Assembly (NCBI GenBank): GCA_002429615.1
Contig: DJAN01000207.1
Location: 1-64,000 of the forward strand
Source of the DNA: Lysobacteraceae bacterium UBA6001
GTDB lineage: Bacteria; Pseudomonadota; Gammaproteobacteria; Xanthomonadales; Xanthomonadaceae
Length of the DNA stretch: 64,000 nt
Direction: 5' to 3'
Part shown: in pieces, positions 1 through 64,000 of the stretch
How positions within the stretch are numbered: position 1 is the first letter of the stretch
Layout: each line of letters opens with the position of its first letter
Program-made: the position numbers and the translations under genes
Notes under the pieces: generated by a model
What the model saw: only the letters and a program-made list of their open reading frames with translations
What the model was told of the DNA's origin: nothing
Databases searched by the model: none

Positions 1-180
1 GCGGCCGTCGCGCCAGGCCAGCGCCACCGCCGCGCCCGCGGGCATCACCCCAGCCAGCACCCCGGCCGCACGATCGCACGCCTGCGCGATGCGCAGACGG
101 TGAGCCGTGGCGGATGGGCTGATCAGCATTGTGAAATCCATGGCCGCCGTTCCCGGCAGCTCCCCTGTGGCGCCCAGCAT
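1..180 (-). CDS. Partial hypothetical protein (N-terminus, runs off left edge)
   Basis: An open minus-strand frame runs from base 180 off the left edge. In-frame starts are ATG at 180 and ATG at 141; the second gives a protein beginning MDFTMLISPSATAHRLRIAQ. The residues look like coding sequence (Ala/Val-rich with regular polar positions), but only 47-60 residues are visible and I do not recognise the family. It is divergent from the IMPACT-family gene at 272. Confidence 0.4.
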   Translation of the reverse strand, partial: MLGATGELPGTAAMDFTMLISPSATAHRLRIAQACDRAAGVLAGVMPAGAAVALAWRDGR

Positions 181-271
181 AACCGTTGGGCGTAGTTTTG
201 AGCGTGGGCGTGTCCTGCGTTCTTGACGTGGCGCACGTGCAAACCGGATCGCTGTCGATGCCACCGTTAGA

Positions 272-874
272 ATGGCCACGATGTCCGACACCCTCGCCCA
301 TGCGGTCAGCCACCGGCAGGAGATCCGCCACAGCCGCTTCGTCGCCCATGCCGCACCGGTGGACGATGCCGTCGCCGCCCTGGCTTTCATCGCGCAGGTC
401 GGCGTACCCGATGCCACCCACAACTGCTGGGCCTACCGGCTTGGCGGCGAGTACCGCTCCAGCGATGACGGCGAGCCGGCCGGTACTGCCGGACGCCCGA
501 TCCTCGCCGCGATCGATGGCCAGGGCCTGGATCGCATCGCAGTGGTGGTGACGCGCTGGTATGGCGGCATCAAGCTCGGCGCGGGCGGGCTGGTGCGTGC
601 CTACGGTGGCACCGCCGCCGAGTGCCTGCGCACCGCGCCACGCCAGCCGCTGACCCGCATGGCCAGCGTCTGGCTGCACTGCGGATTCGACGATCTTGGC
701 ACCGTCCACAACCTGCTGGCGCAGCACCACGCGTTGAAGGAGCGGGAAGACTTCGACGCCGAAGGCGCCTGTCTGCGCGTGGCCCTGCCGGCCGAGCGCC
801 TGCAGGACTTGAAAAACCAGCTGCGCGACGCCACCCGCAACCGGGTACACGTTCGCGAGCAGCCTCCCGCATGA
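272..874 (+). CDS. IMPACT/YigZ family protein
   Basis: A 200-residue protein with the IMPACT-family core around residues 50-115: a DATHNCWAYR stretch, SSDDGEPAGTAGRPIL and the VVVTRWYGGIKLGAGGLVRAY motif region. This matches YigZ-type proteins, whose exact cellular role is unsettled (a YigZ structure suggests nucleic-acid binding). Starts at 272 and 281 are both possible. Its stop overlaps the ATG of the ABC transporter at 871 by four bases, so the two are translationally coupled. Confidence 0.88.
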   Translation: MATMSDTLAHAVSHRQEIRHSRFVAHAAPVDDAVAALAFIAQVGVPDATHNCWAYRLGGEYRSSDDGEPAGTAGRPILAAIDGQGLDRIAVVVTRWYGGIKLGAGGLVRAYGGTAAECLRTAPRQPLTRMASVWLHCGFDDLGTVHNLLAQHHALKEREDFDAEGACLRVALPAERLQDLKNQLRDATRNRVHVREQPPA

Positions 875-2637
875 GTTCGACCCCGGATACCCCACGCCCC
901 GGCCTGCGCCGTCTCGCCAGCCTGGGCGCGCTATGGCCGTTCGTGCGCCGCCACCTGCCGCTGTTCGTGGCCTGGCTGGTGGCGCTGGCAGTGTCCTCGG
1001 CGGCGACGCTGGTGCTGCCGACCGTGGCGCGGCAGGTCATCGACCATGGCTTCAGCGCGGCCAGCGCGATCAACCGCACCTTCGCCCTCGCCTTCGTGGT
1101 CACCGCGGTGCTGGCGGTGGCCACCGCCGCGCGGTTGTTCTTCGTCTCGCTGCTGGGCGAGCGCGTGGTGGCCGACCTGCGGGGGCGCCTGTACGCCCAC
1201 CTGATCGGGCTGGACATGGAATTCCACGACCGCAGCCGCAGCGGCGAGCTGGTCTCGCGCCTGTCCGCCGACAGCGAACTGCTGCGCGGGGTGATCGGCT
1301 CGACGATGTCGGTGGCGCTGCGCAGTTCGGTCACCGTGATCGGCAGCATGGTGATGCTGTTCGTCACCAGTCCGCGCCTGGCCGCATGGGCGCTGCTGGG
1401 CATTCCGCTGGCGGTGCTGCCGATCGTGCTGGGCGCGCGGCGCCTGCAGAAGATGGCGCGCACCAGCCAGGACCGCGTGGCCGACGCCAACACGCTGGCC
1501 GCCGAGACCCTGGGCGCGGTGCGCACGGTACAGGCGCACGCGCGCGAGCCGTATGAGCGCGCGCGCTTCGGCGCGGCGCTGGAGGCCACGCTGGCGGCGG
1601 CCAAGCGCCGCATCGGCACCCAGTCGATCGTTACCGCCGTGGCGATCGTGCTGTTCTTCGGCGCCATCGTCAGCGTGCTGTGGCTCGGCGCGCACGATGT
1701 GGTGGACGGACGCATGACCACCGGCGCGCTCGGCCAGTTCGTCCTGTATGCACTGATCGGCGGTGGCTCGGTCGGCGCGCTGGCCGAAGTCTGGAACGAC
1801 CTGCAGCGCGCGTCCGGCGGGATGGGCCGCATTGCCGAACTGCTGCACGAGCAGCCACGGCTGGCCCCGCCTTCCACGCCGGCAGCGCTGCCGATGCCGT
1901 TGCGCGGGGAAATCCGCTTCGACGAGGTGGTCTTCCATTATCCGCAGCGGCCCGACCACGCCGCACTGGATGGCTTCACCCTGCACGTGCGCCCCGGCGA
2001 GACGGTGGCGCTGGTCGGCCCGTCCGGCGCCGGCAAGAGCACGGTGCTGTCGCTGCTGCTGCGCTTCCATGATCCGGATGCCGGCGCGGTATCGCTGGAT
2101 GGCATGGACCTGCGCGCGCTCGATCCGCTGCAGCTGCGCGAGCACATCGCGCTGGTGCCGCAGCAGCCGGCGCTGTTCGCCGCCAGCGCGGCGGACAACA
2201 TCCGTTATGGCCGGCTGGAGGCCAGTGATGCCGACCTGCAGGCCGCCGCGCGCGCGGCCGAGGCCGAGGCCTTCATCGCCGAGCTGCCACACGGGTTCGA
2301 CACCGAACTGGGCGAACGCGGCGCGCGTTTGTCCGGCGGCCAGCAGCAGCGCATCGCCATCGCCCGCGCCCTGCTCAAGGACGCGCCCGTGCTGCTGCTC
2401 GACGAGGCCACCAGCGCGCTCGACGCACAGAGCGAACGCGCCGTGCAGCAGGCGCTGGAGCGCCTGATGGCGGGCCGCACCACGCTGGTGATCGCGCATC
2501 GCCTGGCCACCGTGCTCAAGGCCGACCGCATCGTGGTGATGGACCGCGGGCGCATCATCGCCCAGGGCACGCATGCCGAACTGCTGGCGCAGGGCGGCCT
2601 GTACGCTGAACTGGCGCGGCTGCAATTCATCGATTGA
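871..2637 (+). CDS. ABC exporter, fused permease-ATPase (MsbA/BmrA-like half-transporter)
   Basis: A 588-residue half-transporter. The N-terminal ~320 residues hold about six hydrophobic segments of an ABC transmembrane domain. The C-terminal ATPase has Walker A GPSGAGKST (about residue 383), signature LSGGQQQ (about 487) and Walker B VLLLDEATSALD (about 507), followed by the IAHRLAT H-loop. It would dimerise in the inner membrane and export an unknown, probably lipophilic, substrate. The start at 871 is preferred because it overlaps the upstream stop (ATGA); longer in-frame extensions lie inside the IMPACT gene in another frame. Confidence 0.9.
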   Translation: MSSTPDTPRPGLRRLASLGALWPFVRRHLPLFVAWLVALAVSSAATLVLPTVARQVIDHGFSAASAINRTFALAFVVTAVLAVATAARLFFVSLLGERVVADLRGRLYAHLIGLDMEFHDRSRSGELVSRLSADSELLRGVIGSTMSVALRSSVTVIGSMVMLFVTSPRLAAWALLGIPLAVLPIVLGARRLQKMARTSQDRVADANTLAAETLGAVRTVQAHAREPYERARFGAALEATLAAAKRRIGTQSIVTAVAIVLFFGAIVSVLWLGAHDVVDGRMTTGALGQFVLYALIGGGSVGALAEVWNDLQRASGGMGRIAELLHEQPRLAPPSTPAALPMPLRGEIRFDEVVFHYPQRPDHAALDGFTLHVRPGETVALVGPSGAGKSTVLSLLLRFHDPDAGAVSLDGMDLRALDPLQLREHIALVPQQPALFAASAADNIRYGRLEASDADLQAAARAAEAEAFIAELPHGFDTELGERGARLSGGQQQRIAIARALLKDAPVLLLDEATSALDAQSERAVQQALERLMAGRTTLVIAHRLATVLKADRIVVMDRGRIIAQGTHAELLAQGGLYAELARLQFID

Positions 2638-2714
2638 GCACGGCGCGGTAACACGCGCCCGCGCATCCTCGCGCCGCCGGCATCGGCCGGCGGCAACATC
2701 CGAGGAGGCGCACC

Positions 2715-2903
2715 ATGTCATTCCGGCAATTCCCCGCCACCGGTTCCGATGGCGAGTCCTACGTGATCATCGAATTCCGCGAACAAGCGCAGGGCCAGTC
2801 CCACGAAACACCGCGCTACGAGCTGGCCGACGGCCGGCATCTGGTCCGCCAGGGCCAGGACTACGCCACCACCGGCGGCGAACTCCGCCTGTCCACGGCC
2901 TGA
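2715..2903 (+). CDS. Small conserved hypothetical protein
   Basis: A 62-residue acidic protein beginning MSFRQFPATGSDGESYVIIE and preceded by a GGAGG ribosome site (CCGAGGAGGCGCACC before the ATG). Its alternating hydrophobic/charged pattern suggests a small beta-rich domain. No recognised motif. It may be cotranscribed with the ABC transporter, which ends 77 bases upstream. Confidence 0.6.
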   Translation: MSFRQFPATGSDGESYVIIEFREQAQGQSHETPRYELADGRHLVRQGQDYATTGGELRLSTA

Positions 2904-2987
2904 GCCGCACTGGCGATTTCTTCACCACAGCGGGCGCAGGCCCCGCCACGGCTGGCCTGCGCAGGTTTATCCACAGCTTCATTCAAC

Positions 2988-3014
2988 GGTCATCCACATC
3001 CCCTGTGGATGACC
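2988..3014. terminator. Perfect 11-bp inverted repeat between convergent genes
   Basis: GGTCATCCACA (2988-2998) and TGTGGATGACC (3004-3014) form a perfect stem with a 5-base loop between the convergent small gene and tyrA. There is no T-run, so it may be a weak bidirectional terminator or a protein site. The arms contain DnaA-box-like sequence. Confidence 0.5.
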
Positions 3015-3021
3015 GCGCGCG

Positions 3022-4137
3022 TCAGCGCTGCGGCAGCACGCGGCCGATGCCGCTGGCGTCGATCTCCTGCTTGGCGGCGGCCAGCCGCGCCGGATCGCTG
3101 TCCGGCTCGAAGCCCATGCGGAAATGCAGTTCGCCGGCGGGCGTGCGCGAGGAATGGATCGACGACAGGTTGACCCCATGCTGCTCGAACACGTGCAGCA
3201 GCGCGCGCAGCGAGCCGGGCCGATCCTCGGGCAGGTACACACTGGTGGCGAGCGGCTCGGTGAGGTCGGCCAGCAGGTAGCCGACGCGCTCGTAGCTGTA
3301 GTTGCCGGCTTCCAGGCTGGCCGGCGCCAGCGCATCGTGGTTCTCGCGCAGGAACTGGGTGCGGAAGCGCGCACGCGCCGCATCGTCGCCCTGCCGCACC
3401 AGCTCGCGCAGGGTGGCCAGCTGGGCCAGCAGGCGGTCGAGCATCTCCGGCACGTAGGGATTGCCGAACTGGATGTCCTCGTAGATGGTCGGGTTCAACG
3501 ACAGGATGCGCGCGATCACCGCGGTATCCAGCTCGAAGGACGCCGAGCGGAACGGCATCAGCGCCTGCAGCTCGCCGAGCAACGGCGCGTAATCGCGCAG
3601 CACGCCGGCCTGCGCCAGGTGGGTGGCATGCACCATGCCCTGCACCAGCGCCATCACGCGGTCGTGGTGTTCGGGCGTGGCCGGCACGCACTCGGCTTCC
3701 AGCGCGGTGCACAGCTGTTCGACCCACGGGCGCCAGCGCGCCAGCCTGGCCTCGCTGACCACCATCACCCGGCCCTTGAGCGTGGGCGATTTCGGTGGCG
3801 CGGTCATCGGATGCAGGCCGACGACTTCGGCCTGCGAGGCCAGCATCGCCGCGACCGGCGCCTGCTTGATCGAGGTGACATCGAGCCACAGCTGCTCGCG
3901 CTCGCGGCCATCGGCGAGCGCGGCGTAATGGGCGATCAGCGCTGGGGTCTGGCGGATCGGCGCGGAGAACACCAGCACGTCGACGCGGCGCAGCAGTTCG
4001 GCCTCGTCGAGCGAGGCGGGATCGGCCGGATCGTGGCCCCACACCTCCAAGCCCATGCGCTCGCGCAGGAAACGCGCGAGCCAGCGCCCATAGGCGCCCG
4101 CACTCCCGACAATGCCGACAACCGGGCTCGCCGTCAT
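3022..4137 (-). CDS. tyrA: Prephenate dehydrogenase with C-terminal ACT domain
   Basis: A 371-residue protein that would oxidatively decarboxylate prephenate to 4-hydroxyphenylpyruvate in tyrosine synthesis. It has an N-terminal NAD-binding Rossmann segment (VGIVGSAGAYGRWLARFL, about residues 6-23), the prephenate dehydrogenase core with LHPMTAP and SFELDTAVIARIL, and a C-terminal ACT-type regulatory domain (about 295-371, TSVYLPEDRPGSLRALLHVF) that may bind tyrosine. The start at 4137 is chosen because it overlaps the pdxY stop (ATGA) and gives a normal N-terminus; an upstream in-frame extension runs through pdxY. Confidence 0.9.
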   Translation of the reverse strand: MTASPVVGIVGSAGAYGRWLARFLRERMGLEVWGHDPADPASLDEAELLRRVDVLVFSAPIRQTPALIAHYAALADGREREQLWLDVTSIKQAPVAAMLASQAEVVGLHPMTAPPKSPTLKGRVMVVSEARLARWRPWVEQLCTALEAECVPATPEHHDRVMALVQGMVHATHLAQAGVLRDYAPLLGELQALMPFRSASFELDTAVIARILSLNPTIYEDIQFGNPYVPEMLDRLLAQLATLRELVRQGDDAARARFRTQFLRENHDALAPASLEAGNYSYERVGYLLADLTEPLATSVYLPEDRPGSLRALLHVFEQHGVNLSSIHSSRTPAGELHFRMGFEPDSDPARLAAAKQEIDASGIGRVLPQR

Positions 4138-5042
4138 GCCAGACGCTCTGCGGGGAAGCGATCGGCCGGCGACAGCGCCGCGGGCGCGGCGGCGAGGACA
4201 TCGAACTCCTCGAAGCCAGCGGCGAGCGTCGCCTCCAGCGCGGTGTGCACGCCGGCCAGCGCACGGCTGACGGCGACCTCGAACGGCGTATCGCGCAGCA
4301 GGAAGCCGAGCAGCAGTGCCATCAGCACATCGCCGGTGCCGGCCACGTCCACCGGCAGGTGCGGCGTGACCCAGCGGAACACCGCGTCGCGGCTGACCGC
4401 CAGCGTCACCAGTTCGCCCGGCGCACCGGCCACGCTGTGCGCCAGCACCCACTGCGGGCCGCGTTCGAGCAGCACGCGCGCGGCGGCGATGGCGTCATCC
4501 TGGGCCAGGCTGGGCAGGCCGGTGAGACGCCCGAGTTCAAACGCGTTCGGCGTGACCAGCCACGCCCGCGGCAGCAGCCGTTCGGCGAAGACACGTTCCA
4601 GCCCGGCTTCGACATAGGGGCCGGTATGGGTGTCGCCGATGACCGGATCCAGGCAGTAGCGCATCTGCGGCGCGCCGGCCTGCTCGCGTTCGAGCCAATC
4701 GGCGAAGACCTCGCCATTGGCGGTGCTGCCGAAATAGCCGGAGACCAGCATGCGCGCGCGTGCCGGCAGGCCGCGTTCGCTGGCGCCGAGCAGCAGGTCG
4801 GCCAGCCAGTCCGAAGGCAGCACGCGGCCGCGCAGGGTGCTGTAGAACGGCGCGTTGCTCAGCAGCGTGGTGGGCACTTCGGCCACGCGCAGGCCAAGGG
4901 CACGCAGCGGCGGGACGGCGGCGCTGTTGCCGGCATGGCCGTAGACCAGCTGCGACTGCACCGAGATGACATCGACCGGGACCGGCCCGTCAGGGCGCTG
5001 GCGACGGCCGTGGACCAGATGACTTTCTGTTGAGGTGTTCAT
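4134..5042 (-). CDS. pdxY: Pyridoxal kinase
   Basis: A 302-residue PfkB/ribokinase-superfamily enzyme that phosphorylates pyridoxal to pyridoxal 5'-phosphate. Visible features are the PdxY-like VISVQSQLVYGHAGNSAAV segment near the N-terminus, a CLDPVIGD segment, TPNAFELGRLTG, and the anion-hole/catalytic GTGD motif near residue 228. It is cotranscribed with and overlaps tyrA. The ATG at 5042 is chosen; the in-frame upstream extension is non-protein-like and enters the repeat region. Confidence 0.9.
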   Translation of the reverse strand: MNTSTESHLVHGRRQRPDGPVPVDVISVQSQLVYGHAGNSAAVPPLRALGLRVAEVPTTLLSNAPFYSTLRGRVLPSDWLADLLLGASERGLPARARMLVSGYFGSTANGEVFADWLEREQAGAPQMRYCLDPVIGDTHTGPYVEAGLERVFAERLLPRAWLVTPNAFELGRLTGLPSLAQDDAIAAARVLLERGPQWVLAHSVAGAPGELVTLAVSRDAVFRWVTPHLPVDVAGTGDVLMALLLGFLLRDTPFEVAVSRALAGVHTALEATLAAGFEEFDVLAAAPAALSPADRFPAERLA

Positions 5043-5149
5043 GGTTGTCCATTCTAGGACCGGGGGCTGGGTTGGGTTCGATGCTTTCTGATGGATCTTT
5101 TTTGGCGCTTCGGTTTGTGTCGCGCGGCGGCCGGGCGGGGGGCGGCATC

Positions 5150-5215
5150 GGGGGACGCTAAAAGCCGCATCCCTGCGTAGCTCGAAGGGCGACATCCATG
5201 TCGCCCTACGCCCCC
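5150..5215 (+). repeat. REP-like element, copy 1
   Basis: A 66-bp sequence containing the 20-base palindrome GGGCGACATCCATGTCGCCC at 5187-5206, flanked by GCCGCATCC and CTACGCCCCC. It is repeated in inverted orientation at 5386-5451 with only a few mismatches, as expected for REP/BIME-type intergenic elements. Confidence 0.7.
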
Positions 5216-5385
5216 GATACCGCCCCCCGCCCGACCACCCGACAGATCACGTGTTCGCGGAACGAAGATCAAAAGCCGCCCACCCCACTCCATTCCATTC
5301 CCCCATGGGTGTCCTCGCCGCGGCTCCACGCTTTTCGTTCCGCCTGGGAAGGGATGATGAGGGGCGTCTGGAGGGGTGTTCTGGC

Positions 5386-5451
5386 GGGGGCGTAGGGCGA
5401 CATGGATGTCGCCCTTCGAGCCCCGCATGGATGCGGCTGTTGGCGTCCCCC
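5386..5451 (-). repeat. REP-like element, copy 2 (inverted)
   Basis: Inverted partner of the element at 5150-5215, with the palindrome GGGCGACATGGATGTCGCCC and the same flanks. The two copies are separated by about 170 bp, the layout of a BIME (paired inverted REPs). Confidence 0.7.
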
Positions 5452-5517
5452 GCCAGAACACCCCTCCGGACGCCGCGCGATGGCAACGAAAGCGCCCCGA
5501 CCAAACCAGAAGCCCCC

Positions 5518-5550
5518 AAAAAAAAGGCCGCCATGAAAAAGGCGGCCTTT
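5518..5550 (-). terminator. Rho-independent terminator of dnaJ
   Basis: On the minus strand a 10-bp stem (AAAGGCCGCC with GGCGGCCTTT, 8-base loop) is followed by a run of eight T. It lies 23 bases past the dnaJ stop and ends the heat-shock cluster. Confidence 0.9.
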
Positions 5551-5572
5551 CGCAAAAAAAAGCAGGATCAGA

Positions 5573-6694
5573 TCAGGAAGTCATCCGATCCCAGAACCCC
5601 TTCACCCCGTCCATGAAAGTCGCGGACTTCGGCGAATGCTTGCGTGCCTCCTCGCCAGAGAAGGTCGCCTCGAACTGCTCCAGCAGCTTGCGCTGCTCGG
5701 CGGTGAGATTGACCGGCGTCTCCACCACCACCCGGCAGTAGAGGTCGCCCGGATTGCGGCTGCGCACCGAACGCACGCCCTTGCCGCGCAGACGGAACAG
5801 CTTGCCGGTCTGGGTCTCGGCCGGGATGCGGATTTCCGCCTCACCGCCCAGGGTGGCCACGCGGATGCTGTCGCCCAGTGCCGCCTGGGTGATGCGGATC
5901 GGCACCTCGCAGTGCAGGTCGTCGCCATCGCGGCGGAAGATATCGTGCTCGCGCACGCGCACTTCCACGTACAGATCACCCGGCGGCGTACCGGCCGGGC
6001 CGGCCTCGCCTTCGCCCGCCAGGCGGATGCGGTCGCCGTTGTCCACGCCGGCCGGAATCTTCACCGACAGGACCTTCTCGTCCTCGATGCGGCCGGCGCC
6101 GTGGCAGGTCTTGCAGGGATTCTGGATGATCGTGCCGCGCCCGGCGCAATGCGGGCAGCTCTGCTGCATGGCGAAGATGCCACGCTGGATGCGCACCTGG
6201 CCACGGCCCTGGCAGGTGGCGCAGGTCTCGACCTTGCCGTCCTCCGAACCGCTGCCATGACAGGGCTCACACTCGACCAGGGTCGGAATCTCGATGCGCC
6301 GCTCGATGCCGCTGACCGCTTCCTCCAGGTCCAGCTCGATCACGTAGCCGATGTCGGCACCACGACGCGCCGCACGCTGGCCACCGCCGCCAAAGATGTT
6401 GCCGAAGATGTCGCCGAAGATGTCGCCCATGTCCGGGCCACCCGGACCGCCACCGCCGCCCATGCCGTGTTCGAACGCGGCGTGGCCGTGGGCGTCGTAC
6501 ATCCGCCGCTTGTTGCCGTCGGACAGGACCTCGTAGGCCTCCTTGCACTCCTTGAACGAAGCCTCCGCCGCCGCGTCGCCCGGATTGCGGTCGGGGTGGT
6601 ACTTCATCGCGCAGCGGCGATACGCCTTCTTCAGCTCATCGTCGTTGGCGCCACGGGCCACGCCCAGGACTTCGTAGTAATCGCGCTTGCTCAT
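5573..6694 (-). CDS. dnaJ: Chaperone protein DnaJ (Hsp40)
   Basis: A 373-residue type I J-protein that delivers substrates to DnaK and stimulates its ATPase. It has the N-terminal J domain with the HPD motif (KYHPDRNPG, about residues 30-38), a Gly/Phe-rich linker (about 75-120), four CxxCxGxG zinc motifs ([32 protein letters not shown]) and a C-terminal substrate-binding region. Its length is normal for the family. It follows dnaK with a 96-bp gap that contains a stable hairpin. Confidence 0.97.
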
Positions 6695-6739
6695 GGAGGA
6701 CTGCAGGAACCTGTGTAGGAATGACGGGAGTCAGATGAG

Positions 6740-6773
6740 GCGAAGGAGCGATGCCGGGGCACCGCTCCTTCGC
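6740..6773 (-). promoter_or_regulatory. Intercistronic hairpin between dnaK and dnaJ
   Basis: A perfect 11-bp stem (GCGAAGGAGCG / CGCTCCTTCGC) with a 12-base loop lies between dnaK and dnaJ and has no T-run. Such hairpins often act as partial terminators or mRNA 3'-end stabilisers, which would let DnaK be made in excess over DnaJ (inference). Confidence 0.6.
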
Positions 6774-6790
6774 TTTATCGGCAGGACGAC

Positions 6791-8716
6791 TTACTTCTTG
6801 TCGTCCTTGACCTCGGTGAACTCGGCGTCCACCACGTCGTCACCCGCGCGCAACTGCGCACCGGCGTCCGCGCCCGGGCCGCCAGCACCGCCCTGCTCGG
6901 CCGCCGCCGCGGCGGCGTACAGCGACTGACCGGCCTCTTCCAGCGCCTTGGTCTTGGCCTCGATCTGGCCCTTGTCGTCGCCCTTCATCGCCGTTTCCAG
7001 GTCCGACAGCGCCGATTCGACGCGGCCGATCACATCGCCGCCGACCTTGCTGCCGTGCTCGGTGATGGCGGTGCGGGTGGCGTGGATCAGGCCGTCGGCC
7101 TGGTTGCGCGCCTGCACCAGCTCATGGAACTTCTTGTCTTCCTCGCGGTGCGCCTCGGCGTCGGCGACCATCCGCTGGATCTCGTCGTCCGACAGACCCG
7201 AACCGGCCTTGATCTCGACCTTCTGTTCCTTGTTGGTCTTCTTGTCCTTGGCCGACACGTGCAGGATGCCGTTGGCGTCGATGTCGAAGGACACCTCCAC
7301 CTGCGGCAGGCCACGCGGCGCCGGCTCGATGCCGGACAGGTCGAACTTGGCCAGCGACTTGTTGAAACGGGCCTGCTCGCGCTCGCCCTGCAGCACGTGC
7401 ACGGTCACCGCCGACTGGTTGTCCTCGGCGGTGGAGAACACCTGCGAGGCCTTGGTCGGGATGGTGGTGTTCTTCTCGATGATCTTGGTGAACACGCCGC
7501 CCATGGTCTCGATGCCCAGCGACAGCGGGGTCACGTCCAGCAGCAGCACGTCCTTGACGTCACCGGCCAGCACGCCGCCCTGGATCGCCGCGCCCAGCGC
7601 GACCGCTTCGTCCGGGTTGACGTCCTTGCGCGGTTCCTTGCCGAAGAACTCGGCCACCGCCTGCTGCACCTTCGGCATGCGGGTCTGGCCGCCGACCAGG
7701 ATCACCTCGTTGACGTCGCTGGCACGCAGGCCGGCGTCGTTCAGCGCGGTGCGGCACGGCTCGATCGACTTGCGGATCAGGTCCTCGACCAAGGCTTCCA
7801 GCTTGGCGCGGGTCAGCTTGATGTTGAGGTGCTTCGGACCGGAGGCGTCGGCGGTGACGTACGGCAGGTTGACTTCGGTCTGCTGCGAGGACGACAGCTC
7901 GATCTTGGCGCGCTCGGCGGCATCCTTCAGGCGCTGCAGGGCCAGCGGGTCCTTGCGCAGGTCGATGCCCTGGTCCTTCTGGAATTCCTCGACGAGGTAG
8001 TCGATGACGCGCTTGTCGAAGTCCTCGCCACCCAGGAAGGTGTCGCCATTGGTGGCCAGCACCTCGAACTGCTTCTCGCCGTCGACCGAGGCGATCTCGA
8101 TGATCGACACGTCGAAGGTGCCGCCGCCCAGGTCGTACACGGCGATCTTGCGATCGGCGCCGTCCTTGTCCAGGCCATAGGCCAGGGCCGCGGCGGTCGG
8201 TTCGTTGATGATGCGCTTGACGTCCAGGCCGGCGATGCGGCCGGCGTCCTTGGTCGCCTGGCGCTGGCTGTCGTTGAAGTAGGCCGGCACGGTGATGACC
8301 GCCTCGGTGACCGTCTCGCCCAGGAAGGCTTCGGCGGTCTTCTTCATCTTCTCCAGCACCTGCGCGGAGATCTCCTGCGGCGCCAGCTTCTTGCCATCGG
8401 CAGTGGACACCCAGGCGTCGCCGTTGTCATGCGCGACGATGCCGTACGGCACCAGGTCCAGGTCCTTCTGCACTTCGGCGTCGGTGAACTTGCGGCCGAT
8501 CAGGCGCTTCACCGCGTAGAAGGTGTTCTTGGGGTTGGTGACGGCCTGGCGCTTGGCCGAGGCGCCCACCAGCACTTCGCCGTCCTTGGTGTAGGCGACG
8601 ATCGAGGGCGTGGTGCGGTCGCCCTCGGAATTCTCGATGACGCGGGCCTTGCCGCCATCCATGATCGCCACGCAGGAATTGGTGGTGCCCAGGTCGATAC
8701 CGATGATCTTGCCCAT
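6791..8716 (-). CDS. dnaK: Chaperone protein DnaK (Hsp70)
   Basis: A 641-residue Hsp70. The ATPase domain begins [20 protein letters not shown] and includes the phosphate loop [14 protein letters not shown], followed by the [11 protein letters not shown] linker and the substrate-binding domain. The C-terminus is Ala/Gly-rich and ends [12 protein letters not shown]. The start at 8716 is set by homology and an AGGAG site ten bases upstream; the frame extends 29 codons further through non-coding leader. A sigma-32-type promoter lies 65-92 bases upstream. Confidence 0.98.
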
Positions 8717-8780
8717 GAGGGGATGACTCCTGAAAAGATGCTTGTTCGTTTGGCCGGCGTGATGCCGGCGGCTGGTTCGG

Positions 8781-8808
8781 ATGTGGGGATGGCCGCAAAC
8801 CATTCAAG
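8781..8808 (-). promoter_or_regulatory. Sigma-32-type heat-shock promoter of dnaK
   Basis: On the minus strand CTTGAA (8808-8803), 14 bases, then CCCCACAT (8788-8781). This closely matches the sigma-32 consensus CTTGAAA-N11-16-CCCCATNT and lies upstream of dnaK. Confidence 0.75.
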
Positions 8809-8874
8809 CCATCGCCGCGAAACTGCGTTCCGTCCGGCGCCGGCCACGTTCAGACGCGGCCGCGCCGGCGCGGG

Positions 8875-9393
8875 TCAATCGTGCTTGGCCACCACCACCA
8901 GCGCGGGACGCAGCAGGCGGTCGTTGAGCAGGTAGCCCTTCTGGAACACCTGGGCCACATGGCCCGGGGCCACGGCGGCCACGTCGACCTGGCTGATCGC
9001 CTGGTGGTGTTCCGGATTGAACGGCTGGCCGGTCGGGTCCAGCAGGGTCAGCCCGTTGTCGGCGGCGACCTTCAGCAGCTGCTTGTAGGTCATCTCCAGG
9101 CCGTCGCGCAGCGGGCTAGGCTCGGCGCCGGCCGCGGACAGGCCGGCGTCCAGGCTGTCGAACACGGGGAGCAGTTCGCCCAGCAGCTTTTCGTTGGCGA
9201 AGCGGCGCGCCTGCTCGACATCACGGGCGATGCGCTTGCGCTGGTTCTCCAGGTCGGCGCGTTCGCGCAGGGCGTCGGCCTTGACCAGGGCGACCTCGCT
9301 GCGCAGCGACTCCAGCTCCTCGTGGAGCGGGTCGGTGGGCGCGGCGGCCTGCTGGGGGTTCTCGGAATCGAATTCGGGGTGGTCTTGGTTCAT
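8875..9393 (-). CDS. grpE: Nucleotide exchange factor GrpE
   Basis: A 172-residue DnaK nucleotide-exchange factor. It has a long N-terminal coiled coil (residues ~20-75, [20 protein letters not shown]) followed by the beta-domain with [28 protein letters not shown]. The start at 9393 (MNQDHPEF) fits GrpE homologues; ATG at 9405 is an alternative. It lies between hrcA and dnaK. Confidence 0.95.
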
Positions 9394-9437
9394 TTGCGCG
9401 TCCATGGGCAGGCGACACCCCGCCCCTGCCACGCCCT

Positions 9438-9464
9438 ATGTGGGCGCCCACGGATTGTTTCAAG
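9438..9464 (-). promoter_or_regulatory. Sigma-32-type promoter of grpE
   Basis: On the minus strand a perfect CTTGAAA (9464-9458), a 12-base spacer, then GCCCACAT (9445-9438). It sits between hrcA and grpE and would allow grpE-dnaK-dnaJ induction independently of hrcA. Confidence 0.7.
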
Positions 9465-9518
9465 CGCTTGATCGGGACAATCGTCGCAATCTATCGCCGG
9501 ACCGGCCCGGCGCCGGCC

Positions 9519-10568
9519 TCAGCCGGCCGGGGGTTCCAGCGCGGCGCCGAGCTCACGGGCGGCGGTCTGCACCAGCGGGATCACCCGCTCGTAGGCCATG
9601 CGCTTGGGGCCGATGACCCCGAGCACGCCCAGCACCCGCCCCTGCGCGGCATACGGCGCGGTGACCAGCGAGACGTCGCCCAGCGGCAGCATCCCGGTCT
9701 CCTCGCCGATGAAGATGCGCACCCCCGGCGCCTGGATGGTGCGCTCCAGCAGCTGCAGGATCTCGCGCTTGCTGGCGAAGGCCTCGAACAGCTCGCGCAG
9801 GCGGTCCAGGTCGGCCAGGTCCTGCACCCCCATCAGCCGGGTCTGCCCGGCCAGCACGATGTCCTCGGCCGCGGGCGGCACCAGCACCTCGCCGGCCAGC
9901 TCCACGCTGTGCGCCAGCAGCTGCTCCATCTCGTCCTTGGCGGTGCGCAGCTCGCGCATCAGGCTGGCGCGGATGTCGACCAAGGCGCGCCCGGCGAAGT
10001 GGGCATTGAGGTAGTTGGCGACCCGCTCCAGCTCGGCCGGTTCGTAGGGCCGGCGCGGCTCGATCACCCGGTTCTGGACCTCGTTGTCGGCGAACACCAG
10101 GATCGCCAGCACCCGGCGCGCGTCGAGGGCGACGAAATCGATATGGCGGAAGGCGAACTGCTCGCGCCGCGGCGCGCTGACCACGCCAACGAAGTGGCTC
10201 ATCGCCGAGAGCATTTCCGAGGCGCTGCCGAGCAGCGACTGGGTGCCGGCGCCGCTGGCCAGCTCGGTGCGCAGGCGCCGCACCTCCTCCTCCGCCGGCG
10301 GCTGCATCTGCACCAGGCTGTCGACGAACACCCGGTAGCCGTGCGCGGTGGGAATGCGCCCGGCCGAGGTATGCGGCGAGGCCAGCAGGCCCAGGTCCTC
10401 CAGGTCCGCCAGCACGTTGCGGATGGTGGCCGCGCTGATGTCCAGGCCGGCGTGCTGGGCCAGGGTCCTGGACCCGACCGGTTCGCCATCATGGATATAG
10501 CGCGAGATCAGCGTGCGCAGCAGGTGCCGGGCGCGGGGATCGAGCGAGGGCGTGGAAGACGGGCGCAT
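9519..10568 (-). CDS. hrcA: Heat-inducible transcription repressor HrcA
   Basis: A 349-residue HrcA. An N-terminal winged helix (residues ~10-75, RHLLRTLISRYIHDGEPVGSRTLA then ATIRNVLADLEDLGLL) is followed by a GAF-like dimerisation domain (GVVSAPRREQ) and the C-terminal GVLGVIGPKRMAYERVIPLV motif. Elsewhere it represses genes with CIRCE operators. No CIRCE (TTAGCACTC-N9-GAGTGCTAA) is seen upstream of this cluster, so its target is probably elsewhere, such as groESL. It is divergent from recN. Confidence 0.96.
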   Translation of the reverse strand: MRPSSTPSLDPRARHLLRTLISRYIHDGEPVGSRTLAQHAGLDISAATIRNVLADLEDLGLLASPHTSAGRIPTAHGYRVFVDSLVQMQPPAEEEVRRLRTELASGAGTQSLLGSASEMLSAMSHFVGVVSAPRREQFAFRHIDFVALDARRVLAILVFADNEVQNRVIEPRRPYEPAELERVANYLNAHFAGRALVDIRASLMRELRTAKDEMEQLLAHSVELAGEVLVPPAAEDIVLAGQTRLMGVQDLADLDRLRELFEAFASKREILQLLERTIQAPGVRIFIGEETGMLPLGDVSLVTAPYAAQGRVLGVLGVIGPKRMAYERVIPLVQTAARELGAALEPPAG

Positions 10569-10591
10569 GGGATCAGCCGGTGAGACGCGAC

Positions 10592-10623
10592 ATTAGATAA
10601 TGACTGCGCGGCGGCTTGGCAAG
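10592..10623 (-). promoter_or_regulatory. Possible hrcA promoter
   Basis: On the minus strand CTTGCCA (10623-10617), 14 bases, then CATTATCT, overlapping a sigma-70-like TATCTAAT (10599-10592). It is an imperfect fit to both sigma-32 and sigma-70 consensus, 24-55 bases before hrcA. Confidence 0.35.
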
Positions 10624-10691
10624 CGCCATCCGCCCTTTCCTGCCCCCGGCCCCAGCGCCTAAGCTTTCACCGTTCATCGACCTTCGCGACC

Positions 10692-12359
10692 ATGCTGACC
10701 CATCTTTCGATCAAGGATTTCGCCGTCGTCCGCGCCACCGAGCTGGAATTCGGCCCCGGCATGACCGTGGTGTCGGGCGAGACCGGCGCCGGCAAGTCGC
10801 TGATGGTGGACGCGCTGGGCTTCCTGTCCGGCCTGCGCGCCGATAGCGGCGTGGTCCGCCACGGCGCCGAGCGCGCCGAGCTGTCGGCCGAGTTCGCGCT
10901 GGCCGACGCCAACCCCGCCCGCGACTGGCTGGCCGAGCAGGCCCTGGACGATGACGGCCAGTGCCAGCTGCGGCGGGTGATCCGCGCCGACGGCGGGTCG
11001 CGGGCCTGGATCAATGGCCGCCCGGTGACGCTGTCGCAGCTGGCCGAGCTGGCCGGCTTCCTGGTCGAGATCCACGGCCAGCACGAACACCAGGCGCTGC
11101 TGTCGCGCGGCAGCCAGCTGCTGCTGCTCGATGCCTATGCCCGCAACGGCGAGGCGCGCGCCGCGGTGCGTGCCGCCACCGAGCAATGGCAGACGCTGCT
11201 GGCCGAACGCGATGCGCTGTCCGCGCAGGGTGATGTGTCCGACCGCATCGGCTTCCTCGAACACCAGCTGGCCGAACTCGAACGCGAGGAGCTGGCGCCG
11301 GAGGCGATCGCCGCCCTGGGCAGCGCGCATCGCCGCCAGGCCCACGCCGCCGCGCTGATCGGTGCGTGCGAGCGCGTCGCCGGGCAGCTCAATGGCGACG
11401 AGGGCCAGTCGGTGCTGGGCCTGCTGCAGTCCGGCCGCCACGAGCTGAGCCGGGTGGCCGAGCACGAACCGCGGCTGCGCGACGTGGATGCCCTGCTGGA
11501 CGGCGCCGCGATCCAGCTCGACGAGGCGCTGGCCCTGCTCGACCGGGTCCGCGACGACCTGGAAGCCGACCCGGAACAGTTCGAGGACATGGAGCGCCGC
11601 CTCGGCCGCCTGCATGACCTGGCGCGCAAGCACCGGGTGCCGGCCGAGGGCCTGGCCGAGCACCGCGACCGCCTCGCCGCCGAGGTGCAGACCCTGCGCG
11701 GCGCCGACGAACGGCTGCAGCAGATCGACCGGCTGATTGGCGCCGCGGCCGAGCGCTGGCGCGAGGCGGCGGCGGTCCTGACCGCCAGCCGTGCGGCGGC
11801 CGCCACGACGCTGGCGCGCACCACCACGGGGCTGATCGGCGAGCTGGGCATGGGCGGGGGGCAGTTCCTGATCGAGCTGCAGCCGCAGCCGGGCGACCGC
11901 CCGGACCCGCAGGGCGCCGAGCGGGTGGAATTCCTGGTTGCCGCCAATGCCGGGCAGCCGGCGCGGGCGCTGCGCAAGGTGGCCTCTGGCGGCGAGCTGT
12001 CGCGGGTGTCGCTGGCGATCGAGGTGGCCGCGCTGGGCCTGGATGCGGTGCCGACGATGGTGTTCGACGAGGTGGATTCGGGCATCGGCGGCGCGGTGGC
12101 GGACATCGTCGGACAGAAACTGCGCGCGCTGGGCGAGCAGCGCCAGGTGCTGTGCGTGACCCACCTGCCGCAGGTGGCGGCGAAGGGCCATGCACATTAC
12201 CGGGTGAGCAAGGCGCCGGTGGAAGGCATGACCCAGAGCGCGGTGGAACTACTGGATGCCGCCGCCCGCCAGGAGGAACTGGCGCGGATGCTGGGCGGGG
12301 TGGAGGTCAGCAAGGAAGCGCGCGCGGCGGCGAAGAAGCTGCTGCAGGCGGTGGGATAA
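10692..12359 (+). CDS. recN: DNA repair protein RecN
   Basis: A 555-residue SMC-like ATPase acting in recombinational double-strand break repair. It has an N-terminal Walker A (GETGAGKS, about residues 30-37), VEIHGQHEHQALL, a central charged coiled-coil region, and a C-terminal ABC signature LRKVASGGELSRVSLAIEVA with Walker B TMVFDEVDSGIGG. Length is normal. It is divergent from hrcA; no clear LexA box is seen in the 120-bp intergenic region. Confidence 0.97.
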   Translation: MLTHLSIKDFAVVRATELEFGPGMTVVSGETGAGKSLMVDALGFLSGLRADSGVVRHGAERAELSAEFALADANPARDWLAEQALDDDGQCQLRRVIRADGGSRAWINGRPVTLSQLAELAGFLVEIHGQHEHQALLSRGSQLLLLDAYARNGEARAAVRAATEQWQTLLAERDALSAQGDVSDRIGFLEHQLAELEREELAPEAIAALGSAHRRQAHAAALIGACERVAGQLNGDEGQSVLGLLQSGRHELSRVAEHEPRLRDVDALLDGAAIQLDEALALLDRVRDDLEADPEQFEDMERRLGRLHDLARKHRVPAEGLAEHRDRLAAEVQTLRGADERLQQIDRLIGAAAERWREAAAVLTASRAAAATTLARTTTGLIGELGMGGGQFLIELQPQPGDRPDPQGAERVEFLVAANAGQPARALRKVASGGELSRVSLAIEVAALGLDAVPTMVFDEVDSGIGGAVADIVGQKLRALGEQRQVLCVTHLPQVAAKGHAHYRVSKAPVEGMTQSAVELLDAAARQEELARMLGGVEVSKEARAAAKKLLQAVG

Positions 12360-12373
12360 CCGAACCCACCCAT

Positions 12374-12466
12374 GTAGGAGCGGCTTCAGCCGCGACCCTG
12401 GAACCCCGGCTAACGGGTCCATGGCGGGCAGCGGATGTTGCCGGTCGCGGCTGAAGCCGCTCCTAC
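12374..12466. repeat. Paired inverted REP elements (GTAGGAGCGGCTTCAGCCGCGA type)
   Basis: GTAGGAGCGGCTTCAGCCGC starts at 12374 and its inverted copy ends ...GCGGCTGAAGCCGCTCCTAC at 12466; the arms are identical over at least 22 bases. This is the well-known GTAG-headed REP of Xanthomonadaceae and pseudomonads, found between the 3' ends of recN and fur. Confidence 0.9.
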
Positions 12467-12483
12467 AGTGAGGGAGCGACACA

Positions 12484-12510
12484 AAAAAGGCGGCCATTGG
12501 CCGCCTTTTT
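12484..12510. terminator. Bidirectional terminator between recN and fur
   Basis: AAAAAGGCGGCC-ATT-GGCCGCCTTTTT, an AT-flanked GC stem with T-runs on both strands, lies between convergent recN and fur. Confidence 0.9.
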
Positions 12511-12528
12511 CATCCCGCCGCCTTGATC

Positions 12529-12939
12529 TCAGCGGCTGCGCTTCTTGCGCACATACAGCACCAGCGAGTGCTCCTCCAGCTCGTAGCCGTGCTTGGCGGC
12601 GATCTGCCGCTGCAGGGCCTCGATCTCCTCGCTTTCGAACTCGATGATCTTGCCGGTATCCACGTCCACCATGTGGTCGTGGTGGCCGCCGCGGTCCAGC
12701 TCATAGACGGCCTGGCCGCCTTCGAAGTTGTGCTTCAGCACCAGGCCGGCGGCCTCGAACTGGGTCAGCACGCGGTAGACGGTCGCCAGGCCGATCTCGT
12801 CGCCGTGCTCGAGCAGCTGGCGGTAGATGTCTTCGGCGCTGAGGTGGTGCTGGGCACCCCGCTGCTCCAGCAGCTCCAGGATACGCATGCGCGGGTGGGT
12901 GACCTTCAGCCCGACTTTGCGCAGGTCATGGGTTTCCAT
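12529..12939 (-). CDS. fur: Ferric uptake regulator Fur
   Basis: A 136-residue iron-responsive repressor. The N-terminal winged helix (residues 1-80, HPRMRILELLEQ, AEDIYRQLLEHG, GLATVYRVLTQFE) is followed by a metal-binding dimerisation domain with the HHDHMVD motif. The protein contains no cysteine, so it lacks the structural CxxC zinc site of E. coli Fur. The start at 12939 (METHDL) has a GGAG site six bases upstream; ATG at 12951 would sit in that site. Confidence 0.96.
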   Translation of the reverse strand: METHDLRKVGLKVTHPRMRILELLEQRGAQHHLSAEDIYRQLLEHGDEIGLATVYRVLTQFEAAGLVLKHNFEGGQAVYELDRGGHHDHMVDVDTGKIIEFESEEIEALQRQIAAKHGYELEEHSLVLYVRKKRSR

Positions 12940-13044
12940 GGCAATCTCCATTCATAGGCAATTTAGCGCCAGCTGCCTCGGGGATGGGTCGCGGCGACCG
13001 CCGGGAGTGTATCATCGGCCTGTTTTCACTCGCCTCCCGTACCG

Positions 13045-13440
13045 ATGCGCAATCTCCTGCTGGTCGCCGTTGTCGCCCTTTCCACCGCTGGCTGCGGCAT
13101 CATCTACAAGCAGCCGATCTATCAGGGCAACCTGATCAAGAAGAGCGCTGTCGACCAGTTGCAGGTCGGCCAGAGCAAGCAGGCCGTCGAGGCGCTGCTG
13201 GGCACTCCGTCGATTCCCGACCCGTTCCACGCCGAGCGCTGGGACTACACCTCGACCCAGCGCGTGGACCGCCTGGCCCATGTCGAGAAGAAGAACTTCA
13301 CCGTGTTCTTCGAGCAGAACCAGGTCGTGCGCTGGGAAGGCGACTACTTCGCCGACCAGGACCTCGCCCTGGCCAAGGCCGCGCCGCGTCAGTTCGGCCG
13401 CAACCTGGCCAAGGACAAGAAGGGCCAGCGCGGCCGTTAA
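13045..13440 (+). CDS. bamE: Outer membrane protein assembly factor BamE
   Basis: A 131-residue lipoprotein. The signal peptide MRNLLLVAVVALSTAGC ends in a lipobox (STAGC, Cys17), followed by the SmpA/OmlA fold with KSAVDQLQVGQSKQAVEALLGTP. It is part of the Bam machine inserting beta-barrels in the outer membrane. It is divergent from fur, with a TATCAT -10-like hexamer at 13011. Its 3' end overlaps the convergent rnfH by four bases. Confidence 0.95.
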   Translation: MRNLLLVAVVALSTAGCGIIYKQPIYQGNLIKKSAVDQLQVGQSKQAVEALLGTPSIPDPFHAERWDYTSTQRVDRLAHVEKKNFTVFFEQNQVVRWEGDYFADQDLALAKAAPRQFGRNLAKDKKGQRGR

Positions 13441-13709
13441 CCGCGCCTGGGGCCGGCTGCCGGCCCGGCCCGGCGCCGCCGGGCCTCCTTCGGATCGGCC
13501 AGCAATGGCCGCAGCAGCTCCACCCGGTCACCGTCGCGCAGCGCCTGCTGCGGACGGGCGACATTCCCATGCACCGCCACGCCGGCGGCCTGTTCGGCCC
13601 CGGGCAGGTCCGCCGCGGCGATCGCCTCGGCCACGGTGGCGCCATCGGCGAGCTCCAGCTGCCGCGCGGCGGCGTGGTCCGGCCAGGCGATGACGACTTC
13701 AACGCGCAT
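13437..13709 (-). CDS. rnfH: RnfH family ubiquitin-like protein
   Basis: A 90-residue beta-grasp protein beginning MRVEVVIAWPD with the DGATVAEAIAAADLPG and GDRVELLRPLLADPKEARRRRA motifs characteristic of RnfH (PF03658). The role is unknown; it commonly lies next to ratA, as here (5-base gap). Confidence 0.92.
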   Translation of the reverse strand: MRVEVVIAWPDHAAARQLELADGATVAEAIAAADLPGAEQAAGVAVHGNVARPQQALRDGDRVELLRPLLADPKEARRRRAGPAAGPRRG

Positions 13710-13714
13710 GCGCG

Positions 13715-14143
13715 CTAGACCTCGCGGTCGGCGACACGGACGAAATCGTTGACCATGCGGTCGGCCAGACCCTGGAAGCCCAGCGCCAAAGCCGGCCCCA
13801 GCAGGCGCGAACTGGGCTCGAACTCCAGGGTCAGGGTGACCTTGCAGGCATCCTCGTCCAGCGAATGGAACTCCCAGCGCCCCTGCAGGCGCTTGAACGG
13901 GCCGTCGCGCAGCTGCATATCAATGCTGTGCGGCCGGTGCAGGGTGTTTTCGGTGGTGAACCAGGTGCGGAACGACCCCAGGCCGAGGTCGAGCCGCGCG
14001 ACCAGGCGATCCTCGCCCTGTTCGATCAGCTGGGCCTGGTCGCACCAGGAGAATCGCCGCGGATAGGCGGCGACGTCGTTGACCAGGTCGAACATGCGCG
14101 AGGCGCTGTGTTCGACCAGGGCGCTGCGGCGGATGGTAGGCAT
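13715..14143 (-). CDS. ratA: RatA/COQ10-like START-domain protein
   Basis: A 142-residue polyketide cyclase/START-type protein beginning MPTIRRSALVEHSASRMFDLVNDVAAYPRRFSWC. The family includes mitochondrial Coq10 and E. coli RatA. It probably binds ubiquinone or a similar hydrophobic ligand, and a ribosome-association toxin role has been proposed for the E. coli homologue. Its conserved position beside rnfH and smpB supports the call. The start at 14143 is chosen over a long in-frame extension that runs antisense through smpB. Confidence 0.92.
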   Translation of the reverse strand: MPTIRRSALVEHSASRMFDLVNDVAAYPRRFSWCDQAQLIEQGEDRLVARLDLGLGSFRTWFTTENTLHRPHSIDMQLRDGPFKRLQGRWEFHSLDEDACKVTLTLEFEPSSRLLGPALALGFQGLADRMVNDFVRVADREV

Positions 14144-14203
14144 GCGGGGCACTGCGCGGTCGCCCGGCGGGCCGAACGATCGCGAATAGGAGACAATAGG
14201 AAG

Positions 14204-14707
14204 ATGAGCAAGAAACCCGGCAAGGATAAAGCAAACGGCGCGGCGGCCAACAAGACCATCGCGTTGAACAAGCGCGCGCGCCACGAGTACCACCTGGAGG
14301 AGCGCTACGAGGTGGGCCTCGCCCTGCAGGGCTGGGAGGTCAAGTCGATCCGTGCCGGGCGCGCCAATATCGGCGATGCCTATGCCTTCGTCCGCCAGGG
14401 CGAGATCTTCCTGTACGGCGCGCAGTTCACGCCGCTGATCACCGCCTCCACCCATGTGGTGGCCGAGGAGCGCCGCGACCGCAAGATGCTGCTGCACCGG
14501 CATGAGATCGACAAGCTGATCGGCCGCGTGGAGCGCGACGGGTACACGCTGATTCCGACCGCGATGTACTGGAGCAAGAACAAGGTCAAGCTGGAGATCG
14601 CGCTGGCCAAGGGCAAGCAGACCCACGACAAGCGCGACGCCGCCAAGGAACGCGACTGGCAGCGCGACAAGCAGCGGGCGATGCGGGCGCACAACAAGAA
14701 CGCCTGA
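14204..14707 (+). CDS. smpB: SsrA-binding protein SmpB
   Basis: A 167-residue protein that binds tmRNA and delivers it to stalled ribosomes. It has the OB-fold core (NKRARHEYHLEERYEVGLAL, GWEVKSIRAGRANI, ITASTHVVAEERRDRKMLLH) and a basic C-terminal tail ending AMRAHNKNA. The ATG at 14204 has an AGGA-type site (ACAATAGGAAG). Its RNA partner gene ssrA begins 160 bases downstream. Confidence 0.97.
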   Translation: MSKKPGKDKANGAAANKTIALNKRARHEYHLEERYEVGLALQGWEVKSIRAGRANIGDAYAFVRQGEIFLYGAQFTPLITASTHVVAEERRDRKMLLHRHEIDKLIGRVERDGYTLIPTAMYWSKNKVKLEIALAKGKQTHDKRDAAKERDWQRDKQRAMRAHNKNA

Positions 14708-14745
14708 GCGGCGGGCACCGCGTCCGCGCGCCGCATCGTTGCCGC

Positions 14746-14766
14746 GGGAGCGGCGTCAGCCGCGAG
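14746..14766 (+). repeat. Solo REP-like sequence
   Basis: GGGAGCGGCGTCAGCCGCGAG is a single-copy relative of the REP at 12374 (AGGAGCGGCTTCAGCCGCGA), sitting between smpB and ssrA. Confidence 0.5.
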
Positions 14767-14808
14767 CCGGCTGAACTGAAGCGCGCCGCAGCCGATTCAC
14801 CCGCGCCC

Positions 14809-14837
14809 TTGTGAACCCCCTGCCCCACCCCTACACT
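14809..14837 (+). promoter_or_regulatory. ssrA promoter
   Basis: TTGTGA (14809-14814), a 17-base spacer, then TACACT (14832-14837) makes a sigma-70 promoter about 30 bases before the mature tmRNA 5' end. Confidence 0.65.
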
Positions 14838-14866
14838 GTGCCGGTCAGCGTTTCACGCTGATCCCC

Positions 14867-15219
14867 GGGGGTGCACTGGTTTCGACGGGGGTCGCGAAGT
14901 CGCTTGGCGCATGCCGAGGGGGCAGCTTTCCTCGTAAATCCAGCCGCAAACTTATAGTTGCCAACGACGACAACTACGCTCTGGCCGCTTAAGGCCTAAG
15001 CCCCGAAATCGCTTGTGTCCGTGCTCGCGACGTAGGGTCATCATCACGGAACCGCCTGTGGTGGCTGCCTGTCAGCCATGGGTTAAATAAAGCGGGCTGG
15101 CTCCGGGATGCGCTTCGCACATCGTGCTGTTCCGGGGTGAGATTCAACGGTGAGCTAAGCATGTAGTGCCGGGGATGGAGAGCCTTCGGACGGCGGTTCG
15201 ATTCCGCCCACCTCCACCA
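14867..15219 (+). ncRNA. ssrA: Transfer-messenger RNA (tmRNA, SsrA)
   Basis: A 353-base tmRNA. The 5' end GGGGGTGCACTGGTTTCGACGG pairs through GGGGGTG with the 3' acceptor strand CACCTCC, which is followed by ACCA at 15216-15219. The T-arm GGTTCGATTCC is visible. The reading frame starts with the resume codon GCC at 14960 and encodes the proteolysis tag ANDDNYALAA with TAA at 14990. It rescues stalled ribosomes with SmpB. Its 3' end directly abuts the integrase region, so it is the likely attachment site. Confidence 0.97.
15186..15219 (+). other. Putative attL: 3' end of ssrA
   Basis: The T-arm and acceptor end of ssrA (GGTTCGATTCCGCCCACC...CCA) lie next to the integrase gene. tmRNA 3' ends are frequent targets of P4-type integrases, which regenerate the gene on insertion. 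No second copy was found in this window, so attR is unplaced and the core limits are inferred. Confidence 0.5.
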
Positions 15220-15243
15220 ATGCAGGGACCGACGAGGTCCGAC

Positions 15244-15287
15244 AAAGGCCGGAAACACCTTGATTTGAAGGGTTTCCGGCCTTTTTT
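15244..15287 (+). terminator. Terminator downstream of ssrA
   Basis: AAAGGCCGGAAAC (15244-15256) pairs with GTTTCCGGCC (15272-15281), followed by TTTTTT. It ends tmRNA transcription before the integrase. If attL is the ssrA end, this terminator was brought in by the element. Confidence 0.85.
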
Positions 15288-15374
15288 ATGTGCGACGCAG
15301 TGCGAGCGCGAACGTATCAATCCGCGAGACGCTGGGGGCATATTTTGGGGCACCTGCCCCCAACCCCACTCCTG

Positions 15375-16595
15375 ATGCCCCCACTTACCGATTTGGCGCT
15401 GCGCCGCGCTCGACCCTCCACGAAGAGCCAGCGCCTCTTCGACGGCGGCGGCATGTACCTGGAGATCTCTCCGTCAGGCGGCCGATGGTGGCGGCTCAAG
15501 TATCGGTTCGATGGTCGGGAGAAGCGGCTGGCGCTCGGGGTCTATCCCGACGTCCCCCTCGCCCTGGCCCGCCAACGTCGCGAGGAGGCTCGCCAGCTGC
15601 TGGCGCAGGGCATCGACCCAGGACGACAGAAGAAGGCCGTAGCCGCCGCACGCGCAGAGCTGGGGGCGAATACCTTCGAGGTCATTGCCCGGGAGTGGCT
15701 GGACAAGCGCGACTGGGTCGACGGCTACCGCGTGAAGGTCGTAGCCTGGTTCGACAACGACGTCTTCCCCTGGATCGGCTCCAGGCCGGCTGCCGAGCTT
15801 GAGGCGCCCGACTTCCTGGCCGTGGCGAGAAGGATCGAGAAGCGCGGCGCCTTCGAGTCGGCCCACCGGATCATGCAGAATTGCGGCCAGGTGATGCGTT
15901 ATGCGATCGCCACCGGTCGGGCCACGCGCAATCCGGTCGCTGATCTCCGCGGCGCCCTGACGCCGGCGCCTGAGCAGCATCATGCCGCGATTACTGACCC
16001 ACGCGAGCTCGGCCCGCTCCTGGCGGCGATCGATGGTTACACCGGCAGCATGATCACCCGCTGCGCACTAGCGCTGTTGCCGTTGGTCTTCGTGCGACCT
16101 GGCGAGCTGCGCATGGCCGAGTGGAAAGAGTTCGACCTGGACGCTGCTCGGTGGGAGATTCCCGCCGCACGGATGAAGATGAAGATCGCGCACGTCGTTC
16201 CGCTCGCGCGCGAAGCGGTATCCATCTTGCGTGATCTGCATCCATTGACCGGCCAGGGCCGGTACGTCTTTCCCAGCGCGCGTTCAGCGAAGCGCCCAAT
16301 GTCGAACAACGCGATGAACGCGGCCTTCCGGCGAATGGGCTATGAAGTTGGCACCGTAACCGGGCATGGCTTTCGCGCGACGGCGCGAACCATCCTCGAC
16401 GAAGTGCTGGGCTTCCGACCGGACATCATTGAGCATCAGCTTGCCCACGCAGTGCGAGACCCCAACGGTCGCGCCTACAACCGCACTTCGCACCTGCAGG
16501 AAAGGATCCGCATGATGCAGGTATGGGCCGATTACCTGGCCAGATTGAGAAGCCAACCAACCACCGCTCCAGGCAGTGCAATGCCGTCCCCTTAG
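15375..16595 (+). CDS. int: P4-type tyrosine site-specific integrase
   Basis: A 406-residue integrase. It has an N-terminal DUF4102 arm-binding domain (LFDGGGMYLEISPSGGRWWRLKYR), a central SAM-like domain, and a C-terminal catalytic domain with Arg241 (VRPGELR), Lys267/269, His330-x-x-Arg333 (HGFR), His353 and the nucleophile Tyr367 (GRAYNRTSHLQER). It begins 156 bases past the ssrA 3' end and should recombine the ssrA attachment site. The in-frame extension to 15288 crosses the terminator, so MPPLTDLALRRARPS is preferred. Confidence 0.93.
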   Translation: MPPLTDLALRRARPSTKSQRLFDGGGMYLEISPSGGRWWRLKYRFDGREKRLALGVYPDVPLALARQRREEARQLLAQGIDPGRQKKAVAAARAELGANTFEVIAREWLDKRDWVDGYRVKVVAWFDNDVFPWIGSRPAAELEAPDFLAVARRIEKRGAFESAHRIMQNCGQVMRYAIATGRATRNPVADLRGALTPAPEQHHAAITDPRELGPLLAAIDGYTGSMITRCALALLPLVFVRPGELRMAEWKEFDLDAARWEIPAARMKMKIAHVVPLAREAVSILRDLHPLTGQGRYVFPSARSAKRPMSNNAMNAAFRRMGYEVGTVTGHGFRATARTILDEVLGFRPDIIEHQLAHAVRDPNGRAYNRTSHLQERIRMMQVWADYLARLRSQPTTAPGSAMPSP

Positions 16596-16787
16596 GAGGG
16601 GGCTTGCCCGCATATACGTGGCGCGGCATTTCGTCGGTCGCGTGTCCGGGCTGTGACCAGACGGACAGATCTACCCGAGAAGCCCCATCCGTGGTCAGCC
16701 CGATGCCGCACCATCGGAGGTGGGGCCATGATCCGCGCGCCAAAGTGTCAACACCATAGGTAGCGCGCTGAAGGCAGCGAGCCACAT

Positions 16788-16816
16788 CGCAAACAAAATG
16801 CGATACGAATCGCATT
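16788..16816 (-). terminator. Terminator of the response-regulator operon
   Basis: On the minus strand AATGCGAT-TCGT-ATCGCATT is followed by TTGTTT. It lies 18 bases past the stop of the last gene (16834) of the minus-strand cluster starting at 18221. Confidence 0.75.
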
Positions 16817-16833
16817 ACTGAAAACTCCGTGAG

Positions 16834-17007
16834 TCAAGCGGCGATTTGATACTCATAGAACGGGTGCCGCTTGTCGTCGAACGTCGCGCAGAAGGTGCCC
16901 AGGTCGTTCAGAAAAATCCGCGCGCCACCTCGTTCTGCATAAGGCGCGGTCCACCTCACTACGTTGAGGCGGACATGAGCTCCTCGCACTAACTCACGCC
17001 CCCTCAC
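16834..17007 (-). CDS. Small hypothetical protein
   Basis: A 57-residue protein. GTG at 17007 overlaps the upstream stop (GTGA), and the residues end ...ARIFLNDLGTFCATFDDKRHPFYEYQIAA. No known domain. It is the last gene of a four-gene overlapping cluster behind the response regulator. A longer in-frame start at 17115 would overlap the previous gene by over 100 bases and is less likely. Confidence 0.5.
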   Translation of the reverse strand: MRGRELVRGAHVRLNVVRWTAPYAERGGARIFLNDLGTFCATFDDKRHPFYEYQIAA

Positions 17008-17321
17008 ATACCCCGCCGGCGACGGTGGGCCGTCTGGACCTCGATCCCTGTGCGGCGCTCCTCGGGGACCGGACGGCCCAGACCGCGGTACTGCTCGCGG
17101 ATCCGGGCCTCCCATCGCCCGGCCCAGCGCTCCAGGAAACGAATTGAAGCATCGCGGCTGGGCAGAAACTCAAAGCGCAGGTTCGTGGTCCCGTCGTTCC
17201 GGGAGACTCGGCAGCCGCGCCCCTCGGGCAATTCCACGATCAACCCGATGCCCCGGCCGTCCAGGTCGAGGTGCAGGTCTGTGCGCCAAGGGCGCCATTC
17301 GAAGCCGGCTGGAAGTGTCAT
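17004..17321 (-). CDS. Hypothetical protein
   Basis: A 105-residue protein beginning MTLPAGFEWRPWRTDLHLDL, with a predicted beta-rich first half and a basic C-terminus (QTAHRRRRGM). Start and stop overlap its neighbours by four bases on both sides. I do not recognise the family. Confidence 0.6.
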   Translation of the reverse strand: MTLPAGFEWRPWRTDLHLDLDGRGIGLIVELPEGRGCRVSRNDGTTNLRFEFLPSRDASIRFLERWAGRWEARIREQYRGLGRPVPEERRTGIEVQTAHRRRRGM

Positions 17322-17512
17322 GGAGCCATCATATCGGGCGGCGTTTCACCGTCTGAGACTGGCAAGTCGGCAACCCCGGCACGCTCCGCGAGCTCGGCCA
17401 TCATTCGAAGGTACGCGTCGAAGTCGAATCCGCGCTCCTCCTCGGAATCGACCGGAGGAAGCGGACGCTGGACGAAGTGCAGCAGTTCGTAGAGAGGCCC
17501 AACGCTGGCCAT
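17318..17512 (-). CDS. Small acidic hypothetical protein
   Basis: A 64-residue acidic protein (MASVGPLYELLHFVQRPLPP, then many Asp/Glu). A GGAG site lies seven bases before the ATG at 17512. It overlaps the next gene by ATGA and starts five bases after the response regulator stop. Function unknown. Confidence 0.6.
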   Translation of the reverse strand: MASVGPLYELLHFVQRPLPPVDSEEERGFDFDAYLRMMAELAERAGVADLPVSDGETPPDMMAP

Positions 17513-17516
17513 GTCG

Positions 17517-18221
17517 TCACTCCAATGGTCGCGCTGTCGCGTGCCTAGGGGTAAGCGCGTCAGACCTGCCCCCTTGGCACGCCGTCAAATTGCGTGTTGC
17601 GACGCCACGACGCAGCATTTGATCGACTTCCAAGATGGAATGAGCATCGAGCTTGCGCATAGCCGAATACTTGTGCGCCTCAATCGTTCTCAATGACAAG
17701 CCCAACTGGTTGGCCACCACCCTGGAACGAACCCCTGTGCAAAGCCTGCGCAGGACTTCGAATTCGCGAGGTGTAAGCTCCCCCCAGGCAGGCACTTCCA
17801 CGCCCGCTGAGGAGTCGGGACAGACGAATCCGGCACCCCTGGCTACAAGCTGCACCGCTCGCAGCAGCTCGCTCGCGGGTCTTCCCTTGGATACGACCCC
17901 CGCTGCTCCTGCTTGAATCATCTTCCTTATGACGAAGCGGTCGACATGGGGAAAAAGGACGAGGACCGAAGCTGAAGACCTTGCCGCACAAAGCCTACCG
18001 ATTTTTTGAACGAGCAGCGGATTGACAACAGCGAAGCTCACAATGACTAGTTCGCAATCGCTCACCGAGTGAAGTCCGAGAAGCTCATCGGGGTGCGGTC
18101 CAAGCCGTGCATCCCACCCTCCATCTGACACGAGCTTAGCGATGCCCTCGGCAACGAGGATGTGCTCGTCACAGATCAGGACTGACCCACATTCCTGGAC
18201 ATCTTGCCCTTTCAAGGCCAT
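17517..18221 (-). CDS. LuxR/NarL-type response regulator
   Basis: A 234-residue protein. The N-terminal receiver-like domain (residues ~13-125, GSVLICDEHILVAEGIAKLV, VLVLFPHVDRFVIRKMIQAGAAGVVSKG) is followed by a C-terminal LuxR helix-turn-helix (~155-215, LTPREFEVLRRLCTG, VANQLGLSLRTIEAHKYSAMRKL). The usual phosphoacceptor Asp position reads LVIVSFAVV, with no Asp, so it may act without a kinase; none is encoded nearby. The start at 18221 has GGAG six bases upstream (ATG at 18257 is an alternative). Confidence 0.85.
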   Translation of the reverse strand: MALKGQDVQECGSVLICDEHILVAEGIAKLVSDGGWDARLGPHPDELLGLHSVSDCELVIVSFAVVNPLLVQKIGRLCAARSSASVLVLFPHVDRFVIRKMIQAGAAGVVSKGRPASELLRAVQLVARGAGFVCPDSSAGVEVPAWGELTPREFEVLRRLCTGVRSRVVANQLGLSLRTIEAHKYSAMRKLDAHSILEVDQMLRRGVATRNLTACQGGRSDALTPRHATARPLE

Positions 18222-18538
18222 GGGAGACTCCGCCCGGCCGTCGCCTTTATACAACATGCCGCAAGCGCGATCCGCGCTGGAACCGGGAATCTACCGAGGC
18301 GGCCTCAGTAGAAGTACTGAGCCGCCCCCGCCCATGGATTCGTAGAAAGGCGCGATGCTGGACACCTGATCGCCCCGAATACCTCGTGGGCCGAGCTGAG
18401 CGCTTGCGCCTCACGGGGCGCATTGTCTGCCCAGCCTGTAGGCGCGTGACGCTCGCGCCTCCACGGAGTCTCCACCCTGCCTAGACAGCGTTTTCATCCC
18501 CGCCGAAGAAAATCACGCCACTTCTTTTCGGAGGCACT
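18222..18538. other. 317-bp intergenic region with an imperfect palindrome
   Basis: Between the divergent response regulator and the 93-aa gene. GGCGGCCTCAGTA (18298-18310) and TACTGAGCCGCC (18315-18326) form an inverted repeat with one bulged base, 77 bp before the regulator start. It is a candidate autoregulatory site. No gene is seen. Confidence 0.4.
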
Positions 18539-18820
18539 ATGAACGGGGCGGTCGGTGTCGTGGTGAATGTGGAGGCGGTCATCAGGGATTGGAGCGCGCG
18601 GCATGCCTCCAGCCCTTACGCGCGGCTGGACTTCCAGCGCGATGTCGTGCCCGCATTGAAGGCCGCGTGCGATGCCTACCTCGCGTGCCACGGGGACCGG
18701 GAATGCATGCAGCTGCGCTATGACGCCCGGATGTCGTTGAGCGTGGGGCGCCGCACTTCGCCCCAGGAGACCGCTCGCATCGCGGATGAATGCTGGCGAG
18801 AGCTTCAGCTGACCCGTTGA
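18539..18820 (+). CDS. Small hypothetical protein, paralogue of the gene at 22823
   Basis: A 93-residue protein with a strong GGAGG site four bases before the ATG. It aligns along its length with the 101-residue product at 22823-23128: shared W(S/R)ARHAS, F.RD(I/V).P, AACD(A/S)YL(A/S)C, R..M..RY, and a C-terminal (S/E)CWR.L. It is predicted helical and soluble, with conserved Cys and Trp. Function unknown. Confidence 0.65.
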   Translation: MNGAVGVVVNVEAVIRDWSARHASSPYARLDFQRDVVPALKAACDAYLACHGDRECMQLRYDARMSLSVGRRTSPQETARIADECWRELQLTR

Positions 18821-18941
18821 CGACCCCGCAGATTGAATTATTCAAAGACATCGCGGCGCACATCACACGCAAGCGGTGCGTCGTTAACAGAAGGCCGCCT
18901 ACGTTGGCCCTCCCCCACCAACTTTTGAAGTGAGAGAGGAA

Positions 18942-19451
18942 ATGGCCATCAAGACCATCGAAGACCTGTTCATCCACGAGCTCTCGGATATCTACAGCGC
19001 CGAGAAGCAGCTGACGAAGGCGCTGCCGCGCTTGGCGCGGGCGGCCAGCAACCCCGAGCTGAGCACCGCCTTCGAGACCCATTTCGAAGAGACACAAGGC
19101 CAGGTCGAGAGGATCGACCAAGTCGTGGAGCTGCTCGGCATCCGCCTCAAGCGCATCAAGTGCGCGGCGATGGAGGGTCTGGTGGAGGAAGGCAAGGAAA
19201 TCATCGACTCGGTCGAAGAAGGGCCGCTGCGGGACGCGGCTCTGATCGGCGGGGCGCAGAAGGTCGAACACTATGAGATCGCGGCGTACGGCACTTTGGC
19301 CGCGCTCGCGAAGCAACTCGGGTATACCGATGCCCTTCCCCTCCTGTTGGACACGCTGGAGGAAGAGAAATCGACTGACGAAAAGCTGACCCTTCTCGCC
19401 AAGTCGGGAGGCAACGCCAAGGAAACTGCGGCAAGCCGAGCCGCGGCGTAA
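18942..19451 (+). CDS. DUF892/YciE-YciF family ferritin-like protein
   Basis: A 169-residue four-helix protein: MAIKTIEDLFIHELSDIYSAEKQL, then LARAASNPELSTAFETHFEETQ, GGAQKVEHYEIAAYGTLAALA and LLDTLEEEKSTDEKLTLLA. This is the DUF892 pattern with Glu and His (E-x-x-H, EHYE) at probable di-iron positions. Family members are induced by stress. A GAGAGGAA site precedes the ATG at 18942. It is accessory cargo next to the integrase. Confidence 0.88.
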   Translation: MAIKTIEDLFIHELSDIYSAEKQLTKALPRLARAASNPELSTAFETHFEETQGQVERIDQVVELLGIRLKRIKCAAMEGLVEEGKEIIDSVEEGPLRDAALIGGAQKVEHYEIAAYGTLAALAKQLGYTDALPLLLDTLEEEKSTDEKLTLLAKSGGNAKETAASRAAA

Positions 19452-19508
19452 TTCGGGACAAGGAATGCAGAGCGGCCCTCGGGGGGCCGCTCTGCAGCTA
19501 CGCGGGTC

Positions 19509-19738
19509 TCAGCTTCGATGAACCGGGGAGACGCCTTCGGGCATCAGGCCTGCGTTCTCCAAATGCCAGAGGGCGTACTGCCAGATGTAGATACCATCAG
19601 CGGCACGGCACTGCGCGGCAATGGAGCTCACTCGCTCGCGGAACCAGCCGTAGTCGAAATGATCTGCCCATCAGTGTGACCATCGAGTAATTCGCGGCAC
19701 AGTTGATCGATGAAAGCGGTGGCGATTACGCGACCCAC
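19509..19738 (-). pseudogene. Frameshifted small gene
   Basis: Two minus-strand frames join into one plausible protein: VGRVIATAFIDQLCRELLDG (from GTG 19738) and, after a one-base shift near 19665, ADHFDYGWFRERVSSIAAQC ... LWHLENAGLMPEGVSPVHRS ending at TGA 19509. The second part has no in-frame start (TGA directly upstream). The total span of 230 bases is not a multiple of three. Either an inactivated gene or a sequencing error. Confidence 0.5.
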
Positions 19739-19980
19739 GGGCCGGCTTCATTAGACAGCTCACGCACTATCCATCCGATACCTTGCGGCTCTATAAAAAG
19801 CCGTGCTTGGGAGCCTTTGCCATCACGGAACACCGCAATAGATGCACTCGAATTGAAGTCAACTAGCGCCCATTCACAATCGGGATGCTTGCGGTCGAGA
19901 TGGCTCCAGGCCGCACGGACGGGCTTGTTCATCTCTATCACTTCGGGATTCGAAGATCGACGCGAAGCTGCGTTGCTCAT
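19726..19980 (-). CDS. Small hypothetical protein
   Basis: An 84-residue protein. GGGAG lies nine bases before ATG 19980; a second start, MNKPVRAAW, is at 19932. Residues such as WALVDFNSSASIAVFRDGKG and FIEPQGIGWIVREL suggest a compact alpha/beta domain. It overlaps the frameshifted gene downstream. No family recognised. Confidence 0.5.
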   Translation of the reverse strand: MSNAASRRSSNPEVIEMNKPVRAAWSHLDRKHPDCEWALVDFNSSASIAVFRDGKGSQARLFIEPQGIGWIVRELSNEAGPWVA

Positions 19981-20469
19981 AACAGCGCTCTCCCGTTGAT
20001 ACTGCCCGACCGTAGAGCATAGTGCGCGAAGATTCTGCGAAATTTATCTAAGATTTACCCTATGCTTGGCGCCCCAGCACCCACGAACTCTATCTGAGGG
20101 CCCCAGCCTATTGAGCCGGAACAGGTCCGGCTCCCAGCCCGTGGGTTTGTCTACGCTCACCTGAGGCAGACCAAGAGCATTGGCTCCTTATCCCCGGCCT
20201 GAACAGGTGAGCCCCCAACGAGACCGACAGCGCACCTGCCCGGCAGGCCGCATGCGCCATTGAAGATCACCAGGGGCAGGCGCCCGGGCAGACTGGAATA
20301 TCGCAACACGCAGGTGCGTGGCAGCCCAGGCACACAACCCCAGTTGCAACGCGCTCGACGTTGTTGGAGGCTGCCTTGGCGGCATTCCGGGCTTTCTTCT
20401 TGACCCCGGCCGACCGATGCGCGCGCGGCTTGTCTGACAACGTCTTCCAGCCGAATGGAGAAGCAGGCA
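19981..20469. other. 489-bp region, no confident gene; nested inverted repeats
   Basis: Between the divergent genes at 19980 and 20470. It contains the hairpin GAGCCGGA-ACAGG-TCCGGCTC (20113-20133) inside outer arms CCCACG...CGTGGG (near 20080 and 20141), and a minus-strand frame with a TTG start (20267-20470) encoding a cysteine-rich peptide. Neither is firmly supported. Confidence 0.4.
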
Positions 20470-20751
20470 ATGCCGCAACTCACCAGAGCTCAGGCCTTCG
20501 AAGTCATGCGCCGACTATTCCCCGGGCTAGCTCTCCAGGAGGAGGACTACAGCTTGTTCCGTGTCACCTACAAGGCACGCGGCCACTCCCACGACCTCAG
20601 AATGTGGCTCCCCCGCTTCGCTACCGACATGGAAAGCCTACTGCGATGGCGACTCAATCTCTCTGCAGACGCCCGAATACTGGCAATTGAAAGAACCACC
20701 CCAACTGAAGAGCATGCAGCCCTGATTGCCTCCGGCCAGCCTGAAGACTAG
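20470..20751 (+). CDS. Small hypothetical protein
   Basis: A 93-residue protein beginning MPQLTRAQAFEVMRRLFPGL (ATG 20470, GGAG nine bases upstream; ATG at 20455 is an alternative). It is predicted helical with a central beta hairpin (YKARGHSHDLRMWLPRF). It is convergent with the gene ending at 20760. No family recognised. Confidence 0.5.
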   Translation: MPQLTRAQAFEVMRRLFPGLALQEEDYSLFRVTYKARGHSHDLRMWLPRFATDMESLLRWRLNLSADARILAIERTTPTEEHAALIASGQPED

Positions 20752-20759
20752 CCGCAATC

Positions 20760-20993
20760 TCAATCAGCAGCCTCTTTGTGTGAATCGATTTCTGCTCGAA
20801 GCTTTTCGATCGCAGCATCTGCTTCAACACCACTCACATCAAACAGCACTCGACGAAACTCGCGTGGCCCAGCCGCATAGAAATCACACGTATTCTTCTC
20901 AGAAAAGCTGTACCGATGGATTACGTATTCCCCTCGGAATTCGATGACCTCGTTCAAAGACCTGCATGCATCAATGAGCCATTCCGGATTCAT
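20760..20993 (-). CDS. Small hypothetical protein
   Basis: A 77-residue protein beginning MNPEWLIDACRSLNEVIEFR with a C-terminal amphipathic helix (VSGVEADAAIEKLRAEIDSH). It is the last of four adjacent minus-strand small genes (21851 to 20760). Weak ribosome site. Family unknown. Confidence 0.5.
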   Translation of the reverse strand: MNPEWLIDACRSLNEVIEFRGEYVIHRYSFSEKNTCDFYAAGPREFRRVLFDVSGVEADAAIEKLRAEIDSHKEAAD

Positions 20994-21005
20994 GAAAAAT
21001 CGAAC

Positions 21006-21245
21006 TCAACATCCGGAGCCCGCGCCACATCTCGCAGGACCGATGATAGGACCGAAAAAAGTTGATCGCGGCCAACTGAATTCCAGGACTCTGCCAGCTT
21101 CTTCGACGCCAAGAGACATGAGGCCACCAGTCGCCTTGCGTATCTGAGCTCGAATTCTATTGACATGAATACACCCGCAGTGAGAACAGACAGGTGCAGA
21201 CCGAAGGGCCTTCATCTGATTCGCGAGACAACTTAGTCTCAACAT
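21006..21245 (-). CDS. Small hypothetical protein with CxxC
   Basis: A 79-residue protein. GAGGTGT precedes ATG 21245; an alternative start at 21215 gives MKALRSAPVCSHCGCIHVNR. A single CSHCGC cluster near residue 20 could bind metal. It lies 12 bases before the next gene. No recognised family. Confidence 0.4.
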   Translation of the reverse strand: MLRLSCLANQMKALRSAPVCSHCGCIHVNRIRAQIRKATGGLMSLGVEEAGRVLEFSWPRSTFFGPIIGPARCGAGSGC

Positions 21246-21361
21246 ACACCTCAGAGCAACCTACCACGCGAGGATGCCCTCACAATCGCATTTCAGCTCA
21301 TCGCCTGGCCGATATCGCACCTGGGAATCCGGCCCATCTCCTCTACTACGCCTTAGATAAG

Positions 21362-21616
21362 TTATGCCGCGGCAGCGCAACTCAGCACTACTTGCTGATC
21401 TGCGGCAGCCCTCATCAAGGAGTCCAGCCAGCGCCTTGCAGCGGCTTGGCTTTTTATTAGCTGCCCAAGGTCATCGCATAGGCAATAGGCACAGAGTTGC
21501 CCTCCCGGACTAGAACATCCACACCTCTTGCATGGCGCCATCGTGGTTATTGAGGGGTGGCGAAGCTGATGGGTTATCTGCCCCATGAGCGCGTCAGCAG
21601 CGGCTTGCTTGAGCAT
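21362..21616 (-). CDS. Small zinc-ribbon-like protein
   Basis: An 84-residue protein (ATG 21616, GGAG eight bases upstream; ATG at 21640 is an alternative). A central four-cysteine knuckle, CKRCGCSSPGGQLCAYC, looks like a small zinc ribbon, followed by a helix (GQLIKSQAAARRWLDSLMRA). Function unknown. Confidence 0.5.
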   Translation of the reverse strand: MLKQAAADALMGQITHQLRHPSITTMAPCKRCGCSSPGGQLCAYCLCDDLGQLIKSQAAARRWLDSLMRAAADQQVVLSCAAAA

Positions 21617-21683
21617 GTCTTTACTCCGACTGGAGTGCAAAGGGCTGCGACAAAGCGCAGCCCCTGTTGCTCAATCATCGAGT

Positions 21684-21851
21684 TTAAACAGCCTTGTTGG
21701 ACTCATTCTTTTCACGATGATCCGCAGCCGCATCCTTGCTCTTCTCACCAGGCAACTGATGACTCTGTTGCTGCTGACCCTTCTTATCCGAGTCTTTCAC
21801 ATCAGGACTTCCACCCTGCTGGCCCTGGCGAACCTGCTCATTGCTAGACAT
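21684..21851 (-). CDS. Small hydrophilic Gln/Lys-rich protein
   Basis: A 55-residue protein with a strong AGGAG site six bases before ATG 21851. The sequence starts MSSNEQVRQGQQGGSPDVKD and ends DHREKNESNKAV. It is extremely hydrophilic and has no predicted hydrophobic core, resembling small disordered stress proteins. It heads the minus-strand small-gene cluster. Confidence 0.6.
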   Translation of the reverse strand: MSSNEQVRQGQQGGSPDVKDSDKKGQQQQSHQLPGEKSKDAAADHREKNESNKAV

Positions 21852-22095
21852 CATCTACTCCTACGCGATGGAATCACCGCACCCGCACCATGCTCCCCAC
21901 GCCGTTACCAGCGAGTGAGGTCCGCACATCGCATGCGCACAGAATGTGTTGGCTTATTGCCAGAATAGAGAGTACGGTCAACTTGAACCTACTCTTTCCC
22001 GTCCTGGCCGCCCGACAGATGGCGCACCCAGAACGTTCTTCAGCGTGGGCAACTTCAAGACTGCTATGACGCCACCGCCCCCACTGGAGATCGAC

Positions 22096-22530
22096 ATGCA
22101 ATCGCGCGGAAGCCACCAGTACACATCGTACCGCTCACTAAGCAACAAGATTTCTTCAGATCAGCTCGCTACCGACCTGAGTGCATTCCAGCGGCGCGGA
22201 GGGCAGATCGAGAGGCTTGAGACGACGTCTGTTTTGCGCAGGATTCCGCTTAGGAACTCCGAAACCACTGATACCAGCGGGCACGAGCAAAGCCAGATTG
22301 GCGCCATGAAACATATCCTCGAAAAGCGCTCCATCGAAGGCCGACACGACGGGAGCGAATTCTTGGTTGAGGCTTGGCTCCGTGAAGGATTAGAAGCCTT
22401 TGTTCATCGTGTCGACGTTGATCGTATTCCGATACCTGCAGGGCACCTCCCTGTATGCATGGGGATGACTGCCGCCCTGGAAATGGGAGCACACTTGGCC
22501 CGCGATTTCATCGACTCCAGGCACATCTAA
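22096..22530 (+). CDS. Hypothetical protein
   Basis: A 144-residue protein starting MQSRGSHQYTSYRSLSNKIS; GGAG lies six bases before ATG 22096, favouring it over upstream in-frame ATGs (22066, 21946). The first part contains AFQRRGGQIERLETTSVLRR, the second FLVEAWLREGLEAFVHRVDV. Family not recognised. Confidence 0.5.
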   Translation: MQSRGSHQYTSYRSLSNKISSDQLATDLSAFQRRGGQIERLETTSVLRRIPLRNSETTDTSGHEQSQIGAMKHILEKRSIEGRHDGSEFLVEAWLREGLEAFVHRVDVDRIPIPAGHLPVCMGMTAALEMGAHLARDFIDSRHI

Positions 22531-22643
22531 CGCCGCCTAGCCTCAAAGGAAATAGCACCAGTCGTTCGGCCTCTGCCTAATGGAGGCCGTACGCAGTAGA
22601 TGCTGTTCTCCCCCACTCAACAGCACTCAATGCGGAAGCAGCC

Positions 22644-22820
22644 ATGACACCCCGGGAGCTTCAAATCGAAGAGCTACTTCAAGACCTTGAAGAAATCGTC
22701 CAACGGCGAGGCACGTCTGCAAACGACGAGGCCCAGGGCTATCGAGTGGCACCGGTATCTGAGGGCGACATTCTTCGCCAGATTCGCATCCGCCTAGCAC
22801 GCTTTCGACAAGGATATTGA
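22644..22820 (+). CDS. Small helical hypothetical protein
   Basis: A 58-residue protein starting MTPRELQIEELLQDLEEIVQ and ending LRQIRIRLARFRQGY. It is charged and helical, probably coiled-coil forming. It ends two bases before the GTG of the paralogous small gene at 22823, so the two are coupled. Confidence 0.55.
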   Translation: MTPRELQIEELLQDLEEIVQRRGTSANDEAQGYRVAPVSEGDILRQIRIRLARFRQGY

Positions 22821-22822
22821 TC

Positions 22823-23128
22823 GTGAACGACCTCTCACACGTGATCATTGACGTTGATTCCATGGTCTCCTCGTGGCGCGCGCGGCACGCTAGCGGCGAA
22901 CTTGGGGACTTGATGTTCGAGCGGGATATTGCACCGCTAGTTCGCGCTGCTTGCGACTCCTACCTCTCCTGTGGCGGCGCACGCCCTCAGATGAATCAGC
23001 GATATCAGAGGCAGGTGGAATACATGGTTAGGGTACGCGCCACCTCTCGACAAGTGGACTGCGTTGCGGAGAGCTGCTGGCGCACACTCGAAATTCAAGT
23101 GAAAGAACCATCTGTGGCGCGCCCCTAA
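22823..23128 (+). CDS. Small hypothetical protein, paralogue of the gene at 18539
   Basis: A 101-residue protein. GTG 22823 is preferred over TTG 22817 because it has AAGGA eight bases upstream and aligns exactly with the start of the 93-residue paralogue (both have 18 residues to the first conserved Trp). Shared elements are WRARHAS, FERDIAP, AACDSYLSC, MNQRY and ESCWRTL. The C-terminus is extended by about eight residues. Function unknown. Confidence 0.65.
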   Translation: MNDLSHVIIDVDSMVSSWRARHASGELGDLMFERDIAPLVRAACDSYLSCGGARPQMNQRYQRQVEYMVRVRATSRQVDCVAESCWRTLEIQVKEPSVARP

Positions 23129-23339
23129 GGCTGGCCGCCGCTGGCATAGCCGTAACTTAGTGCCGGCGTCCGCACCGATGGGTTGCCTTGACCTCGATCC
23201 GTTCCTTGTATGTCCATGCGGCCTGCCTGCCCGCCGGCGGATCGCACCAAGAATCCTCGCCGTGAAAGTGATCTCGGCGCTGACCCATGGCCTACGCCAG
23301 CAAGTGCCTTATGCTGCCGTCTCGGTGGGAACACAGTGC

Positions 23340-23573
23340 CTATACGGTTAGTTCTAGGAGTTGAAGGTTCGGCGCCAGTTCGATGACACGTCCGCCCTGA
23401 ACCCACACGTTGTAAGGGATGGCGCCGCCCAGCTGTCCCAGCGCGCGGAACTGCCCGCCATCAAAGCCAGCGAGGCTGCTGGTTCCGTCAGGATTGTGGG
23501 TTGTGACCGTCGCCAGGATGCGCGGCGAGCCCTCGATCAGGTCGCCGAACTGGGCCCAAAGATCAGTCCGCAT
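23340..23573 (-). CDS. Phage tail-region hypothetical protein
   Basis: A 77-residue protein (MRTDLWAQFGDLIEGSPRIL ... VIELAPNLQLLELTV), the last gene of the structural operon, overlapping its upstream neighbour by 11 bases. The pattern PRILATVTTHNPDGTSSLAG and GRVIELAP is typical of small tail-tip accessory proteins. Exact role unknown. Confidence 0.65.
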   Translation of the reverse strand: MRTDLWAQFGDLIEGSPRILATVTTHNPDGTSSLAGFDGGQFRALGQLGGAIPYNVWVQGGRVIELAPNLQLLELTV

Positions 23574-25368
23574 CGGTGTAGTGCCTCTCTAGGGTGATCG
23601 TCTGCTCGATGACGCAGGCGCTGTCGTCCATCCGCGCGTCGATCCGCAGGCCCGTGCACAGACCATGCCACGTGCCCGAGGCGGACTGAAACTCCACCAG
23701 GTCCAGTGGTAGAACCCTTCCTACTTGGCCGCCCGAAAGCGGCGCTGAGAACAGCGGAATGACCAGGTCAATCGCCGCCTGCTCGCCGCGATCGCCAAGG
23801 ACATTTCGCCCACGCTCGGCACCTGCCGCAGCCGTGTTGATGAGCGGACTGGTGACCTGGCCAGCGTAGAGCGTGCCCGCCTCGGCGGCGCGGCGCACCC
23901 GACAGGTGACGCCCTTCCCCTCCAGCTCGCCGGTCACCACGACCGCGTCGTACTTCGGCACGCTGCGCACCTGCAGGCTTTCCGTCAGCACGATGTCGTC
24001 TTGAAGGATTACATCCGGCTGGGTGTTCAACCAATCCCAAGGGCTGGCCGGGTAGCGCGGCACCACTCGTAGCGCAAGGCTGGCGGGATCGGACTGGACC
24101 ACCGCGCCGCTGGCCTCGGCTAGCTTGCTGATGGCGTCCAGCGGCGTGCTGGCGTCGTAGAACCAGGCGCCGGCGGGAACGATCCAATCCACGGTGTCGT
24201 AGCTGGCGCCGTAGCCGGTGTCGGTGAGCTCCTCATCGACCAGCTGCGCCACGCTTCGATCCTCGGTCGTCGCCTTCGCGCGGGCCGGCGCGTAAGGCGC
24301 GGCGAGCAGCGCGGTGCGCGAGCGACCGCTGAGCGTGACACCCCCACCCTGCCACTCGCGGCGGGTCGCGTAGCTCTCGATCACCGCGGTCCACAGGTAC
24401 CCGTTGAGGTTTACCTCCACGACCTGCGGTCCTGAGGCCGTCGGCCGCAACAGCGCCAGTTGCTTGCTGTCGGCCAGCTCGATGTCGAAGCTGTAGCCCC
24501 ACGTGTCGACGCCGGCGGTGATGCCAAGCGATTCGACCTCGATCGGCGTACGGTCCGGCAGGCGCACGACGGAAACGGTATTGATCACGACATAGGTCTT
24601 CCGTTGCGGGCGCACGGCATAGCAGGCCGTCACGCCGAGGTTGAGAGGTGCCAAGCCGCCGGCGCCCATGACAGGGCAGCCAAGGTCCAGGACCAGCGCG
24701 TTTCCGGGCGGGAAGGGCGAAGGATCGGGATCCGGCGGCGGAGGCTCGGGAGGCCGAACGATCCACGGCAACCGGCGGCCCAGCCCCCAGGGGATGCGCG
24801 TCGAGCGGCGCGCCCCGCCAGGATTGAGCCACCGCATCCCCCGCGCGCCGACGGCGTTGCCGAGGACTCCGCGCCACCGCATCGCCACGTCGTGTCTCGA
24901 CGCGCCTGGCGCGGACCACGAGATGCCATGGCCGCTTCGCTCCAGGCCCATCACTTGCCAGGGAAGCTCTCCTCTCTGCCGGGCTTGCGGCAGATTCATC
25001 CATCGCAGGAGATCACCGCGCGCCGCTACGGCCATAGCGCCATGCCAAGCCATGATCTGCTCGGCACGCAACCCAGGTGGCCGTTGCCACGCGATGCTCG
25101 AACTGGCGCGACTCACGGCAGCACTGCCGTGCCAGCTGAACGCCGATAGCGGTCGCCGCGACTGGGCCTGCCCCCATTGCAGCGTGGCCGCGCGTCGCGT
25201 CCCGGCGGCCGGCGCCCACGCGCTGCTCCAGGTGTTGCGCAGGCCACGGATGACAGACTCGGGCGGCTCGTAGTTCCACGGCACGCCCAGATTGAGCTCG
25301 ACGCGATCCCCGCCGCCGACGAACAGCGGCCCGAGATTGAGATCGACAGCGCGCCCGGCAGCAGCCAT
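23563..25368 (-). CDS. Phage tail-tip/hub-like protein
   Basis: A 601-residue protein. The N-terminal ~200 residues are Trp/Arg/Ala-rich and compositionally biased. The rest (from about residue 215) looks like a tail hub/baseplate domain: RKTYVVINTVSVVRLPDRTP, YSFDIELADSKQLALLRP, VAQLVDEELTDTGYGASYDT, and YDAVVVTGELEGKGV. It follows the large tail protein genes, as expected for distal tail components. Overlaps its upstream neighbour by one base (TGATG). Assignment is by context. Confidence 0.6.
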   Translation of the reverse strand: MAAAGRAVDLNLGPLFVGGGDRVELNLGVPWNYEPPESVIRGLRNTWSSAWAPAAGTRRAATLQWGQAQSRRPLSAFSWHGSAAVSRASSSIAWQRPPGLRAEQIMAWHGAMAVAARGDLLRWMNLPQARQRGELPWQVMGLERSGHGISWSAPGASRHDVAMRWRGVLGNAVGARGMRWLNPGGARRSTRIPWGLGRRLPWIVRPPEPPPPDPDPSPFPPGNALVLDLGCPVMGAGGLAPLNLGVTACYAVRPQRKTYVVINTVSVVRLPDRTPIEVESLGITAGVDTWGYSFDIELADSKQLALLRPTASGPQVVEVNLNGYLWTAVIESYATRREWQGGGVTLSGRSRTALLAAPYAPARAKATTEDRSVAQLVDEELTDTGYGASYDTVDWIVPAGAWFYDASTPLDAISKLAEASGAVVQSDPASLALRVVPRYPASPWDWLNTQPDVILQDDIVLTESLQVRSVPKYDAVVVTGELEGKGVTCRVRRAAEAGTLYAGQVTSPLINTAAAGAERGRNVLGDRGEQAAIDLVIPLFSAPLSGGQVGRVLPLDLVEFQSASGTWHGLCTGLRIDARMDDSACVIEQTITLERHYTDAD

Positions 25369-25709
25369 CAGTCCACCATGGGCGCGGGATAGACCCAGTC
25401 CTGGATCGCCGAGTTCGCCCGCTTCAAGCGATCCGTGGCCACCACGGTGAACTGGAGCTCGGTGTTGAGGTACGGCACCCGCCAGCTGCCATCGGGCTTG
25501 GACCAGGTGCGCGCGACCACCTGGTAGGTGTTGGGCTCGAAGACGGTGATGTCGACGCGGGCGGGCACATTAAGAATGCGCGCGCGCCCGTCGGCTTCGC
25601 CCTCCTCCGTCGGCGCGTCTCCTCCCAAGTAACCGGTGCCGCCGAAGGCGGTGTGATTAGCCTGCTCTGCAGCCAGTAAAAGCACGTGCGCCAAAAGCTC
25701 ATAGGCCAT
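25368..25709 (-). CDS. Phage tail-region protein
   Basis: A 113-residue protein. After a helical N-terminus (MAYELLAHVLLLAAEQANHT) it has a beta-rich part (ARVDITVFEPNTYQVVARTW, GSWRVPYLNTELQFTVVATD) resembling a small carboxypeptidase-regulatory or Ig-like domain. Located between tail genes, so probably a tail-tip or fibre accessory protein. Confidence 0.6.
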   Translation of the reverse strand: MAYELLAHVLLLAAEQANHTAFGGTGYLGGDAPTEEGEADGRARILNVPARVDITVFEPNTYQVVARTWSKPDGSWRVPYLNTELQFTVVATDRLKRANSAIQDWVYPAPMVD

Positions 25710-25710
25710 G

Positions 25711-26634
25711 TCAGTAGCTCCACGCCTGATCTAGCTGCAGCAAGCCCTGTGAGTAGGAGTTGTTCGCGAAACTCTCGATCGCGAGCAGGCGATCGCTCGG
25801 CAGGCCCTTGAGGCCGGCGTACTCGGTGAACCGCGTCAGAATCTGGGCGTGCTCTGGAATCCACATGCCAGGCAGCAGCCCAAAAAGCGAGCCGCCGTTG
25901 TTGAGGACCGGACGCGAAACCATCATGCCGCCCGTTGGCGGATACGGATACGCGAAAGCGGCACCGCCAGGCCCACCCAGATAGGCCTGGCTGGAGAAAA
26001 CGCTCCGAGGATTGAGCGCGGTGCCCAACGTGCCACCGTCATAACTGCGTGCGGCCACGTGTTGACCATATGTCGCCGGCGTGGCGCCCGTCGACAGCAG
26101 GTTACTGCGAGTCGCGCCGGTCACCGTCGCGTTGCCGCTCGACCCGATGCAGAAGTTGAAGGCATAGTCCTTGTTGAGGCACTCGTAGTCACCCACCAGA
26201 TAGCCGACGAACGGGATGCCACCGCTCGAGTAGCCGTTCTGAATGAAGATGTATGCCGATCGCGAGTTGCCGACGATGAACCAGCTGCGCACCGTCGTAT
26301 TGGCAGTGATCGACTTGCCCCAGGCGTTTGCCGTCAACGAGAAGCCATCGGCCCCGGTATCGACGTCCGTCATCGAGTGGTAGCCGCTGGCCAGCGCGTA
26401 CTGCGCGTTGCTGTCGTCGAGGCGGAAGTAGAGGCCGGTGCCGCCTTCCGCGATGACGTTCCGGTAAGCGCGCTTGTACCCGCTGCTGAAGGCGAGCGTC
26501 CAACCCAGTCCAGCCTTCGTTCCGTAGCCGGCGCCCAGCACGGCATCAAGGATGGCAGCCAGGCTGCCGGGCTGCCCCGTGAGCTGGGGCGCGCCCGGAT
26601 CGGTCGAGGAGAAAACGGTGGGGACCAGGCTCAT
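25711..26634 (-). CDS. Phage tail/virion hypothetical protein
   Basis: A 307-residue protein starting MSLVPTVFSSTDPGAPQLTG; ATG 26634 overlaps the upstream stop (ATGA). Rich in Gly, Ser, Tyr and aromatic residues with SGYHSMTDVDTGADGFSLTA and RSWFIVGNSRSAYIFIQNGY. It looks like a secreted or virion surface beta protein and could be a receptor-contacting tip component (inference). Confidence 0.6.
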   Translation of the reverse strand: MSLVPTVFSSTDPGAPQLTGQPGSLAAILDAVLGAGYGTKAGLGWTLAFSSGYKRAYRNVIAEGGTGLYFRLDDSNAQYALASGYHSMTDVDTGADGFSLTANAWGKSITANTTVRSWFIVGNSRSAYIFIQNGYSSGGIPFVGYLVGDYECLNKDYAFNFCIGSSGNATVTGATRSNLLSTGATPATYGQHVAARSYDGGTLGTALNPRSVFSSQAYLGGPGGAAFAYPYPPTGGMMVSRPVLNNGGSLFGLLPGMWIPEHAQILTRFTEYAGLKGLPSDRLLAIESFANNSYSQGLLQLDQAWSY

Positions 26635-29600
26635 ACGGCGGCTCCTGCGATATTGCCGATGACCTGCAGGCGGGTCGAATCGGTGACGGTTTCCGGCGCG
26701 CCGGGCAGCGTGGTGCGGACCATCCACACCGGCGCCAGGCCGCCGACGGTGTTGAAGCGCACCGCGTTGTTGGTGGCCCAGCCGCTGCCCCACCCCTGCG
26801 CACGCATGCGGAAGTACGGCTGGCTGGTACGCGGATTGATCGGGGCCAGATCGGTGCCGATGGCGCCGACGGCAATGACGCCCACGGTTTCACCGATGAG
26901 CTCGAACGCGGTGGCGCTCGTGAAGCGCACGGCCCAGCGCTCGGTGATGGCATCGGCGTTGGTCACCACCAGCGGGTAGTCCGTGTCGTTGTAGGTGCCC
27001 GACGCCACGCTACCCGTGACCGTGTCGCTCCAGACATTCGTCCAGGTGGCCTGGTCGAAGAGGTGTTCCACTCGCGCCTGCAGGTCGAGCGAACCATTTG
27101 CCTCGCCAAGGCGGAGCGCGGTGCTGATCATCGCCTCTCCAGCGGGAAAGTCATGCGTCAGGCCGGTGTTGAGTTCGATCTCGCCGGTGATGTTCGGCTG
27201 CACCACCAGCCGCCGATCATCCACGCGCTCGCTGATCAGCACCGGCAACGTGTAGGCCGACAGGTTCAGGGGGTTACTGAAGATCAGCGTGCCGGCGTCC
27301 AGATCCGCGCTGTACCAGCTGCTCAGGATCGGGGCGCCCGCGCTATCGCGCACCTCGATTTGGGCAATGCGCGTGCGCCCGAAGTCGACAATCTGCCCCG
27401 GGGTCGGGCTGGCGATCGAATGGACTTTGGTGTGATGCACCACGACCGTCTGCCCGGCTTTGAAGGCCGGCACGCGCCCGTCGCTGGGCAGGCGCACCGG
27501 GTCCAGGCCGATCACCACCGAAGACAGCGGGATGGAGCGGTAAACGACCGTGCCCAGGTACACGGAGCCGGCAATCATGAGGTGCGGACGCCATACCTGA
27601 TCGCCGACGACGTTGGCCGGCGAGTACCACGGCTCGCCCTCGTTGCCGGCGGCCAGCACGTACTCGCCGAAGCGCACGCGCACCACCCCGCTCTCCCAGT
27701 CGACGGTCCCGTCAATCAGCGGCCCGGTCAGGTTTCCGTTGATGTCAGCCGTGGCGGTCACCAGATCGCCTGCCAGGGTATTGGCCCGCAACGTGAAAGA
27801 GCCGGGCCGCAGCGGCGACCCGGGTGCGCGGAAGAACAAACCGTCCGTGCCCGGATCGAAGATGCGCGTCAGCAGCGCGCCGACGCTGACGGCATTGGCC
27901 CCGCCGGCGGCCCACTGCGTGATCGTCGCCTTGCCGCTGCTGTAGTCGATCGTGCCGGCGTAGGTGCCTGCGCCGCTGACCGGATCCACCCCGTAGTAGA
28001 GAGACCCCGACCGATCCACGTAGGTCCGGCCACGGAAGGTGAATCGCACGCTGCCCGGCACAACGCTGTCCACGATGTCAGGCGTCAGATCCAGGCCCAC
28101 CGGCGGCAACTCGACGCTCGCGTCCAGCTCCTGCGTGCTGGCGGCGGTGTCCTGATATTCCGCGGTGACGATGGTGCCGGCGCTGAAGGTCGTGGTCACG
28201 ACCTGGCGGCTCTTGTTGAGGTAGCGGTAGCCGGCGCCGATCGTGGGCTCGGCGTATGTGGGGATGGAGAACTTGGGGATGGTGATCTGCCCCAGGCGCA
28301 GGTTCACCGCCCCGCTGGCGTAATCCACGGTGCCCAGCGTGGTCGTCAGTTTCTGACCGCCCGCGGTGATCGCCACGATGTTGCCCGCCCCGTCGTCCTT
28401 GGCTTCGATGCGCAGCGCCACCGACACCGTGCCCAACTCCGGATCCGTGGGCTGCGCGGTGACCAGCCAGTACAGGCGCAAGCTGCCTCCGCGCAACGGC
28501 GCGGCCGGCAGGGTAAAGCTGCCCAGGCCCCCTGCATCCGGCACCGGCTGCACGGTCTGGTTGTGGTTGGCCGACAGCTGATAGTGGTTGCGCACGGCGC
28601 TTCCTGCGTCGGGAAGCGTCGCCGGACGCAAGCTGACCTCGCCGGTCGAATACACCAGGCTGCCGCGCGTCACGCCAGCGATCTTCAGGTTCCCCGCGCT
28701 GTCGTCGGTGGCCACGACATCAGCGCCAGCGACGGTGATCGTCGCGCTGAAGGTCCCCGGCTTCACCCCACCGTCGGGCAAGAGGTAGTTCAGATAGGGC
28801 AGCTCGATGGCGGTGTTGCCGTCCTGACGTTCCGCCACGGTCCCGGTGCCGAAGCTGACCAGAATGCTCGAGCCAATGTCCGGCAGCGCGCCGGCGGTCA
28901 CGATCACGCTACCGGTCGCGTAATTCACCGTGCCGCTGCCCTGCCCGGGCTTACCCACGAGCTGGCCAGCGCCGTTGTCGGTGAGCCGAATCCATTTGCC
29001 CAGTGCGCGGTAATCAACCACCACGGTGCCGGCCGCCGGTAGCGGCGTGAGCTGCGCGACGTAGTTGTAGCCCTGGTTGCCGGCGGTGATGTCGATCTTC
29101 TGGGTGTACCCCTGGTCGGCGATCGACCCCGCGGGCGTGGCCACGACGCTGATGCTCACGCTGCTGCTGGTGCCCGTGTTGGTGACGCTGACGCTACCGG
29201 CCTGGTAGTCGATCGTGCCAGCCCACGGCGAGGAGCTGGAATCGGCGACCAGCCCGCCGCTGCCGTCATCGGTCAGCGACACGGCGCCGACGGTGACGCG
29301 CACCGATCCCACCAGCAGTGGATTGCCCAGGAATCGCGTCACCGGAATGCCCGCGCTGAAGGCACTGCTGAAGTTGAGGGCGAGCGAGTCGGCCGGCCCG
29401 GCCTGCACGTAGGTCAACGTGCCCAATCCGGCGAGCACGTCCACCACCGGCGTCTCTGCGGTCGTCGCCGGCACGATGGGTACATATGGGGTATCCACCT
29501 TCACCGACAGATCGCCGGGCTCAGCGCTGAGCGTGAGCCGCTTGACGCTGTAGTAGCTGGTCGCGTCCACCACGTTGGTGTCGTAGATGCGCGTGGGCGG

Positions 29601-30242
29601 CTTCGTGGACGTGCGGCGCTCGGCCTCCTGGCCATAGAAGTCGTACAGCAATGCGGTGACCGTCTCGACCACGATCACGTCGCGCTCGAACGACCCCTGA
29701 TCGTCCCAGAAAGTCTGGGTCGTACGGCTGAGAATGCTGCGCACGCGCATGTACTGCTCGTTGGCCACATAGCCCGATCCGGTCGTGGACAGGCACAGGC
29801 TGTCATTGATGTCCGGCGTCGGGGCATCCTTCATGCAATAGAAGCTCAGCGCCATCTGACCCACGAAGTGATTGCCCAACAACACGTAGCGCGACTCCAC
29901 GCCCTTGGTGATGTAGCCCTCCACGCGGTTACGCGCGTCGGCGCGTACGTCGCTGTAGCTGCCAGTGGCGAACATGCTGATGTGGACGTGGCTGTCCTGC
30001 GGCGGGTTCACGATCAGTCCGATCGCATCCTTCAGCACGTCGGTCGTCGGCGTGTCCACGTGCACGAAGAGCTTGCGTAGCGTGCTGCGACCGGTGGTGC
30101 GCTCTTCATCGCCGATGTCCGGGAAGAGGTTGTTCATGGCGCCGTCGACCACTTCGGTCTGGACCATGCGCCCGCCCCCGTCGGCGTTGTCGGTCAGGCG
30201 CTGGGACTGGCGAAGCTTGATGTCGGTGGCTGAGATGGTCAT
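26631..30242 (-). CDS. Large repetitive phage tail protein
   Basis: A 1203-residue protein, beginning MTISATDIKLRQSQRLTDNA. The middle contains at least six copies of a degenerate unit with the core G-T/S-[VIL]-[DNV]-[YW]-x-[ASTE]-G-x-[VA], for example GTIDYQAGSVSVT, GTVNYATGSVIVT, GTVDYASGAVNLR and GTIDYSSGKATIT. This suggests a chain of similar beta domains. Position right after the tape measure region implies a tail-tip structural protein. ATG 30242 overlaps the upstream stop (ATGA). Confidence 0.75.
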   Translation of the reverse strand: MTISATDIKLRQSQRLTDNADGGGRMVQTEVVDGAMNNLFPDIGDEERTTGRSTLRKLFVHVDTPTTDVLKDAIGLIVNPPQDSHVHISMFATGSYSDVRADARNRVEGYITKGVESRYVLLGNHFVGQMALSFYCMKDAPTPDINDSLCLSTTGSGYVANEQYMRVRSILSRTTQTFWDDQGSFERDVIVVETVTALLYDFYGQEAERRTSTKPPTRIYDTNVVDATSYYSVKRLTLSAEPGDLSVKVDTPYVPIVPATTAETPVVDVLAGLGTLTYVQAGPADSLALNFSSAFSAGIPVTRFLGNPLLVGSVRVTVGAVSLTDDGSGGLVADSSSSPWAGTIDYQAGSVSVTNTGTSSSVSISVVATPAGSIADQGYTQKIDITAGNQGYNYVAQLTPLPAAGTVVVDYRALGKWIRLTDNGAGQLVGKPGQGSGTVNYATGSVIVTAGALPDIGSSILVSFGTGTVAERQDGNTAIELPYLNYLLPDGGVKPGTFSATITVAGADVVATDDSAGNLKIAGVTRGSLVYSTGEVSLRPATLPDAGSAVRNHYQLSANHNQTVQPVPDAGGLGSFTLPAAPLRGGSLRLYWLVTAQPTDPELGTVSVALRIEAKDDGAGNIVAITAGGQKLTTTLGTVDYASGAVNLRLGQITIPKFSIPTYAEPTIGAGYRYLNKSRQVVTTTFSAGTIVTAEYQDTAASTQELDASVELPPVGLDLTPDIVDSVVPGSVRFTFRGRTYVDRSGSLYYGVDPVSGAGTYAGTIDYSSGKATITQWAAGGANAVSVGALLTRIFDPGTDGLFFRAPGSPLRPGSFTLRANTLAGDLVTATADINGNLTGPLIDGTVDWESGVVRVRFGEYVLAAGNEGEPWYSPANVVGDQVWRPHLMIAGSVYLGTVVYRSIPLSSVVIGLDPVRLPSDGRVPAFKAGQTVVVHHTKVHSIASPTPGQIVDFGRTRIAQIEVRDSAGAPILSSWYSADLDAGTLIFSNPLNLSAYTLPVLISERVDDRRLVVQPNITGEIELNTGLTHDFPAGEAMISTALRLGEANGSLDLQARVEHLFDQATWTNVWSDTVTGSVASGTYNDTDYPLVVTNADAITERWAVRFTSATAFELIGETVGVIAVGAIGTDLAPINPRTSQPYFRMRAQGWGSGWATNNAVRFNTVGGLAPVWMVRTTLPGAPETVTDSTRLQVIGNIAGAAV

Positions 30243-30658
30243 CCGGTTACCGTCATGAGGCGAAGGGTGATGGAGAAGAGGTCGGCGTCGCGCGCCGGGA
30301 TGGCGAACCGCAACGGCTTGGCATCGATCGCCGCGCCGTCGCCGCGGCGCCAGAGCACGCTGAAAGTGCGGTCGCCGTCGTTGTGCGCCGGCAGAACGAG
30401 TTGCATGGGCGTGACGCGCGGCGCGGATTCCAAGGCCTGCAATTGGCGCAGGGTGGCCAAGCTCACCACCGCCACCCAGCGCGAGCCGTCCTGCTGCGAT
30501 TCCAGCGTGATCGGACGGCCGGCCTGCAGGGCCGATTCCTGGACGATGCGCGCGCCGGTCAGGCTGGTCTTCACGGATTGGCCCACCTTCCAGGCGGTGA
30601 ATTCGTCCGACCACAAGATGTCCTCCGGCAGGAGAATGCCGGCAAGGGATGCGCTCAT
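30239..30658 (-). CDS. Phage tail protein (hypothetical)
   Basis: A 139-residue protein (MSASLAGILLPEDILWSDEF) between the tape measure gene and the large tail protein, overlapping both (TGATG and ATGA). Beta-rich, no named domain recognised; such genes after the tape measure usually encode distal tail proteins. Confidence 0.65.
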   Translation of the reverse strand: MSASLAGILLPEDILWSDEFTAWKVGQSVKTSLTGARIVQESALQAGRPITLESQQDGSRWVAVVSLATLRQLQALESAPRVTPMQLVLPAHNDGDRTFSVLWRRGDGAAIDAKPLRFAIPARDADLFSITLRLMTVTG

Positions 30659-33600
30659 CAATTCCTCCGTGCGCGAATGCTGATGCCCCGGGCGCGCTCA
30701 ATCCGACGCAGGACCATCGGCGCCACCAGCGCAGCCATCCGTTCGGCGGCGGCCAGGTCCGCCGCGCTGGCGCTGGCGGTGACGTCTTTGCTGGGCGCCT
30801 TCCAATCGATGGTCAGCGTCTGATCGGAGTTGGCCATCGCCTCGCCCGCCGCCTGCTCCGCCTGTTCGGCCGCCTTCTGATCAGCCAGGCGCTTCTCGTT
30901 GGCCGCACGAATCTCAGCATTGGCCCGCTCGGTCTCCTCGGCGCGCGCCTGCTTGGCCTGCGTGAGCTGCTGCTGCAGCTGGACCGTCTCCGCCAGATCG
31001 CTCTCGGCGATGTAGTTGAACCGCTTGCCGAGCTTGGCTTGCTCTCGCGCCAGGCCATCGGTGTTTTGAATCTGCCGCTGGAGCTCGGCGTTGTACTCAC
31101 GTAGCTCCCGCTTCTGGTGGACGATCCCGTTGAAGACCTCGGCAAACCGCCGCAGTTGATTGCCCTCGCCTAAGTTGGCGAGCGCGTCATGGGCGGCATC
31201 GGAAATCTGGCCCAGCGCGAAGGACATCCCCTGCGCCGAGCTGGTGACCTGATTCATTTGGGCCCCCGTGGCGTCGCTGGCCGCGCCCAGCGCGCCAGTC
31301 GCCGCTGCCGCGGCGGCGGCGGCGTTCGACACTTGCTGCAGGCCCTGCGTCGCGGTATTTGCGCCGTCGGCCACCTGCCCGCCAGCCGCCTGGCCAGTGG
31401 TGCCCATCTGATCCAGGGCGCCATTGACGTCGTAGATCGCGTTGAGCACGTCCAGTTCGGAATCCACCCGGGCCTTCGCCGACGAGTCGCTATCAGCGAC
31501 CGCTGCCTTGGCTGCATTGCCGTACGCGGCCAGCGCGCGCCGTACGTCCTCGATCGACGCCTTGCCCTCACCCGCCCCCTTCACGATCGCCTGGAAGGCA
31601 GCTTTCGCCGCGTCGCGTGCGGCGTTGAGCGAGGCCTGCGACTGAATCCCGAGCCGGCCGAACTCATCGGACAGCGGATCCATGGCCACGGTGATCTGCT
31701 GGATGCGCGCCTGCAGCGCGGCGCCGGCGCGCTCGGCCTGATCAAAGCCGATCTTCCCCTGCTCGCCCGCCGAACGCAGGATCGCACCCAGTTGCTTGGC
31801 CTCATCGAGGGTGGCCACCTTGCCCAGCGCGGCCGTGAAGGCGGTCTCGATCTGATTGCCGGTGGCGTTGGCGTTCTCCACGATCGCCGTGAACGCTGCA
31901 GTGGCATCGCGCCCGGCCTCGGTGAATTTCACCCCCATGCGCTCGGCGGAGACACCCAGGCGCTCCAGCGCGGTCAGCAGCGTGGTGTCGAGCACCGCTG
32001 CGGTGGCGGTGGCGCCGGCGGGAATCTCGGCGAAGGCGGCCTGCGCGGCTGTCTGGAACCGCAACAGTTCCTCCCCACTGAGCTTCTGCAGGGTCGCCAG
32101 CAGGCCGTCGCGGACGTTCTTGTCGGCGGCGGCGCCGGCATCGGCGATGCTGGCCAGAGCCACGCCGACGTTCCCCAGGGTGTTGCTGTCCTGGAAGTTG
32201 AGCCCGTCGAACAGCTGCTGGATCGAGGTCTTCGCCAGCTTGGCGCTGCCGTCGATGCCCTCCAGCTTGTCGATGATCGCTTGGGCGGCAGGCGTGATGC
32301 CGGTTTCCATCGCCCGCTGCGCGATGCCCACACCGTCGGAGATGGCCTGATAGCCGGCTTTGACCGCCGCCAAGCGCGACGGCATCGCGGCCAGCTGCGC
32401 GAGCTCCTCTTGCGTGGCCAAGCCGAGTTCTTTCTGCCGCAGCAGGTAGCCCAGCTGGGCGTCGAGGTACTCCTTCAGGCCGTCCAGGCGCAGCTGATAG
32501 GAAGCGCGCTCGGCCTCGGACATGCGCGCGACCTGCTCGGAGGTCTGGACCGCCGCGTCCTTGTATTCGTTGAAGGACACCGCGACAGCCCGGCGGGCCA
32601 CCACCTCCTCGTACAGGCGCTCGCGCAACGCACGGCTGGCCTCGCCCGCTTGCTTGGTCGCCTCGCTGTTCTTGCCCAGTTCCTCGCCCAGCGCCTCGGC
32701 CATCTCCTTGACGCCGCGAATGGCGACCTCGAGGCCCACCAGGCCCACGGTGATGAGCAGGCTGGTGGGAATGGTCTTGAGGATGTTCCCCAGCCGAAGC
32801 GCGCCCTTCCCCGCCGCGTCCATCGCCGCCGCATTGGCGATCTGGGCCTGCGTGGACGCGATCAGCTGCACGCGCCACGTGTTGAGCTGGACGGCAGCCT
32901 GGCCGATCTTGAAGGCCGCATAGGCCTTGGCCATGAAGGTCAGTGCGCCGACGTGCTCATAGATGAACGTGGTCGCGCCCTTGATGGCGCCCGCGGCGGC
33001 GATGATCGCATCGGCCGTCTGCTTGGCCCAGCGGTTGAGCGTGCCGTCGGCGGCCAGGCGCTGGGTGGTGTCGATCAGACCGTTGAGCTGCGCCTTGAAA
33101 TAGTCCAGCACCCCGCTGTTGGCGATCAGCTCCTGGAAGTCCTTCAGCGACTCGCGTGCCTGGTTCCACAGACCGGCGATCGTGCCCACCTTCGCCGCCG
33201 CCGCCGCGCCGCCGTACGACTCCACCAGCATGTCCAGGATGATCGACTGGGCCTCGGCGGTGCGGCCGGTGGCCTCGAGCTGGGCGATCAGCTGCTTCTG
33301 GCTCTCCTCCAGGACGAAGCCCTGCCGCGACAGCGCCTCCATGGCCTTGCTCGGGGTCTGCAGCGCGCGGCCGACGATCTCGGCCGACTGCTCGGTGCTG
33401 ATGCCCAGGCGCTGCGCCTGGTCGATGGCCACCTGCAGTGCCGCAGGAAACTGCTCGCCCAGGACGTTGGTGTACGTCAGTAGGCGGGTCTGGGCCTTGG
33501 TGATGTCGCCGCCGGAGAACAGGCCAGCATCGGTCGCATCGGCCATGGCCTTGAGCTGGTCGGCAGTGAACTCAGCCTGTCGTCCGGTGGAGGCCAGTGC

Positions 33601-34416
33601 GGCCTCCAGCTGCGCCAGCTCCTGCTCAGCGTCGCTGCCCTCGGTGACGATGCTCTTGATGCCCGCCACGATCGAGCCGAAGCTGAAAAAGCCCAGCGCC
33701 GCCGCCATAACCCCGCGCAGGCGCGTGAACACGCCCTCGGCCGCATTGCCTGCGCTGTTCAACTCGTGCGTCTCGGTGGCGGCGCGCGCGGCGCGCTGCC
33801 GGTACGCCTCCAGCGATGCGGCGGCGTTGCGGCTCGCCTCGGCCTGCCCGCGGAACTGACGATCGCCCTCTTCCAGGCGATCCTTCAGTGCTCGGTTGGC
33901 ATCGGCCTGCTGGCGTACCACCTTCGCCTGATCAGCCAGGGCGGCGGTCGTGCTGCCCACCTGAGAGCGCAGGCGCTGCTGAGCGGCAACCATGTCGTTC
34001 GTATCGACGCCGAGCGCCTGCAGCTCGGTGCTCGACTTGTTCAGTGCGGCGAACTGGCGCCCGAGCGCGGTCTGGAGCCGCTCACCTTCGTCGCGCAGGT
34101 CCTTCTGCGCGCGCAGCAGCTCGCGCGACGGCTTCTCGGTGGCTCCGAGCTGTAGCGCCAGCTGGAGGGAGGCGCGCTGGTTCTGGTCGAACTGCTCCTG
34201 CAGCTGCACCAGCTCGTCGCGCATGGCGGAGAAGCGGGTCGCCTTGGCCGTCGTCTCGTTGAGCTGGGTCAGCGTGTCGACCAGGCGCGCGGCATCGCCC
34301 ACGGTTTCGGCCGAGGCGTCTCCCAGCCCGGACAAGGCGTCGCGCAGCGCATCCAGGCCTTCGCGCCCTTCGGTTTCCAGTACGACGCGGATCGCTTCTT
34401 CGAGCCGATCAGCCAT
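30658..34416 (-). CDS. Phage tail tape measure protein
   Basis: A 1252-residue protein, by far the longest in the tail module. A long Ala/Gln/Glu-rich coiled coil (residues ~25-220) is followed by a conserved hydrophobic tape-measure segment with FSFGSIVAGIKSIVTEGSDA, ALQTPSKAMEALSRQGFVLE and a hydrophobic segment LLITVGLVGLEVAIRGVKEM, then more helical sequence. The tape measure sets tail length. ATG 34416 overlaps the upstream stop (TAATG), preferred over 34440. Confidence 0.92.
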   Translation of the reverse strand: MADRLEEAIRVVLETEGREGLDALRDALSGLGDASAETVGDAARLVDTLTQLNETTAKATRFSAMRDELVQLQEQFDQNQRASLQLALQLGATEKPSRELLRAQKDLRDEGERLQTALGRQFAALNKSSTELQALGVDTNDMVAAQQRLRSQVGSTTAALADQAKVVRQQADANRALKDRLEEGDRQFRGQAEASRNAAASLEAYRQRAARAATETHELNSAGNAAEGVFTRLRGVMAAALGFFSFGSIVAGIKSIVTEGSDAEQELAQLEAALASTGRQAEFTADQLKAMADATDAGLFSGGDITKAQTRLLTYTNVLGEQFPAALQVAIDQAQRLGISTEQSAEIVGRALQTPSKAMEALSRQGFVLEESQKQLIAQLEATGRTAEAQSIILDMLVESYGGAAAAAKVGTIAGLWNQARESLKDFQELIANSGVLDYFKAQLNGLIDTTQRLAADGTLNRWAKQTADAIIAAAGAIKGATTFIYEHVGALTFMAKAYAAFKIGQAAVQLNTWRVQLIASTQAQIANAAAMDAAGKGALRLGNILKTIPTSLLITVGLVGLEVAIRGVKEMAEALGEELGKNSEATKQAGEASRALRERLYEEVVARRAVAVSFNEYKDAAVQTSEQVARMSEAERASYQLRLDGLKEYLDAQLGYLLRQKELGLATQEELAQLAAMPSRLAAVKAGYQAISDGVGIAQRAMETGITPAAQAIIDKLEGIDGSAKLAKTSIQQLFDGLNFQDSNTLGNVGVALASIADAGAAADKNVRDGLLATLQKLSGEELLRFQTAAQAAFAEIPAGATATAAVLDTTLLTALERLGVSAERMGVKFTEAGRDATAAFTAIVENANATGNQIETAFTAALGKVATLDEAKQLGAILRSAGEQGKIGFDQAERAGAALQARIQQITVAMDPLSDEFGRLGIQSQASLNAARDAAKAAFQAIVKGAGEGKASIEDVRRALAAYGNAAKAAVADSDSSAKARVDSELDVLNAIYDVNGALDQMGTTGQAAGGQVADGANTATQGLQQVSNAAAAAAAATGALGAASDATGAQMNQVTSSAQGMSFALGQISDAAHDALANLGEGNQLRRFAEVFNGIVHQKRELREYNAELQRQIQNTDGLAREQAKLGKRFNYIAESDLAETVQLQQQLTQAKQARAEETERANAEIRAANEKRLADQKAAEQAEQAAGEAMANSDQTLTIDWKAPSKDVTASASAADLAAAERMAALVAPMVLRRIERARGISIRARRN

Positions 34417-35066
34417 TACGTGCTCCGCTTCAGGCGCCACTGGCGCCCAAGTTCAGTGGTGTAGGCGGTATGCAGCTCTTCGAGCACCTGGTCGCGCACC
34501 GCACGCGAGGCACCGTCGACGCCGGCGAGCATTTCCCAGGGACTGGGGCCGCGCAGCATGCGCAGCGGGCCACGTCCGGCGCGGCGCCCGGTGCCGCGGT
34601 CGATCGAGCGCACGCGGATTGCCCGGCGCCCCTGCACGGTGGCGATGAAGGCGCTGGCGTACGTCTTCGCACCGCTGCCGGCCTCGACGTTCGCCGTGGC
34701 ACCGACGGTTCGACGCCCGCGCCAGCGGCCCTGGAACTCGATCAGGGAGATGCGCGCCGTACTGGCCCAGATGCCGAGGAAGTCATCCCGGGTGCGCTCG
34801 CCGGTGTAGTGGCCGCGCGAGCCGGTGACGATGCGGAATCGACCCGAGAGCACGCGCGCCTTGACGTTGTAGCGCTGGCGGGCCGCTCGGCTGGCCGCCG
34901 GCGCAGCGCGGCGGCGCAGGTCGGCGAAGGCGCGGCTGGTCGCGGTGTCGAATGCGGACAGCACGTTGCCGGCCAGGTCGGTCAGCCCGTGCAGGTCCTG
35001 CGCGCGGCGACCGTTGACGAAGTATTTCAGCGCCGCCCGGCGCAGCAAGCTGCGAGAGGCGGTCAC
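34416..35066 (-). CDS. Phage minor tail protein Z-like
   Basis: A 216-residue basic protein beginning MTASRSLLRRAALKYFVNGR with RQRYNVKARVLSGRFRIVTG and ISLIEFQGRWRGR, the pattern of the GPZ minor tail family, which in lambda helps complete the head-proximal tail. Order between tube and tape measure genes fits a siphovirus. Confidence 0.72.
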   Translation of the reverse strand: MTASRSLLRRAALKYFVNGRRAQDLHGLTDLAGNVLSAFDTATSRAFADLRRRAAPAASRAARQRYNVKARVLSGRFRIVTGSRGHYTGERTRDDFLGIWASTARISLIEFQGRWRGRRTVGATANVEAGSGAKTYASAFIATVQGRRAIRVRSIDRGTGRRAGRGPLRMLRGPSPWEMLAGVDGASRAVRDQVLEELHTAYTTELGRQWRLKRST

Positions 35067-35335
35067 GGCAGTTCGATCTCGGCGAAGGTGCGCAGCAGCT
35101 CGAGCTCATCTGGCGAAACGTGCAGCTCCTGACCGGGGTCGTACCAGATGCCACGATGCCGGTGCCGACGAACGAACATCACCCGCACTGCCGCCGGCGC
35201 ACGCGGGCGACGCAGCACGCTGTCGTCCTCCGCCGCGGAGGCTGGCACGAGCTCCGCGTCGGCTGCAGGAGCGCTGTCCCCCGGCGGCAACGCCGCCGAG
35301 GGACCGAGCTCGCCGCCGGGCTTCCGGCGGCGCAC
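35063..35335 (-). CDS. Small phage protein, DUF7210-like C-terminus
   Basis: A 90-residue protein from GTG 35335, two bases before the upstream stop codon begins. The N-terminal half is Pro/Ala-rich (encoded by GC-rich hairpin-forming DNA at 35277-35330). The C-terminal part VRVMFVRRHRHRGIWYDPGQ plus ELHVSPDELELL matches small phage tail-region proteins. Start uncertain. Confidence 0.5.
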   Translation of the reverse strand: MRRRKPGGELGPSAALPPGDSAPAADAELVPASAAEDDSVLRRPRAPAAVRVMFVRRHRHRGIWYDPGQELHVSPDELELLRTFAEIELP

Positions 35336-35336
35336 G

Positions 35337-36134
35337 TCAGGGCACCTGCTTGTACGTGGTGAACACGTACGGTGCCGGCACGCCGTCCGGCACGATCGTC
35401 GGACCGGCCAGCGTCGGGCTGATCGGCTCGCTGGCCAGCCAGTCGATCTCCCCATCCGGACTCAAGCGCGCCTCGAACACCTCCAGCTCGCCGTACTCGC
35501 CGCTGATGCGGTCCTGCAGGTCGCCGGTGATGTAGAACGACTCCACCGGGGTGGCGCCGCCCAGGATTCGCGACGCAGTCAGGGCCGGATAGCTGTAGCT
35601 GACCGTGATCGCATCGCCGGCCTCCAGCGATCCGCCCGCCAGCGGCATGAGCTGGCCGCGGCGCAGGTCCAGGCTGTAGTCGGTACCGGGGACCAGCGTG
35701 GTACTGCCCTTCTTCACGACCGGCGCCGGCGATGCCTGGATGAAGCGGTTGTCCAGCTGGGTCGGCGCATCGATCCGCGCGATGGTCACCGCGGCATCGG
35801 TCACGCTGCCGGCCTCGACCGAAGCATCGGCGGCCTGGCCGTAGAGGATGCGCGCCATGATCGCCGGCGGGATCTCCAGCAGCGCCAGCGAGATGCTGGT
35901 CGTGCCGGGCAGCGTGTCGGAATAGATCGGCTGGTTGTAGCGCGAGCCCAGACGCTTGGACACGACATTGATCTCGTCGCCGGCCTCGTAGCTGAACGTC
36001 TTGGCGTTCACTTCGATGGGCTGGTTGCCCTGTGCGTCATCCGGTTCCGGGATCACCGGAATCTTCGAACCGTCAGCGGCGATGCGCCACATACGGATGT
36101 CGCCGGCGTACTGACGTACCTGCGGCTTTGCCAT
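35337..36134 (-). CDS. Phage major tail tube protein
   Basis: A 265-residue protein beginning MAKPQVRQYAGDIRMWRIAA. Conserved features of siphovirus tube proteins are FSYEAGDEINVVSKRLGSRY, TTSISLALLEIPPAIMARIL and an added beta domain with GTDYSLDLRRGQLMPLAGGS. It is followed by small tail-assembly genes and the tape measure gene. Confidence 0.78.
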   Translation of the reverse strand: MAKPQVRQYAGDIRMWRIAADGSKIPVIPEPDDAQGNQPIEVNAKTFSYEAGDEINVVSKRLGSRYNQPIYSDTLPGTTSISLALLEIPPAIMARILYGQAADASVEAGSVTDAAVTIARIDAPTQLDNRFIQASPAPVVKKGSTTLVPGTDYSLDLRRGQLMPLAGGSLEAGDAITVSYSYPALTASRILGGATPVESFYITGDLQDRISGEYGELEVFEARLSPDGEIDWLASEPISPTLAGPTIVPDGVPAPYVFTTYKQVP

Positions 36135-36160
36135 GGGAATGGTCTCCTGTTGGTGGCGGG

Positions 36161-36628
36161 TTACTTGGTTTCGGTCAGGCCAACCCGCGCGGTGACCTGA
36201 GCGATAGCGAAGCGGGTGCCGGCCTGCTCGTCGGTGGTGCTGAGCAGCCGGCCGCCGTCGATGGCGAGGGAAGTGACGAAGCCCGGCAGGTCGGTGACCT
36301 TGACCATCAGCGCACGCACCAGGTCGTAGCGACCGCGATGCGCCAGGCGCTTGGGGTTATCGATTCCCGCGTCGAACGGGATGTTGAATTCGATCAGCAC
36401 GCTGACCTCGCTGACCGTGCGCGCATGCGTCGCGCTGGTGGTGTCGAAGTCCTGGGCCTCGATGAAGGTGACGGGCACGTCGTTGCCCGCCTCTACCGCC
36501 TGGTCGTCCTCCAAGACGATCAGGCCGTCGCCGATCGTGGTCAGGTAGCCGGCGCTCGGCCTGATCTTCTGCACCAGCTGCTTGACGTACTCCAGCGCTC
36601 GCCAGCTCGGGGGCTCCAGCTCATCCAT
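36161..36628 (-). CDS. Phage tail terminator/completion-like protein
   Basis: A 155-residue protein (MDELEPPSWRALEYVKQLVQKIRPS). Alternating strands and helices and its position between head-tail joining and tube genes suggest a tail terminator (gpU-like) role. Overlaps the upstream gene by eight bases. Assignment by context. Confidence 0.55.
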   Translation of the reverse strand: MDELEPPSWRALEYVKQLVQKIRPSAGYLTTIGDGLIVLEDDQAVEAGNDVPVTFIEAQDFDTTSATHARTVSEVSVLIEFNIPFDAGIDNPKRLAHRGRYDLVRALMVKVTDLPGFVTSLAIDGGRLLSTTDEQAGTRFAIAQVTARVGLTETK

Positions 36629-36953
36629 TACGCACGACCCAGCGGCTCAGCGAGCCGTCGTCGGAAACAAGCTTGTTGAGGGTGAATGCCTCGATGCCGA
36701 CAACGACGCGCCCATGCTGCGCGGGTCGGACGGGCATGCCTTCGAGCACGAAGGAAATTTCATCGCGCGGCGCCACCAGTTGGCCGGCTTCGCCGACCAC
36801 CTGCACCGCTCGATTGACGTAGATGCGGCACGGGATGCCGGTCAGCTCGTCCTTGGGGAAGTAGTGCACGCTCTCCGGTCCGTCGGCCAGGCCGGCGGCC
36901 GCGAGCGCGGTGTGGATCAGGCCATCGAGGGCCTGCAGTGAAGGATTGGCCAT
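36621..36953 (-). CDS. Phage head-tail joining protein-like
   Basis: A 110-residue protein (MANPSLQALDGLIHTALAAA ... SLSRWVVRNG) directly after the capsid gene, the position of lambda FII-type head-tail joining proteins. No clear motif; called by context. Confidence 0.55.
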   Translation of the reverse strand: MANPSLQALDGLIHTALAAAGLADGPESVHYFPKDELTGIPCRIYVNRAVQVVGEAGQLVAPRDEISFVLEGMPVRPAQHGRVVVGIEAFTLNKLVSDDGSLSRWVVRNG

Positions 36954-36968
36954 ATCGAACCTCGGTGA

Positions 36969-36992
36969 CCCGGCCCGCCAAAGCGGGCCGGG
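36969..36992 (-). terminator. Hairpin after the capsid gene
   Basis: A perfect 10-bp stem, CCCGGCCCGC-CAAA-GCGGGCCGGG, between the capsid gene and the next gene, without a T-run. Possibly an mRNA-stabilising or partial terminator structure that raises capsid mRNA. Confidence 0.5.
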
Positions 36993-37001
36993 CCATCGGC
37001 A

Positions 37002-38006
37002 TCAGCCGCCAGACGCCTTCAGGCGGACGACCGCGCGCGGGCGGGTGTTGAGGTTGATCGGGTTGGACTGGCTCTCCAGCTCCACGCCCTTGTCCATGCG
37101 CAGCTTGCCCAGCTTGCTGTAGTACGGCAGGCCCAGCGTCTTGACCGTCTCGATGTAGTCGGCCGGCGCGAAGCGGGTGATGAACATGTCCGGCACGCCC
37201 TCGGGGAAGGCGAGCGCCTCGCCGGCGGGGACGAACGGCTGGCCACCGATCTTGCCGTTGACCTCCTCGAACACCATGTCCGCGAACGGGAAGCCTGCGC
37301 GCGGGTCATTGCGCAGCGCCGCCCCATCCTGGAAGCGCTGGTAGGCGTCGCGCACGTCCTTGTGGTCGATCAGCGCGTCGAAGAACTCCGGGCTGCAGAA
37401 CACGCGGATGCCGGTGAACGGAACGCCACCCAGCTCTTCCTCGACGGCGCGCTTCACGCCCAGCAGCTTGGTGCGCACCTTGGTGTTCTCGCTGCCCAGG
37501 CCGATGTTCTGGGTGATCTGGCTGACGCCGAACTCGTCGTACATGTCCCAGATCACCGAACCGTCGGCATCCAGCACCTGGCCGCGGATAGCGCCCATGC
37601 GGTGCCACTCGATCGTGTAGTCCACGTCGCGCTTGTGGACCACCTGCAGGGCGTTGACCACCGCGGCCACGCTCTCGCCGGCCGGATCCTTGGTGGCGTC
37701 GAACACGTTGAGCAGCGAGTCGGCCATCACCGTCGAGCGCTGCGGCAGGTGAGCGGTCTCGAAGATGCGCACCTTGCCGCGCTCCAGGTTCTTCGGCTGG
37801 CCCGGGGAGCCGCGCGGCACGTTGGGCACCAGCACCAGCTTGTCGTTGTTGAGGCCGATCTTGACGATGTTGGTGCCGACCAGGCCCTGCTCGGAGAACA
37901 GGCGCAGGTCGGCGATGCGGGTCGGGATTTTCGGCAGGTTGTTGATGTAGGCATTGAGCGAGTCGAAGCTCAGCACGCCCAGCGCCAGGAGGGTCTGCAG
38001 ATCCAT
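37002..38006 (-). CDS. Major capsid protein (lambda gpE family)
   Basis: A 334-residue protein of the HK97-fold gpE family: RIADLRLFSEQGLVGTNIVK, FETAHLPQRSTVMADSLLNV, VVHKRDVDYTIEWHRMGAIR, and VFCSPEFFDALIDHKDVRDA. It forms the icosahedral shell, with the decoration protein encoded just upstream. Confidence 0.92.
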   Translation of the reverse strand: MDLQTLLALGVLSFDSLNAYINNLPKIPTRIADLRLFSEQGLVGTNIVKIGLNNDKLVLVPNVPRGSPGQPKNLERGKVRIFETAHLPQRSTVMADSLLNVFDATKDPAGESVAAVVNALQVVHKRDVDYTIEWHRMGAIRGQVLDADGSVIWDMYDEFGVSQITQNIGLGSENTKVRTKLLGVKRAVEEELGGVPFTGIRVFCSPEFFDALIDHKDVRDAYQRFQDGAALRNDPRAGFPFADMVFEEVNGKIGGQPFVPAGEALAFPEGVPDMFITRFAPADYIETVKTLGLPYYSKLGKLRMDKGVELESQSNPINLNTRPRAVVRLKASGG

Positions 38007-38026
38007 GGAAGATGTCCTCTACGGTG

Positions 38027-38054
38027 AAAAAAGAAAGCCCCGCATGAGCGGGGC
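38027..38054 (-). terminator. Intrinsic terminator inside the head operon
   Basis: On the minus strand GCCCCGC-TCAT-GCGGGGC is followed by TTTCTTTTTT. It separates the decoration gene from the capsid gene, so capsid transcription requires read-through or a new promoter. Confidence 0.85.
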
Positions 38055-38080
38055 CGGAGGGAGAACCGGATCGCGGGCGA

Positions 38081-38764
38081 TCAGGCGGCGGCGGTGATCT
38101 CGATCGGATCGCTGGTGGCGCTGGTCAGGCCCGAGGCGGTCACGCCGAGCGTGTAGGTACCCGCAGCGCTGAAAGTGACCGCGTCCCAGGTCACCACGCC
38201 GTTGACGGCCGCCTTTGCGCCACCGCCGGTGATCGTGCCCGTGCCCGAGGCCTTGGCCAGCGTCACCGACGCCGAGCTGCCGTTGACCAGGGCACCGAAC
38301 ACGTCGTTGATGTGGGCGACCACAGGCCCGGTCGCCTCGCCGGCCTCGCCAGCGATCGGCACCTGCACGAACTGCAGGTGATGCGCCGTGTTGGAGGCGA
38401 TCGGTTTGGTGGTCCAGCGGATGACGATGCCCGACTCGGCCAGGCTGATCGCGGCCAGCAGCTTCTCGTCGCTGGTGGTGTCGCCGGCCCAACCCAGCAG
38501 CTCGCCGTGCACTTCGGCATCGCGCGCGACCGCCGTGCCCTTCACGTCCAGGCCTTCGTCGTCTTCGCCGGTGTCGACCTGGCCATACAGGACCTTGACC
38601 GCATCGGCGCCGTCGACGGCCTTGATGTTGTCGGCCTTCAGCAGCGTGCCGGCGGGCAGGATGCCCTGGCCGGCCGGGATCAGGATGAGCTCGCGGCTGC
38701 GCTCGCCGTTGCTCTCCGAAAGCAGGAATTCGGCGTTGCGGACGCCAGCGCGGGAAATTTCCAT
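38081..38764 (-). CDS. Head decoration protein D with C-terminal Ig-like domain
   Basis: A 227-residue protein, about twice the size of lambda gpD. Residues ~1-140 match decoration protein D (SRELILIPAGQGILPAGTLL, VKVLYGQVD). Residues ~145-227 form a separate bacterial Ig-like module: VTLAKASGTGTITGGGAKAA, VVTWDAVTFSAAGTYTLGVT, ending SDPIEITAAA. It would trim and stabilise the shell with the Ig domain exposed on the virion surface. Confidence 0.85.
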   Translation of the reverse strand: MEISRAGVRNAEFLLSESNGERSRELILIPAGQGILPAGTLLKADNIKAVDGADAVKVLYGQVDTGEDDEGLDVKGTAVARDAEVHGELLGWAGDTTSDEKLLAAISLAESGIVIRWTTKPIASNTAHHLQFVQVPIAGEAGEATGPVVAHINDVFGALVNGSSASVTLAKASGTGTITGGGAKAAVNGVVTWDAVTFSAAGTYTLGVTASGLTSATSDPIEITAAA

Positions 38765-38765
38765 C

Positions 38766-40163
38766 TCAGTTGCCTCGCTTTTGATAGATGGTTGCGGGAT
38801 TGAGGGCCGCCTTCAGATCGGCGGCCCGCTTCTCGGCGTCCGACGCCGGAAGGGTGGTGACCAGCTGCGCGGCGCGCCCCTCATCCGCCTTGAGGGCGAG
38901 AAGCTGGGTGCGCACCGCACTGAGGTCGGTATTGGGAGCAACGAAGCCGGCGGCCAGGGATTCGCCGCCACGCACGGCTGCCGCGCAGGCGTCGCGCACC
39001 GCCGTGGCATAGGCAATCGCCTCCTCGGAGGTCTCGCCGTCCTTGACCCCGCGCTTGATCACCGCCATGCCCAAATCGGGCGGCAACGTGCTCGCCGCCA
39101 CTGCGACGCTGAGCTCGGCGGCGCGGGCAATGGCCTCTGCCGAAGGCTGGGGCGATTTGGGCTGAGCTTGCGTCGCCGGGAGCGCCGCTGCCGCGGCGGC
39201 CTCATCGATGCCGCCTTCTTCATCGCCCGGCTGCTGCGGCGCCTCGACCGGCGGCGCGCCGAGCGCTGCGATCATGGTGTCCCAGGTACCGAGCTGCGTG
39301 GCCAGGCCGGCGTCGATCGCCGCCTGGGCCCGGAAGGTGCCGGCATCGGTGGACCGAACCGCTTCCTCGGACAGCCCGCGGTTGCGGGCCACTGTGGTGA
39401 CGAACAGGCCGTACAGCATGTCGATGTCCTTCTGGGCCTCGGCCAGCGCCTCCTCGCTCAGCGGGAAGTTCGGATTGAGGTCGACCTTGCGGGCCCCCGC
39501 GTAGATCGGGGTCACCTTCACGCCGGCCTGTTCGTTGTTGCCACTCCAGTCGTAGTGGAAGGCGACGACACCGATGGACCCGACAGCGCCGGTACGGCTG
39601 ACCCAGATTTCATCGCACGCGCTGGCGATCGCGTAGGCGGCCGAGTAGGCATAGTCGTCGATCAGCGCGTGCACGGGCTTGGTGCCGCGCGCCTCGAAAA
39701 TCCGATCGACCAGGTCGAAGCAGCCGGAGGCCATGCCGCCCGGCGAGTCGAGGCGCAGGACGATCGCATCGACCCCGTCGTCTTCCAGCAACTCATCGAA
39801 GGTGTCCCGCAGCGCGGCATAGCTCACCGGCCCAGGACCGCTGGCGCCCGGCGTCGGCCGGCTCACCAGCCCACCACTGATGTTCACGACCGCGATCGTG
39901 CGGCCCACCTTCTCGGCCGGCGGCTCGCCCGGCTCAACCTGCACCGGAACGGCGCCCGCGGTGCCGACCTGCAGGTGGGTGACGGTGAGCAGCGTGTCAT
40001 CGCTGGTAACAGCGCCCTCGAGATAGGCACCGACCAGCGCCTCGCCGAGGGTCGGATGTACCAGCAAGGGCTGGTTGAGCACCGAGGTGGCCAGCGAGGC
40101 CACTACCGGATGCCGGCTGCGGCCGAACATGCGAGCCAGCAGCCCGGGCTTATTCTTCTTCAT
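38766..40163 (-). CDS. Phage head maturation protease, S49/SppA family (lambda C-like)
   Basis: A 465-residue protein. The S49 domain (residues ~85-290) has VVNISGGLVSRPTPG, LRLDSPGGMASG, the probable nucleophile Ser174 (DDYAYSAAYAIA) and general-base Lys227 (GARKVDLNPN). The Ala/Glu-rich C-terminal ~150 residues may act as scaffold (an Nu3-like internal product is possible). Cleaves head proteins during assembly. Overlaps the portal gene by 14 bases. Confidence 0.9.
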   Translation of the reverse strand: MKKNKPGLLARMFGRSRHPVVASLATSVLNQPLLVHPTLGEALVGAYLEGAVTSDDTLLTVTHLQVGTAGAVPVQVEPGEPPAEKVGRTIAVVNISGGLVSRPTPGASGPGPVSYAALRDTFDELLEDDGVDAIVLRLDSPGGMASGCFDLVDRIFEARGTKPVHALIDDYAYSAAYAIASACDEIWVSRTGAVGSIGVVAFHYDWSGNNEQAGVKVTPIYAGARKVDLNPNFPLSEEALAEAQKDIDMLYGLFVTTVARNRGLSEEAVRSTDAGTFRAQAAIDAGLATQLGTWDTMIAALGAPPVEAPQQPGDEEGGIDEAAAAAALPATQAQPKSPQPSAEAIARAAELSVAVAASTLPPDLGMAVIKRGVKDGETSEEAIAYATAVRDACAAAVRGGESLAAGFVAPNTDLSAVRTQLLALKADEGRAAQLVTTLPASDAEKRAADLKAALNPATIYQKRGN

Positions 40164-41664
40164 CGTCGGATCCTTGATCTGCGGCGCGGTCGGCGCCGGT
40201 GGATTGGGTTTGCTCGGGCGCTGAGGCCTGGCCGGCGCCAGCGCCGCTGCTGTTGGTCAGGCGCGGATCGGTGTCGAACACCAGGCCCAGCGCGTCGGCG
40301 CGCGCGTTGTCGGCCGCCTGCTCCTCGTCGACCTGCTCCGGATCCTCGCCGGCGCTAAGCACGACCTTGGAGCGCGACTTGAAGCCCGCCCGCACGGCCG
40401 CCTTCTCGGCGCCGACGTCCTGCACCGGATGGCTCCAGGGCCAGCCTTGCGGCACCCACAGCGTTTCGGTGACCTCATCGCGCTGGTCGGCATAGCCGGG
40501 CACTTCGAGCGTGCCGGCCAGTACCGCCTGGTCGAACCAGGCATCGCGCATGCGCTGGCAGAACATCGGGATCATGTAGAGCCACTGGTCCTGCTCGATG
40601 ACCCGGCGGAACTCGTTGAGGATCAGGCGCAGTGCCCGATCGGAAACGTTGCGCAGGTCGCCCGTGAGCACCTCATAGGGCACGTCCTGGCCGGCAGCGA
40701 TCGCCATTAGATGTCCGCGCAGGAACTCGGCGTAGTCGTTACCGGCGCTGGGCGGCTCGGACCATTCGACCTTGTAGCCCGGCGGCAGCTCCTGCATCGT
40801 CGCCGGTTCCAGCCCGCCCAGCGGCGTGCCATCCGGATCCTCGGCGCTGCGCAGGTCGTCCAGCATCGGCGTGCTGCCCGGATCCTCGTTCTCAGCAGCC
40901 TCGGGAACGGTGTAGAAGCCGGCGAACAGATTGGCGATCGCCTGCCGTTCGAGAACCGCATCGTCCAGCCGGTCGAGATTGAACATGCGCAGCAGCACCG
41001 CAGCCGAGCCCGGCACGCCCCGCAGCGAGCCGGCGCGCGTGGGCCGGTACAGGTGAATGACCTGCTCGGCCGGCACGCGCACCAGCTCGTTGCCGCTGAC
41101 CGACAGCACCTGGTCGCCCGGGTGCTCGCGGAAGAACCAATACGCCACTCGCCGGCCGATCGCATCGAACTCAATGCCTTCGCGGATGGCGTTGCCGTTG
41201 CTGGCCGTGGCGTAGTACCCGCGCGGGCACTGCTCGGATTCGATCAGCTGCAGTTGGATCGGCACCGGTAGCCCGTCGCTCGCGCGGCGGAAGCGGATCC
41301 GGCCGAACACCTCACCGGCTTCCTTCCACTCGCGCCAGGCCAGCGCCTGCAGGCCGTACCAGTCCAGCACGCCGTCGGCATCAGCGTATTTCGTCCAGCG
41401 ATCCCAGAGCTTGGTGGCGGCGCGCTTGAAGGTCTTCGTGCCCCAGAGCGGCTTGGCCTGGATTCCGGTGGCAATGCCGTTGGACACGCTCTTGTTGAGC
41501 GCGCTGACGGCCCACGGGTCATTGCGAGCCAGGTGCCGCGCGCGCGCCAGCAAGGTCGGCAGGCCCAGCAACGCGGTGTTGGGCCCGAGCGAAACCGGGC
41601 GGAGCATACGCAGCCGGCGGCCATGCCCCGCTGCCCGATAGGCGCCCTCGACGGCCTCAGACAT
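40150..41664 (-). CDS. Phage portal protein (lambda gpB family)
   Basis: A 504-residue protein forming the dodecameric DNA gate. Recognisable segments: RARHLARNDPWAVSALNKSV, WREWKEAGEVFGRIRFRR, VIHLYRPTRAGSLRGVPGSA and FLRGHLMAIAAGQDVPYEVL. The C-terminus is Asp/Glu-rich. ATG 41664 overlaps the small connector gene by eight bases. Confidence 0.92.
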   Translation of the reverse strand: MSEAVEGAYRAAGHGRRLRMLRPVSLGPNTALLGLPTLLARARHLARNDPWAVSALNKSVSNGIATGIQAKPLWGTKTFKRAATKLWDRWTKYADADGVLDWYGLQALAWREWKEAGEVFGRIRFRRASDGLPVPIQLQLIESEQCPRGYYATASNGNAIREGIEFDAIGRRVAYWFFREHPGDQVLSVSGNELVRVPAEQVIHLYRPTRAGSLRGVPGSAAVLLRMFNLDRLDDAVLERQAIANLFAGFYTVPEAAENEDPGSTPMLDDLRSAEDPDGTPLGGLEPATMQELPPGYKVEWSEPPSAGNDYAEFLRGHLMAIAAGQDVPYEVLTGDLRNVSDRALRLILNEFRRVIEQDQWLYMIPMFCQRMRDAWFDQAVLAGTLEVPGYADQRDEVTETLWVPQGWPWSHPVQDVGAEKAAVRAGFKSRSKVVLSAGEDPEQVDEEQAADNARADALGLVFDTDPRLTNSSGAGAGQASAPEQTQSTGADRAADQGSDDEEE

Positions 41665-41872
41665 TGCCGGACCCCGCCTGGAAGAGACGCATGGTCCGGC
41701 GGCGCGGACGCTGGCCAGCGGCACCAGCCACCTCGCTTCGCATCTGCTTCAGCAGGCGGCGCATCTCGCTCAGGCTCTGGTAGGTCACCTGCCGGTCGCC
41801 GTAGCGCACCGACAGCGTGCCGGACGCGATCGCCGTCTCGAGCGCGGTGATGTGCTGTTGCGTAAAGGCCAT
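41657..41872 (-). CDS. gpW-like head-tail joining protein
   Basis: A 71-residue protein from ATG 41872: MAFTQQHITALETAIASGTL, then VRYGDRQVTYQSLSEMRRLL. This is the gpW family pattern (a small connector plugging the portal). It lies between terminase and portal, as in lambda. Confidence 0.88.
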   Translation of the reverse strand: MAFTQQHITALETAIASGTLSVRYGDRQVTYQSLSEMRRLLKQMRSEVAGAAGQRPRRRTMRLFQAGSGNV

Positions 41873-41873
41873 T

Positions 41874-43967
41874 TCAGCGTCCCAGATACTTGCTTCGGAT
41901 GACGCGCCGCGGCCGCGTGCGCGGCATTGGCGCCAGCGACACTTCGCCGGCAATCACGTCAGGGTTGTGGTCCCACTCCGCCGCCCACAGCGGCGGGTTA
42001 TCCCAGCGGATGGCCGGCACTTTCAGCCAAAGGGCGATGCCCTCGGCGTAGCCGGCCAAGTCGAATGCTTCATTGCGGCGCCCGGCCAGGTTCTGCCAGC
42101 CGCGCGCAGTGCGCGTCTCCGCGGTGAGCTCGGCGTAGTAGCTTTCCGGCAGCCAATCCGGAAAGTGGTAGAAGCCCGGGCCGGGCTCGGCGCGCTTCAC
42201 GTTGGCGTCGACCGTGTCCTTGATGCGGTCCACGTTGAGCAGCAGCTGCGGGACATCGCCGGCCGAGCCGGATTTGCGATCCTTGCGCTTGCGGCTGTCC
42301 GGGAACGTCTCCCGGAACAGCCCAGCGTCGCGACGCGGGTCACCCTTGATCAGGCGCACCCGCGCGTGCAGCGCCGGCGAGCGGGCGCGTAGCGATCGCC
42401 AGAACTCCAGCGCGCGCACCGATGTGCCGGACTTGCCGCCCCAGTCGATGCCTGTCATCCGGATCGGCATGGTGCGGCCGGTGCCGTCAGCCACTGGGTA
42501 GCGTCGGCTGATCACCTTCTCGACCAGGCGCTCCCAGTCCTCCAGGTACTTCGGCGGGTCCAGCGGCAGAAAGCCGCCCGAGCCATCCTCGCGCTTGGAG
42601 GTGCGCAGCGTGAACCAGTCGATGACCCAGCGCTCCAGCGTTCCGGAGCTGCCAGGACCGAAGCCCAAAATCTTCACCACAAACCGGTTGCCCTGCACGT
42701 CGACCGTGGCGATGAGAAAGCGTACGCCCAGCGGAACCGTGCCGGCGGGCCAGATCTCTACGCGCTCTTGGAACTCCGAGGGGTCGCTCGCCGAGCGCGC
42801 GGCCATCGGTACGTAGTTCAGCGCCCCGTCGACGTTGTAGGTGGTCTTCAGGGGGCGCTCCTCGCCGGTGGTGGCGAACGTGCGCAGGCCCTGCAGCAGG
42901 CGCTCAACCAGCGATTCCCAGCTCTGGTACGCCGCGGCGACGCCGCCGAGCCAGTAGCTGGCGATCTTGCTGTCGGGTGGATCGCCGACCAGCGAACCAT
43001 CGGGCAGCACCAGCTGCCCCTGCGCCGCCCAGACACCGGCGGCGTTCATGCCCTCCTTCCAGCGATGCTCCAAGCCGACGCCGCAATGCGGACAGTGCAG
43101 CAGTGAATAGTGCCGCGCCATCTTCTGCAGGTCCTCCACCACGACCCGCTCGAGGAGTTCTTCCAGCGGCGGCAAAGCGAAGCCGTCGTACCCGGGCGCG
43201 GCCTGGAAGCGTTCGCCGCATTCCGGGCAGGGCCAGTACCAGCGCCGGCGGTCGCCTCGCATGTACAGCGCCGCGATCCCGGCGGCCGGCGGAGCGTCGT
43301 GCGGGTCCTGCGCGCGCCAGTTGCCGTCGGTGTAGTCCACCGCGGGGCTGGACTCGGCCACCACCATGCCGGCCGACATGAACGTCTGCGTGCGCTTCAG
43401 CGCCAGGCCGAACGCCTCGTCGATCGACAGATCGCCGGTGTAGTTGTCCACGTCCGTCATCAGCACGTCGTGGATGTCTTTGCCCGAAAGCACCGACACC
43501 GATGGCCAGCCCATGCGCAGCGACATGCCCGACCGGAAGAACTTCAGCAGGATGTTGTCGTCGTGCGCGCGCGGGCTGAGGCGTCGCTTCAGCTCTGGGC
43601 TCGCCGCGATTCCGCGCGAGATCCGCGTCTTGCTGTAGTCCTCCGCCGCGTCCTTCGACATCTGGACGACCATCGTGTCGGCCGGGTTGCACGTCACCAG
43701 GTAAGCGATGCGTCCGTCGATCAGTGCGATCGTCTTGCCCGAGCGCGCAGGACCTGCAAACAGCACCGCCTCAAAGCGCCGGCTGCCCGTCATGTCGAGC
43801 GGCTCAACCATGTAGGGCGCCACGCTCGGGTCCCAAGGGCCGGAGGTCCCGCTGGGGTTGGCGATGTGTAGCGCGGTCGCGCCGGTGCTGACCCGGATTC
43901 GCCTGGGCGGGCGGATCATCTCGGCAACGCCGAGCCGCACGTCACGCGCTGTCGCGTACGTCGCCAT
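41874..43967 (-). CDS. Terminase large subunit (GpA family)
   Basis: A 697-residue DNA packaging motor. The ATPase has a Walker A-like FAGPARSGKT (71-80), a zinc knuckle (CPECGE and CPHCGV), and a nuclease half with VDVQGNRFVVKILGFG and MTGIDWGGKSGTSVRALEFW. GpA-type terminases cut at cos sites, so cohesive ends are expected. ATG 43967 chosen; it overlaps the small-subunit gene by 26 bases. Confidence 0.93.
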   Translation of the reverse strand: MATYATARDVRLGVAEMIRPPRRIRVSTGATALHIANPSGTSGPWDPSVAPYMVEPLDMTGSRRFEAVLFAGPARSGKTIALIDGRIAYLVTCNPADTMVVQMSKDAAEDYSKTRISRGIAASPELKRRLSPRAHDDNILLKFFRSGMSLRMGWPSVSVLSGKDIHDVLMTDVDNYTGDLSIDEAFGLALKRTQTFMSAGMVVAESSPAVDYTDGNWRAQDPHDAPPAAGIAALYMRGDRRRWYWPCPECGERFQAAPGYDGFALPPLEELLERVVVEDLQKMARHYSLLHCPHCGVGLEHRWKEGMNAAGVWAAQGQLVLPDGSLVGDPPDSKIASYWLGGVAAAYQSWESLVERLLQGLRTFATTGEERPLKTTYNVDGALNYVPMAARSASDPSEFQERVEIWPAGTVPLGVRFLIATVDVQGNRFVVKILGFGPGSSGTLERWVIDWFTLRTSKREDGSGGFLPLDPPKYLEDWERLVEKVISRRYPVADGTGRTMPIRMTGIDWGGKSGTSVRALEFWRSLRARSPALHARVRLIKGDPRRDAGLFRETFPDSRKRKDRKSGSAGDVPQLLLNVDRIKDTVDANVKRAEPGPGFYHFPDWLPESYYAELTAETRTARGWQNLAGRRNEAFDLAGYAEGIALWLKVPAIRWDNPPLWAAEWDHNPDVIAGEVSLAPMPRTRPRRVIRSKYLGR

Positions 43968-44445
43968 CGGTGATCTTCTCGTACATCTTCTGGCGCAGGC
44001 GGTCGCACTGCTCCTGCACCTTGTCGACCTGGTCCGGCCGCAGGCCCGCCTTGCGCTCCAGCACATCGGGCAACGTGTCGAAGAATTGCACCAGCGTCTT
44101 CACCAGCTCCGCGTAGTCGGCCTCGACCTCAAGCGCGGGAACCAGTTGGCCAACCGTCGTCTCGACCTTGAGGCGCTCGTTCTCGGACTGGAAGAACGCC
44201 CGCCGCTCCATCGGCGGCAGATCGCGCGGGTCGACCACCCCGCCCTCGCCGCCCGCTGCACCAGCGAAGCCGGACATTGCCAGCGCAACGTCGGCAAGCC
44301 GGTAGGTGTCGTGTCCGTTGCGCTTTCCCGAGGGCGCGATCCCAGCATCACGGATCCGTTTCGTGGCGGTGCGCCGGTCAATGCCGAACTCCTCGGCGAG
44401 CCGCGCGACCGACCATCCGGCCTGGAACTCTCGTACGTCGCCCAT
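43942..44445 (-). CDS. Terminase small subunit-like protein (DUF1441)
   Basis: A 167-residue protein. An N-terminal winged helix (residues ~8-50, WSVARLAEEFGIDRRTATKR) is followed by a long helix (FFQSENERLKVETTVGQLVP). Members of DUF1441 lie directly before GpA terminases and act like Nu1 in recognising packaging sites. Confidence 0.85.
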   Translation of the reverse strand: MGDVREFQAGWSVARLAEEFGIDRRTATKRIRDAGIAPSGKRNGHDTYRLADVALAMSGFAGAAGGEGGVVDPRDLPPMERRAFFQSENERLKVETTVGQLVPALEVEADYAELVKTLVQFFDTLPDVLERKAGLRPDQVDKVQEQCDRLRQKMYEKITDGDVRDSA

Positions 44446-44649
44446 GTCAGCTAATGCACAGGGTGCACAACTCCGATACCCCTTGAATTCTCATGTTTTG
44501 CGACACCTGTGGTGGAGCACCCTGAGGGCCGAAAAACTGTCGAAAACCGCGCCCGTGGACCCCCGCGGTAGACCGACGACATGCCAGGGGCCCCGCCCCC
44601 GGACCGTACGAATGACGCGACACACGTATGGACACGGCGCCATCGAACG

Positions 44650-45114
44650 TCAAAGCCTGTCCGCTTCGATCACCGCTTGGGCTGCGCGGACTTGGTCGTC
44701 GGCGTCGCGGCCGACTTGAACAACAGCTCCCGCAACCTCTGCTCGTAGTTGGGCGCCCGCATCACGTTCGACGGCGCCGGCGACGGCTGCGGACAGGCGG
44801 GCGGTGTTGCAGGTGGCGAGGTCGTCGCGCAACTGGAGATTGCCAGTGCGCAGGTCAGCGACCACAGCAACTGGGACAGCTTCGGCTGCCCGGCGGTCTT
44901 CTTCATGCTTCGCTCCGATGTCGGCCAGCACGGCCGCCTGGGTGTGCTCGGTGGTGCGGACTTCGTTGACCTGCGCCAGCGCGGCGGTCGCCTGCTTCGT
45001 GGCCACGTTCGCTTCGGCCTTCTCGGCCCGGTCACCGCGCCAGGCCCAGCCGGCGCCGAAGGCAGCGGCCGACCACACGACGAAGGCGATCACCGCGATC
45101 AGGGTCCGGTTCAT
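44650..45114 (-). CDS. Inner-membrane spanin Rz
   Basis: A 154-residue i-spanin: a transmembrane segment at the N-terminus (RTLIAVIAFVVWSAAAFGAG, residues 3-22) followed by a periplasmic coiled coil (ATKQATAALAQVNEVRTTEH). It spans to the outer-membrane Rz1 to complete lysis. ATG 45114 overlaps the holin stop (TAATG). Rz1 lies in another frame within it. Confidence 0.85.
   Translation of the reverse strand: MNRTLIAVIAFVVWSAAAFGAGWAWRGDRAEKAEANVATKQATAALAQVNEVRTTEHTQAAVLADIGAKHEEDRRAAEAVPVAVVADLRTGNLQLRDDLATCNTARLSAAVAGAVERDAGAQLRAEVAGAVVQVGRDADDQVRAAQAVIEADRL
44670..44906 (-). CDS. Outer-membrane spanin Rz1, embedded in Rz
   Basis: A 78-residue lipoprotein encoded entirely inside Rz in a shifted frame: MKKTAGQPKLSQLLWSLTCA then LAISSC, with a lipobox Cys26, followed by a Pro-rich segment (TTSPPATPPACPQPSPAPS). 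This is the classic nested o-spanin arrangement. ATG 44906. Confidence 0.85.
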   Translation of the reverse strand: MKKTAGQPKLSQLLWSLTCALAISSCATTSPPATPPACPQPSPAPSNVMRAPNYEQRLRELLFKSAATPTTKSAQPKR

Positions 45115-45431
45115 TACGCGGGCTCCGGGGGAATGACGGCGCCGACCTGGCGCATGGCAGATTCGAGGGACATCACCCGAAGGCGGAGGCGGTGCGCCTC
45201 CTCCTGGGCCTGCATCCGCAGCTTCACTTCGACCTCGATGCGTTCGCCCAACGCCGTCTGCGAGCTTTCGAGGCTCTTCACCCGCTCGACCAGCCCGGTC
45301 AGCAGGTCGATGTTCGCGTCGGTCTCGGTGCGTTCCTTCTTCCGGGCGAGGACGGCGCCCCAGGTCTCCCGAACGATCCAGAACGCGGCCAGGCCGCCGG
45401 CCATCCACCATGGCGTGGTCTCATCTGCCAT
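45114..45431 (-). CDS. Holin-like membrane protein
   Basis: A 105-residue protein with one hydrophobic segment near the N-terminus (WWMAGGLAAFWIVRETWGAV, residues ~8-27) and a long coiled coil (LVERVKSLESSQTALGERIE). It sits between endolysin and Rz. Position argues for a lysis role (holin or pinholin), although single-TM coiled-coil proteins here are not always holins. Confidence 0.65.
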   Translation of the reverse strand: MADETTPWWMAGGLAAFWIVRETWGAVLARKKERTETDANIDLLTGLVERVKSLESSQTALGERIEVEVKLRMQAQEEAHRLRLRVMSLESAMRQVGAVIPPEPA

Positions 45432-45961
45432 CAGGAAATCCCCAGCAGTTTCTTGGACTGCTTCAGGCGCAGCTTGCGGTCATCCAGACCGTTCTCGCCG
45501 CCGTTGATGCGATGGGTGATCCCGACGACGTCGTCCCGATCTGCCAGTGGGTTCAGCCCCTTCCACTGCCAGAACCAGCCGGCCGCCAGCGCCGCGTCGG
45601 GCAGCTTGGCCACCATTTCCGGATCGCGCACCGCGCGTTCATCGCCGTAAATCGCCTGGCTGTACTTGGCGTAGTTCGCACGGCCGGTGAGCTGGATAAG
45701 CCCGCGGCCCTTGTACTTCTGGCCATCGCCGTCCGCCACGGGCGTGTTCCCCAGCGCGATCGCCTTGCGGCCGGTGTCGTAGGCCTTACCGCTGGCGTAC
45801 TCCGTCGCCGTGGCGAAGCCGTCCGACTCGTGGGCGACCTGGGCTAGGAAGTGCGCCTTCTGCAGCGGCGTGACAATGCCGAAGCGGATGCAGGCGTCCT
45901 CCAGCGCCTTCGCATAGGCGCCCGCGCCCATGGCAGCGGCGACGGTCTCAGTGCTCACCAT
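45431..45961 (-). CDS. Endolysin, glycoside hydrolase family 19 type
   Basis: A 176-residue chitinase-like lysozyme: FLAQVAHESDGFATATEYAS with probable catalytic Glu45 and Glu54, then KYKGRGLIQLTGRANYAKYS and ITHRINGGENGLDDRK. It cleaves peptidoglycan at lysis. No signal peptide, so release depends on the holin encoded next. Confidence 0.92.
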   Translation of the reverse strand: MVSTETVAAAMGAGAYAKALEDACIRFGIVTPLQKAHFLAQVAHESDGFATATEYASGKAYDTGRKAIALGNTPVADGDGQKYKGRGLIQLTGRANYAKYSQAIYGDERAVRDPEMVAKLPDAALAAGWFWQWKGLNPLADRDDVVGITHRINGGENGLDDRKLRLKQSKKLLGIS

Positions 45962-46030
45962 GGTGACTCCAATAGGCGCCCGGTCCTCGATCCAGCGGAC
46001 TCGATGATTGGTCTGGCGAGGGATCGGGCA

Positions 46031-46061
46031 AAGAAAAAGCCCCGGCTGGTCGGCCGGGGCT
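46031..46061 (-). terminator. Intrinsic terminator upstream of the lysis genes
   Basis: On the minus strand AGCCCCGGC-CGACCA-GCCGGGGCT is followed by TTTTCTTT. It lies 70 bases before the endolysin start, the place of lambda tR', which Q overrides. Confidence 0.88.
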
Positions 46062-46093
46062 GGGTTCGTGTGCGATGTTAGGAATCTATGACT

Positions 46094-46120
46094 AAAAGTG
46101 CGGGGGCATCAACCCCGCAC
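46094..46120 (-). terminator. Terminator of the sulfatase gene
   Basis: On the minus strand GTGCGGGG-TTGATGC-CCCCGCAC followed by TTTT, 78 bases past the sulfatase stop. With the next terminator it forms a tandem pair. Confidence 0.8.
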
Positions 46121-46197
46121 GTGAAATCATCCCGTCTCAACAAGTCACGTGGAATCAAGCCCTGTCGCCAAGGTAAGCGCTTCCAACGATAGGAGGC

Positions 46198-47796
46198 CTA
46201 GTTGCTACTTCCAGCCGGGTTTTCCATCTTACGCTGCGCTTCCTCCAATGCCTTCTTCATGCTCAGCGTGTCAGCCCCTTGCGACGGCGGGAAGTCCATC
46301 AGCGTCTTCAGGTGTGCGGCGATGAACGGCCCGGCGGCCGTTGGGGCCCACAGCTTGGAGGCGAAAAACTTGCGCCCGATGTAGCCCCATTCCTCGGACT
46401 GCGGGTCCATTTTTTCCATCGGGTCCATCTTCAGGTTGAAGATGTAGGGCACGGACGGATAGTACTTCTGGTCCCACCAGCTTCCGCCACGCTTGACCCC
46501 AATGTGCATCTTCCAGTTATCCACGCGCACCGCCATGAGGTCGGTCTCGTCGTAGTAGAAGATTTCCCGGCGCGCGGACTTATCCGACTTGCCGGTCCAG
46601 TGATCGAGGTTGTTGTAGCCATCCAGATGCACCTTGTACTTGGTGCCATTCATGGTGTGGCCCTTAAGCAGCTTTTCCTTCAGGTCCGGAACGCCGGCGG
46701 CAGCGGCGAGCGTGGCGAAGACGTCCTCGTGGTTCTGCACGCCGTTGGAGACCGAACCGGCCTTGATCTTCGCGGGCCACTTCACCAGATGCGGCACGCG
46801 CACGCCGCCCTCCCAGGTGGTGCCTTTTTCGCCGCGGAACGGGGCATAGCCACCGTCCGGCCACAGCATCATCTCGTTGCCGTTGTCGGTGCTGTAGATG
46901 ACGATGGTGTTGTCCTCGATGCCCAGTTCGCGCAGCTTGTCCAGCAGCTGACCGACCTGCGTGTCGTGCTCAAGCATCTTGGCGCGGACCACATCTTCCT
47001 CCGCGCGACCTTCGTCCACCGCCTTCTGAATCCACTTCTTCGGGCTGTGCGAGTGGATGTGGATGGCGGTGGTGTTGAACCAGCAGAAGAACGGCTTGTC
47101 ACCCTTGCCAGCGCGGTCGAGCCATTCCAACGTGGCGTCGGTGACCTCCTGATCGAAGGTTTCCATACGCTTGCGGGTCAGCGGACCGGTGTCCTCGATC
47201 TTCTGCTTGCCGACACGGCCGAACTTCGCGTCGCTGCTGGCGTCGTCCTTTGTCGTTGCCCAGGCATGCAGCACGCCACGCGGGCCGAAGGTCTTCTTGT
47301 ATTCGGGATTCTTCTGGCCCGGGTAATCCAGCTCCTCCGGCTCTTCCTCGGCATTGAGGTGGTAGAGGTTGCCGAACCACTCATCGAAGCCGTGCACAGT
47401 GGGGAGGAACTCGTTGCGGTCGCCCAGGTGGTTCTTGCCGAACTGCGCGGTGGTGTAACCAACCGACTTGAGCACCTCGGCCAGGGTCGGATCGCTCTTC
47501 TGAATGCCACGGGTCGAGCCCGGAATGCCGATAGTGGTCATGCCGGTGCGGATCGGCAGCTGCCCCATGATGAAGGCCGCACGGCCCGCGGTGCAGCTTG
47601 GCTGGCCATAGTGATCAGTGAATAGCATGCCCTCGTAGGCGATGCTGTCGATGTTTGGGGTGTGACCCATCATCCCGTGGGTGTATGCGCCGACGTTCCA
47701 GTAGCCAATGTCATCCCCCCATATCACTAGGATATTGGGCTGACTTGTTACCGCGGACTCGGATGCAGACTTCTTGCTTGCAGATTTCGTGGCCAT
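46198..47796 (-). CDS. Arylsulfatase (cargo gene in the late region)
   Basis: A 532-residue sulfatase hydrolysing sulfate esters of an unknown substrate. The N-terminal metal site has WGDD (D28, D29), the formylglycine motif is CTAGR with Cys68 (C-x-A-x-R), then FGKNHLGD, HIHSHSPKKW and a second metal site VIYSTDNGNE. No signal peptide; the N-terminus is Lys/Ser-rich. No formylglycine-generating enzyme is in the window. GGAG eight bases before ATG. It lies alone between Q and the lysis genes with its own terminator, the hallmark of a moron. Confidence 0.93.
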   Translation of the reverse strand: MATKSASKKSASESAVTSQPNILVIWGDDIGYWNVGAYTHGMMGHTPNIDSIAYEGMLFTDHYGQPSCTAGRAAFIMGQLPIRTGMTTIGIPGSTRGIQKSDPTLAEVLKSVGYTTAQFGKNHLGDRNEFLPTVHGFDEWFGNLYHLNAEEEPEELDYPGQKNPEYKKTFGPRGVLHAWATTKDDASSDAKFGRVGKQKIEDTGPLTRKRMETFDQEVTDATLEWLDRAGKGDKPFFCWFNTTAIHIHSHSPKKWIQKAVDEGRAEEDVVRAKMLEHDTQVGQLLDKLRELGIEDNTIVIYSTDNGNEMMLWPDGGYAPFRGEKGTTWEGGVRVPHLVKWPAKIKAGSVSNGVQNHEDVFATLAAAAGVPDLKEKLLKGHTMNGTKYKVHLDGYNNLDHWTGKSDKSARREIFYYDETDLMAVRVDNWKMHIGVKRGGSWWDQKYYPSVPYIFNLKMDPMEKMDPQSEEWGYIGRKFFASKLWAPTAAGPFIAAHLKTLMDFPPSQGADTLSMKKALEEAQRKMENPAGSSN

Positions 47797-48176
47797 CTTA
47801 TCGCTCCATGAAAGCTTGAACCGCGGTCAATTTGGCTCCCCGGAAATGATCATGGTCTAGCGCCGGCCCGACGTCTTCAGTGCAATTCCTGTTCCCCTCT
47901 AAGTAATTTTACCTACGAAGATCGGCAACTACTTGAGGGGAGTGCTGACACCATTCTTCAAAACCTAGCTGCACCGCCTGACCCGAGCTAGAGCAATCTT
48001 GCGCTGTCCAGCCAATGGCATAAAGAGCACTATCGGAAGCTGGTATGCGACGTTCCGGCGCATTTCTACTAAACTCCACGGCATGGATAGTGAGTGCATT
48101 CCCCCCAGCGCTTACGATTCATCGGTCGGCAAGTAGAACTACTGAGATCACATCGAATGCCAGCAGCAAAATCGAG
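47797..48176. other. 380-bp region between Q and sulfatase
   Basis: No gene seen. AT-richer than its surroundings. It should hold the late promoter (lambda pR' position) and a sulfatase promoter, but no clear -35/-10 pair was found. An inverted repeat, CCCCTCAAGTA (47940-47930) with TACTTAGAGGGG (47905-47894), lies about 100 bp before the sulfatase. Confidence 0.5.
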
Positions 48177-48875
48177 TCATGCTGCCCGATCCAGCGCGCG
48201 CTTCAAGTGCCATGCTGCTTCCTGCTCAGCTTCCCGCATCTTGTCAAGCATCCATTCGTAAACTCCACGCCAGCTCTGTCGGTAACTCGACTCATCGCGC
48301 CCGATGGAAGCCGCCCTCCCCCGGTCGCTCATGGGAACAACCCCTGTCCCCCAGCACGTCTTGCAATTGATCAGCAGCTCGCGAGCCATCGCCTGACCGC
48401 GACCTTGGCAGACAGGACAGTGGTTGCAGCGCGCGATCTCCAAGATCACTGCGGATGCGAGCGTGGGCAGCGACTCTAGGGTCGAAAGCGGCCAACAACG
48501 TTGCCTGATCTGGCTCAAACGATGTGCGGCACGATCGCGTTCGGCACGCTGCTCGGCGGTCGTGGTTCCCGCCCAGCCGATGCATACCTCCGCCAACCCT
48601 AGGTCCGTCCTAGCATCGGCAAGCCGACGCTGCTGACGCTGCAGCTCAGGGGCGACCAGTGCGATCACCGCATCCCGCAGTCGGTGGCGGCGAAGGGCAG
48701 CGCCATCTGGCCACCAGCAGGCCTCCAACAGCTCCCGCCCGAGACCCGGCGGCACCATGGCCAGCGCCGCAGCAATGTCCTGGTTCGTCAGCGCCGGTGC
48801 GCCACCGCCCTTGCCGATGTCGAACTTGATCGTTTGCGGATTCAGCCGCGCCAGCAGCTCTCGTACGTCAGCCAT
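48177..48875 (-). CDS. Q-like late antitermination protein
   Basis: A 232-residue protein. Two zinc knuckles, CPVCQGRG and CKTCWGTG, are followed by GRAASIGRDESSYRQSWRGV, the arrangement of phage 82-type Q antiterminators. It is the last early gene before the lysis/head region, as in lambdoid phages, and should let RNA polymerase pass the terminators at 46120, 46061 and 38054. Confidence 0.8.
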   Translation of the reverse strand: MADVRELLARLNPQTIKFDIGKGGGAPALTNQDIAAALAMVPPGLGRELLEACWWPDGAALRRHRLRDAVIALVAPELQRQQRRLADARTDLGLAEVCIGWAGTTTAEQRAERDRAAHRLSQIRQRCWPLSTLESLPTLASAVILEIARCNHCPVCQGRGQAMARELLINCKTCWGTGVVPMSDRGRAASIGRDESSYRQSWRGVYEWMLDKMREAEQEAAWHLKRALDRAA

Positions 48876-49086
48876 GGTTCCCCTCCTCAGTCAGTAGGCC
48901 TCGGGCCGATTTCATAGTTCTCACCCAGCGATACGCCGTCGCTCGATGCATTCCCCAGCGATCCATCAACTCTTGGGCCGTGGGAATCCGGTGCGGATAG
49001 GCATCGGCGAGTCGGAATGCCAGTTCGGCACCGGCTATGACCGACGTGCGCGGGCCGCCCAGCCCATCCATGAAACCGGGCTTCAT
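48868..49086 (-). CDS. Small helix-turn-helix phage protein
   Basis: A 72-residue protein ([20 protein letters not shown]) with a C-terminal helix-turn-helix-like stretch [20 protein letters not shown]. Overlaps RusA (ATGA) and Q by eight bases. DNA-binding is likely, target unknown. Confidence 0.65.
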
Positions 49087-49454
49087 AGCTCATCCCCTGC
49101 CGGCGTGATCCTGACGATCACCACGCCACCAGGGCGCACCTCGTCCTGCAGGCGCGGGTGGCTGTAGAACCTGCTGTCGTCGATGCCCAGTGCCTGCGCC
49201 AGCCCATCGCGGGCAGCCTTGAAGCTGGCGAGCATTCCGTCGTCATCCCGGCGGCGCCGATCCGGCGGGTAGAAGTCGAGCCAGAGGTCCAGACGTCCGT
49301 CGGGCAGCTGTGCGCGCCGCCAACCCGCCTGGAGCGCCAGGGCCATTGCTTCCTCGCGCGCGGCCTTCGTTGCCCTGGCCTTCCTACCCCAGTGCGTCCT
49401 GGCATTGGGATGCAGGAGCCGATCCGGCCACGGGAGGGTCACCGAAAGCATCAT
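49083..49454 (-). CDS. rusA: RusA-family Holliday junction resolvase
   Basis: A 123-residue RusA endonuclease: [17 protein letters not shown], then the acidic cluster [20 protein letters not shown] with D70-D72, and GIDDSRF. It resolves branched replication or recombination intermediates before packaging. Overlaps both neighbours by four bases. Confidence 0.9.
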
Positions 49455-49972
49455 GCCGCCCTCCAGTGCACTGGCAGGACTTCCACCCGGCCGCCGCGTG
49501 CCTCGAACTCGGCCACGCTTTCGGCAGGTGCGACAGCGCGCGCGACAGCTTGCGGTCCAGGGAGGTTCGCGGCGCGGAGCCCCACACGGGCTAGCCGCGG
49601 TTGCTGAGCAGCCGGCCGTGCCTTCGCAGGCCGGCGTCGGGCACGTTCCGATTCGCGGACCCGCTCCGGGTGCCGGGTCCGATAGCGATGGGACGCCTGG
49701 CGCTGGTATTCCCGCTGCTCTTCCGGGCTCAGCGGCTGCCGCTGCACCTGGACCTTGCCAGTCGAGCGGTAGCGGAAGTGCAGGCGCTCACCGGTCTGGG
49801 TCACGTAGCCTGCCGCGACGAGATCCCGCGATGCCCAGGCAACCCGCTTCCGGTCCTTTCCCGTCACGATGCCGAGCGCAGCGCAGATGTCGGCCATGCA
49901 CAGCTCGTCGGAGGTCCCTTCGAAGACGGCGCGCACCCGGGCGCCGATGCCGGTCTTAATGCTGGTGGTCAT
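49451..49972 (-). CDS. Winged-helix-like phage hypothetical protein
   Basis: A 173-residue basic protein. The first ~70 residues look like a winged helix ([40 protein letters not shown]); the rest is Arg/Ala/Pro-rich, including [20 protein letters not shown]. Probably nucleic-acid binding. Family not named. Confidence 0.6.
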
Positions 49973-50337
49973 GCTGCCTGCCTCATTTCGATGACGGCGG
50001 TCTGCTGCTCGATCAGCTCGTCGTCGGTCCCGTAGATCTCGTGGAAGCGCCTGGACCCATCCATGAGGCTGGGACCGTATCGGTCAGCGGTCTCGCGGAA
50101 TGAGAGGCCGTGCATTGGCTGGTACCGGTGGTGCCAGATGCAAAGGGCGAAGCCGAAGGCATGGCCGCGCCGGCGGTTTCCGCTCTTGCAGTGCTGGTAG
50201 TCGCAGCCGCAGACCACGTCGGCCGCTGCGAGAACGCCACGCATGTGCAGCGTCAAGCAGGCCATGCACGGACCAACCTTCGAGGCCTCGATGCGGGCTG
50301 CTTCGCCTGGGGTCGGTCGCGGCGCGGAGCTATGCAC
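49969..50337 (-). CDS. Ref-like (RecA-dependent nuclease) family protein
   Basis: A 122-residue protein with CMACL near residue 24, CGCDYQHCKSGNRRRGHAFG and ALCIWHHRY, resembling the HNH-type core of P1 Ref (a RecA-dependent nuclease). C-terminus has FHEIYGTDDELIEQQ. Replication/recombination neighbours support this. Confidence 0.7.
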   Translation of the reverse strand: MHSSAPRPTPGEAARIEASKVGPCMACLTLHMRGVLAAADVVCGCDYQHCKSGNRRRGHAFGFALCIWHHRYQPMHGLSFRETADRYGPSLMDGSRRFHEIYGTDDELIEQQTAVIEMRQAA

Positions 50338-50512
50338 GGGTCGCCCCCTTCTCCAGCTGCTCGGCCTGCGCCAGGTAGTAGTCGTGCCGGCGCCGGCAGT
50401 CCACAGGCGATTCCCACGGATTCTCCAGCGCGCGCCGCGCCGCGACCCGGTAGTCCTCGGCCGATGGCTTCAGCGGGATCACCAGGCACTGCTGGGATGA
50501 GTTGCGCGACAT
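50330..50512 (-). CDS. Small phage protein
   Basis: A 60-residue protein starting MSRNSSQQCLVIPLKPSAED with RVAARRALENPWESPVDCRR. ATG 50512 overlaps the DnaB stop (TGATG); the end overlaps Ref by eight bases. Unknown function; strong operon context. Confidence 0.6.
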   Translation of the reverse strand: MSRNSSQQCLVIPLKPSAEDYRVAARRALENPWESPVDCRRRHDYYLAQAEQLEKGATRA

Positions 50513-51927
50513 CACGCCGCCTCCTGGCTTCGCCGGCCGGGCCGGAAGAAGCTGCTGGGGCGGCTCTGGCGCGGCGCTTCGTCCGGTGCTGGGGCCTGCG
50601 GCAACGGGCCATCCCACGGGCGCAGTGCCATGTGGGCGAAGTCGTTGCGCAGGTTGATCGTTTGGCCCGCCTCGATGTCGCGACCCTTCGCGATGATCGC
50701 CTCGACCACGCCGCGAAGGTGGGTTTCGCGGTTGTAGTACTCCTCGCGGTGAAGGAAGACGATCACGTCGGCCTTCTGCTCGATCTCGCCCGATTCGCGC
50801 AGGTCGCTCATGTTCGGACGCTTGTCCTGGCGGCTGTGCAGATTGCGGCTGAGCTGGCCCAGCGCCACCACCGGGCATCCGAAGTCCTTGGCCAGCGTCT
50901 TCAGACCTTGGGCGATGCGCCCGTATTCGAAGCGCGCCAGCTTGGCGTCGATCTCCATGTCGTGGATGTGGTCCACCACGATCAGGCGCAGGGGCTGCCC
51001 TGCCCGCTCCAGCTTGGCCTGCAGCGCGCGCGCCCGGGCCATCAGCTGGTTGATGTTCAGCGCCGGCGTGTCGTCCAGGTGCAGCGGCAGGCCGCGCAGA
51101 TCCTTCATCGCCTGCGTGACCCGGTTCCAGTGCTCGTCCTCCATCTTCCGGGGCGCCAGCAGAGCGTCGTGCAGAATGCCGGCGGCGGCGGCGATCATGC
51201 GGCGCACCAGCTGCTGCCGGTTCATCTCGATTGAGAACACCGCGGCCGATTGCTTCTGGCTGGCCGCGTGATGCGCCATGTTGAGCGCGAAGATGGACTT
51301 GCCCATGCTCGGACGCGCGGCGCAGATGATGAGCTCGCCGTCCTGCAGCCCGTGGGTCGCCTCGGTGAAGTCGGGCCACGGCGTTTCCAGACCAGTGATC
51401 GCGCTCTCGCGCTCGTGACGCGCGCGCAGGTCGTCGTACCAGGGGCGCAGCGTCTCAGAAACTGCGACCAGTCCGCCCCGCTCCTTCGGCATCAGCTCCT
51501 GGATGCGGACCTGCGTGTTGGCCAGCAGCGTCGACGGCTCGTCGTTGGCCTCGAACGCCTCGTTCACCATGTCGGTGCCGGCGGCGATCACGCGGCGCGC
51601 CAGCGCCTTGGCGCGGACAATCTCGGCCCAGCCCAGAATGTTGGCGGCCGATGGCGTCGTGGTGGCCAGTTCCGTGAGGTACGCGCCGTCACCGATCAGC
51701 TCCAGCTTGCCCTGCTGCTCGAACCATTCGGTGAGGGTCACCGTGTCGTAGGGCTTCTCCGAATCCGCGCGGTCGCGGATGGCCGTCCAGATAAGGCGAT
51801 GGTCGCCACGGAAGAAATCATCGGGAGCCAGCAGGTCGTAGACGCGCCACAGCGAGTCGGGAACCAGCATTACCGCGCCGATCACTGCCTGCTCGGCCTG
51901 GATGTTGTGGGGCAGCGCGCGATCCAT
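50512..51927 (-). CDS. dnaB: Replicative DNA helicase, DnaB family
   Basis: A 471-residue DnaB: N-terminal domain (NIQAEQAVIGAVMLVPDSLW), RecA-like ATPase with Walker A AARPSMGKS (about 203-211), VVDHIHDME as Walker B, and GQLSRNLHSR. It would be loaded at the phage origin by the O-like protein. ATG 51927 fits homologues; the in-frame extension runs antisense of nothing useful and lacks a site. Confidence 0.94.
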   Translation of the reverse strand: MDRALPHNIQAEQAVIGAVMLVPDSLWRVYDLLAPDDFFRGDHRLIWTAIRDRADSEKPYDTVTLTEWFEQQGKLELIGDGAYLTELATTTPSAANILGWAEIVRAKALARRVIAAGTDMVNEAFEANDEPSTLLANTQVRIQELMPKERGGLVAVSETLRPWYDDLRARHERESAITGLETPWPDFTEATHGLQDGELIICAARPSMGKSIFALNMAHHAASQKQSAAVFSIEMNRQQLVRRMIAAAAGILHDALLAPRKMEDEHWNRVTQAMKDLRGLPLHLDDTPALNINQLMARARALQAKLERAGQPLRLIVVDHIHDMEIDAKLARFEYGRIAQGLKTLAKDFGCPVVALGQLSRNLHSRQDKRPNMSDLRESGEIEQKADVIVFLHREEYYNRETHLRGVVEAIIAKGRDIEAGQTINLRNDFAHMALRPWDGPLPQAPAPDEAPRQSRPSSFFRPGRRSQEAA

Positions 51928-52187
51928 CAGGCGGCCTCCCGCTTCCGGCGGATGATGGCTGCGGTGTCGCGAACGTCGATCTCCACGGCGCCGGCGGCCA
52001 CGGCCAGCGCGCGCTTCGACAGCGCGACGTCGAAGTGTTCCTTCGGCGTCCCCGGGTATTGCACCCAGCGCAGATCCATCCCGATGGCCCGGGCCATGTC
52101 GTGAAGCTCCTCGCTGGTGTCGGCCACCATGTGGCATATCACCAGCCTGCCGAACTTGGCGCGCATGTTGTCGACGTAGACCGTCAT
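51927..52187 (-). CDS. DUF4031 domain protein
   Basis: An 86-residue protein: MTVYVDNMRAKFGRLVICHM, ELHDMARAIGMDLRWVQYPG, HFDVALSKRALAVAAGAVEI. This matches DUF4031, common in phage replication regions and of unknown function. Overlaps both neighbours (ATGA, TGATG). Confidence 0.85.
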   Translation of the reverse strand: MTVYVDNMRAKFGRLVICHMVADTSEELHDMARAIGMDLRWVQYPGTPKEHFDVALSKRALAVAAGAVEIDVRDTAAIIRRKREAA

Positions 52188-53086
52188 GCAGCCTCCCCTT
52201 CGGCCCGCTCGAACAGCTTCAGCATCGTCTTGGGCTGGGTCATGAACTCGAAGTCCGGCAGCCAGTTCTCGTGCCCGCGCCCGCCGCCCAGCCTGCCGGC
52301 GTGGAAGTCGTCGGCGGCCGCGGCGGCGAAGTAGTCCGCCCAGAACTGCGGCGGGATGTGGCGCAGGCCCTGGGATTGGCAGATGTCGCGGGCGATCGAG
52401 AGGCAGCGGCGTACCTGCTGCCGGCGCTTCTCGCGGCCCACCGCAGGGTTCACCGTCGCGAGCAGGCCACCGTTGGTGCGGACCAGGGCGCAGCCGTTCC
52501 ACGCGGCGATCGCCTCAGCGGTGATCTGGGCCACTCGCTGGTCGATCCTCTCCGCTGCAGCGGCAACTGCCGGGGCGTCACTCGGCGCAGCCGATGACGA
52601 ATCCGAGCGAAGCGAGGATCTATCTTTCTCCTCTGTCTCTGTCTCTGTCTCTGTCGTGACAGTGCGTGACATTCCGTGACCGGCCTCATTGTCACTGGGG
52701 GTCACCTTCTCGCTTCTCTCCCTGTCGCGTTGACGCTGCGCCTGCTTGCGAGCGCCGGCCGTGGCGTCCTCAGCCTTTGGCTGTCTACGTTTCCAGCCAG
52801 ACAGCGCATCACCGTCCAGCGTCTTCCCCTGCATCGCGTCGTGGATCGCGGCCACCTCCTCCTCCGCATAGCCCAGCGCCGCGGCGACGTCCTCGTGCAC
52901 CCATCCGGACAGCTCGCCGCGCGGATTTGACTGTGACGCGCACTCCAGCATCGCAGCCCACACGGACAGCACGTGACCAACCGTGACATTGCGTGACAGG
53001 ACGGCAGACGCACGCAAAGCGATCACCCGCCACTTCGGGTCGTTCACGGTTCCGTGGTGCCAGCGCAGCCAATGCTCAGCGGCCAT
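52184..53086 (-). CDS. Phage replication initiator, O-like
   Basis: A 300-residue protein. A winged-helix-like N-terminus (WRVIALRASAVLSRNVTVGH, residues ~19-90) is followed by a low-complexity linker containing TETETETEE and a helical C-terminus (QFWADYFAAAAADDFHAGRL). Position before dnaB and internal DNA iterons support a lambda O-like role in origin binding and helicase loading. Confidence 0.7.
   Translation of the reverse strand: MAAEHWLRWHHGTVNDPKWRVIALRASAVLSRNVTVGHVLSVWAAMLECASQSNPRGELSGWVHEDVAAALGYAEEEVAAIHDAMQGKTLDGDALSGWKRRQPKAEDATAGARKQAQRQRDRERSEKVTPSDNEAGHGMSRTVTTETETETEEKDRSSLRSDSSSAAPSDAPAVAAAAERIDQRVAQITAEAIAAWNGCALVRTNGGLLATVNPAVGREKRRQQVRRCLSIARDICQSQGLRHIPPQFWADYFAAAAADDFHAGRLGGGRGHENWLPDFEFMTQPKTMLKLFERAEGEAA
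52655..52705. repeat. Iteron cluster A (probable phage origin)
   Basis: CGTGAC occurs at 52655, 52665 and 52675, exactly 10 bp apart, followed by the inverse GTCAC at 52691 and 52701, again 10 bp apart. It lies inside the O-like gene beside a pyrimidine-rich tract with four CTCTGT repeats (52631-52655). Confidence 0.7.
52972..52997. repeat. Iteron cluster B (probable phage origin)
   Basis: CGTGAC occurs at 52972, 52982 and 52992 with an exact 10-bp period, 270 bp from cluster A in the same gene. The encoded residues differ from those of cluster A, so selection is on the DNA. Confidence 0.7.
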
Positions 53087-53126
53087 CGCCTGCCCCCTGG
53101 ATCTCGTTGTCGGTGTGGTGCTGCAT
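53076..53126 (-). other. Possible 16-residue leader ORF
   Basis: An ORF MQHHTDNEIQGAGDGR with an AGGAG site six bases before ATG 53126. Its TGA overlaps the O-gene start, so it could couple O translation. Too short to be confident. Confidence 0.25.
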
Positions 53127-53219
53127 GGTCTTCTCCTGGCTCCAGAGAGCCCGTTCCCAAGCCGGGAGCTCGGCCTGTCCCCGCAGGAGCTACCTACGGG
53201 TTAGGGAAACGGGTGAACG

Positions 53220-53396
53220 TCAGTGCAGCTGCTCTAGCGGCAGCTGCGGGGTCTGGTTGCGGCGGGCTTCAGCGCGCGCGTCCTCTTCGGCGCAGCGGCG
53301 CAGGTGTTCCCGCTCTTCGGTCTCGGTGAGCGGCTCACCGCAGCGCGCGGTCGCGATGCAGGCGTCCAGCTGCCGCAGGGTCTCAGCGCGCGTCAT
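53220..53396 (-). CDS. Small acidic/basic helical phage protein
   Basis: A 58-residue protein starting MTRAETLRQLDACIATARCG with ETEEREHLRRCAEEDARAEA. ATG 53396 overlaps the upstream stop (ATGA). Highly charged helix with two widely spaced Cys; function unknown. Confidence 0.6.
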   Translation of the reverse strand: MTRAETLRQLDACIATARCGEPLTETEEREHLRRCAEEDARAEARRNQTPQLPLEQLH

Positions 53397-53710
53397 GTCA
53401 CCTTCCCCATGGCTGCGATGGCCGCTTCTCTACGATGGATGGCGGCCCGCAGGCCCGTGGCTGCATACATGCGCTCGGTGTTGCTCAGGCGCTGATCCGA
53501 CATCAGAGCGCGGGCCTTGTTGTAATCGCGGTCTGCCGCCAGCAGCTCCTGCACGGCGGCGAGCGCACGATCCATCCTCTGTGCAGCCTTCAGGGAGCCC
53601 GCCCGAATCCGCCGGCGGGAGTCGCGCAGGATGGCCAGCGCACTGGAGTCCTGTGCCAGCGCTTCGCGCGTCTGCCTGCTCTCGCGCAGGTCAACCTTGT
53701 CGCCGGTCAC
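53393..53710 (-). CDS. Small phage hypothetical protein
   Basis: A 105-residue protein from GTG 53710, overlapping the CII-like stop (GTGA). Helical throughout (LKAAQRMDRALAAVQELLAA, MYAATGLRAAIHRREAAIAA). Operon position between CII and O suggests early accessory function. Confidence 0.6.
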   Translation of the reverse strand: MTGDKVDLRESRQTREALAQDSSALAILRDSRRRIRAGSLKAAQRMDRALAAVQELLAADRDYNKARALMSDQRLSNTERMYAATGLRAAIHRREAAIAAMGKVT

Positions 53711-54210
53711 GCCGTCACCCCGCGCTTTCCCGTTACCGCGCGCAGGCGCGCCAGCAGGTTGATCGTCGCTTCCATCTGCGCAGCGCCGGCGGCGCTGATG
53801 GCCCTCATCTCGCTCTCGGTGATGAGGCCATCGGCCAATGCTTCCCGCATCGCCTGGGCGAAGGCGCCCTGCATCGAAGCGCTCTCCAGCATCGCGCCCA
53901 TGACACTGCCGGAGGCCTCGGCGCCCATGCGCTGGAGCGTGAATCCGTGCTCGGCGGCAAGGCACTGCAGCATCAGGTAGTCCGACGTGAGCCCCATGAC
54001 CTCGCTCGCCTCGACCAGCGTCAGGTGATGCGTATGGGTGTTCGGGTTGACCTTGCTGCCCAGGACCGCGGGGGACATCCCCTTCGGATTGCCCTCATCG
54101 TCGAAGACGACCTTCCCTTCAGCGTCCCTGCGGATCAACCGAACTGCGAGGGCAGCAACCCCTCCCGGGTAGCTGTGGACGGTGTGGTGGGCGGCGTCAA
54201 TTACGTTCAT
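53707..54210 (-). CDS. CII-like phage regulatory protein (CP76/YmfL type)
   Basis: A 167-residue protein starting MNVIDAAHHTVHSYPGGVAA. The pattern AVLGSKVNPNTHTHHLTLVE plus ASEVMGLTSDYLMLQCLAAE matches the phage CII/CP76 regulatory family. It sits downstream of cro and upstream of O, the lambda cII position, so it may govern establishment of lysogeny. Confidence 0.78.
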   Translation of the reverse strand: MNVIDAAHHTVHSYPGGVAALAVRLIRRDAEGKVVFDDEGNPKGMSPAVLGSKVNPNTHTHHLTLVEASEVMGLTSDYLMLQCLAAEHGFTLQRMGAEASGSVMGAMLESASMQGAFAQAMREALADGLITESEMRAISAAGAAQMEATINLLARLRAVTGKRGVTA

Positions 54211-54264
54211 GGCCTGGTTTCCTAAACGTGGTTCGGTACGAAGTCGCCCGGCAGGCTGTGCGCC

Positions 54265-54405
54265 ATGGACGAACTGCAGCGAAGGATCAAAGCGGCAAGG
54301 AAGCGAGCCCCGAACGTCGTGACGATCGTTCGGGTCGAAGGGAACGTGTTCGGGTTGCGGTGGGCGGACGGCCAGATGCACGTCCGCCTGCTGCGGAAAG
54401 GCTGA
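54265..54405 (+). CDS. Small basic protein on the opposite strand between cro and cII
   Basis: A 46-residue ORF: MDELQRRIKAARKRAPNVVT, ending MHVRLLRKG. Coding-like with a basic helix and a beta hairpin, but without a clear ribosome site. Oriented against the early operon. Confidence 0.4.
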   Translation: MDELQRRIKAARKRAPNVVTIVRVEGNVFGLRWADGQMHVRLLRKG

Positions 54406-54427
54406 GGCGGTGGCCAGGAAAGCCGCC

Positions 54428-54479
54428 GCCCTCCTTGCGGTAGGCTGCGGGCACCACACGCACAGCCCGCAAGGAGGGC
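54428..54479 (+). promoter_or_regulatory. 13-bp inverted repeat enclosing a ribosome site
   Basis: GCCCTCCTTGCGG (54428-54440) pairs perfectly with CCGCAAGGAGGGC (54467-54479). The right arm holds the AGGAGG site of the gene at 54483, so folding would block its translation. Confidence 0.6.
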
Positions 54480-54482
54480 GAC

Positions 54483-54749
54483 ATGACCGAGCACTTCGAG
54501 AGAATCGTCGGCGTACGGCTGCTAGCCTCGCAGGCGATCCTGCAGAACGTCATTCGCAGCTGGGGGGAGTCGAAAGAAGTACTGCTGGACGAACTGCAGC
54601 GGACACGCGAAGCCCTCGTGGCCACGTGCATGCAGCAGGACATGACGGACGAACAACTCGACTGGCTCAGGGCCGAATTCGACATGGTCATTCACTCGCT
54701 GCGCGCGGCAATTCAAGGCCTGCCGGACGACCGTCCTCGCCCAGTTTGA
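54483..54749 (+). CDS. Small helical hypothetical protein
   Basis: An 88-residue protein starting MTEHFERIVGVRLLASQAIL with a strong AGGAGG site five bases upstream inside an inverted repeat. Helical and acidic (LLDELQRTREALVATCMQQD). It points against the cro-cII operon and overlaps a minus-strand ORF by 62 bases at its end. Function unknown. Confidence 0.6.
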   Translation: MTEHFERIVGVRLLASQAILQNVIRSWGESKEVLLDELQRTREALVATCMQQDMTDEQLDWLRAEFDMVIHSLRAAIQGLPDDRPRPV

Positions 54750-54861
54750 TGCGGTACATCGCTGTTGAAGGCGAAGCGCACCGGGCTGCCAGCTCCGTGC
54801 GCGACGGCTTCAACAGCCAGTCGCGCAGCCACAGCCGCGGGTTCCACCGGTCAGGCAGCAT
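54688..54861 (-). CDS. Small phage protein after cro
   Basis: A 57-residue protein, MLPDRWNPRLWLRDWLLKPS to PAGLELPRAASE. ATG 54861 lies within the cro end (8-base overlap), typical for this operon. It overlaps the plus-strand gene by 62 bases, so one of the two may be spurious. Confidence 0.45.
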   Translation of the reverse strand: MLPDRWNPRLWLRDWLLKPSRTELAARCASPSTAMYRIKLGEDGRPAGLELPRAASE

Positions 54862-55087
54862 CGGCCACCCCCTGCCCCTCGGCTGGGGCGCTGCCAAACA
54901 CGTCGGGACGCAGCTCATGGCGGGAGACGCCAGTCGCGGCCTCGATGGCCAGAGCCCGCCCCGCGGGCACCCTGCCCCGGATCTTCCATTCGCTGATGGA
55001 AGCCGACTTGATCCCAAGAATCTGGGCGAGCCCCTGCTGGGAGCCCGCGGCGACGATTGCTTTCTGCAACGGCGAGTTGGTGTCCAT
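54851..55087 (-). CDS. Cro/YdaS-like helix-turn-helix regulator
   Basis: A 78-residue protein from ATG 55087: MDTNSPLQKAIVAAGSQQGL, then AQILGIKSASISEWKIRGRV (helix-turn-helix), then LAIEAATGVSRHELRPDVFG. YdaS/Cro type. It is divergent from CI across 75 bp with operators. Its promoter -10 ends only about seven bases before this ATG, so the mRNA should be leaderless. Confidence 0.82.
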   Translation of the reverse strand: MDTNSPLQKAIVAAGSQQGLAQILGIKSASISEWKIRGRVPAGRALAIEAATGVSRHELRPDVFGSAPAEGQGVADAA

Positions 55088-55094
55088 GAGGCGC

Positions 55095-55123
55095 ATATTA
55101 GGCTAGGCCTAATCTGTTTTCAA
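55095..55123 (-). promoter_or_regulatory. PR-like promoter of cro
   Basis: On the minus strand TTGAAA (55123-55118), 17-base spacer, TAATAT (55100-55095). Operator O1 fills the spacer, giving direct repression by CI/Cro. Confidence 0.75.
55097..55113. promoter_or_regulatory. CI/Cro operator O1
   Basis: Perfect palindrome ATTAGGC-TAG-GCCTAAT, 17 bp, in the spacer of the cro promoter. Confidence 0.8.
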
Positions 55124-55138
55124 CAGGGCAAACCTAAC
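55122..55138. promoter_or_regulatory. Weak CI/Cro operator
   Basis: AACAGGG-CAA-ACCTAAC keeps 9 of 14 arm positions of O1, centred 25 bp from O1, the same spacing as the pair at 57597/57622. Confidence 0.4.
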
Positions 55139-55154
55139 TTGCTGAACGGCATCA

Positions 55155-55171
55155 TTTAGGCCATGCCTAAG
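55155..55171. promoter_or_regulatory. CI/Cro operator O2 over the CI start
   Basis: TTTAGGC-CAT-GCCTAAG, with 12 of 14 arm positions as in O1. It contains the CI ATG (55163), suggesting autorepression. Confidence 0.65.
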
Positions 55172-55861
55172 AGATCACCCGACAAGGACGCCCCGGAGTT
55201 CGGCAAGCGGCTGGTAGACCTGCTTGCCCGCCATGGCATACCGAGGCGAGGGGCAGGCGCGTACCTGCAGCGCCAGTACAGAGTCTCCAACGTGACCGCC
55301 AACGACTGGCTCAATGGGCAATTCCGTCCAGAGATCGACACAGCAAGACGAATCGCTACTGACCACGGGACAACCTTCGACGAGTTGTACTTCGGTTCTC
55401 CGGCTGCGGTCGCTGCCGACGACGGGTACGCGGACGTCACCGGCTACTCCCAGGCCGCTGGGCTCGGAACCGGCGCAGAGGCTCAGGAATATGCCGAAAC
55501 GCACAGCCTGAAATTCAAGTCAAATAGCCTGCGACGGAGAGGGATTCTGGGCCGACCGCTGGCCGTCTACTACGGCCGCGGCGACAGTATGGAGCCGACC
55601 ATCAAGAACGGCGATGCGATCCTCTTCGACACATCCGACACCAAGGTGGTGGACGGCGCGCTCTACCTGGTGCAGGTCCATGGCGCGGCGAACCCGGAGT
55701 ATTTCGTGAAGCGAGCAACGGTGCTCGACGGCATCGTGTTCTTCGCCAGCGACAATCCTCAGGGAGACCACCACTGGCGCAAGCCGCGCCGCATGGACGC
55801 AAAGCGCGAGCCGATCACGATTGTTGGCCGGGTTCACTGGATCGGCGGCTGGGCAGATTGA
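55163..55861 (+). CDS. CI-type phage repressor, S24/LexA-like
   Basis: A 232-residue repressor. An N-terminal DNA-binding domain (residues ~10-75, KRLVDLLARHGIPRRGAGAY ... VSNVTANDWLNGQFRP) is joined to an S24 self-cleavage domain with cleavage site Ala99-Gly100 (SQAAGLG), nucleophile Ser142 (GDSMEPT) and Lys183 (FVKRA). RecA-dependent induction is expected. It is first in a plus-strand operon with three further genes expressed in lysogens. Confidence 0.92.
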   Translation: MPKRSPDKDAPEFGKRLVDLLARHGIPRRGAGAYLQRQYRVSNVTANDWLNGQFRPEIDTARRIATDHGTTFDELYFGSPAAVAADDGYADVTGYSQAAGLGTGAEAQEYAETHSLKFKSNSLRRRGILGRPLAVYYGRGDSMEPTIKNGDAILFDTSDTKVVDGALYLVQVHGAANPEYFVKRATVLDGIVFFASDNPQGDHHWRKPRRMDAKREPITIVGRVHWIGGWAD

Positions 55862-55870
55862 GGACTATGC

Positions 55871-56383
55871 ATGGCACGCAGGAAGCCGCCAGATCCAGAG
55901 ACCGTTCGCGAGCTGAGGGACATGCTAGCTGCGCCCAAGGCTTGGGTCGCAGCTGGCGAGATTACTTGGGTGGATGCTGGCGGCAGGCCGAAGGGATACA
56001 AGTTCAGGGCGGCGCTCTCGGTCGGTGGTCACACGCCGGACACCCTGTACGTCGACGCCTACTACAAGCAATCCAGCATCGAAGGTGTCCCGGACAAGCT
56101 TTCTCTCAGCCTGTTCTACCGGAACGAGCGGATCTTGGGTCTCGACGAGAATGGCGCCTCACACCATCGAAATGACGTAGGAGTGGGGCGCGAATACTTC
56201 CTTAAACGTGTCGATCACCCTCATTTGCATACCATCAGCGATGACGCAATATGCGGTTATGCTGAGCCACTGGAGCGAGCCGATTTCACGGCGCACTGGG
56301 ATACTTTCCTAGCTCACGCCGGAATAGACAACGCTCCCGCCTTCCGACTTCCGCCAGGTCAGCGCGAACTACTCCTACGATGA
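55871..56383 (+). CDS. DUF6978-like protein, possible immunity module part A
   Basis: A 170-residue protein (MARRKPPDPETVRELRDMLA). The middle has RAALSVGGHTPDTLYVDAYY, then SLFYRNERILGLDENGASHH, and the end PHLHTISDDAIC. The D.NG..HHN-like and PH.H signatures resemble DUF6978 (recalled, not checked). Starts 9 bases after CI and overlaps the next gene (ATGA). Function unknown. Confidence 0.65.
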   Translation: MARRKPPDPETVRELRDMLAAPKAWVAAGEITWVDAGGRPKGYKFRAALSVGGHTPDTLYVDAYYKQSSIEGVPDKLSLSLFYRNERILGLDENGASHHRNDVGVGREYFLKRVDHPHLHTISDDAICGYAEPLERADFTAHWDTFLAHAGIDNAPAFRLPPGQRELLLR

Positions 56384-57132
56384 ACCACGACGCGCTAGCA
56401 CACGCCATCTGCGGGCAATACACCGCGATCAGCGCCGGATCGGGGTATATAGAGTCGCCCCTGGCTTTCCCGGTCGACGGGACGCTCATCGGCGCGTATG
56501 TAATGGAAGTTGGCCCCGGCCGTTTCGTGGTCACCGACGACGGCGACGTGGCGTTCCACGTCGCATCGGCTGGTGCTGACATCACACCGTCGCGCCTGAA
56601 GACCTACCGCTCCATTGCCGAAGAGCACGGCCTTTCGCTGAACGAAGAGGGCGTGATCAGCGCGACATGCGGGGATGCAGAGCTGACCGGAGTCCTGAGC
56701 CGATACCTGCAAGCGGCGTCAGCCATCGCCACCAAGGGACTGAAGCATCGCCCGCGCGACGAAGAACGGTTTACCCGGATCGTGGGTGCCGCACTGGCGA
56801 ACCGCTATGGCAATCGACTCCGCAAGCGGGTGGAGGTCACAGGTCTCAGCGGGCACCAGATCCGGTTTCCGTTCGCCCTGGACATCGGGCGCGAGCGACG
56901 CGCCTACATCCAACCCATCGCTGCTGACTCCGGCACCATCCAGTGGAAGTCTGTATATGAGGCCGGCGGCAAGTTCAAGGACCTGCGCGCGGCGAGACGA
57001 GACGCTCCCGTCGTTGCTGTTCTTGAGGCATCGCGGGACGTCGACCGCGCTAGCGGGTTCTTCGCTGACACGGCCGCCGTGCTGGTCTACCAAGGCGGCG
57101 CCATCGACTTGGACTTCGCCATAGCCGCCTAA
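56380..57132 (+). CDS. DUF1828/DUF1829-like protein, possible immunity module part B
   Basis: A 250-residue protein. The N-terminal half has SPLAFPVDGTLIGAYVMEVG and RFVVTDDGDVAFHVASAGAD (DUF1828 pattern); the C-terminal half has KRVEVTGLSGHQIRFPFALD and ASRDVDRASGFFADTAAVLV (DUF1829 pattern). No membrane segment. It overlaps the preceding gene and is read with CI, so it should be present in lysogens. Biochemical role unknown. Confidence 0.75.
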   Translation: MNHDALAHAICGQYTAISAGSGYIESPLAFPVDGTLIGAYVMEVGPGRFVVTDDGDVAFHVASAGADITPSRLKTYRSIAEEHGLSLNEEGVISATCGDAELTGVLSRYLQAASAIATKGLKHRPRDEERFTRIVGAALANRYGNRLRKRVEVTGLSGHQIRFPFALDIGRERRAYIQPIAADSGTIQWKSVYEAGGKFKDLRAARRDAPVVAVLEASRDVDRASGFFADTAAVLVYQGGAIDLDFAIAA

Positions 57133-57177
57133 CGCCCTGCCCCGCTTCGGCGAGGTCCTCGCTATCTGGAGACCAGG

Positions 57178-57564
57178 ATGTCCCGTTACTCCCCTGCCCC
57201 CTTTGCGCTTGCTGCCGTCGGTGCGATCGCCCCGCTGAACCTCACCGGGTGCGGGAAGATCCAAGAAATGCGGTTCGAGCACGCAGCTAAGGCCAAGATC
57301 GTGCACGACGCGATAGACCCGGAATCTGTGCAATTCAGAGATACGCACGCTTCCCCGAGCAAGAAGTATGAAGGTACCTTTGCCCTCTGCGGTGAAGCGA
57401 ATGCCAAGAACCGCATGGGTGGCTTCACTGGCTGGACTCGATTCATCGTGTCCGGTTTCGCAGACAACCACGAAGCCGGCGTCATCAGCCTGACCTTTGA
57501 CGACGGCCGGGGAGCCTTCTTCGATCGCCAGTGGGCTGAAAGCTGCAGTCCCAAGAATTCCTAG
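57178..57564 (+). CDS. Small lipoprotein, possible superinfection-exclusion factor
   Basis: A 128-residue protein. A hydrophobic N-terminal signal (FALAAVGAIAPLNLTGC) ends in a lipobox-like Cys25. The mature part has IVHDAIDPESVQFRDTHASP and ALCGEANAKNRMGGFTGWTR, a pattern seen in small periplasmic proteins of many proteobacteria. Last gene of the CI operon (45-bp gap). Role in exclusion is inferred from place only. Confidence 0.65.
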   Translation: MSRYSPAPFALAAVGAIAPLNLTGCGKIQEMRFEHAAKAKIVHDAIDPESVQFRDTHASPSKKYEGTFALCGEANAKNRMGGFTGWTRFIVSGFADNHEAGVISLTFDDGRGAFFDRQWAESCSPKNS

Positions 57565-57596
57565 CTGCGGCTTGACCGATCCCTGTTCAGAAAAAT

Positions 57597-57613
57597 ATTA
57601 GGCTAGACCTATT
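57597..57613. promoter_or_regulatory. CI operator O3
   Basis: ATTAGGC-TAG-ACCTATT keeps 12 of 14 arm positions of O1. It overlaps a possible -10 (TATTAG at 57596) paired with TTGACC at 57572. Confidence 0.6.
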
Positions 57614-57640
57614 GACGATATATTAGGCTTTCCCTAATTT
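57612..57640 (+). promoter_or_regulatory. PL-like promoter of the rightward early operon
   Basis: TTGACG (57612-57617), 17-base spacer, TAATTT (57635-57640). Operator O4 covers the spacer, the same geometry as the cro promoter. Confidence 0.6.
57622..57638. promoter_or_regulatory. CI operator O4
   Basis: ATTAGGC-TTT-CCCTAAT, one mismatch from O1 in the arms, centred 25 bp from O3. Confidence 0.7.
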
Positions 57641-57696
57641 ACCTCCATTGCCACGAAGAACCCCGGACCTTCCCGGGACGTGGCCCGGAGACGGAG

Positions 57697-58092
57697 ATGT
57701 CCGCAGCACCCCGCTTCACCCAGACCCATGGCGGCGTCCTGACCGTCATCGACGCGACCACCGGCTTGGAGTGGTCCGCCCAGCCTGTCGCCCGCGACGC
57801 CACCCACGAAGCCGCCAGCAAAGCCTGCGCTGACTGCCGCCTCGGCGGCCATACCGACTGGCGCCTGCCGACCCGGCAGGAGCTGCTGTCCATCTTCGAT
57901 CTGAGCCGCCACGAGCCGGCCATCGACACCGACGCCTTCCCTGACTTCCCGTCCACGTGGTTCTGGACGAGCGACCTGTGCGCCTGGTCTTCGGCGTCCG
58001 CGTGGGGCGTCTTTTTCTACTACGGCAGCGTCGGCAGCCTCCACCGCGGCAGCGGCGGGTTCGCGTTGGCCGTGCGTCGTGCCGGTCAGTAA
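57697..58092 (+). CDS. DUF1566 (C-type-lectin-like) protein
   Basis: A 131-residue DUF1566 protein: IDATTGLEWSAQPVARDATH, CRLGGHTDWRLPTRQELLSI, and WFWTSDLCAWSSASAWGVFF. The fold is shared with lectin-like and FGE-type domains. First gene behind the second CI-controlled promoter, so made on induction. No signal peptide. Partner unknown. Confidence 0.85.
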   Translation: MSAAPRFTQTHGGVLTVIDATTGLEWSAQPVARDATHEAASKACADCRLGGHTDWRLPTRQELLSIFDLSRHEPAIDTDAFPDFPSTWFWTSDLCAWSSASAWGVFFYYGSVGSLHRGSGGFALAVRRAGQ

Positions 58093-58122
58093 TTGGCCCT
58101 TTTGCCTGATTCGGAGAACGTC

Positions 58123-58431
58123 ATGAACACCGAAGATCGCAATGTCTCGCCGACGCCGGGCCCCTTCTACAGTGGCCCCGGTGCGACCACCATCTGGTCC
58201 GGCAACGGCAGCATCCGCATCGCTGAGTGCAAATCGCCTCAGCTGAGCGTCGAAGGCAACGCCGCCAACGCCCACCACCTCGCGAAATGCACCGAACTGC
58301 CGGCGGTCGTCCGCCGCGCTGAAGCGGTGCTGCGTGGCCTGGGCATCCAGCCCCGCCAGATCGGCAAGCCGGCCGAGCAGCTGCTGCACGACCTCCAGCG
58401 CGCGTGCGCTGAGCTGGGAGAAGCGGCATGA
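58123..58431 (+). CDS. Small phage hypothetical protein
   Basis: A 102-residue protein with GGAG before ATG 58123 (MNTEDRNVSPTPGPFYSGPG). The end is helical (VVRRAEAVLRGLGIQPRQIG). Overlaps the next gene by four bases. Confidence 0.65.
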   Translation: MNTEDRNVSPTPGPFYSGPGATTIWSGNGSIRIAECKSPQLSVEGNAANAHHLAKCTELPAVVRRAEAVLRGLGIQPRQIGKPAEQLLHDLQRACAELGEAA

Positions 58432-58664
58432 GCGCTTGCCAGTGCCGGGTGAAGGTCAACGAGAAGCTGAAGCCCTTCAACACCCAAATTACCGCCGTGT
58501 ACTCGATCAGCGCTGGCGGCCTGGGCATGCCGCTGCCGATCTCAACGAGTCAGATCGAGACGGGACGGGGCAAGGCCAAGGCCATGGGCCTCTACGCTTC
58601 GTTCTGCCCGTTTTGCGGTGTCAGCCTCAAGGATCCGGCGGCCGGACAGGAGGCGTCACCGTGA
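58428..58664 (+). CDS. Small zinc-ribbon-like phage protein
   Basis: A 78-residue protein with MSACQCRVKVNEKL at the start and SFCPFCGVSLKDPAA near the end; the CxC and CPFC pairs could bind one zinc. ATGA overlap upstream and GTGA downstream. Confidence 0.65.
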   Translation: MSACQCRVKVNEKLKPFNTQITAVYSISAGGLGMPLPISTSQIETGRGKAKAMGLYASFCPFCGVSLKDPAAGQEASP

Positions 58665-58891
58665 GCGCCGTCATCCTCCCTTTCGTCCGCCCCGCGCGCG
58701 CTACGAACGCCGATGGCGCGTTCGCCGCGGTCAACATCGCCGCCCGCCGCATGGGCTACTCCGAGCACCTGGCGCTGCGCGCAGCGCGCGTGGCCCGCCG
58801 GGACGTCCTCGACGGCCGCGGCAGCGCTGCCTCCGTGGTCTCGAAGCTCAAGGCCGCCCTCGCCTGCGCCGCGCGCAAGGAGGAAGCGTGA
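58661..58891 (+). CDS. Small helical phage protein
   Basis: A 76-residue protein from GTG 58661: MSAVILPFVRPARATNADGA, with AARRMGYSEHLALRAARVAR. Overlaps both neighbours by GTGA. Function unknown. Confidence 0.55.
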   Translation: MSAVILPFVRPARATNADGAFAAVNIAARRMGYSEHLALRAARVARRDVLDGRGSAASVVSKLKAALACAARKEEA

Positions 58892-59019
58892 GCCAGTTCG
58901 AACAGCAGCTCGAAGAGCTGAACCGCGATCACTTCCGGTTCGGCGTCATCGTCAATGCCGGCTGCTTCGCCGCTGGGGTCGTGATCTCCCTCCTCCTGCA
59001 GGCGGTGGCCAACTCATGA
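58888..59019 (+). CDS. Small single-pass membrane protein
   Basis: A 43-residue protein from GTG 58888: a charged N-terminus (SQFEQQLEELNRDHFRF) then a transmembrane helix (VIVNAGCFAAGVVISLLLQA). GTGA and ATGA overlaps. Too small for function assignment; membrane location is likely. Confidence 0.55.
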   Translation: MSQFEQQLEELNRDHFRFGVIVNAGCFAAGVVISLLLQAVANS

Positions 59020-59183
59020 ACGAGCGAGACTTCATTGCAGCGATGAGCCAGGGGTTGCCCGCCCTCCCGCCGCCGACGGGCCTGGAGGTCAACGAGTACC
59101 CCGGCGACGGCGCGATCCTCAAGGGGAACCAGGATCTCGAACTGGCCGATGCCGAGCGCGCCGGGAAGGCTGGCGTGCCGTGA
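59016..59183 (+). CDS. Small phage hypothetical protein
   Basis: A 55-residue protein: MNERDFIAAMSQGLPALPPP, then GDGAILKGNQDLELADAERA. ATG 59016 overlaps upstream; end overlaps the next GTG. Unknown. Confidence 0.55.
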   Translation: MNERDFIAAMSQGLPALPPPTGLEVNEYPGDGAILKGNQDLELADAERAGKAGVP

Positions 59184-59452
59184 GCCAGCGCCAGGTCACC
59201 CACGTCGATCCGCTCCCGCGCTGCCAGCACGGCCACAGCGCGCGCCACATTCACGACGCACGCCGCGCCAGCGCCGGCGGCGGCCATTACCTGGAGTGCT
59301 CCTGCAGCGCCAGCAGTAAGCAGCTGGAGTACATCGACGCGCTCCGCGAGTGGTGCCGGATGCACGGCCACCCGATGCCGATCGGCACGGACCAGCGCCC
59401 GCTGCCGCTCACCGTCGTCCCCATCCGTCCTGTCGAGGCTCGCGCCGCATGA
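59180..59452 (+). CDS. Small Cys/His-rich phage protein
   Basis: A 90-residue protein from GTG 59180 with CQHGHSARHIHDARR, LECSCSASS and a second part YIDALREWCRMHGHPMPIG. Cys and His spacing suggests zinc binding. Overlaps both neighbours. Confidence 0.55.
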   Translation: MSQRQVTHVDPLPRCQHGHSARHIHDARRASAGGGHYLECSCSASSKQLEYIDALREWCRMHGHPMPIGTDQRPLPLTVVPIRPVEARAA

Positions 59453-59952
59453 TTCGCCAACTGTTGGCCCGCCTGCGCACGCGCATCGTCGCCCGCGCCC
59501 AGGCCCGGGAGCCTGACTTCGTCGTCGGCGGCAAGGAATCCCCCTACCTGCTCCGCTGGTGGCTGATCCCGCGCAACCGGCTGTTCAACGTCTACGTGCA
59601 CTGCTTCCTGCGCGACGACGACGACCGGGCGCTCCACGATCACCCGTGGATGTGGTGTTCGATCTTCCTGCAGGGCGGCTACACCGAGCACACCATCAGC
59701 GCCGGCGGCGTCCACCAGCGCACGCTCAGGCTCGCGCCCAGCATCAAGATCAGCCTGCCGCAGCGCGCGCACCGCATCGAGTTGCTGCGCGCCTATGGGC
59801 AGCCTCGCGCCTGCTGGACGCTCTTCATCACCGGACCCCGTGTACGCAACTGGGGCTTCCACTGCCCGGAGCGCGGCTGGGTGCCGTGGCAGGAGTTCAC
59901 CGATCCGGGCGACAGCGGGAAGGTCGGCCGCGGCTGTGAGGAAGTGCCGTGA
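59449..59952 (+). CDS. Cupin-like phage protein
   Basis: A 167-residue protein: LLRWWLIPRNRLFNVYVHCF, then DDRALHDHPWMWCSIFLQGG and LPQRAHRIELL. His/Glu positions (HDHPW, GYTEH, RAHR) form a cupin metal site. Possible small-molecule enzyme or sensor; substrate unknown. ATG 59449 overlaps upstream. Confidence 0.7.
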   Translation: MIRQLLARLRTRIVARAQAREPDFVVGGKESPYLLRWWLIPRNRLFNVYVHCFLRDDDDRALHDHPWMWCSIFLQGGYTEHTISAGGVHQRTLRLAPSIKISLPQRAHRIELLRAYGQPRACWTLFITGPRVRNWGFHCPERGWVPWQEFTDPGDSGKVGRGCEEVP

Positions 59953-60173
59953 TGCACCGCACCTGCTCCAGCTGCTGTCGCCGCCTGCCAGCGGACCAGT
60001 TCCCGCCGGCGGAGCGCCGCCGCTCGACCTGCCGGCTCTGCGAGGCCGACGAACAGCGCGTGCGCTCGCGCCTGGCGCCGCTGCGCGTCGACCCGCAGCA
60101 GGTGCGCCTCAATAACCGATTCAACTTGTGGTTCGGGCCGGTGCGCCGCGAGCCGCTGAGGAACGCGGCATGA
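59949..60173 (+). CDS. Small zinc-finger-like phage protein
   Basis: A 74-residue protein (GTG 59949 or ATG 59952): CSSCCRRLPADQFPPAERRR then STCRLCE, a four-Cys zinc knuckle followed by a basic tail. Possibly nucleic-acid binding. Confidence 0.6.
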   Translation: MMHRTCSSCCRRLPADQFPPAERRRSTCRLCEADEQRVRSRLAPLRVDPQQVRLNNRFNLWFGPVRREPLRNAA

Positions 60174-60439
60174 GCAAGGCGGATAGGCAGGTAAATCTGC
60201 GGCTACCTCGAGATGTTCTCGAAGCGGTCCAGATCATCGCAGCACATAACGGCCGCAGCACTACCCAAGAAATTGGGCTCGTACTGGAATCGTTCGTTCA
60301 GCAGAACGAGAAATCGATCCGCACGCAGGTACGGCTGCCACCAGCCGTCCACCAAGAGCTGACCGCCGCAGCGAAACGCAACGGACGATCCATGAACGCT
60401 GAGCTCGTAACGCGGCTGATCGAGCGGAGGGACGTATGA
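60170..60439 (+). CDS. Arc-type repressor with two ribbon-helix-helix units
   Basis: An 89-residue protein from ATG 60170. Two similar units are seen: QVNLRLPRDVLEAVQIIAAH with NGRSTTQEIGLVLESFV, then QVRLPPAVHQELTAAAKRNG with RSMNAELVTRLIERR. Each looks like an Arc ribbon-helix-helix, so the chain may fold as a covalent dimer. Likely represses phage promoters. Confidence 0.78.
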   Translation: MSKADRQVNLRLPRDVLEAVQIIAAHNGRSTTQEIGLVLESFVQQNEKSIRTQVRLPPAVHQELTAAAKRNGRSMNAELVTRLIERRDV

Positions 60440-60594
60440 GCGACATCCACCTGAATGACCGGCTGGCGGCCCTCGACTGGGCGGTGGCACGCGCCCGGGA
60501 GGCGGCCCAAACCGACGACCTCGTGCGCCTCAACGTGCTGCCGGCCCTGCAGGCCGAGCGCGACTTTGTCCAGAAGGTGGTCCGCAATGGCTGA
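60436..60594 (+). CDS. Small phage hypothetical protein
   Basis: A 52-residue protein: MSDIHLNDRLAALDWAVARA, ending ERDFVQKVVRNG. Helical and acidic. ATGA overlap upstream; the methyltransferase ATG lies within its end. Confidence 0.55.
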   Translation: MSDIHLNDRLAALDWAVARAREAAQTDDLVRLNVLPALQAERDFVQKVVRNG

Positions 60595-62410
60595 CGGCTC
60601 GAGCGAGTTCAATTTCCCGCCGCCGCAGCTGTCTCGGCTGCGCCCGGGCGAGATCGTGGTCGACCTGTTCGCCGGCGGCGGCGGGGCTAGCGAGGCGCTG
60701 AAGCAGGCGCTGGGCATCGACCCGGCGCTGGCCTATAACCACGACGAATGGGCGATCGGGATGCACGCGGCGAACCACCCGTTGACGATCCACCACCGGG
60801 AGGACATCTGGCACGCGGATCCGCGCCGCGATGTCGCCGGGCGCCCGGTCGGCTGGTTTCATGCCAGCCCCGACTGCACCCACTTCTCCCAGGCGAAGGG
60901 CGGCCAGCCTCGCAGTCGAAAGACCCGGGCGCTGTCGTGGGTGGTGCTGAAGTGGGTCGGCCAGCTGGCGAAGGTGGGCAACGCGCCGCGCATCGTCAGC
61001 CTGGAGAACGTCTGGCAGATCCTGACGTGGGGACCGTTGGTCGCGAAGCGCGACCGCGCCACCGGCCGCGTGCTGAAGATGGATGGCACCGTCGCGGTCG
61101 TTGGCGAGCGCGTGCCGGTGGAGAACCAGCAGCTGGTTCCGAACAGGAAGCGCAGCGGGCGCACGTGGCGCCAGTTCGTCGCGGCCCTGCGCGGCTGCGG
61201 CTATGAGGTGGAGTGGCGGAAGCTGGTAGCCAGCGACTACGGTGCCGGCACCAGCCGGGAGCGCCTGTTTCTCCTCGCGCGGCGCGATGGCGAGCCCATC
61301 ACTTGGCCGGAGCCGACGCACGGTGCCGCGCCTGGTCAGCTGCCGCGCGTTAGCGCCGCGGACTGCCTGGACTTCTCCCTGCCATGCCCTTCCATCTTCG
61401 AACGCAAGCGCCCTTTGGCCGATGCCACCATGCGTCGCATCGCGAAGGGCGTCGTGCGGCACGTCATCCAGGCCGCCGAGCCGTTCTTCATCACGGAGCA
61501 CGCCAATGCCAGCACCCAGCGCACCTGGTCAGCGGGCGAGCCGCTGCGCACCCAGTGCGCGGGCGTGAAGGGCGGCCACTTCTCCGTTGTGGCGCCGGTG
61601 CTCGCCGGCGTGGGTGGCCGTGCGGGCCAAACCGAGCCGCGTCCCGGCGATGAGCCGCTGTACACCATCACTACCAAGGCAGATACCGCAGTGATCGCAC
61701 CGGTGCTGGTGCAGACCGGCTACGGCGAGGCACCCGGCCAGGCTCCGCGCGCCCTCGATCTGCAGAAGCCACTGGGAACGATTGTCGCCGGAGGCGTGAA
61801 GCATGCGGCCGTGGCGGCGTTCCTTGAGCAGGCCAATGGTGGTTTCTACGAAGGTGGTGGCCGGGACGCGCGCGCGCCGATGAGCACGATCACCGCCGCC
61901 GGCAGCCAGCAGCAGCTGGTCACCGCCCACATCGCGACGCTGCGCAACAACACGGTCGGCGCACCCGCTGATGAGCCGCTGGCGACGATCGCGGCTGGGG
62001 GCGAGCATCACGCCGTGGTGGAGTGCCATCTCAGCCCCAACCAGGAGGCTGGCGCGCTGCGCGTGGCGGCCTTCCTCGTGAACTACTACGGAAACGGCAC
62101 TGCTCTCGACATCCGCGATCCGCTCGACACCGTCACCACCCGCGACCGCATGGCGTTGGTAACGGTGATGGTTCGCGGCACGCCCTACGTGATCGTGGAC
62201 ATCGGCTTGCGCATGCTGAAGCCGCACGAGCTATACCGCGCGCAGGGCTTCCCCGCCGACTACGTGATTGACCGGACCGCGGACGGCAGGCCGATCAGCA
62301 CGACCGCCGCCGTACGCATGGTCGGCAACAGCGTCAGCCCACCGCCGCTGCGCGCATTGGCCCTGGCCAATCTGGATGCGGCCGCTGCGCCGTTCGCGGT
62401 AGCCGCATGA
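60587..62410 (+). CDS. DNA cytosine-5 methyltransferase with internal repeats
   Basis: A 607-residue C5 methyltransferase: motif I DLFAGGGG (26-33), motif IV SPDCTHFSQAKGG with Cys97, motif VI ENV (140-142), motif VIII TSRERLFLLA and motif X MVGNSVSPPPLRALA near the end. Between VIII and X lie about six degenerate copies of a P-L/M-x-T-I/V...H/L-V-V unit. It likely protects phage DNA from host restriction. Last gene of the rightward operon. Confidence 0.92.
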   Translation: MADGSSEFNFPPPQLSRLRPGEIVVDLFAGGGGASEALKQALGIDPALAYNHDEWAIGMHAANHPLTIHHREDIWHADPRRDVAGRPVGWFHASPDCTHFSQAKGGQPRSRKTRALSWVVLKWVGQLAKVGNAPRIVSLENVWQILTWGPLVAKRDRATGRVLKMDGTVAVVGERVPVENQQLVPNRKRSGRTWRQFVAALRGCGYEVEWRKLVASDYGAGTSRERLFLLARRDGEPITWPEPTHGAAPGQLPRVSAADCLDFSLPCPSIFERKRPLADATMRRIAKGVVRHVIQAAEPFFITEHANASTQRTWSAGEPLRTQCAGVKGGHFSVVAPVLAGVGGRAGQTEPRPGDEPLYTITTKADTAVIAPVLVQTGYGEAPGQAPRALDLQKPLGTIVAGGVKHAAVAAFLEQANGGFYEGGGRDARAPMSTITAAGSQQQLVTAHIATLRNNTVGAPADEPLATIAAGGEHHAVVECHLSPNQEAGALRVAAFLVNYYGNGTALDIRDPLDTVTTRDRMALVTVMVRGTPYVIVDIGLRMLKPHELYRAQGFPADYVIDRTADGRPISTTAAVRMVGNSVSPPPLRALALANLDAAAAPFAVAA

Positions 62411-62461
62411 GCGACCAAATCTTCATGAAGCTGCCGAAGCGCGCGTCTTTCGTCGAACTGG

Positions 62462-62511
62462 AAAAAAAAGGCGCCCGCCACACTCTAGGAGGGGCCATGA
62501 GGGCGGGCGCC
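62462..62511 (-). terminator. Terminator of the right-edge minus cassette
   Basis: On the minus strand GGCGCCCGCC (62511-62502) pairs with GGCGGGCGCC (62479-62470), followed by eight T. It ends transcription of the gene stopping at 62518. Confidence 0.85.
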
Positions 62512-62517
62512 ACCCCA

Positions 62518-62790
62518 TCAACTGTTCGGGTCGTCTTCGCGACCCCGAGGAGAGGTCTGCAGACCGCCCTCAAGTTTGCGAATCCGCTGTACGGCCTTCG
62601 CAAGAACTTTGGACTGCGCAGAACTCGCGTCCGCGCCGAAAGCCGCGTTGTAGAGCACGATAAATGGGTAAGCAGCACCATGTCGAAATACGGTGGCGCT
62701 GGCACTCCACTGGGTCACCAGGCGAATGGAATTCGGATTCAGGGTTTCGCTGGTATTGATCCGGTAATCGCCCAAGAAGAAGTCCGCCAT
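62518..62790 (-). CDS. Hypothetical protein
   Basis: A 90-residue protein starting MADFFLGDYRINTSETLNPN (AGGGAAC before ATG 62790; ATG 62889 is an alternative giving 123 residues). Contains TVFRHGAAYPFIVLYNAAFG. Last of the right-edge minus-strand genes; directly before a terminator. No family recognised. Confidence 0.55.
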   Translation of the reverse strand: MADFFLGDYRINTSETLNPNSIRLVTQWSASATVFRHGAAYPFIVLYNAAFGADASSAQSKVLAKAVQRIRKLEGGLQTSPRGREDDPNS

Positions 62791-62927
62791 CGAACGTTCC
62801 CTGCTCCCTATGCGGAAGCATTCAACGTACTCACGCTCAGGGAAAAAACAAGGCCCATCGATCATGCCTCCAATGAATCGGGACTGCATGTCGCTTCGCA
62901 ACAGTATGGCTGCACCATGCGGGCTGA

Positions 62928-63149
62928 TCAGCCCGTCGGGGGATTGGCGCGCATGAGCTCGCGCACCATGACGAGCGCGGCATTCTTGGCTTCTTCGTGG
63001 CTCGAATGCGGCTGCATCTTTGCAGTCGCCTTGGCTATCGGAAAGCCTTCCAGGCTGCTCGCGGTGGCAACGGCGACCCACCGTCCGTCGCCGGCTTGGG
63101 AAGCCTCCACGCGCAATCGCAGGTTGTTCTCGAGCACTTCGGTGATCAC
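62928..63149 (-). CDS. Small hypothetical protein
   Basis: A 73-residue protein from GTG 63149 with GAGGAAG upstream: MITEVLENNLRLRVEASQAG then SSHEEAKNAALVMVRELMRA. Looks like a small alpha/beta protein of island-type cassettes. Confidence 0.55.
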   Translation of the reverse strand: MITEVLENNLRLRVEASQAGDGRWVAVATASSLEGFPIAKATAKMQPHSSHEEAKNAALVMVRELMRANPPTG

Positions 63150-63201
63150 TCGCTTCCTCAGTTCTTTGTATGCAGTGGAAACAGGTAGCCAAGCAACTCA
63201 G

Positions 63202-63447
63202 TCACGCCAAGCTGATGACACCTTCAATCAAAACGTCGGTGATCTGCATGATCGCTTTGGCGGTGATTGTGACCGCATCCTCCCGCGTTCTGCAACGAAA
63301 TTCGGCCAGCCGTCGGATGGCGTCAATACCATAGAGCGGACTCGTGACACGAAGCACGGGGATGAAAACTGTGTCGCCGGCAGGGTAAGCCGCATGGGCC
63401 ACCTCCAATCCATTGATAGGCGCCCTAGCTGTTCTCGAACTTCGCAC
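63202..63447 (-). CDS. Small hypothetical protein
   Basis: An 81-residue frame from GTG 63447; the conserved-looking part is VFIPVLRVTSPLYGIDAIRR then LAEFRCRTREDAVTITAKAI. The true start may be further in. Adjacent to the other small minus genes. Confidence 0.5.
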   Translation of the reverse strand: MRSSRTARAPINGLEVAHAAYPAGDTVFIPVLRVTSPLYGIDAIRRLAEFRCRTREDAVTITAKAIMQITDVLIEGVISLA

Positions 63448-63590
63448 GGAAAAGCGTTAGAGCACCCAGTGGGGGCGATCCGGTGCTCTCGGACGCAACA
63501 CCGAACCCCTTCTGGACGAGGTGCAGTCTCAGGCTTTCGTTCGTCTGGCGTTAGCGGCCGCGCGGCGAGCCCAGCACTGCTGCTTCCGCA

Positions 63591-63860
63591 TCACCCCACA
63601 AATCGCTTCCAAGACCGCCTTCTGACGAGCTCCGGCCGCATCCTTCCCTCCGTGAGATTTCTATACACGAGAACAGTGGGCCCGCTTTCTCGACTCTGGG
63701 TGGCCACTGGCGGCGACGGGGCCGCGAACCCATGGTGTGGGTTATCGGATTCACTCGCGCTGAGGCGAGTCATGGCTGAAACCGCCCACACCCTTCTCGG
63801 CCAGGCGTCACACAACGGCATGGCCTGTACCGGTCGACCTATCCGCTTCCCGCTCGGCAA
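63591..63860 (-). CDS. Possible Ash-like phage/island protein
   Basis: An 89-residue frame with AMTRLSASESDNPHHGFAAP, VATQSRESGPTVLVYRNLTE and GRMRPE. The combination of a GFAAP segment and LTEGR ending recalls Ash/Icd-like proteins of P4-type elements (recalled pattern). Start uncertain. Confidence 0.35.
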   Translation of the reverse strand: MPSGKRIGRPVQAMPLCDAWPRRVWAVSAMTRLSASESDNPHHGFAAPSPPVATQSRESGPTVLVYRNLTEGRMRPELVRRRSWKRFVG

Positions 63861-64000
63861 CGCCGGCGTCCGGCAGCCTGGTGCGCCGCCACCTGTGCGA
63901 GGACGGCCGTCGTATGCAAGACCTCGCCACGCCGCAGCGGTGCTCGCGGCAGACCGTATACGGAATTTTCTGCAGCGCGCGCACCTTCTCGCCGCAGCAC
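63861..64000 (+). other. Right edge: possible partial helix-turn-helix gene
   Basis: A plus-strand frame through 63875-64000 reads RRHLCEDGRRMQDLATPQRC then SRQTVYGIF, resembling a helix-turn-helix, but no start is visible and the frame runs off the edge. Confidence 0.25.

Follow-up and report, generated by a model that had tools for sequence, protein, structure and literature searches.

Directly behind the CI-like repressor of a lambda-type immunity region, the window (the whole stretch of 64,000 nucleotides that was analyzed) carries two overlapping genes, P2 and P3, and judging from their location we consider the chances somewhat better than even that they form a lysogen-expressed two-protein module for phage exclusion or defense. 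This one kind of pair occupies two habitats, being found behind the repressors of unrelated temperate phages as well as within restriction, BREX, and Gabija loci or close to them.

Gene layout and operator-like sites of the immunity region

Open reading frames together with Pfam and PHROG assignments gave the gene order CII-like regulator, Cro/YdaS-like regulator, CI, P2, P3, and P4 (Table 1). The initial annotation had described CI as followed at 9 bp by a 170-amino-acid (aa) gene, an ATGA overlap, a 250-aa gene, and a lipobox protein, all on one strand, and every coordinate of this layout was confirmed: P2 starts 9 bases after the end of CI, P3 starts inside the end of P2 with the ATGA overlap at positions 56380 to 56383, and P4, whose lipobox L-T-G-C occupies residues 22 to 25, begins after a gap of 45 bases. 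No terminator-like site was detected by scanning the + strand from 55861 to 57564, and P2 and P3 may well be cotranscribed with CI.

The palindrome TTAGGCNNNGCCTAA was matched with at most 2 mismatches at four places in the 64 kb, all of which bracket the cassette. Against 200 simulated sequences with the first-order composition of the window, the three matches with at most 1 mismatch compare with a simulated mean of 0.05 (highest, 1), and the four matches with at most 2 mismatches with a simulated mean of 0.79 (highest, 4). In lambda, the operators OR and OL flank cI-rexA-rexB, and putative repressor-type operators likewise appear to flank the cassette of the window on both sides, where CI would be expected to bind them. 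With palindromes to the left of CI and to the right of P4, the genes P2, P3, and P4 sit in the slot that rexAB occupies in lambda.

Table 1. Features of the immunity region (positions within the window)
Feature	Position	Strand	Evidence
CII-like regulator (Phage_CP76)	53707..54312	-	Pfam Phage_CP76 E 1.7e-26; mechanical ORF extends further
Cro/YdaS-like regulator, divergent from CI	54851..55096	-	Pfam YdaS_toxin E 1e-17, Phage_CI_repr E 1.9e-6; phrog_35
Operator-like palindrome 1, left side of CI	55098..55112	.	Exact copy of TTAGGCNNNGCCTAA
Operator-like palindrome 2, across the start of CI	55156..55170	.	Exact copy of TTAGGCNNNGCCTAA
CI-like repressor, S24 peptidase type	55163..55861	+	Peptidase_S24 E 3.8e-11; phrog_4 repressor family E 1.9e-27
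P2, DUF6978-like, 170 aa, in the PDC-M24A place; proposed effector	55871..56383	+	DUF6978 E 0.0062, below cutoff; profile links to other partner genes; pLDDT 91.6
P3, DUF1828, 250 aa, PDC-M24B-like; proposed partner/restrainer	56380..57132	+	DUF1828 E 1.1e-6; PDC-M24B E 3.5e-6; phrog_1960 E 5.3e-25; pLDDT 91.8
P4, small lipobox protein, 128 aa; optional cargo outside the conserved unit	57178..57564	+	L-T-G-C; phrog_2320 E 1.3e-15; inconstant elsewhere
Promoter-like site, directed away from the cassette	57572..57599	+	Consensus scan only
Operator-like palindrome 3, right side of P4	57598..57612	.	2 mismatches to TTAGGCNNNGCCTAA
Operator-like palindrome 4, right side of P4	57623..57637	.	1 mismatch to TTAGGCNNNGCCTAA

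The pair in phages and prophages

Scans of viral contigs with the family alignments, together with a phage collection, yielded 12 nonself phage or viral records in which both genes were readable (L002, L003, L005, L007 to L010, and L013 to L017), and all 12 showed P2 and P3 with the ATGA overlap and P3 open in frame, in agreement with the earlier proposal that the two DUF genes are one two-gene unit. These records represent about nine sequence types, with L007 to L009 being near copies, as are L013 and L014; L006, whose contig stops shortly after P2, was kept outside the overlap and palindrome counts, and the annotation of the L003 record starts P3 three bases downstream. A repressor lies upstream of the pair in 10 of the 12 records, as judged by annotation, phmmer, or Peptidase_S24 (weakly for L014), and none was recognized near L007 and L008. 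In 4 of the 10 (L002, L009, L016, and L017), a single gene separates the repressor from the pair. In Escherichia phage ev207 (L003) and in Escherichia coli Nissle 1917, the pair is located between cI and N, that is, in the rexAB slot. The ev207-type pair gave matches with at least 99% identity in 239 of 5,426 complete E. coli genomes, always on the chromosome; in 237 of these, including Nissle 1917, the match covered 80% or more of the query.

Words located left of CI recurred right of the pair above all 100 shuffles at 7 of 12 loci, namely, the window, L003, L005, L013, L015, L017, and L030 (the shared words of L030 may be coding), and did not exceed the shuffles in L002, L009, L010, L014, and L016. 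The operator-like words vary between phages, and the slot stays constant. Nearly identical pairs were seen in L013 and L014 behind repressors that are merely 35% identical, and the P2 genes of L005 and L006 share 94% identity behind repressors with merely 63%; such similarity behind divergent repressors suggests recombination between CI and the pair.

P4 had been regarded in the initial annotation as a surface partner of P2 and P3, which would make it the third component of a three-gene exclusion unit. Its position on the same strand, 45 bases past P3, would suit such a role, and L009, L016, L017, and L059 encode, between CI and the pair, exported proteins recognized by eye from a signal peptide or lipobox, that of L017 being weakly similar to P4 (E 0.0028) and the only P4-like one among the loci compared, a set that did not include L059. 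However, no such gene was seen by eye between CI and the pair in L003, L005, L013, and L015, nor directly behind the pair in L003 and L005, and where such genes are present they lie on differing sides of the pair; in L015, an open reading frame with a hydrophobic start lies ∼190 bases past the pair. Moreover, weak P4 relatives (E 8e-6 to 6e-4) occurred in 10 phage records, a set disjoint from the 7 records with P3 relatives. A three-gene unit is thus hardly likely at all, and P4 is best read from these comparisons as a separate accessory gene carried as optional cargo.

Distant relatives and defense neighborhoods

A phylum sample contained DUF1828 in 11 of its 398 genomes and a class sample in 13 of its 369, with the self hit counted in both. 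After the self hits had been removed, together with L043 (a truncated match) from the former sample and L071 (at a contig edge) from the latter, 9 and 14 loci were left, which together with 3 loci from a further search gave 26 nonself distant loci, all with mechanical gene calls. In 25 of the 26 loci, an open frame with the same direction terminates no more than 80 bases from the DUF1828 gene start. As called, this partner frame encodes 122 to 189 aa in 23 loci and is longer in L080 and L082, whose true starts probably lie farther downstream; in 10 of the 25 loci, the end of the frame and the DUF1828 start share a 4-base overlap. Rare cooccurrence, which the initial annotation had held to speak against a unit, was thus not observed, a partner frame accompanying DUF1828 in nearly all distant loci as well.

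PADLOC placed defense genes beside many of these loci: L049 lies between HsdS and HsdR, L052 is flanked by HsdM and HsdR, a BREX locus in L051 (2214 to 10130) has the DUF1828 gene, with a broken partner gene, between BrxC and PglX, type IIG enzymes adjoin L054 and L055, HsdR and PDC-S18 are near L056, a type I enzyme and SoFic are near L075, GajA and GajB (Gabija) are near L079, and a type III methylase and restriction subunit follow directly downstream of the pair in L083. Leave-one-out phmmer searches of the fetched 7 to 12.5 kb, with the queries of each locus itself excluded, revealed a restriction, BREX, or Gabija-type gene near 12 of the 26 distant loci (two of these matches, at L078 and L083, are weak) versus 0 of 20 controls (one-sided Fisher P = 2.5e-4), the size of this enrichment being only rough because the controls were few and the queries were drawn from the case set. 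The controls were 20 regions of 12 kb at arbitrary places, 17 from the genomes of the 26 loci and the remaining 3 from G195 and G096, genomes that hold nearer relatives. Addition of the PADLOC results for L051, L075, and L079 raised the count to 15 of the 26 loci, with no such neighbor recognized in the other 11; the PADLOC scans covered 20 chosen proteins rather than all genes of the 26 loci. The enrichment of defense genes around the distant pairs thus looks real, its magnitude being rough. The neighborhood survey called for earlier hence found the pairing to recur beside both repressors and defense genes, and the proposed role in defense or exclusion fits these two settings as far as location can indicate. 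As separate observations, the relatives of the window pair in L083 and L084 immediately precede the two genes of a type III restriction-modification system, and on a Staphylococcus epidermidis plasmid with prophage-like genes (L089), a DUF1828 gene, beside which no P2-like partner was recognized, stands right before a site-specific integrase.

Two other roles bear on these neighborhoods. P2 and P3 might regulate the lysogeny switch by tuning CI or its operators, as reported for RexA and the Hex protein of phage 434, rather than act in defense. The location of the pair inside an operator-bracketed immunity region would agree with this, and RexA is described as biasing the lambda switch (PMC11077077) and 434 Hex as protecting its repressor (PMC3564112). 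Nevertheless, the pair persists while the operator-like words change among phages, and the restriction, BREX, and Gabija-type genes near distant loci argue for something other than switch control, so we regard this role as improbable. Alternatively, the pair might be an anti-restriction or anti-defense module that shields the prophage or restrains a neighboring restriction system, which would explain its repeated embedding in restriction and BREX loci, between HsdS and HsdR in L049, between BrxC and PglX in L051, and before the type III methylase in L083. On general grounds, however, a defense locus gains little from an inhibitor of its own, and an inhibitor made in lysogens would leave the host open to other phages; this reading is very unlikely.

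Family assignments of P2 and P3

P3 matched DUF1828 (PF08861) with 29.2 bits, above the Pfam cutoff of 22, whereas P2 matched DUF6978 (PF22398) with 17.3 bits, below the cutoff of 29.6. DUF1829 (PF08862) gave no match in the P3 of the window up to an E value of 10 and none in genome G000 at an E value of 0.001; in the relative L076, DUF1828 and DUF1829 occur within a single reading frame. Of the three families suggested in the initial annotation, DUF1828 thus applies to P3, DUF6978 fell short of its cutoff for P2, and DUF1829 was unmatched in P3. The partner in L052, beside a type I system, is a DUF6978 protein (E 2.1e-44), and the profile of its group matched the P2 profile with a probability of 76%; the sequence relationship of P2 to DUF6978 is supported, with the support running entirely through such intermediates.

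Relatives share 39 to 80% identity with P2 and 47 to 87% with P3, and dN/dS was 0.06 to 0.26 in 8 of 10 pairwise comparisons, which covered both genes at several loci and of which these 8 were computable; on account of these values, P2 and P3 are more than chance open reading frames. Among relatives with a named source, those closest to P2 belong to Xanthomonas, and Stenotrophomonas is represented among those closest to P3.

Profile-profile comparisons linked the P2 family of the window to the partners of L083 and L084 (99.7%) and of L003 (97.6%) and to the groups of L081 (94%), L053 (85%), and L049/L052/L076 (76%), with the L053 group linking onward to L055 and L056 at 99%, and three unrelated proteins scored at most 0.1%. 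The partners at seven loci (L085 and L086; L048, L059, and L088; L057 and L058) showed no profile link to P2 and were placed by position, the HxH motif being present in 5 of the 7. For P3, link probabilities were 91 to 100% for most groups and lower for L055/L056 (34%) and L085/L086 (46%), which were reached via the L053 group.

The same pairing is listed in PADLOC-DB as PDC-M24, a computational candidate, so that the combination of a DUF6978-like protein with DUF1828 was already known as a defense candidate. The PDC-M24B model matched the P3 of the window and of L002, L003, and L015 and did not match that of L013. The PDC-M24A models missed the P2 of the window and the partners of L002 and L015 and matched that of phage ev207 (L003; E 4.8e-4), with an E value of 0.034 for that of L013. 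A search of the open-license literature, with most subscription journals and preprints outside its range, found no paper on the PDC-M24 name; in the portions seen of the papers found, no function is given for DUF1828, and DUF6978 occurs in a mutation table, with no test or mechanism. The pair is accordingly not new as a candidate; the initial annotation, which knew of no described mechanism for it, stood in this respect, as none was reported in the open-license papers found.

Predicted structures, conserved residues, and the proposed effector

Structure searches with the P2 model gave no clear match in the PDB and no recognized toxin fold. In alignments of 33 pairs, one of them from the window itself, 7 from loci of viruses or phages, and 25 from the distant loci (some near relatives were left out, and L051 was excluded because its P2 is broken), Lys23 of P2 was kept in 32, His118 in 31, and His120 in 31. 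The P3 model consists of a secretion-chaperone-like N-terminal domain and a nuclease-fold C-terminal domain. The former resembles class I type III secretion chaperones (SycT, CesT, and ExsC; DR_1245) in predicted fold only. The latter resembles Can2, AF1548, Bax1, and XisH, which represent the PD-(D/E)XK nuclease fold; in active nucleases of this fold, strand 2 carries an Asp and strand 3 the motif (E/Q)-x-K. The P3 of the window shares the predicted fold but lacks the usual catalytic motif, with Pro164 at the place of the nuclease Asp and no Lys after Gln178 to complete (E/Q)-x-K; the motif Asp was found in 22 of the 33 aligned P3 proteins.

Because P2 has conserved Lys and His-x-His residues and P3 has lost its catalytic motif, we propose P2 as the effector and P3 as its partner or restrainer, an assignment that we make only tentatively and at well under even odds. 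P2 is broken beside an intact P3 in L032, L046, and L047 (P2 homology over two frames) and in L051 (P2 degraded), as would fit P2 being the costly partner; no broken P3 was seen among loci that had been found via the DUF1828 half of P3, and because of this route the contrast is only suggestive. By eye, the end of P2 also looked altered in L087.

The same observations bear on a plain toxin-antitoxin (addiction) pair, in which P2 would be the toxin and P3 the antitoxin and any antiphage effect would be secondary or lacking. Short overlapping genes that occur together, with P2 broken and P3 intact at four loci, would suit such a pair, and the DUF1829 protein of DS-6/HipAD is proposed to be an antitoxin-like partner of a HipA-type kinase (PMC13092281), DUF1829 being the domain fused to DUF1828 in L076. 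P2, however, shows no recognized toxin fold, and the association with restriction and repressor loci exceeds what plain addiction requires; we therefore judge this explanation rather unlikely.

Relation to known systems and proposed mechanism

A close parallel in position is RexA-RexB of lambda, two genes behind CI that are made in lysogens and described as excluding phages (PMC11077077). P2 and P3 share this two-genes-behind-CI place inside the immunity region, the E. coli version lying between cI and N. RexA is RdgC-like, a fold that P2 or P3 may also have as far as the structure searches go, and RexB is a membrane protein, whereas neither P2 nor P3 has a stretch hydrophobic enough for a membrane helix (highest 19-residue mean hydropathy on a simple scale, 0.74 and 1.37, respectively). 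A RexAB-type system of Pseudomonas putida is likewise reported downstream of a CI-like repressor and excludes phages (PMC12894663). Accessory genes such as rexAB are described as frequently located between repressor and N, and bstA in this region was transcribed from the cI promoter in 17 of 17 conditions studied (PMC7067206). BstA, a prophage product from the same slot but of one gene only, later proved antiphage, and cognate self-immunity was reported (PMC8585504), and a cI gene of Vibrionales has been named a likely defense hotspot (PMC9122126). Outside this slot, DS-6/HipAD is a validated two-gene defense system of a DUF1829 protein and a HipA-type kinase effector (PMC13092281), differing from the present pair in this effector and in a partner that carries DUF3037 and not DUF1828. 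What the present analysis adds is the double habitat of the pair in the rex slot and in restriction, BREX, and Gabija loci, its operator-bracketed position in several phages with differing operator-like words, the two-domain reading of the predicted P3 structure, and the putative site conserved in P2 alignments.

If P2 and P3 are an exclusion module, the prophage would make both with CI from one transcript in the rexAB slot. P3 may bind P2 through its secretion-chaperone-like N-terminal domain and keep it ready or silent, and the nuclease-fold C-terminal domain may sense nucleic acid or a phage product. When another phage infects, P2, which carries the conserved Lys and His-x-His site, would be released or activated and infection halted, probably at a cost to the cell. 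In an elaboration that we consider unlikely to hold in full, P2 would found a new fold of effectors whose active site consists of Lys and His-x-His, and P3, a hybrid of secretion-chaperone-like domain and retired nuclease, would hold it; the pair would guard restriction, BREX, and Gabija systems, fire when a phage disables them, and have been repeatedly captured into the rex slot as the lysogen's own exclusion system.

Should the pair be defensive, one movable module would connect prophage exclusion with chromosomal defense islands, the rexAB/bstA slot would gain a further occupant, and P2 may represent an effector whose predicted structure has no clear match among solved ones. The ev207-type pair is present in E. 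coli genomes, among them Nissle 1917, so that the idea is readily testable in laboratory strains.

Other features of the window

The gene next to the second operator pair on its right side (57697 to 58092) encodes an Lcl C-terminal domain (E 4.2e-27), and a long open frame at 60455 to 62410 resembles, by eye, a cytosine DNA methyltransferase. A tmRNA gene with the tag ANDDNYALAA is located at 14867 to 15219, and tmRNA genes often serve as phage attachment sites.
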